Program-made: the position numbers and the translations under genes
Assembly (NCBI GenBank): GCA_016200125.1
Contig: JACQFK010000124.1
Location: 1-17,906 of the forward strand
Direction: 5' to 3'
DNA length: 17,906 nt
Origin: Planctomycetota bacterium
GTDB lineage: Bacteria > Planctomycetota > MHYJ01 > JACPRB01
Shown here: positions 1-17,906 of the stretch, one piece after another
How positions within the stretch are numbered: the stretch's first letter is position 1
Layout of the letters: every line of letters begins with the position of its first letter
Notes under the pieces: model-generated
Database searches by the model: none
Seen by the model: the letters and a program-made list of their open reading frames with translations, nothing else
What the model was told of the DNA's origin: nothing

Positions 1-612
1 CGACTCCAGCAGCTTCTGCAGGATGGGGACGACCTCCTCGTACTTGCCCTGCGCCTCATAGACCAGGGCGATGCCCGGGTGCTCGATCCCGACGGTCGGC
101 TCCGCCTCCTTGAGGAAGCGGGCGATGTGCTCGCTGCCGCCCCCCTCCTTGATGAGCTTGAGCGCGACGTAGGTCTGGCGCTCGATGTCCCAGGCCTTCA
201 TGACGACGGAGCGGCTGCCCCGGCCCACGTCCTGGACGCGCACGAACTTGCCGATGACATTCGCCACGTCGCGGGTCGCGCGCTGCACCTCGGCGGGGAG
301 CGCGGCGGAAACGGCCTCGGTCGTCTGCCCGCTGCCGGGCTCCGGGGCGGCCACCGCTTCGGCCGCGGCGGTCTCGGCGTCCTCCGGCGGAAGCTGGGGG
401 ACGTCGCCCCCGCGGGAACGGATGCGCTTGAGCGCCTCCTTGCGGAGGCTGTCGATCTGGTCCGATTTGAGGAGATTCTTGCTGCGGAGCAGATCGACGA
501 GGGAGTTGCCGCCGTCCGAGAGCGCGCTCAGACAGTCGTTGAGCGCTTCCTGGCTGATCAGCTGGGAGCAGGATGCCGATTTCCGCTTCTTCTTCCAGCA
601 CGGAGGGCCCAT
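1..612 (-). CDS. Ser/Thr protein kinase N-lobe running into a TPR-like segment (3' end outside window)
   Basis: The 204 visible residues begin with a helical region (about 17-65, containing LISQEALNDCL) and an Ala/Pro-rich linker. A protein-kinase N-lobe follows from about residue 120: a glycine-rich loop (GRGSRSVVMKAWD, 130-142), the VALK lysine (K152) and an alpha-C helix (RFLKEAE, E169 as likely salt-bridge Glu). After EHPGI (177-181), where strand beta4 and the hinge should follow, the sequence reads ALVYEAQGKYEEVVPILQKLL, which resembles a TPR helix pair. The hinge, catalytic HRD loop and DFG are not seen before the window edge. The frame is open to base 1. The ATG at 612 is the first in frame but is doubtful: a promoter-like sequence (611-639) overlaps it, and a GTG at 601 in another frame is a competing start if one C is extra at 564-566. 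The kinase-family call is firm; activity is not supported by what is visible. Confidence 0.66.
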   Translation of the reverse strand, partial: MGPPCWKKKRKSASCSQLISQEALNDCLSALSDGGNSLVDLLRSKNLLKSDQIDSLRKEALKRIRSRGGDVPQLPPEDAETAAAEAVAAPEPGSGQTTEAVSAALPAEVQRATRDVANVIGKFVRVQDVGRGSRSVVMKAWDIERQTYVALKLIKEGGGSEHIARFLKEAEPTVGIEHPGIALVYEAQGKYEEVVPILQKLLES

Positions 613-639
613 TCTAGGGTCGAACGTGAAAAAAGGCAA
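611..639 (-). promoter_or_regulatory. Sigma-70-like promoter overlapping the kinase-gene start
   Basis: On the minus strand TTGCCT (639-634) is followed by a 17-nt spacer and TAGAAT (616-611). The -10 matches the consensus at 5 of 6 positions and the -35 at 4 of 6. It overlaps the ATG at 612, so transcription would begin downstream of that codon. A GTG lies 9 nt beyond the -10, the spacing seen before the E1 gene in this window. Sequence match only. Confidence 0.4.
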
Positions 640-707
640 CGCTGCAGAATCCCCGGTCGACCTGGTACTGTTCAATCGGCGCAATACGCCGGGGAGTGGC
701 GTGAAAT

Positions 708-2273
708 CTACTTTCGGTCCGCGGGCCCCTCGAAGCCCGGGCCGCCCGCCCCGACGTAGCCGCCGCTGGCCCCTCCGGGATCCGTGCCGACCCAGAAGGA
801 GTAGAGTCTTCCCTTCTTGAGATTCATCCGGAAGCGCAGCGGCTTCCCGCCGGAAGCCGGCAGCTCCGCCACCGCGATCCGGGTCCCGTTCCCCTTCACC
901 GGGGGCGCGGAGAAGACGACCTTCTCCCCGTCGAGCAGGTCGACGCGGAGCTCCCCGTCGGGGGCGTCGAGATTGACGTACAGGTGCCGGCCCGAGTAGC
1001 GGAGCGGCCGGGTCGTCAGCGCGCCCCCCTCGTCGCCCGCGTCCATCGACGCGAAGCCGTCGCGCCGGAGCGTCGCCAGGCCCGTGACGCAGGTCCCCTG
1101 TTTCGCCGATCCCTTGGGGGCGCCGGAGCGGGCGCTCACGTAGAACCAGAGCTCGTCGCCCATCACCAGGCAGCCGCCCCCGACGGACTGGACGTTCGAG
1201 TAGTTCCAGTCGCCGAAGGTCTCCGAGACCGGCAGGAAGGGCCGGCGGTCCGGCCGCGTCCAACTCCAGCCGTCGCGGCTGTAGCCGACGCAGACCTCGT
1301 TGGGCTTCTGCCGGTCGGGAAACTGCCCGCGCCAGATCGTGAAGAGGCCGACGATCAGGCTCTCGTAGGGCGTGCCGTCGAGGTTGTAGAGCTGGCAGGG
1401 GACCTTGTAGTCGTCGCGCTGGGGATCGAGCGAATCGGAGCCCACCCACATCGGCGCTTCGGCGAGCGCCGACCACTGCGGTCCCGCGGCGGGATCCTTC
1501 ATCTCCCAGTAGCGGCGGGCCCGGGGCTGGCCCCAGCCGTGGCGGATGCTGTAGACCCAGACCTTGCGGAAGGGATTCCAGAACACGGTGCTGCGGTCGC
1601 CGCAGGAGCCCGTGAGCAGCGGCGGATCGCTCCAGTGAATGCCGTCGGGGGAGAAGAACGTGGCCAGCCCGTAGGCGCCCTTCACCGTGCTGCCTCCCGA
1701 ACAGGAGCGGAACATCTTGAAGCGGCGCGCCGGGTCCTTCTCCTCGGCATCGAGCCACACGGTCGACGAGTCGCGCGCGCCGCTCTGGACGATGTTGGTC
1801 CCGGCTTTCACGTCGAGCGCCGGCTTCTCCCAGCTGAGGCCGTCCTTCGAGGTCGCGTAGCAGGTGTGACGGGCGGGACCGGCGAGGTACCACATCTTGA
1901 AGAGACGGTCCTTCGGGTCGAACCAGACGCCGTCGCTGAACGCCATGGCGCAGCCGCCTCCGTCCTTGTCGAGCTCCCACTCCTGGTCCGGCTTCATCAC
2001 GGGCGTCTTCGGGTGGTACTTCGCGGCGTGGTAGGTTCGCTTGAGCGTGGTCTCGGCGATGAGGAAGTCATCGACGAACAGCTGGCGGCCGACGTCGATG
2101 GGGATGACCGCGGGCGGCGCCTGGAGATAGGGGGGAGTTTCAAGATCCTTCTTCGTATCGACGGGCTTGGGCGGCCACGTCGCGGGCAGCCGGATGCCGT
2201 TATAGAGAAGTTCGCCCTGGGCTTGATCCTGAAGCGAAGCGAGGGCGAGAATCAGACAGGCAATCCGCAGCAC
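708..2273 (-). CDS. Secreted five-bladed beta-propeller protein, glycosyl-hydrolase (GH32/43-like) fold
   Basis: The 521-residue protein starts with a hydrophobic signal sequence (1-14, then QDQAQG), so it is exported. After a Pro-rich stretch comes PIDVGRQLFVDDFLI (58-72), a phrase I associate with planctomycete glycosidase-like propeller proteins. Repeated blade-like units follow, rich in Trp/Tyr and Asp, such as FSDGVWFDPKDRLFKMWY, YATSKDGLSWEKP, FFSPDGIHWSDPP and VGYSRDGWSWTRP. This SxDGxxW pattern is typical of the GH32/43/68 clan. A C-terminal beta-rich module (about 430-505) resembles an accessory sandwich domain. Catalytic acids cannot be assigned by eye, so it may be a hydrolase or only a sugar-binding propeller. 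The start codon is GTG, chosen for the strong Shine-Dalgarno GGAGG (2284-2280) 6 nt upstream. The stop is TAG. It lies 48 bp after the selenoprotein gene on the same strand and could be co-transcribed with it. Confidence 0.78.
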   Translation of the reverse strand: MLRIACLILALASLQDQAQGELLYNGIRLPATWPPKPVDTKKDLETPPYLQAPPAVIPIDVGRQLFVDDFLIAETTLKRTYHAAKYHPKTPVMKPDQEWELDKDGGGCAMAFSDGVWFDPKDRLFKMWYLAGPARHTCYATSKDGLSWEKPALDVKAGTNIVQSGARDSSTVWLDAEEKDPARRFKMFRSCSGGSTVKGAYGLATFFSPDGIHWSDPPLLTGSCGDRSTVFWNPFRKVWVYSIRHGWGQPRARRYWEMKDPAAGPQWSALAEAPMWVGSDSLDPQRDDYKVPCQLYNLDGTPYESLIVGLFTIWRGQFPDRQKPNEVCVGYSRDGWSWTRPDRRPFLPVSETFGDWNYSNVQSVGGGCLVMGDELWFYVSARSGAPKGSAKQGTCVTGLATLRRDGFASMDAGDEGGALTTRPLRYSGRHLYVNLDAPDGELRVDLLDGEKVVFSAPPVKGNGTRIAVAELPASGGKPLRFRMNLKKGRLYSFWVGTDPGGASGGYVGAGGPGFEGPADRK

Positions 2274-2321
2274 GGCTCACCTCCCCCTTCCCCGCTCCAC
2301 TAGACGATACGCGCGGGGGCG

Positions 2322-3632
2322 TCAGGGAATCGTGAGGGTGACCTTCTCCGACTTTCCTCCGCGGAGCAGCGTGAATTCGGCAGCCTCACCCGGCTTCTTC
2401 TCCTGGAACAGGTAGCCGAGAAGCGCGCTTTCGCCCGCAATGCCCTTCTTGCCGTCGACGTGAAGAAGCACGTCCTCCTTCTGGAACTTCTGGCCGCTCT
2501 CCTTGTTCTTGTCCTTCGCGTAGTCGGGAGGGAAGCCCTTGATCCGGAGGCCGAGGGCGTCGGGGGGAACCCCCAGCTTCTGGCGATCCTCCGGCGTCAA
2601 CGTCTCGAGGGGCTGAGTGCCGAGCAGCCGGTTGCGGATGCCCCAGACCATATTCCGCCACGTAAAATCGTCCTTCCGCCTCCATCCCGTCTCGAGCGCC
2701 AGCGTCGCCTTGGCCGCCTTGCCCCCCCGGTCGACTTCGGCCTCGAGGCTGCAGGGCTCCTTGGCGTTCTGGAGGACCCACTGAACGTCGGCGATCGACA
2801 GGATGGGCTGCCCGCCGAACTTCACGATCGTGTCGCCCTCCTTGAAGCCGCCTTTCTCCGCGGGCGAGCCGGCCTCCACCGACTTCACCCTCGCCGCGTC
2901 CTTGGGATCCAGCATGAGGCCGACGCGGCCGGGCATCGGATAGGGCCAAACCAGCGTATCGGGAACGGCTTTCTTCTCCAGCCGCAGCGACCAGAGCTCG
3001 CCGTCATGAGCCTGATGGCAGTGGACGCAGCCGCCGCGGGTGCCGTCGGCGGGGACGATGTTCTTCTTCCCCTTGAGTTCGGGGATGACTTCGGGCGTGG
3101 CCCAGACCGGCGCCGGCCCGCGTTTCCCGGCAAACTCCTGCCGGTTCCCCGGGTAGCCGGCGTGGAATTTCAACCCCAGCTCAAGCGCCTTCTTGAGCCC
3201 CTCGATCGAAATCGCGTTCGTGGTGTTCTTGTGTTCAGAGCGGCTTCCGTACCTGCCGTAGATGGTCTTGTCGGCGTTCATGAGGAAGACGGCCCAGGTG
3301 AGCTCCTGGTCGAACTGGAACAGGGAGAGATCCATCCCCCAGGCCTGGATGATGCGAACGCAGACGAACTTCTCCATGAGCTGGGCCAGCCCGGCGTCCT
3401 CGCGACCGGCAACCTGCCGGTCCATCCCTACGCAGGATTTTCAAGGCACTCACCGGAAGACGATCATCATCGGCTTGCCGGTCTTCTTAGCCTCGGCGAA
3501 GCCCGCGTCCAGGTCGTCGTAGATCCAGTCGCCCTTCACCTCGGTGTCCTTGAGGGCGGTCCGCAGCTTCTCCTTGTCCTGGGGAGCCGCGAGAATGGCA
3601 AGACCGACGACAGCGGCAAGCGCCAGTTTCAT
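2322..3632 (-). CDS. Thioredoxin-like/PDZ selenoprotein with two in-frame UGA (Sec61, Sec64)
   Basis: One continuous frame of 436 codons is interrupted only by UGA at codons 61 and 64. Read as selenocysteine, the region is VFR-U-V-P-U-K-S-C-VGMD. This places U61, U64 and C67 at the N-terminus of a thioredoxin-fold helix, after GDWIYDDLDAGFAEAKKTGK (34-53), where Trx proteins carry their redox cysteines. The order is: signal peptide (1-16, then PQD), Trx-like domain (about 30-150), a CVHCH c-type-heme-like motif (202-206), PDZ1 (about 230-312) and PDZ2 (about 355-436). The protein is probably exported and acts as a thiol/selenol oxidoreductase; substrate unknown. The ATG at 3632 follows AGGAGG (3646-3641) with 8 nt spacing. 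Both flanks of the UGAs carry the same protein: the Trx domain would be cut in half otherwise. The terminal stop is also UGA. I recall an NCBI family named Trx7/PDZ domain-containing (seleno)protein that fits; unchecked. The alternative is a doubly nonsense-mutated pseudogene. Confidence 0.85.
3404..3422 (-). promoter_or_regulatory. Candidate bacterial SECIS element
   Basis: The mRNA-sense sequence forms a perfect 7-bp stem GACCGGC/GCCGGUC closing a five-base loop AGGUU. Bacterial SECIS hairpins lie inside the coding region just after the UGA and present a G/GU-containing apical loop to SelB. Here the loop starts 25 nt after the second UGA and 34 nt after the first, both inside the 16-37 nt range I recall for bacterial SECIS models. 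The stem is built from the codons for DRQVAGR, so it is compatible with protein coding. No selA, selB or selC lies in the window. Confidence 0.72.
3441..3452 (-). other. Two recoded UGA codons (Sec64 at 3443-3441, Sec61 at 3452-3450)
   Basis: In reading order the codons are UGA GUG CCU UGA, then AAA UCC UGC, giving U-V-P-U-K-S-C. UGA is a normal stop for at least six other genes in this window, so this is local recoding and not a genome-wide code change. Confidence 0.8.
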
Positions 3633-3684
3633 AGGTTCGTCCTCCTGCGATCAACGTACCCCGGGATGCCCCGCAAAGTACGCG

Positions 3685-3725
3685 AAAAAGAAAAACGCCC
3701 GAGACCCCGGTGGGGATCGCGGGCG
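3685..3725 (-). terminator. Intrinsic terminator of the Rieske-ferredoxin unit
   Basis: On the minus strand an outer stem CGCCCG/CGGGCG encloses an inner CCCC-ACC-GGGG hairpin with short flanking pairs, and is followed directly by a U-rich tract TTTTTCTTTTT (3695-3685). It begins about 20 nt after the ferredoxin stop and lies 53 bp before the selenoprotein start, so it separates the two genes. Confidence 0.85.
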
Positions 3726-3746
3726 CTGTCTTGCTGTTCCCTGGTC

Positions 3747-4040
3747 TTAGTGCTTTTCCTTGTCCGCGGGGAACGTGTGCCCCGCCCAGGCCTTGTCGTC
3801 GCTCTTCTCCGGGAAGAAATTCTTGTTCACCTCGGTGTAGAATTTCCACTTCTCCGGCAGCTCGTCCGCCGGGAAGATCGCCTGCACCGGGCAGGGCTCC
3901 ACGCAGGCGCCGCAGTCGATGCATTCCTCCGGGTGGATGTAGAGCATCTTGCTGCCCTCGTAGATGCAGTCCACGGGGCACGCGGGGACGCAGGCCTTAT
4001 CCTTGGTTCCGACGCAGGGTTCGGCGATCACGTAAGCCAT
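3747..4040 (-). CDS. 7Fe-type ferredoxin (3Fe-4S plus 4Fe-4S)
   Basis: This 97-residue cytosolic electron carrier starts MAYVIAEPC. Cysteines C9, C17 and C21 (followed by Pro), then C40, C43, C46 and C50 (followed by Pro), match the C-x7-C-x3-CP ... C-x2-C-x2-C-x3-CP signature of FdxA-like ferredoxins. C9, C17 and C50 would hold the 3Fe cluster, and C21, C40, C43 and C46 the 4Fe cluster. C25 is the extra cysteine usual in this family. The acidic/aromatic tail after residue 58 (LPEKWKFYTEVNKNFFPEKS) is the normal FdxA-type C-terminal helix. The gene starts 9 bp after the Rieske stop, so it is the second gene of a two-gene unit, and a terminator follows. No reductase or oxygenase lies next to it, so the partner is unknown. 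Confidence 0.93.
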   Translation of the reverse strand: MAYVIAEPCVGTKDKACVPACPVDCIYEGSKMLYIHPEECIDCGACVEPCPVQAIFPADELPEKWKFYTEVNKNFFPEKSDDKAWAGHTFPADKEKH

Positions 4041-4049
4041 GGCAGCTCC

Positions 4050-4358
4050 CTATAATCCGACCAAGACGTCCTTGCCTTCCACCTTCACCGGAAAGCAGGG
4101 GATTTTCGCGCGAGGGTTCACGGGCGACTGCCCGTTGGACACGTCGAAGACCCAGGCGTGCCAGGGGCACACGATGTTGCAGCCCTCCAGCATCCCCTCG
4201 TTCAGGGGTCCGCCCTGGTGGGGGCAGATGTTGGAGGTGGCGAAGATCTTGCCGTCCACGTTGTACAGGGCGATTTCCTGGCCGTTCACCTCGACCTTCA
4301 CGGTGCTTCCCGGCGCGACCGCATCGATGGTGCCCGCCTTCACCCAGTTGTTCGGCAT
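4050..4358 (-). CDS. Rieske-type [2Fe-2S] ferredoxin
   Basis: The 102-residue protein has the Rieske ligand pattern C45-P-H47 and C64-P-W-H67, with 16 residues between the two halves. The short intervening loop (GGPLNEGMLEGCNIV) is typical of soluble Rieske ferredoxins, not of bc1-complex proteins. There is no signal peptide or membrane anchor, so it is probably a cytosolic electron carrier for an oxygenase or reductase encoded elsewhere. The whole protein is one Rieske domain, with no NirD- or oxygenase-specific extension. Its ATG sits 7 nt after a near-perfect -10 box and has no Shine-Dalgarno, so the mRNA is probably leaderless. It is followed at 9 bp by the ferredoxin gene; the pair looks like a dedicated electron-transfer relay. 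Confidence 0.93.
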   Translation of the reverse strand: MPNNWVKAGTIDAVAPGSTVKVEVNGQEIALYNVDGKIFATSNICPHQGGPLNEGMLEGCNIVCPWHAWVFDVSNGQSPVNPRAKIPCFPVKVEGKDVLVGL

Positions 4359-4365
4359 CGAGCGC

Positions 4366-4394
4366 AGTATAGAAGCGCACTATTCGAGTGTCAA
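4366..4394 (-). promoter_or_regulatory. Consensus sigma-70 promoter, leaderless start of the Rieske gene
   Basis: TTGACA (4394-4389, perfect -35), a 17-nt spacer and TATACT (4371-4366, 5 of 6) lie directly before the gene. Only 7 nt (GCGCTCG) separate the -10 from ATG, so the transcript should begin at or within a base or two of the start codon. This is the strongest promoter match seen in the window. Confidence 0.88.
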
Positions 4395-4418
4395 GAAAGC
4401 CCCTGAACGGACGCGCGG

Positions 4419-5444
4419 CTACTTGATCCGCTTCATCTTGTTGATGCGGCCCGTCGCGTTCCAGTCCTCGACGTAGAGGTCGCCCTTCGAGTCCCAGCAG
4501 GCGCCGTGCGGCGCCGTGAATTCGCCGTCCTTCCACTTCTCGGGCGGCACGGGGTTCTTCCCGATGAGGGCCTTTTCCGAGTTCTCGCCGAGATGGGCGA
4601 TGAGCTTGTTGTCCTTGCCCAGGATCGTGATCCGGCCCTGCAGGTCGGGCACGATGATGTCGTCGCCGAAGAAGTTGAGGGTGCAGGGGTTCCGCATGCC
4701 CTCCTTGGTCTCCGTCACGAACTTGCCGTCGAGCGTGAACCACTGGAGGCGGCCGTTGGCGCGGTCGGCCACCACGACCAGCGGATCCTTGCCGCGGAGG
4801 TCGATGCACATGCCGTGCGGCGTGTTGAACTTGCCGCCGTCGCGCTCCGAGCCGTTCCAGGAGCGGATGTACTCGCCCTTCGCGTTCCACTGGTGCACCC
4901 AGGACTTGCCGTAGCCGTCGCCGACGTAGACGTCGCCGTTGGGCGCGACCGCGCAGCCCGTGGGCTTGTACTCGCCCTTGGCCTTGTAGACGCCGGACTT
5001 CTCGGGGAACGGGATGGTCAGCAGGACCTCGCCGTCCAGCGTCAGCTTGATCACCTCGCTCCGGCCGAGGCTGCAGAGCCAGAGGACTTCCTTGTCGCCT
5101 TCCTTCGCGATCTTCATCCCGTGGGCGCCCCTGAACTCCTTCCCCCAGGCCTTCACGAAGGTGCCGTCCTGCTCGAAGATCATGACGGCGTTGTCGGTGT
5201 CGGTGTTGAAGTAGGCGCGGTCCTTGGAGTCGACCCCCACGTTGCCGTGGGTGGAGCCCACGTACTTCATCCCCGCCGGGAGCTTGGCCCAGTTGGGGAT
5301 CCACTCATACTTGTGCACGCCGTCGCCGAAGATGACCTTGTCCTGGGACACGCGCTCGGCGAAGAGGCGCCCCGGCAGGAGCGCGGCGGCCGCGCCGGCC
5401 GCGCCGAACAGGCCCATGATCTCTCTGCGGGAATATTCCTTCAC
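4419..5444 (-). CDS. Tat-exported NHL-repeat beta-propeller protein
   Basis: The 341-residue protein starts with a twin-arginine signal: SRREIMGLF (5-13), a hydrophobic Ala-rich core and a site near LFA (27-29). Tat export suggests folding or cofactor loading before export. The remainder is a repeated propeller of about 50-residue units with the NHL phrase, for example GNVGVDSKDRAYFNTDTDNAVMIF, PTGCAVAPNGDVYVGDGYG, PHGMCIDLRGKDPLVVVADRANGRLQWF and APHGACWDSKGDLYVEDWN. The recurrent H-G (THG, AHG, PHG) is like 6-bladed NHL and peptidylglycine-lyase-like propellers, where His/Asp can bind metal. The family call is solid; enzymatic activity is unknown. The start is GTG at 5444, supported by GGAGGA (5457-5452) 7 nt upstream. 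A separate promoter follows its TAG stop, so it does not share a transcription unit with the Rieske gene except by readthrough. Confidence 0.85.
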   Translation of the reverse strand: MKEYSRREIMGLFGAAGAAAALLPGRLFAERVSQDKVIFGDGVHKYEWIPNWAKLPAGMKYVGSTHGNVGVDSKDRAYFNTDTDNAVMIFEQDGTFVKAWGKEFRGAHGMKIAKEGDKEVLWLCSLGRSEVIKLTLDGEVLLTIPFPEKSGVYKAKGEYKPTGCAVAPNGDVYVGDGYGKSWVHQWNAKGEYIRSWNGSERDGGKFNTPHGMCIDLRGKDPLVVVADRANGRLQWFTLDGKFVTETKEGMRNPCTLNFFGDDIIVPDLQGRITILGKDNKLIAHLGENSEKALIGKNPVPPEKWKDGEFTAPHGACWDSKGDLYVEDWNATGRINKMKRIK

Positions 5445-5571
5445 GGCTCAGTCCTCCCTCTGGGTCGACGGCACGACGCCCGCTCCACCGCTGATACGAC
5501 GCTGATCAGTCTATGGCCGCCGAATCGAAACGCAAGAAATACGTACCCCTGATCTCTTACCCGTTTCACCC

Positions 5572-6531
5572 TCAATGGGTATGGTCGGGCCGGGGGTTCC
5601 GGATGTGCTCGATCTGCTCGCGGATGGCGGGCAACCAGGAGGATTCCGGGAAGCGCTTCGCCGCCCCCTCCAGCGCCTCCAGCGCCGGCTTGTCCTGGCC
5701 GTCCTGGTGGAGCACGAAGCCGAGCGCGAAGGTCATGTGGTCCGCCTCCCCGCTCGACGGGAAGCGCTTCAGCGCCTCCTCGAGGACGCGCGCCGCCTCG
5801 CGGTGCTTCCGTTCGACCGCCAGCGTCAGCCCCTCGGTCAGCAGCAGCCGGTCCGCGGCGGACGTCCGCCCTTCGGGGTCGAGCCTCCGGGCCTCCTCCA
5901 GGTGCTTCCGGGCCTCGAGATTCTTCCCGCGCATCACCCGGAGGCGGGCGAGCCGCTCGTGACTGGCCGCCGCCGCGCCCTCCTGTCCCGGCTTCGCCTG
6001 CTCCAGCGCCTGACGATAGCACTCCTCGGCGCGCCGCAGGCTGTCCGCCGACCGGTAGGCTTCCCCCAGCCCGTGAAGCAGGGCCGCATCGTTCGGGGAC
6101 CGGGCGAGGGCCTCACGGGCGCTCTTCACCGCGGCCAGGCCCGCCTCCGCGCGCTCCAGGAAAAGCAGGAAGGCCTTCGAGCCGGCATAGCCGTGGAGCG
6201 CGGAGATGACGTCGCCGCCGGCGTCGACCACGCAGCTGGCCAGTCCGCCCCGCCCGCCGATCGTCGCCTCGAAGAGTTCCGGCTTCGCCTCGGCGTCCAC
6301 CCGGACGCTCACGAAGCGCTCGCGGGCGGCTCGAGCGACCCCGGCGTCGGCGAAGGTCTCCTCGTCCATCGTTTTGCAGAGCGGCCGGCCGGCCAGGGTG
6401 AAGTGCAGGAGGATCAGCCGGCCCTTCTCCCGCGCCTCCGCCCGGGCCGTGTCGTAGTCCTTCCGCCAGTCGACGCCCACATCCGCCGACACGACGGGCA
6501 GCAGCCCCAGGGCGAGCATAAGCGCGGACAT
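5572..6531 (-). CDS. Thioredoxin-like domain plus TPR repeats protein, degenerate redox site
   Basis: The 319-residue protein has a short hydrophobic N-terminus (1-16, SADVG next), so it is probably exported. Residues 20-125 are a DsbD-gamma/Thioredoxin_7-like domain: VDWRKDYDTARAEAREKGR, the strand LILLHFT, then GRPLCKTMDEETF (48-60). In active relatives this is C-x-x-C-K-x-M. Here the first Cys position is Arg49 and only C52 remains. The cis-Pro position near GGLASCVVDAGG (95-106) is also not Pro. Dithiol reductase activity is therefore unlikely. From about 140 to the end there are TPR-like helix pairs, such as DAALLHGLGEAYRSADS and SHERLARLRVMRGKNLEAR. It probably works as a scaffold or chaperone. 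The ATG follows a CATAAT box at 8 nt and lacks a clear Shine-Dalgarno. It is divergent from the DUF3500 gene. Confidence 0.82.
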   Translation of the reverse strand: MSALMLALGLLPVVSADVGVDWRKDYDTARAEAREKGRLILLHFTLAGRPLCKTMDEETFADAGVARAARERFVSVRVDAEAKPELFEATIGGRGGLASCVVDAGGDVISALHGYAGSKAFLLFLERAEAGLAAVKSAREALARSPNDAALLHGLGEAYRSADSLRRAEECYRQALEQAKPGQEGAAAASHERLARLRVMRGKNLEARKHLEEARRLDPEGRTSAADRLLLTEGLTLAVERKHREAARVLEEALKRFPSSGEADHMTFALGFVLHQDGQDKPALEALEGAAKRFPESSWLPAIREQIEHIRNPRPDHTH

Positions 6532-6539
6532 CCCCGGCG

Positions 6540-6545
6540 ATTATG
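6540..6545 (-). promoter_or_regulatory. -10 box of the Trx-TPR gene
   Basis: CATAAT (5 of 6 to TATAAT) lies 8 nt before the ATG at 6531, implying a leaderless or near-leaderless mRNA. No good -35 is seen; the expected position falls at the edge of the inverted repeat at 6567-6584. Confidence 0.5.
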
Positions 6546-6566
6546 CCCTCCGGGGCGAAACAATGG

Positions 6567-6584
6567 AAGTACGGCGGCGTACTT
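6567..6584. promoter_or_regulatory. Inverted repeat in the divergent promoter region (possible operator)
   Basis: AAGTACG and CGTACTT form perfect 7-bp arms around GCGG. The repeat overlaps the expected -35 of the leftward Trx-TPR gene and touches a weak -10-like TATAGG (6584-6589) of the rightward DUF3500 gene. That is where a shared regulator would bind. No regulator gene is adjacent, so function is inferred from position alone. Confidence 0.4.
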
Positions 6585-6622
6585 ATAGGGTGTCCGCACC
6601 CGAAACCAAAGGAGCCAACGCC

Positions 6623-7696
6623 ATGACCACGCGCTTCAAGACCCTCTGGATGAGCCTCGGCGCTGCCGCCGGCCTCTCGCTGATGGCCGTCGCCGCGATG
6701 ACCGTCGAAACCCCCGCCCGCCCCGCGGGCGACTTCGGCAAGGTCTCCGAGGAGATGGCCGCCGCGGCCTCCGGCCTCTGGAAATCGCTTTCGTCGGGGC
6801 AGCAGGGCAAGGCGCGCTTCGAGTTCAAGGACGAGGAGCGGCTCAACTGGCATTTCATCCCCCGCGAGCGCAAGGGGCTCCCGATCAAGGACATGAACCC
6901 CGACCAGCGCAAGCTCGCGATGGCGCTCCTGGCCACGGGCCTCAGCGCCAAGGGGCTCGAGAAGGCGACCACGATCATGAGCCTCGAGCAGGTGCTCTTC
7001 GAGATGGAAGGCCCCAACGGGAAGATGAAGCGCGACCCCGAGCTCTACTACTTCTCGATCTTCGGCACGCCCGACGCGAAGGGAACCTGGGGCTGGCGCG
7101 TCGAAGGCCACCACATCTCCATCAACATCACGGTCGCCGGCGGCAAGGCGATCTCCGCCACCCCGGCCTTCCTCGGCAGCAACCCGGGCGAGGTGAAGAA
7201 CGGGCCGCGCAAGGGCGTCCGCGTCCTCGGCAACGACGAGGAGATGGGCCGCTCGATCGTGAAGTCGATGACCGACGAGCAGAAGGCCGTCACGGTCTGG
7301 ACCAAGGATGCGCCCAAGGAAATGATCCTGGTCCCGAAGGAGAAGATCCGCCGCCTCGACCCCGCGGGCATCGCCTGGGGTAAGCTCGACGCGAAGCAGC
7401 AGGAGGCCGTCTGGACGCTGATCCAGGAGTATGCCAACCGGCTCCGAGGCGAGCTCGCGGCGCAGGACCTCGAGAAGGCCGACAAGGCGGGAAAGGACAA
7501 GATCTCCTTCGCCTGGGCGGGCGGCTTGGAGCGCGGCGAGCCCCACTACTACCGCATCCAGGGGCCGACCTTCGTGATCGAGTACGACAACGTGCAGAAC
7601 GGCGCGAACCACGTCCACTCGGTCTGGCACGACCCGACCAGCAACTTCGGAGAGGACATCCTGCGCGCCCATCACGAGGCCGAGCACAACAAGTAG
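6623..7696 (+). CDS. Exported DUF3500 family protein
   Basis: The 357-residue protein begins MTTRFKTLWMSLGAAAGLSLMAVAAM, a Sec-type signal peptide, so it is exported or anchored. The mature part matches my recollection of DUF3500: WHFIPRERKGLPIKDMNPDQ near residue 72, a WGWRVEGHHISINIT segment, and a C-terminal GPTFVIEYDNVQNGANHVHSVWHDP block. The closely spaced His/Asp residues (EGHH; NHVHS; WHD) suggest a metal site, but the family has no established biochemistry that I know of. I chose ATG 6623 over an in-frame upstream ATG (6563) because GGAG at 6611-6614 gives 8-nt spacing and the signal peptide then starts normally. It is followed after 6 bp by a PmoA-like gene, so the two are probably co-transcribed. 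Confidence 0.83.
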   Translation: MTTRFKTLWMSLGAAAGLSLMAVAAMTVETPARPAGDFGKVSEEMAAAASGLWKSLSSGQQGKARFEFKDEERLNWHFIPRERKGLPIKDMNPDQRKLAMALLATGLSAKGLEKATTIMSLEQVLFEMEGPNGKMKRDPELYYFSIFGTPDAKGTWGWRVEGHHISINITVAGGKAISATPAFLGSNPGEVKNGPRKGVRVLGNDEEMGRSIVKSMTDEQKAVTVWTKDAPKEMILVPKEKIRRLDPAGIAWGKLDAKQQEAVWTLIQEYANRLRGELAAQDLEKADKAGKDKISFAWAGGLERGEPHYYRIQGPTFVIEYDNVQNGANHVHSVWHDPTSNFGEDILRAHHEAEHNK

Positions 7697-7702
7697 CAGC
7701 CG

Positions 7703-8788
7703 ATGCTCGCCCAGGTTTTCGCGCTCGCCGTCCTGGCGCAGGACGTGCCGGTCGAACTGCCCGCCCCGGCCGGGACCGGAAAGCTCGTCCGTGTTTCCGA
7801 CGGCAAGGAAGTCCCCTTCCAGCGCTCGGGCGACCGCATCGTCTTCATCGCGAAGAACGAGAAAGCCGAGTACAGGATCGAGGCCGGCGCGCCGGCCGAC
7901 TTCCCCAAGGTCGCCTGCGTCGACGACGGCAAGTCCCTCACCCTGAGCGTGGCGGGAAAGAACGTGCTGCGCTACCACCACGCGGTGGTCTCCCAGCCGG
8001 ACCCGGTCTTTTCGCGCAGCGGCTACCTCCATCCGGTCTGGACGCCCTCCGGGAAGGAGATCACGAACGATTCGCCGCCGAACCATCTCCATCATCACGG
8101 CCTCTGGTCCGCCTGGACGAGCTCCGAGTTCGAGGGCCGCAAGTCGAACTTCTGGGAATCGAAGGAGAAGCAGGGGCGTGTCGAGTGCGTGAAGGTCGAG
8201 GAGACCTGGTCGGGCCAGGTCTTCGGCGGCTTCCGGGCGCGGCACCGCTTCATCAACCTCAACGAGGGAGCGGAGAAGGCCGCCCTCGAGGACGTCTGGG
8301 AACTCCGCGTCTACGCGCTCAGCGACCGCTTCGTGTTCGACCTGGTCTCGACGCAGACCTGCGCGACCGACCAGCCGCTGGTCATCAAGGAGTACCGCTA
8401 TGGCGGCATCGGCTTCCGCGGCCCGGCGGGCTGGGAGGGCAAGAAGGGGGTCGAGTTCCTGACAAGCGACGGAAAGGGGCGCGTCGACGGCCATGCCACG
8501 AAGGCGAAGTGGGTGGAGGCCTGGGGGCAGGCCGGCGGCGCCGAGGCCTCGATCGGCTTCCTCTGCCATCCCGCGAACTTCCGCTTCCCCCAGCCCCTGC
8601 GGATCCATCCCGACGAGCCCTTCTTCAACTGGGCCGTGCCGCAGGGCGGGACCTTCTCCATCGAGCCCGGCAAGCCTTACGTCGCGCGCTACCGCTTCGT
8701 CGTCGCGGACGGCAAGCTGACGCGCGACGATCTCGACGCGGCCTGGTCCGCCTACGGCGAAGCGCCCCGGCCCTCGCTCAAGCAGTAA
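7703..8788 (+). CDS. PmoA-like / DUF6807 family protein (not methane monooxygenase)
   Basis: The 361-residue protein has a short signal peptide (MLAQVFALAVLAQD). Recognisable family blocks are LRYHHAVVSQPDP (89-101), GYLHPVWTPSGKEIT (107-121), a His cluster NHLHHHGLWSAW (127-138, H128 and H130-132), and a C-terminal NWAVPQGGTFSIEPGKPYVARYRF block. These fit the family Pfam once named Methane oxygenase PmoA (PF14100), now DUF6807. The name is misleading: the proteins are secreted beta-sandwich proteins common in planctomycetes and Bacteroidetes, often near sugar-catabolism genes, and are unrelated to membrane pMMO. The start is set by the in-frame DUF3500 stop just upstream. There is no clear Shine-Dalgarno, so translation may be coupled across the 6-bp gap. 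The stop is TAA; a promoter for the next gene follows. Confidence 0.83.
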   Translation: MLAQVFALAVLAQDVPVELPAPAGTGKLVRVSDGKEVPFQRSGDRIVFIAKNEKAEYRIEAGAPADFPKVACVDDGKSLTLSVAGKNVLRYHHAVVSQPDPVFSRSGYLHPVWTPSGKEITNDSPPNHLHHHGLWSAWTSSEFEGRKSNFWESKEKQGRVECVKVEETWSGQVFGGFRARHRFINLNEGAEKAALEDVWELRVYALSDRFVFDLVSTQTCATDQPLVIKEYRYGGIGFRGPAGWEGKKGVEFLTSDGKGRVDGHATKAKWVEAWGQAGGAEASIGFLCHPANFRFPQPLRIHPDEPFFNWAVPQGGTFSIEPGKPYVARYRFVVADGKLTRDDLDAAWSAYGEAPRPSLKQ

Positions 8789-8791
8789 AGC

Positions 8792-8821
8792 TTGAAGCCC
8801 TCCGCTCCAGCGCGGTACCAT
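8792..8821 (+). promoter_or_regulatory. Promoter of the E1 dehydrogenase gene
   Basis: TTGAAG (8792-8797), an 18-nt spacer and TACCAT (8816-8821) precede the ATG at 8831 by 9 nt. Each box matches the consensus at 4 of 6. The gene has no Shine-Dalgarno, which agrees with a leaderless or very short leader. Confidence 0.5.
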
Positions 8822-8830
8822 TGAATCCAG

Positions 8831-11071
8831 ATGGCGCTTGAAGCGTTGACCCGCTATCTGGAGAGAGTCGCCGGCCGCGCGGGCTGGAAGGACATCGTCG
8901 AGCACTCCTGGGGCGGCGCCCCCCTCAAGAACGGCCACCACGAGGTCCTCAAGGCCTACCACCCGCTCCTCACCATGGGCGAACTTCTCCAGGTCTACCG
9001 CACGATGATCGTCTCGCGAAAACTGGACGACCGCGAGCTCATGCTGCAGCGGCAGGGCCAGGCCTGGTTCTCCGCCTCCTGCGCGGGCAAGGAGTCGGCC
9101 CTCTGCGCGCTCGGCCTCCTCCTCCGTCCCACGGATCCCCTCTGGGGCTATTACCGTGACCGCGCGCTCGTCCTCATGCGGGGCATGACGCCGCGCGAGA
9201 TGCTCATGGCGTCCGTCGCCTCGCGGGGGGACCCCTCCTCCGGCGGCCGGCAGATGCCGGAGCACTGGAGCGACTCCAATCGCGCCATCTGCCCCTACCT
9301 CAGCCCCGTGGGCGCCAACGTCATCCCCGCGGCGGGCCTGGCCGAGGCGGTCCAGCTCAGCGACAAGCTCCTCGACGGCCAGGGCCGCTACCCCGGCGAT
9401 TCGATCGTCTACACCGCCACGGGCGACGGCACCACCGCGGAAGGCGAGGTCTACGAGGGGCTGCGCGCCGCGATGAACGCCCGCGCGCCGCTGCTCTTCA
9501 ACCTGATGGACGACGGCTTCGGCATCTCCGTCCCCGTGAGCGAGCAGGTGCCGGGCGGCGACGTCGGGGCCCTCTTCAGCCACTGGCCGGGCCTGACCTA
9601 TATCTGGAACGAGGGGACCGACTTCCGCCAGTCCTACGACAACTTCCGGCGCGCGGTGGAGCTCTGCCGCTCCGGCAAGGGACCCGTCATGGTCCATTCC
9701 AAGCTGCTGCGGCTCTACAGCCACTCCTCCACCGACGACATGCGCAAGTACCGGCCCCGCGAGGACGTCACGATCGAATTCGAGGAGCGCGACCCGGTCT
9801 TCAAGTTCGCCAGCGAGCTCGTCGAGTACGGGATCGCCTCGCCCGCCGAGCTCCAGGAGATCGCCCGGGAGGTCGACGCCGAGATCCTGCGCGCCGTCGA
9901 CGAGGTCCTCAACCTGCCGAAGACCGACGTCTCGCGGTTCATGTCGACGATCTACGCCTACGATCCGCCCCAGGCCCAGGCGGCCTACGCGGAGGCGACG
10001 GCCGGTCTGAAAAGCGCCCACGCCGGCAAGACCCTGGTCATGGCGGACGCCATCAACGCGTCGCTCGGCGAGCTCATGGAGGTCCTCCCCCAGATCGTGA
10101 TGTGGGGCGAGGATGTCGCCGACCTCTCGAAGGAGCATTTCGGCCGCGCGGAGCTCGAGGGCAAGGGCGGCGTCTTCGGCATCACCAAGGGGCTGCAGCG
10201 CCGCTTCGGGCCGGACCGCGTCAGCAACTCGCCGATCGCCGAGGCGTCCATCGTGGGCCGCGCCTCGGGCTGGTCGCTCCAGGGCTTCCTGCCGATCGTC
10301 GAGGTCCAGTTCCGCGACTACCTGAACCCCGCCTGGCAGCAGCTGGTGGACCAGGTCGGAACCCTGCGCTGGCGCTCCGACGGGCGCTTCGCCAACCCGC
10401 TCGTCGTCCGCATGGCTTACGGCGGCTACCTCGGCGGCGCCGGAGCGATCTGGCACAGCGAGTCGGCGAACGGGCCGATCCTGCATTACCCCGGCGTCCG
10501 CCTTTGCGTGCCCTCCAACGCCGAGGACGCGGCGGGGCTCCTTCGCGCCGCGGCCTTCTGCGGCGATCCGGTCCTCTACTGCGAATCGAAGTCGCGCTAC
10601 CGCTTCCGCGACGAGTTCATGGAGCGGAAGTACCCGGACTGGGACTTCGTCCTGTGGCCCGGCTCCTCCCGCCGCTACGGCGACGGCAAGGACATCGCAA
10701 TCCTCACCTACGGCACGTCGACCACGCTCTGCTTCCGCGCGATGCAGATGCTCGAGGCGGACGGGATCGGCGCGCGCCTGCTCGACCTCTGCTGGCTGAA
10801 CCCGCTCGACACGAACGCCATCCGCGCCGCCGCCGACGACTGCGGGATCGTGCTCATCGTCGACGAGGACCGCCGCACTTGCGGCGCGGGCGCCGCGATC
10901 GCCGACGTCATCTACCGCGACCGCGAGCTCCGCCGCCGCGTGGACGTGGAGCGGATCGCGACCAAGGATTGCCGGGTGAGCTACGGGCCGGTGGGCGAGC
11001 GGGCGATCCTGCCGCAGGCCGACGAGATCCTCCGCACGGCGCGCGACCTGATCAAGTCCCGCAAGCGCTAG
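8831..11071 (+). CDS. Fused alpha-beta thiamine-diphosphate E1 component of a 2-oxoacid dehydrogenase
   Basis: The 746-residue single chain joins an E1-alpha domain (about 50-375) and an E1-beta domain (about 400-745). E1 decarboxylates a 2-oxoacid with ThDP and passes the acyl group to lipoyl-E2 in the cytosol. In the alpha half, the ThDP/metal motif starts GDG (198-200) and ends at MDDGFGIS (226-233). The usual second Asn of the ENN motif (N196 of human PDH E1-alpha) is Asp228 here. The beta half shows GEDVA (426-430), the GGVFGITKGL loop, the catalytic-type Glu of SPIAEASI (E471) and the QF-DYLNPAW helix. Branched-chain versus pyruvate specificity cannot be set by eye. No E2 or E3 gene lies alongside, so partners are encoded elsewhere. 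The length is normal for the fused type. The tail overlaps the convergent gene by 4 bp (CTAG). Confidence 0.9.
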   Translation: MALEALTRYLERVAGRAGWKDIVEHSWGGAPLKNGHHEVLKAYHPLLTMGELLQVYRTMIVSRKLDDRELMLQRQGQAWFSASCAGKESALCALGLLLRPTDPLWGYYRDRALVLMRGMTPREMLMASVASRGDPSSGGRQMPEHWSDSNRAICPYLSPVGANVIPAAGLAEAVQLSDKLLDGQGRYPGDSIVYTATGDGTTAEGEVYEGLRAAMNARAPLLFNLMDDGFGISVPVSEQVPGGDVGALFSHWPGLTYIWNEGTDFRQSYDNFRRAVELCRSGKGPVMVHSKLLRLYSHSSTDDMRKYRPREDVTIEFEERDPVFKFASELVEYGIASPAELQEIAREVDAEILRAVDEVLNLPKTDVSRFMSTIYAYDPPQAQAAYAEATAGLKSAHAGKTLVMADAINASLGELMEVLPQIVMWGEDVADLSKEHFGRAELEGKGGVFGITKGLQRRFGPDRVSNSPIAEASIVGRASGWSLQGFLPIVEVQFRDYLNPAWQQLVDQVGTLRWRSDGRFANPLVVRMAYGGYLGGAGAIWHSESANGPILHYPGVRLCVPSNAEDAAGLLRAAAFCGDPVLYCESKSRYRFRDEFMERKYPDWDFVLWPGSSRRYGDGKDIAILTYGTSTTLCFRAMQMLEADGIGARLLDLCWLNPLDTNAIRAAADDCGIVLIVDEDRRTCGAGAAIADVIYRDRELRRRVDVERIATKDCRVSYGPVGERAILPQADEILRTARDLIKSRKR

Positions 11072-12336
11072 TTCCACACCCGGAGGGACGGCAGGCGGTT
11101 GCCGTCCGGACCCACGATCCGCAGGACGAACTCGAAACTCTTGCTGTGATTCTCCACCTTGACGAGGACGCGGTGGAGGCCCGGGGCCAGGGGAACGGCG
11201 TAGCGGTCCTCGTCGATCTTGAGCGAGCGGGATCGGTGGACCTTCCCGACCTGGCGGCCGTCCACCCAGAGCGCGCCGCCGTCGTCGCTCCCCATCCGGA
11301 ACTCGGCGGCCGCGTCGACGGGCACCTGGACGAGGCAGGCGGCGTAGGCCACGACGTTGTCCGTCGATTTCTTGATCCCCAGGTGGGGGACGGCGTAGAA
11401 GTCGATCTTCGGATCGGGCGAGGCATAGGCCGCCCATCTGGGCTTGCCCACCGCAAGACCGGCCGCGGGATCGTGCGTCGCCTCGTCCTTGAGGAAGTCG
11501 GTGTCGATCCCCTGGTCCTTGTCGTTCGAGAAGACGCCCAGCACGAGCCAGTTGCGGAGGAAGCCCTGATCGTCGGCCGCGAAGGGGCCGAGATGCTTCT
11601 CGTGCGGCGACTCCCGGCGCGACTTCTCGTAGGCGGCCTGGCGGCGGTCCAGCTCCGCGGCCCGCGGGCCGCCCGCGGCCTTCGCGGCCTTGAAGCGCTT
11701 CAGGACCTCGTCGGCCCGCTCGAACTTCGGGTCCTCCTCGATGAGCTTCTGGATCGCCTCCAGTTCGCGCGCGAGCTGGGTCTCCTGCTCGCGCGTCTTC
11801 TTCTGCTCCTGCGCGGAGGCCTCGATGGCCTGGAAGCGCTTCTCCTGGGGGCTGCCGCGGAACTTCGCGCGCATCTCGTCGCAGCGCGCGAGGATCTTGT
11901 CGGGGGCCGCGAGGCTCGCGAAGGCCTCGAGGTCCCTGAGGAGCCGCTCGGCGTCGTTCGAGGGCGCGACCGGCGGCGGATCCGGCCCGCGCCGCGGGGG
12001 GGGAGGCGGCGGCGCCGACGGCGGGCTGCCGCTTCCCGAGGTCAGGACGAGGGCCGCGACGATCGCCGCGGCGACGAGGGCTCCGAGGCCGATCATCAGG
12101 TTCCGCTTCGAGGGGTCGGGCGCCTGCTGAAGCATGCCGAGGGTGATCCGCGGATGCTTCGCGGAAGAGCCGCTCTTCCGACCGCCCTGCGCGGGGATCA
12201 GGCCCGCGAGGGGCTTCTTTCCCGGGGGCCGGCACTCGGCGCACCAGGGGCGGTTGTCGAGGAACTGGGCGAGGCCGCGGCTGAAGTCGTCCTCCTTGAG
12301 GACCCGACCGCATCCTCCGCAGTAGACGATCTCCAA
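11068..12336 (-). CDS. Zinc-ribbon, single-TM protein with periplasmic coiled coil and beta-sandwich domain
   Basis: The 422-residue protein begins with a four-cysteine zinc ribbon (C6-x2-C9 and C32-x2-C35). A basic/Ser linker, one TM helix (about 80-99, NLMIGLGALVAAAIVAALVL) and a poly-Pro stretch (105-124) follow. A charged coiled coil spans about 128-245. The C-terminal domain (255-422) contains NWLVLGVFSNDKDQGIDTDF, RMGSDDGGALWVDGRQVG and LAPGLHRVLVKV. That last domain resembles PA14/NPCBM-like sugar-binding sandwiches of planctomycetes. The ribbon should face the cytoplasm and the sandwich the periplasm; a tethering or sensing role is inferred. The start is TTG at 12336, chosen because GGGAGG lies 8-9 nt upstream and because the frame upstream of it is antisense to the previous gene. 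The poly-Pro run probably needs EF-P. It follows the receiver protein after 41 bp on the same strand, probably one unit. Confidence 0.76.
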   Translation of the reverse strand: MEIVYCGGCGRVLKEDDFSRGLAQFLDNRPWCAECRPPGKKPLAGLIPAQGGRKSGSSAKHPRITLGMLQQAPDPSKRNLMIGLGALVAAAIVAALVLTSGSGSPPSAPPPPPPRRGPDPPPVAPSNDAERLLRDLEAFASLAAPDKILARCDEMRAKFRGSPQEKRFQAIEASAQEQKKTREQETQLARELEAIQKLIEEDPKFERADEVLKRFKAAKAAGGPRAAELDRRQAAYEKSRRESPHEKHLGPFAADDQGFLRNWLVLGVFSNDKDQGIDTDFLKDEATHDPAAGLAVGKPRWAAYASPDPKIDFYAVPHLGIKKSTDNVVAYAACLVQVPVDAAAEFRMGSDDGGALWVDGRQVGKVHRSRSLKIDEDRYAVPLAPGLHRVLVKVENHSKSFEFVLRIVGPDGNRLPSLRVWN

Positions 12337-12377
12337 GGCCCCTTCCTCCCGCTGCGTGGAGTGTACCCCGCCGGAGA

Positions 12378-13592
12378 TCAGAACAATTCGTTCAGGGTCT
12401 TTTCGGCCGACGCCGGCGGCGGGATCTGGGTGGTCCGGCTCGACTCGTCGACCCGGCGCATCGCTTCCATGAGCAGCGGCATGGTGGGCGACGTGATGGT
12501 CGGGGCCCCCTTGAGCGGCATGGAGACGAAGGCGAAGGAAGCGCTTCTCCACATCGCAAGCTCGTAGAAGCCGTCCTCGCCGGACCCGCCGCCCGTCACG
12601 GAGGCCTGGCGCACCTCCCCGCTCTCCAGGCCGATCTCCCCCTTCTGGCCGGACATCTCGAGCTGGATGTAGCCGGTCTTCCGGCCGACCTGCAGCAGCT
12701 GGAGCACGTCCGCGAAGGACATCGAGCTCAGGTTCCCCGAGAACTCCGAGTTCGCGACCGGGGTGGGCTTGGTCAGGACCTTGGAGCGGCGCGCCACGAG
12801 CGCGCTCAGGTGCTGGCTCATCCGCGGCTGGTGGCCGATCAGCTCGGCCAGCCGGTGCCGCGGCAGCGAGACCACCTGGGACATCGAATGGGCCCGCGCC
12901 GTCACGGGCGAGCGCTCGCCGGACATGAAGGGCAGTTCGCCGAAGGCCTCCCCCTCGCGGATCATCTCGGTCGCGCCGCCGCCGGAGGGGATCAGCTCGA
13001 CGTCGCCGAGCGTGACGACGTAGAGCGAGTCGACCGGGTCGCCCGCCTTGTAGATGGCCTCCCCCGCCTCGTAGGTCGTGCGCCCCGAGAGCTGGAGGAA
13101 TTCCTTCATGATGTGCGACGGAAGCTGCATCAGGAAGGGCAGGTCGGCCTCGGCCTCGGCCGTCGACACGATCGTCTTGAGGAACTGCGAGGCCTCCTCC
13201 GCCTTCTTGGCCTTGAGCCCCGCCTCGATCGCCTGCAGCTTCTGCCTCGCGTCGCCGTCGCGGAAGGGACGCTCGAGGAGCATCGTCGCCCCGTGGCGGA
13301 TCGACTCCGCGGCGGCCATCCGCTGGTTCGCGTTGATGCACATGAGCACCGGGATCGTCTTCCCGGGGCAGTCCTGCTTGATCCGGTGGAGAAAGCCGTG
13401 GTTCTCCATCCCGGCCATGTCGTAGTCGGCGATGATGTAGTCGAGGTCGAACTTGCGGATCTTCAGGACGGCGATCGCCTCGATGGCGTCGTTCGCCTCG
13501 AAGATGTCGGCCGGAGCGTGGCCCATGGACTCCAGGAGAGTCCGGAAGACCCGGCGCATCGTCCTCGAATCATCGGCCACTAGGATCTTCAT
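12378..13592 (-). CDS. Response regulator: REC, cyclic-nucleotide-binding and DUF4388 domains
   Basis: The 404-residue cytosolic regulator has a receiver domain (1-120, MKILVADDSR, acid pair D7/D8, phospho-acceptor D56 in IIADYDMAG). A cyclic-nucleotide-binding domain follows (about 150-262, phosphate cassette GELPFMSGERSPVTARA with E219, R227, S228). A DUF4388/PATAN domain comes last (about 283-358, FSGNLSSMSFADVLQLLQVGRKTG). There is no DNA-binding or kinase domain, so output is probably protein-protein. The receiver is atypical: the conserved Thr/Ser (CheY T87) is Ile86, and the conserved Lys (CheY K109) is Arg108. The CNBD keeps the Glu and Arg-Ser that contact cAMP/cGMP in CAP-like proteins. 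I chose ATG 13592 because the receiver starts there and a promoter lies 36 nt upstream. ATG 13649, overlapping the amidohydrolase stop, is the alternative and would add a 19-residue unusual extension. Confidence 0.87.
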   Translation of the reverse strand: MKILVADDSRTMRRVFRTLLESMGHAPADIFEANDAIEAIAVLKIRKFDLDYIIADYDMAGMENHGFLHRIKQDCPGKTIPVLMCINANQRMAAAESIRHGATMLLERPFRDGDARQKLQAIEAGLKAKKAEEASQFLKTIVSTAEAEADLPFLMQLPSHIMKEFLQLSGRTTYEAGEAIYKAGDPVDSLYVVTLGDVELIPSGGGATEMIREGEAFGELPFMSGERSPVTARAHSMSQVVSLPRHRLAELIGHQPRMSQHLSALVARRSKVLTKPTPVANSEFSGNLSSMSFADVLQLLQVGRKTGYIQLEMSGQKGEIGLESGEVRQASVTGGGSGEDGFYELAMWRSASFAFVSMPLKGAPTITSPTMPLLMEAMRRVDESSRTTQIPPPASAEKTLNELF

Positions 13593-13627
13593 GTGCGGTT
13601 CCGCGGGGCACAAAGGCCCTGAGACCC

Positions 13628-13657
13628 ATTGTACATGGGGATCGCTCATCCCCGCAA
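13628..13657 (-). promoter_or_regulatory. Promoter of the receiver gene with an inverted repeat in its spacer
   Basis: TTGCGG (13657-13652), an 18-nt spacer and TACAAT (13633-13628, 5 of 6) precede the gene. The spacer is largely an inverted repeat, GGGGAT and ATCCCC around 5 nt (13637-13653), well placed for a repressor or activator. It overlaps the end of the amidohydrolase gene, so the receiver can be transcribed separately from it. Confidence 0.45.
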
Positions 13658-15121
13658 TTCTTTCGACTGGTATCCTACCCGACCGTCCATCATCGTCGCC
13701 AGTACCTGGCTCTCCAGCACCGCTTCGGGGGGACATTCCAGCCAGTCCTGCGACAGCACCGCCAGGTCCGCCGGCCTCCCCGGCGCCAGCAGGCCCGAGT
13801 CCATGAACCCCGCCCAGGCCGCGCCGGAGGTCATCCCCCTCAGCGCCTCCTCGCGGCTCAGGCACTGCGCCGTGCCCCAGCCTCCCCGCGTGGTCGCGCA
13901 GTGGAAGGTCCAGCGCGGATCAAGCCGGTCCACCGGCGCGTCCGTGCCCAGCGCGAGCCGTCCCAGCCGCTTCCAGGCATGACACCCCTCATATCGGCCG
14001 GGCCCCAGCTTCCTTTCCACCATATTCTGGTCGGCGACGCAGTGCGAGGGCTGCACCGACGCGATCCAGCGCGCGAAGCGCGGGAGATCCGAGGGGTGGA
14101 CGTGCTGAGCGTGCTCGATCCGCCAGCGCGCCTCCGCCGGCGGATTCACCCGCTCGAAGAGGTCGAGCAGCTCGCGATTGGCGCGGTCGCCGATCGCGTG
14201 GGCGCAGACCTGCCAGCCGGTCTCGAGCGCCGCCCGCGCGACCCGCTCCGCGTCGGCCGGCTTCATCACCGGCATCCCCTCCGAAGCTCCCCCCAGGAAG
14301 GGCTCCAGCATCCAGGCCGTCGACGATCCGAGCGAACCGTCCATGAACAGCTTGATCGCGCGGACGGCGAGCCGCCCCGGCGCGGGCCTGTGCGAGCGCA
14401 TGAACTCGATCAGGCGGTCCGGGCTCTCGTGCCAGAACATCGCGTGGACGCGGAGCCGGAGCGTCCGGCCGTCCTCCAGCGATCTCAGCAGCCGGAGATA
14501 GTCCTCGTCCACCATCGCGTCGTGGACGCCCGTGATGCCGAACTGCATGGCCTCCCGCTGCGCGGCGAGGAACGCCGCCGCCGGGGAGTCCGGCGGAACG
14601 AGCCGCGCGATCAGCCCCTGGGCATTCTCGAGAAACACGCCCCGGTCCCGGAGCAGGGCGCCGCCTTCGGGGACGGTCGACAGATCGGCGAGGGCCATCG
14701 CCCGTGCGTTCGCCAGCCCCGAGTGGGCGTCCTTCCGGGTCAGCCAGACGGGATGCCCCGGCGTCGCGGCCGAAAGCCGCTCGTGATGAGGCAGCTCCGC
14801 GAGGTCGTAGCCCGAGCCCGTGATCCAGGATCCCGCCGGCGTCTGCGCCGCCCGCTCCGAGACCCGCCGCAGCAGTTCCTCGAAGTCCGTCACCCCCGTC
14901 AGGTCGACCTCCCGTTCCTGCTTCCCGCAGGCGAGCAGGTGGACGTGGGCGTCGATGAAGCCCGGAACGACGGTCAATCCCTTGAGATCGATCACCCGCT
15001 TCGCGGGCGGCGTCTGGTCGAGCGATTCGATCCGGCCGTCCGCGCACGCGAGGGAGCGGGCCCGCGGCCGCTCCGGATCCTGGGTGTGGATGTTGCCGTT
15101 GACGAGGAGCAGATCGGTCAT
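13646..15121 (-). CDS. YtcJ-type amidohydrolase (Amidohydro_3 metal-dependent hydrolase)
   Basis: The 491-residue protein has the small N-terminal barrel (MTDLLLVNGNIHTQDP) and then the TIM-barrel metal-site motifs of the amidohydrolase superfamily: GFIDAHVHL (H59, H61), AIKLFMDGSLGSSTAWM with probable carboxylated K257, AHAIGDRAN (H308), RIEHAQHV (H337) and LGTDAPVD (D394). All expected ligand positions are present, so it should be active; YtcJ-like enzymes hydrolyse amides, formamides and similar bonds, and the substrate cannot be predicted here. There is no signal peptide, so it is cytosolic. The ATG at 15121 overlaps the DUF6941 stop as ATGA, which implies translational coupling. The length is a little short for YtcJ (about 530) but complete. 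Confidence 0.92.
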   Translation of the reverse strand: MTDLLLVNGNIHTQDPERPRARSLACADGRIESLDQTPPAKRVIDLKGLTVVPGFIDAHVHLLACGKQEREVDLTGVTDFEELLRRVSERAAQTPAGSWITGSGYDLAELPHHERLSAATPGHPVWLTRKDAHSGLANARAMALADLSTVPEGGALLRDRGVFLENAQGLIARLVPPDSPAAAFLAAQREAMQFGITGVHDAMVDEDYLRLLRSLEDGRTLRLRVHAMFWHESPDRLIEFMRSHRPAPGRLAVRAIKLFMDGSLGSSTAWMLEPFLGGASEGMPVMKPADAERVARAALETGWQVCAHAIGDRANRELLDLFERVNPPAEARWRIEHAQHVHPSDLPRFARWIASVQPSHCVADQNMVERKLGPGRYEGCHAWKRLGRLALGTDAPVDRLDPRWTFHCATTRGGWGTAQCLSREEALRGMTSGAAWAGFMDSGLLAPGRPADLAVLSQDWLECPPEAVLESQVLATMMDGRVGYQSKELRG

Positions 15122-15528
15122 GGGGCGGGGGGCGCCGGCATCTGCGCCTGGATGACGTCGAGCGGCAGCGACGCCAGGTACTCGTCGTTGGCGAAGAGCT
15201 GGAACTGGTACTTCCCCGTCTTCTCGAGCCACAGCGGAGGCGCCGGGAAACCCAGGTCGACCGCCTGGCCCGGGATCTTCACCTCCAGCTGGATCCCTTC
15301 GATCACTCCCACGCGCCGGTCCTCCCCGTCGCGCAGCTCGACCTTGAGCCGGTAGTGCCCCTCCGCGTCGCCGAACTTCAGGTAGAAGGCAAGCGGCGAG
15401 TGGAAGGTCGGGAAACGGGCGGCCGTGATCCGGTCGAAGACGCCGATGATCGACCACTTGCCGGTCATGCGGTCGTGGATCACCGAGTCGGCGATGAGGA
15501 ACGATTTGACGACGAGCGGCCGGGCCAT
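15118..15528 (-). CDS. DUF6941 family protein
   Basis: The 136-residue protein starts MARPLVVKSFLIADSVIHDRMTGKWSIIGVFDRI and continues as a predicted beta-rich domain with a repeated hydrophobic/charged pattern (FYLKFGDAEGHYRLKVELRDGE, KYQFQLFANDEYLASLPLDV). It fits DUF6941 as I remember it; function is unknown. It has no signal peptide, TM segment or catalytic motif. The frame is open upstream to 15696, but ATG 15528 is chosen: a TATCAT box lies 7 nt before it and the upstream residues look like non-coding translation. It overlaps the amidohydrolase gene by 4 bp, so the two form a unit. Confidence 0.75.
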   Translation of the reverse strand: MARPLVVKSFLIADSVIHDRMTGKWSIIGVFDRITAARFPTFHSPLAFYLKFGDAEGHYRLKVELRDGEDRRVGVIEGIQLEVKIPGQAVDLGFPAPPLWLEKTGKYQFQLFANDEYLASLPLDVIQAQMPAPPAP

Positions 15529-15535
15529 GGCCACG

Positions 15536-15541
15536 ATGATA
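15536..15541 (-). promoter_or_regulatory. -10 box of the DUF6941-amidohydrolase unit
   Basis: TATCAT (5 of 6) ends 7 nt before ATG 15528, the same spacing as before the Rieske and MDR genes. No convincing -35 is seen at 17-18 nt. No Shine-Dalgarno lies between, which favours a leaderless start. Confidence 0.5.
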
Positions 15542-15572
15542 GCACGCTCCTTCCCGCCATGGAGAAAGAACA

Positions 15573-15600
15573 TTGAAGCGCGAGGTGGAAGCACTACGAT
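15573..15600 (+). promoter_or_regulatory. Promoter of the secreted hydrolase gene
   Basis: TTGAAG (15573-15578), a 16-nt spacer and TACGAT (15595-15600) lie 20 nt before the start codon. A Shine-Dalgarno GGAGG follows at 15609-15613. Divergent from the DUF6941 promoter, within a 91-bp gap. Confidence 0.5.
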
Positions 15601-15619
15601 AGAAGTCCGGAGGCGGATC

Positions 15620-16366
15620 ATGATGAAAGCTCTGGCGATCGCCGTCCTGCTGGCCTGCGGATCGGCGCAAGACGAGGGCCAGGCCCGGGAGTTCAAGAGC
15701 GCGGCCGGCGCGAAACTTCCCTACCGGATCTTCAAGCCCGCCTCTTTCGACGAGAAGATGAATTACCCGCTCGTGATCTTCCTTCACGGCGCCGGGGAGC
15801 GGGGGGACGACAACAAGGCCCAGACCAAGCACGGCGTGAAGTGCTTCCTGCAGGGGCAGGCGAAGCATCCCTGCTTCATCGTCGCTCCGCAGTGCCCCTC
15901 GAAGGCCCAGTGGGTGAATACGCCCTGGGGCGACCTGAAGCACACGATCCCGGCCCAGCCCTCCGAGCCGATGCAGGGCGCGATCGAGCTGATCGCCGCG
16001 CTTCAGAAGGAATTCCCCTCGATCGACCCGAAGCGACTCTACGTCACCGGCCTCTCGATGGGCGGCTTCGGCACCTGGGACCTCATCACGCGGATGCCCA
16101 GGACCTTTGCCGCGGCGGTCCCCGTCTGCGGCGGCGCCGACGACGCGAAAGCCGCGGCGATCGCCAAGGTGCCCGTCTGGGTCTTTCACGGCGGCGCCGA
16201 CGACGTCGTCAAGACCGTCCGATCGCGCAACATCGTGGCGGCTCTCAAGGCGGCCGGCGGCTCCCCCAGGTACACCGAGTTTCCGGGCGTGGGCCACGGC
16301 TGCTGGGACCAGGCCTACGGCGAGGCGGACCTCCTCCCCTGGCTGTTCTCCCAGAAGCTTCCGTAG
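15620..16366 (+). CDS. Exported alpha/beta-hydrolase (esterase / dienelactone-hydrolase-like)
   Basis: The 248-residue protein starts with a signal sequence MMKALAIAVLLACGSAQD. The LLAC could act as a lipobox, making it a lipoprotein, or cleavage may occur after GSA. The mature protein has an alpha/beta-hydrolase core: oxyanion loop FLHGAGERG (54-62), nucleophile elbow GLSMGGFG with S146, acid loop HGGADD (D194 or D195) and catalytic H226 in GVGHGCW. This is the prolyl-oligopeptidase/phospholipase-like esterase group common near planctomycete polysaccharide genes. A carbohydrate-ester substrate is inferred, not shown. GGAGG at 15609-15613 fits ATG 15620 (6 nt) or ATG 15623 (9 nt). It is followed 4 bp after its TAG stop by the repeat element. 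Confidence 0.88.
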   Translation: MMKALAIAVLLACGSAQDEGQAREFKSAAGAKLPYRIFKPASFDEKMNYPLVIFLHGAGERGDDNKAQTKHGVKCFLQGQAKHPCFIVAPQCPSKAQWVNTPWGDLKHTIPAQPSEPMQGAIELIAALQKEFPSIDPKRLYVTGLSMGGFGTWDLITRMPRTFAAAVPVCGGADDAKAAAIAKVPVWVFHGGADDVVKTVRSRNIVAALKAAGGSPRYTEFPGVGHGCWDQAYGEADLLPWLFSQKLP

Positions 16367-16370
16367 TCCG

Positions 16371-16491
16371 GCATCACGCATCAGGAATCACGCATCAGGG
16401 GTGGGACGGCCCCACCCTGCCCTCCCCCCGGGGGGAGGCAGGGAAGGAGGAATCCTTCCGCCCGTGATTCGTGATGCGTGATGCGTGATGC
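16371..16491. repeat. Composite inverted-repeat element of degenerate heptamers with internal hairpins
   Basis: The left end has four heptamers (GCATCAC, GCATCAG, GAATCAC, GCATCAG; 16371-16398) and the right end four inverted ones (GTGATTC, then GTGATGC three times; 16464-16491). The two ends pair over about 22 bp with two mismatches. Between them are three compact hairpins. The first is GGGGTGGG/CCCCACCC with loop ACGG (16398-16417). The second is a G/C-run palindrome with CCCTGCC/GGCAGGG arms (about 16415-16443). The third is GGAAGGA/TCCTTCC with loop GGAA (16442-16459). No ORF or transposase is present. It fits a MITE- or REP-like non-autonomous repeat; only one copy is visible. Confidence 0.75.
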
Positions 16492-16496
16492 GGCGC

Positions 16497-16502
16497 TATA
16501 GT
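16497..16502 (+). promoter_or_regulatory. -10 box of the MDR oxidoreductase gene
   Basis: TATAGT (5 of 6) lies 7 nt before ATG 16510, with no Shine-Dalgarno between, implying a leaderless mRNA. The expected -35 position lies inside the right-hand heptamer array of the repeat and matches poorly. Confidence 0.55.
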
Positions 16503-16509
16503 GACCTCC

Positions 16510-17505
16510 ATGAAAGCCGTCCGCGTCACGACGCCCGGGGGCCTGGAGGCCCTCCAGGTCGTCGACGTCCCCGATCCCGTCCCCGGTCCCGGCGAGCTCA
16601 CGCTCGACATCAAGGCCGCCGGCGTGAACCACCTCGACCTCTGGGTGCGGAGGGGCCTGCCCGTCGCGAAGTACCCGATGATCCTCGGCAGCGACGCGGC
16701 GGGAATCGTGCGCGAGACCGGCCGCCGCGCCCTGCTCTCTCCGGCCACCAGCTGCGGCACCTGCGAGTTCTGCGCCTCCGGCGACAAGCCGCTCTGCGTG
16801 AAGTACACGATCTACGGCGAGCACGTGAACGGGACCGATGCCCAGTCGATCTGCGTGCCCGCCGAGAACCTGATCTCCTTCCCCGACACCCTCTCCTTCG
16901 AGGAGGCCGCGGCCGTCCCGCTGGTCTACCTCACCGCCTGGCGGATGCTGATCACGCGCGGCCGCCTCGCGCCCTCGGAGGATGTGCTGATCTGGAGCGC
17001 GGGCGCGGGTGTCGGCGTGGCCTGCCTGCAGCTGGCCAAGCTCGCCGGGGCCCGCGTGATCGCCACCGCCTCGAGCGACGAGAAATGCGCACGGCTGCGG
17101 GACCTCGGCGCCGACTTCGTCCTCAACCACGCCCGCGAGGACGTCGCCCGCCGGCTCCGCGAGCTGACCGCCAAGCGGGGCGTGGACGTCGTCGTCGACT
17201 ACATCGGCAAGGACACCTGGGCCCGCAGCGTGCAGTGCGTGCGGCGCGGGGGCCGCATCGTCACCTGCGGCGCCACGTCGGGCCACGACCCCGTCGAGGA
17301 CCTGCGCCAGATCTTCTTTCGCCAGATCGAGGTGATCGGCTGCACGATGGGCAACAACAAGGAGCTGCAGGACGCGCTCCGGCCGGTCTTCGAGGGACGG
17401 ATCCGGCCCGTCATCGATTCGGTCCTCCCCCTCTCCGAAGTCGCCGCCGCACATAGCCGTATTGAACAAAGGGCCGCATTTGGTAAGATCATCCTGAAGC
17501 CATGA
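16510..17505 (+). CDS. Zinc-binding MDR-family alcohol dehydrogenase / quinone-oxidoreductase-like protein
   Basis: The 331-residue protein has a GroES-like N-terminal half and a Rossmann half with GAGVGVACLQLAKLAGA (near 165-181). The structural-zinc lobe is intact: C82, C85, C88 and C96 in SCGTCEFCASGDKPLC. The catalytic-zinc positions are not: the usual Cys is Asn40 (AGVNHLD) and the GHE His is replaced in LGSDAAG, as in the non-catalytic-zinc 'VNHLDLW' subgroup of reductases. About 10-12 residues that normally carry a PGDRV-type turn between GIV-E-VG and the cysteine lobe are missing (IVRETG runs straight into RRALLSP, 66-77). It is a cytosolic NAD(P)H oxidoreductase of unknown substrate. 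ATG 16510 is preferred over an in-frame GTG at 16501, which overlaps the -10. The stop overlaps the next gene as ATGA. Confidence 0.87.
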   Translation: MKAVRVTTPGGLEALQVVDVPDPVPGPGELTLDIKAAGVNHLDLWVRRGLPVAKYPMILGSDAAGIVRETGRRALLSPATSCGTCEFCASGDKPLCVKYTIYGEHVNGTDAQSICVPAENLISFPDTLSFEEAAAVPLVYLTAWRMLITRGRLAPSEDVLIWSAGAGVGVACLQLAKLAGARVIATASSDEKCARLRDLGADFVLNHAREDVARRLRELTAKRGVDVVVDYIGKDTWARSVQCVRRGGRIVTCGATSGHDPVEDLRQIFFRQIEVIGCTMGNNKELQDALRPVFEGRIRPVIDSVLPLSEVAAAHSRIEQRAAFGKIILKP

Positions 17506-17858
17506 CCGAGTACAAGAACGAATATCAGAAGTTCGCCGACAGCGCCGTGCGCGCGCGCGCCGAGGAGGAGGGCTTCGGCCGCCTCCGCCTGGGCGTCTTC
17601 TTGGGCGTCGTCGGCCCCCTCGCGATCTTCCTGCTCAAGATGCTGGACATGCTGCCGCCCCATCGCTACCTCGCCATGGCGATCGTGGCCTCGGCGCCGC
17701 TGGCGGTGATCCTCCTGATCGTCAACTTCATCCGGCTGCCCAACGAATTCAAGGCCTCGGCCAAGGCCCTGCTGATCGGGTTCATGACCCTGATGGGCGC
17801 CGGGGCGACCATCGCCCTGGCCCGCTATTTCGAGCTCTTCAAAACCATCTCCCCCTGA
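17502..17858 (+). CDS. Small membrane protein with three TM helices, unknown function
   Basis: The 118-residue protein has a charged, probably cytosolic N-terminus (MTEYKNEYQKFADSAVRARAEEEGF). Three hydrophobic helices follow, at about 29-48, 56-78 and 88-108. The second loop is short and contains NEFKAS. I recognise no family. Its ATG overlaps the MDR stop (ATGA), so it is translated with that gene and may be functionally tied to it or only co-transcribed. Coding support comes from the good hydrophobic periodicity, the overlap and the GC-rich third positions. Confidence 0.78.
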   Translation: MTEYKNEYQKFADSAVRARAEEEGFGRLRLGVFLGVVGPLAIFLLKMLDMLPPHRYLAMAIVASAPLAVILLIVNFIRLPNEFKASAKALLIGFMTLMGAGATIALARYFELFKTISP

Positions 17859-17906
17859 GCCCCTTCCCCGCGGTTCCTCGCTTTTCGCTCTCCGCGCCTC
17901 CCCCCG

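Follow-up and report, generated by a model that had tools for sequence, protein, structure and literature searches.

The best overall explanation of a gene carried on a 17,906-nucleotide stretch of Planctomycetota DNA (hereafter, the window), judged to be highly likely, is that it encodes an exported oxidoreductase of the NF041199 family in which two in-frame UGA codons, 61 and 64, both specify selenocysteine (Sec), with a distal SECIS-type hairpin serving UGA64 and a second, proximal hairpin serving UGA61. The family provides a natural experiment on this point, as it offers dozens of genes that differ in whether the first site is Sec, and the proximal hairpin largely comes and goes with that residue.

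The gene is read in one frame on the minus strand, from the ATG at 3632 to a stop UGA at 2322-2324, and codons 61 and 64 are the sole in-frame stops of its 436 codons (Table 1). When both UGA codons are translated as Sec, the active site becomes FR-U-V-P-U-K-S-C. This frame, its interruptions and its active site had been proposed in an earlier, sequence-only reading, together with a strong Shine-Dalgarno sequence ahead of the start, and all of them were recovered. The same reading expected ordinary gene calling to split the gene, which it does, into an ORF of 60 residues (3450-3632) and another of 367 residues (2322-3425).

Table 1. Features of the Trx7/PDZ gene and its mRNA hairpins in the window.
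Feature	Position	Strand	Basis or remark
Trx7/PDZ selenoprotein gene, 436 codons through two UGA, terminal UGA	2322..3632	-	reading frame; NF041199 match, 380 bits
Shine-Dalgarno-like AGGAGG, ATG 8 nt downstream	3641..3646	-	sequence
Thioredoxin_7 domain, residues 36-119	3276..3527	-	profile; by fold, similar to Trx domains of the DsbD-C-terminal-like and AGR types
Predicted Sec codon 61 (UGA), a Cys codon in CxxU and CxxC relatives	3450..3452	-	translation, alignment
Predicted Sec codon 64 (UGA), a Cys codon in CxxC relatives	3441..3443	-	translation, alignment
Cys67 codon, third redox residue, inside the proximal hairpin	3432..3434	-	alignment
Proximal hairpin AUCCU-GCGUA-GGGAU, UxxU feature	3424..3438	-	loop 16 nt after UGA61
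Distal hairpin GACCGGC-AGGTT-GCCGGTC	3404..3422	-	distance to loop 25 nt from UGA64, 34 nt from UGA61
CVHCH, residues 202-206, heme c-like CxxCH	3015..3029	-	alignment
PDZ domain 1, residues 244-312	2697..2903	-	profile and fold match
PDZ-like domain 2, residues 340-434 approximately, with inferred borders	2331..2615	-	PDZ_2 in two stretches; model elements 347-435; some HtrA fold-match rows reach residue 434

The predicted protein scores 380 bits on NF041199 (Trx7/PDZ (seleno)protein, NCBIfam), whose cut-off is 300, with residues 36-434 aligned to positions 2-389 of the 390-position model. Since this match is full length and above the cut-off, the family is not new: the double-Sec protein of the sequence-only reading stands, but it belongs to an already named selenoprotein family. 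Thioredoxin_7 (PF13899, 4.4e-12) and PDZ (PF13180, 6.2e-17) are both detected in it, and all 41 matches from a sequence search against known structures lie within residues 239-395, that is, in the PDZ part. The hydrophobic N-terminus is a likely signal peptide. Taken with the UxxUxxC site, the CxxCH motif and the two PDZ domains, the sequence suggests a selenol/thiol-disulfide exchanger that is exported and holds on to protein substrates.

Relatives were sought in 392 genomes of the Planctomycetota, the phylum of G001 (the genome of the nearest relative with DNA), drawn evenly and with the best four candidates per genome scored. A match at E <= 1e-30 was found in 123 genomes, and one over the NF041199 cut-off in 109. 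The sample analyzed comprises the 150 matches listed (at least 150 exist), from 119 of the 123 genomes; G006, G073, G119 and G181, with weaker matches, were left out. These 150 matches divide into 66 UxxU, 32 CxxU, 52 CxxC and no UxxC, so that UxxU is the commonest UGA form among the matches listed (66 of 98). Sec at the first site thus occurs only together with Sec at the second. The third redox residue is Cys in 140 of the 150, and CxxCH is present in all 150, independently of the Sec state. A heme or metal site at CxxCH, in the same protein as the Sec active site, is a candidate reading of this motif; no cytochrome c appears among the 50 fold-match rows shown, a comparison made with CxxCH as part of a larger model and uninformative on this point.

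In-frame UGA codons were counted over each tblastn match and onward to the next stop. All 166 of those found in the 150 listed matches and the window fall at sites 61 and 64, where the other matches have Cys, and the placement at both sites is therefore non-random. An apparent extra UGA (X) outside the two sites in L092 proved to be an ambiguous base. A third TGA is listed for the partial match L153 (G082), beyond the counted stretch. A search at the protein level returned 1300 homologues with E <= 0.001 among 7997 candidates scored; within the best 120, which are those listed, the motif is visible in 56. Of these, 52 have Cys in both positions, the pattern that the sequence-only reading had named as a check, and the other 4 have Thr or Ser in the second.

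The division of the gene into two pieces by a bare gene caller is also what a decayed gene would give, its UGA codons being nonsense mutations or sequencing errors. This explanation is very improbable, given that 66 of the 150 listed matches elsewhere have UGA at exactly both sites and that the RNA structure described below is conserved. It is further opposed by the coding signal, which is kept across the interruptions: third-position GC is 0.87 before the UGAs and 0.87 behind them, and the differences from L117, the neighbor of the window on the tree described below (support 95), favor third codon positions behind the UGAs (160 of 318; over codons 20-60, 12 of 28).

Database records are of interest for another explanation, in which UGA is a plain stop and a 60-residue peptide is followed by a restart at the internal ATG (3425), yielding a 367-residue PDZ protein. 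Calls of 366-367 residues are indeed common: among the best 120 of the 1300 homologues, all 14 with at least 74% identity are of this size and start with MDRQVAG, at the internal Met of the window, and 19 of the 120 begin in this way. Such records, which are proteins and not DNA, are as expected from gene callers starting behind the UGAs, and double-Sec reading would explain these truncated database versions. Moreover, neither the active site nor the hydrophobic N-terminal stretch would be part of the restart product, and each Cys relative is one full-length protein. L001, the nearest relative with DNA and part of the Planctomycetota MAG nzgw515 (G001; 64% identity, L001/L117), has RUVPUKSC with both UGAs, and where the window has its internal ATG it has ATC. 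A restart is thus as improbable as decay. In this relative the AGGTT hairpin is kept, with its stem altered by paired changes. G001 contains five paralogues with two TGA codons each, four of them over the cut-off, distributed over contig C198, where L001 lies, and three more places; two of them stand in tandem on C198 (305-1492 and 1708-2898).

A genome-wide reassignment of UGA to Trp, Gly or Cys is hardly credible, and the least probable of the explanations considered. UGA is also a genuine stop in the window, terminating 4 of 12 checked ORFs, the Trx7/PDZ gene included, and its replacement of Cys is confined to two fixed sites, accompanied by a SECIS-type hairpin.

The machinery for Sec insertion was searched for in the relatives. 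G001 has SelB (342 bits) and SelD (315 bits), a SelA fragment below the cut-off at a contig start, and a marginal tRNA-Sec candidate (49 bits; the cut-off is 47, which 5 of 14 control genomes also exceed). Across the sample, SelB (E <= 1e-60) is found in 65 of the 75 genomes with a UGA form vs 13 of the 44 with CxxC only (Fisher p 3e-10, uncorrected for relatedness). The SelB matches of the 10 UGA-form genomes outside this threshold are all below the family cut-off; the SelA search, which covered these 10 and G001, found SelA over its cut-off in 9 of the 10. The SelD gene of G001 (L045, G001:C434:5938-6852) has one in-frame TGA and may itself encode a selenoprotein. Double-Sec decoding, as first proposed for this gene, is supported by the Cys/Cys homologues, the UGA/UGA relatives, the hairpin at a fixed place and the association with SelB. 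On these comparisons, Sec at both sites is considered very probable.

The 7-bp SECIS-like hairpin named by the sequence-only reading is present downstream of the two UGAs and folds at -13.2 kcal/mol. According to PMC13188914, the bSECIS model places the loop 16-37 nt behind the UGA, with a loop of 3-9, a stem of 4-16, a G in the first two loop bases and an MFE of -7.5 or lower. For UGA64, the distal hairpin of the window fits this model in energy and in loop spacing (25 nt). Common to the UGA forms, 19-37 nt behind UGA64, is a stem built around (A)GGU or AGUU. Over eight pairs, 85.6% of the cells are paired in UxxU, 62.9% in CxxU and 21.4% in CxxC; over seven pairs, the values are 90.1% for UxxU and 68.8% for CxxU. 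Because some CxxU genes are in a shifted register, their eight-pair count is unchanged (62.9%) when slid by -1.

Folding energy separates the forms more clearly than shape does. An MFE of -6 or better at the distal hairpin is found in 97 of 99 UGA forms vs 5 of 52 CxxC, and the mean MFE over nt 18-40 is -11.0 kcal/mol in UxxU, -10.4 in CxxU and -2.7 in CxxC. Against a null preserving each gene's own codon use, the distal place gives z 4.7 for UxxU and 7.0 for CxxU. The shape rules of the bSECIS model (loop, stem, G and spacing) are a weak test for UGA64, since they are passed not only by 67/67 UxxU and 32/32 CxxU genes but also by 35/52 CxxC genes; fixed place and energy are stronger evidence. 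In the UxxU alignment, pair 35/45 occurs as GC, AU, CG, UA and GU, and covariation over both helices (0.256) exceeds that of shuffles (0.157, sd 0.010; 0/500 as high) and of all slid versions, while further pair types are not above shuffles (67/500 as high). The CxxU alignment also covaries (0.193 vs 0.131, sd 0.013; 0/500 as high), with neither further pair types nor pairs changed on both sides above shuffles (343 and 453 of 500). RNAalifold finds the distal stem alone on the UxxU alignment and predicts no consensus stem on the CxxU alignment. Taken together, these sequence comparisons support the distal hairpin as a SECIS-type element whose place is fixed among the UGA forms and which CxxC genes do not share.

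While the distal hairpin of the sequence-only reading held up, its description of a single hairpin did not, as a second one had been missed. This proximal stem lies within the 18 nt separating UGA64 from the distal hairpin, with its loop mostly on or beside the Cys67 codon. In the window it has 5 bp and a GCGUA loop at a spacing of 16 nt, and folds at -4.7 kcal/mol, where the bSECIS model asks for -7.5 or lower. An MFE of -3 kcal/mol or better at this place is found in 59 of 67 UxxU genes (window included) vs 5 of 32 CxxU genes, and is absent in the other 8 of the 67. After thinning, the counts are 53/61 vs 3/29 at 70% identity and 31/34 vs 1/17 at 50% identity. Mean stem length compared with a synonymous null is 5.27/3.74 (sd 0.13) in UxxU, 3.38/3.56 in CxxU and 3.17/3.18 in CxxC, and the own-codon-use null gives z 9.8, -1.2 and 1.0, respectively. 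When 23 offsets were scanned in the UxxU genes, the peak fell at the proximal place (z 9.8), with z 8.0 at the overlapping offset of -3 and |z| <= 3.6 outside both hairpins. The third residue is not Cys in six UxxU genes (L078, L113, L118, L119, L126 and L132), five of which keep a stem of at least 4 bp; this points to a constraint on the RNA rather than on the protein.

The details of the proximal hairpin are variable. Columns 17/25 hold AU in 23, CG in 19 and no pair in 23 of the 65 distinct UxxU rows; the register sum is 18 in 27 of 64, and one register explains 63.5% of the cells. Because registers vary, RNAalifold gives no proximal consensus on the UxxU alignment. An energy of -7.5 kcal/mol is reached by 9 of the 67 proximal hairpins of UxxU genes, and G followed by G or U occurs in 10 of 64 proximal loops. 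The bSECIS rules for loop, stem, G and spacing, applied to codon 61, are passed by 44/67 UxxU genes (null 23, sd 3.3), 7/32 CxxU genes (null 10.0) and 16/52 CxxC genes (null 11.4, sd 2.5); given these nulls and the CxxU and CxxC counts, these rules alone are weakly specific. The proximal pattern was noticed and tested on one and the same gene set. Class-level searches around G001, G177 and G121 (23, 17 and 20 genomes) yielded no new matching genome, so that there is no independent replication, all matching genomes being already in the first sample.

The tree was built from 151 rows (the 150 listed matches and the window) using residues 80 onward, and hence without the motif and the hairpins. 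It requires 20 state changes, with UxxU and CxxU intermingled; CxxC needs only 4. Supported branches provide 10 independent UxxU/CxxU pairs; on average, presence of the proximal hairpin (MFE -3 or better) agrees with that of the first UGA in 7.1 of them and runs contrary to it in 0.9. By itself, a sign test on these pairs is suggestive but not significant (median p 0.07, range 0.008-0.375); with a stem of at least 4 as the trait, the averages are 5.7 vs 0.8 and the median p 0.125. For the distal hairpin there are only 4 independent pairs (3.5 vs 0.0), too few for a sign test. Four simple rate models were also compared on this quick, midpoint-rooted tree. The best-fitting one (AIC 147.7) places UxxU at the root with 0.98, and has the first site switching both ways and no return from CxxC. 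A stepwise model fits worse (AIC 156.6) and leaves the root open (UxxU 0.58).

In the preferred reading, both UGA61 and UGA64 would be read as Sec by the SelB route, creating a U-x-x-U-x-x-C site on the thioredoxin domain, and the distal hairpin would be the SECIS for UGA64. With UGA61 in the decoding site, the proximal hairpin could form just ahead of the ribosome and serve this codon, as a separate SECIS or else through a shortening or pausing that would let the distal SECIS serve UGA61 too. By the time UGA64 is being decoded, this hairpin would be inside the mRNA channel and is expected to be melted. To our knowledge, how a bacterial ribosome inserts Sec at UGAs as close as nine bases is an open question, and a puzzle because SelB must be recruited twice. 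From the gene and its relatives we infer export, a redox partner and a division of labor between the hairpins.

A simpler arrangement would be one shared SECIS, in which both UGAs depend on the distal hairpin alone, the proximal one being unrelated to Sec insertion and acting for instance in pausing or in the timing of folding. The distal loop, at 34-35 nt from UGA61, is within the 16-37 nt that PMC13188914 gives as the bSECIS range, and in the CxxU genes the distal hairpin is present but the proximal one mostly is not. However, the proximal hairpin tracks the first UGA and not the family, being mostly missing where position 61 is Cys, which makes a shared SECIS with an unrelated proximal stem unlikely. 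That the proximal hairpin is usually present with Sec61 and usually absent with Cys61 is the argument for its serving UGA61, and the comparison of gene sequences makes a functional tie to the first UGA likely. Whether it would be a SECIS of its own or a helper of the distal SECIS is about even, given its modest energies and the few loops with G followed by G or U.

The most specific form of the preferred reading, one UGA with one hairpin, would be a tandem pair of in-frame SECIS elements, of which the proximal one, built around the third redox codon, is dedicated to UGA61 and is gained and lost with its Sec. This is put forward tentatively, as a real possibility somewhat short of an even chance. 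Part of it would be that the double-Sec state is old in the phylum and that the first Sec was switched repeatedly. If true, a two-Sec site evolves by adding an RNA module and not by sharing one.

Upstream on the same strand, the window encodes an FdxA-type ferredoxin (3747-4040), a Rieske ferredoxin (4050-4358) and an NHL-repeat protein (4419-5444), which, to judge by their sequences, are possible redox partners. A second Thioredoxin_7/DsbH-like protein with TPR repeats (5572-6531) has a single Cys (GRPLCKT) where CxxC is usual. Neighbors were compared by matching ORFs all against all over 73 loci with short flanks, three of which are the SelB/SelD loci of G001. Among the 14 largest ORF groups shown from this comparison, the window is in 2 and absent from the other 12; these two are taken to be the Trx7/PDZ gene itself and its antisense frame.

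The family and its selenoprotein nature are already known. NF041199 is tabulated as CxxU with one Sec in Table 1 of PMC13188914, and PMC9312934 lists as CxxU a 'PDZ domain-containing protein' with Thioredoxin_7, taken to be the same family. A row of PMC2398784 named 'putative secreted serine protease MucD' may also belong here, which is a guess. A full-text literature search, with partial texts of PMC13188914, PMC9312934, PMC2398784 and PMC4807772 among its sources, found neither the two-Sec form nor the proximal hairpin of NF041199; this is no proof of absence in print, and both the UxxU form and its linked second hairpin are apparently undescribed within the literature searched. A family tabulated as single-Sec is thus mostly double-Sec among the sampled UGA forms. 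The question of one SECIS or two becomes testable in it, and the two-hairpin arrangement offers a signature for finding double-Sec genes.

Like NF041199 as tabulated, the protein of the window combines Thioredoxin_7 and PDZ domains with Sec in the active-site motif, but it has UxxU in place of CxxU, two Sec in place of one, and two hairpins. In PMC13188914, a Prx-like oxidoreductase, the metal-binding protein NF041115 and an FmdB-type protein share UxxU with two Sec while belonging to other families, and the thioredoxin listed there as UxxC shows the reverse of the NF041199 pattern, in which UxxC is absent from the 150 listed matches. Unlike DsbD C-terminal-like and AGR2-type thioredoxin domains, NF041199 has Sec at both CxxC sites. 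PDZ domains are held in common with HtrA; in NF041199 they are joined to a thioredoxin domain, without the HtrA protease domain. Finally, whereas the bSECIS model, as set out in PMC13188914, is a single stem-loop behind one UGA, the window presents two hairpins in a row behind two UGAs 9 nt apart.
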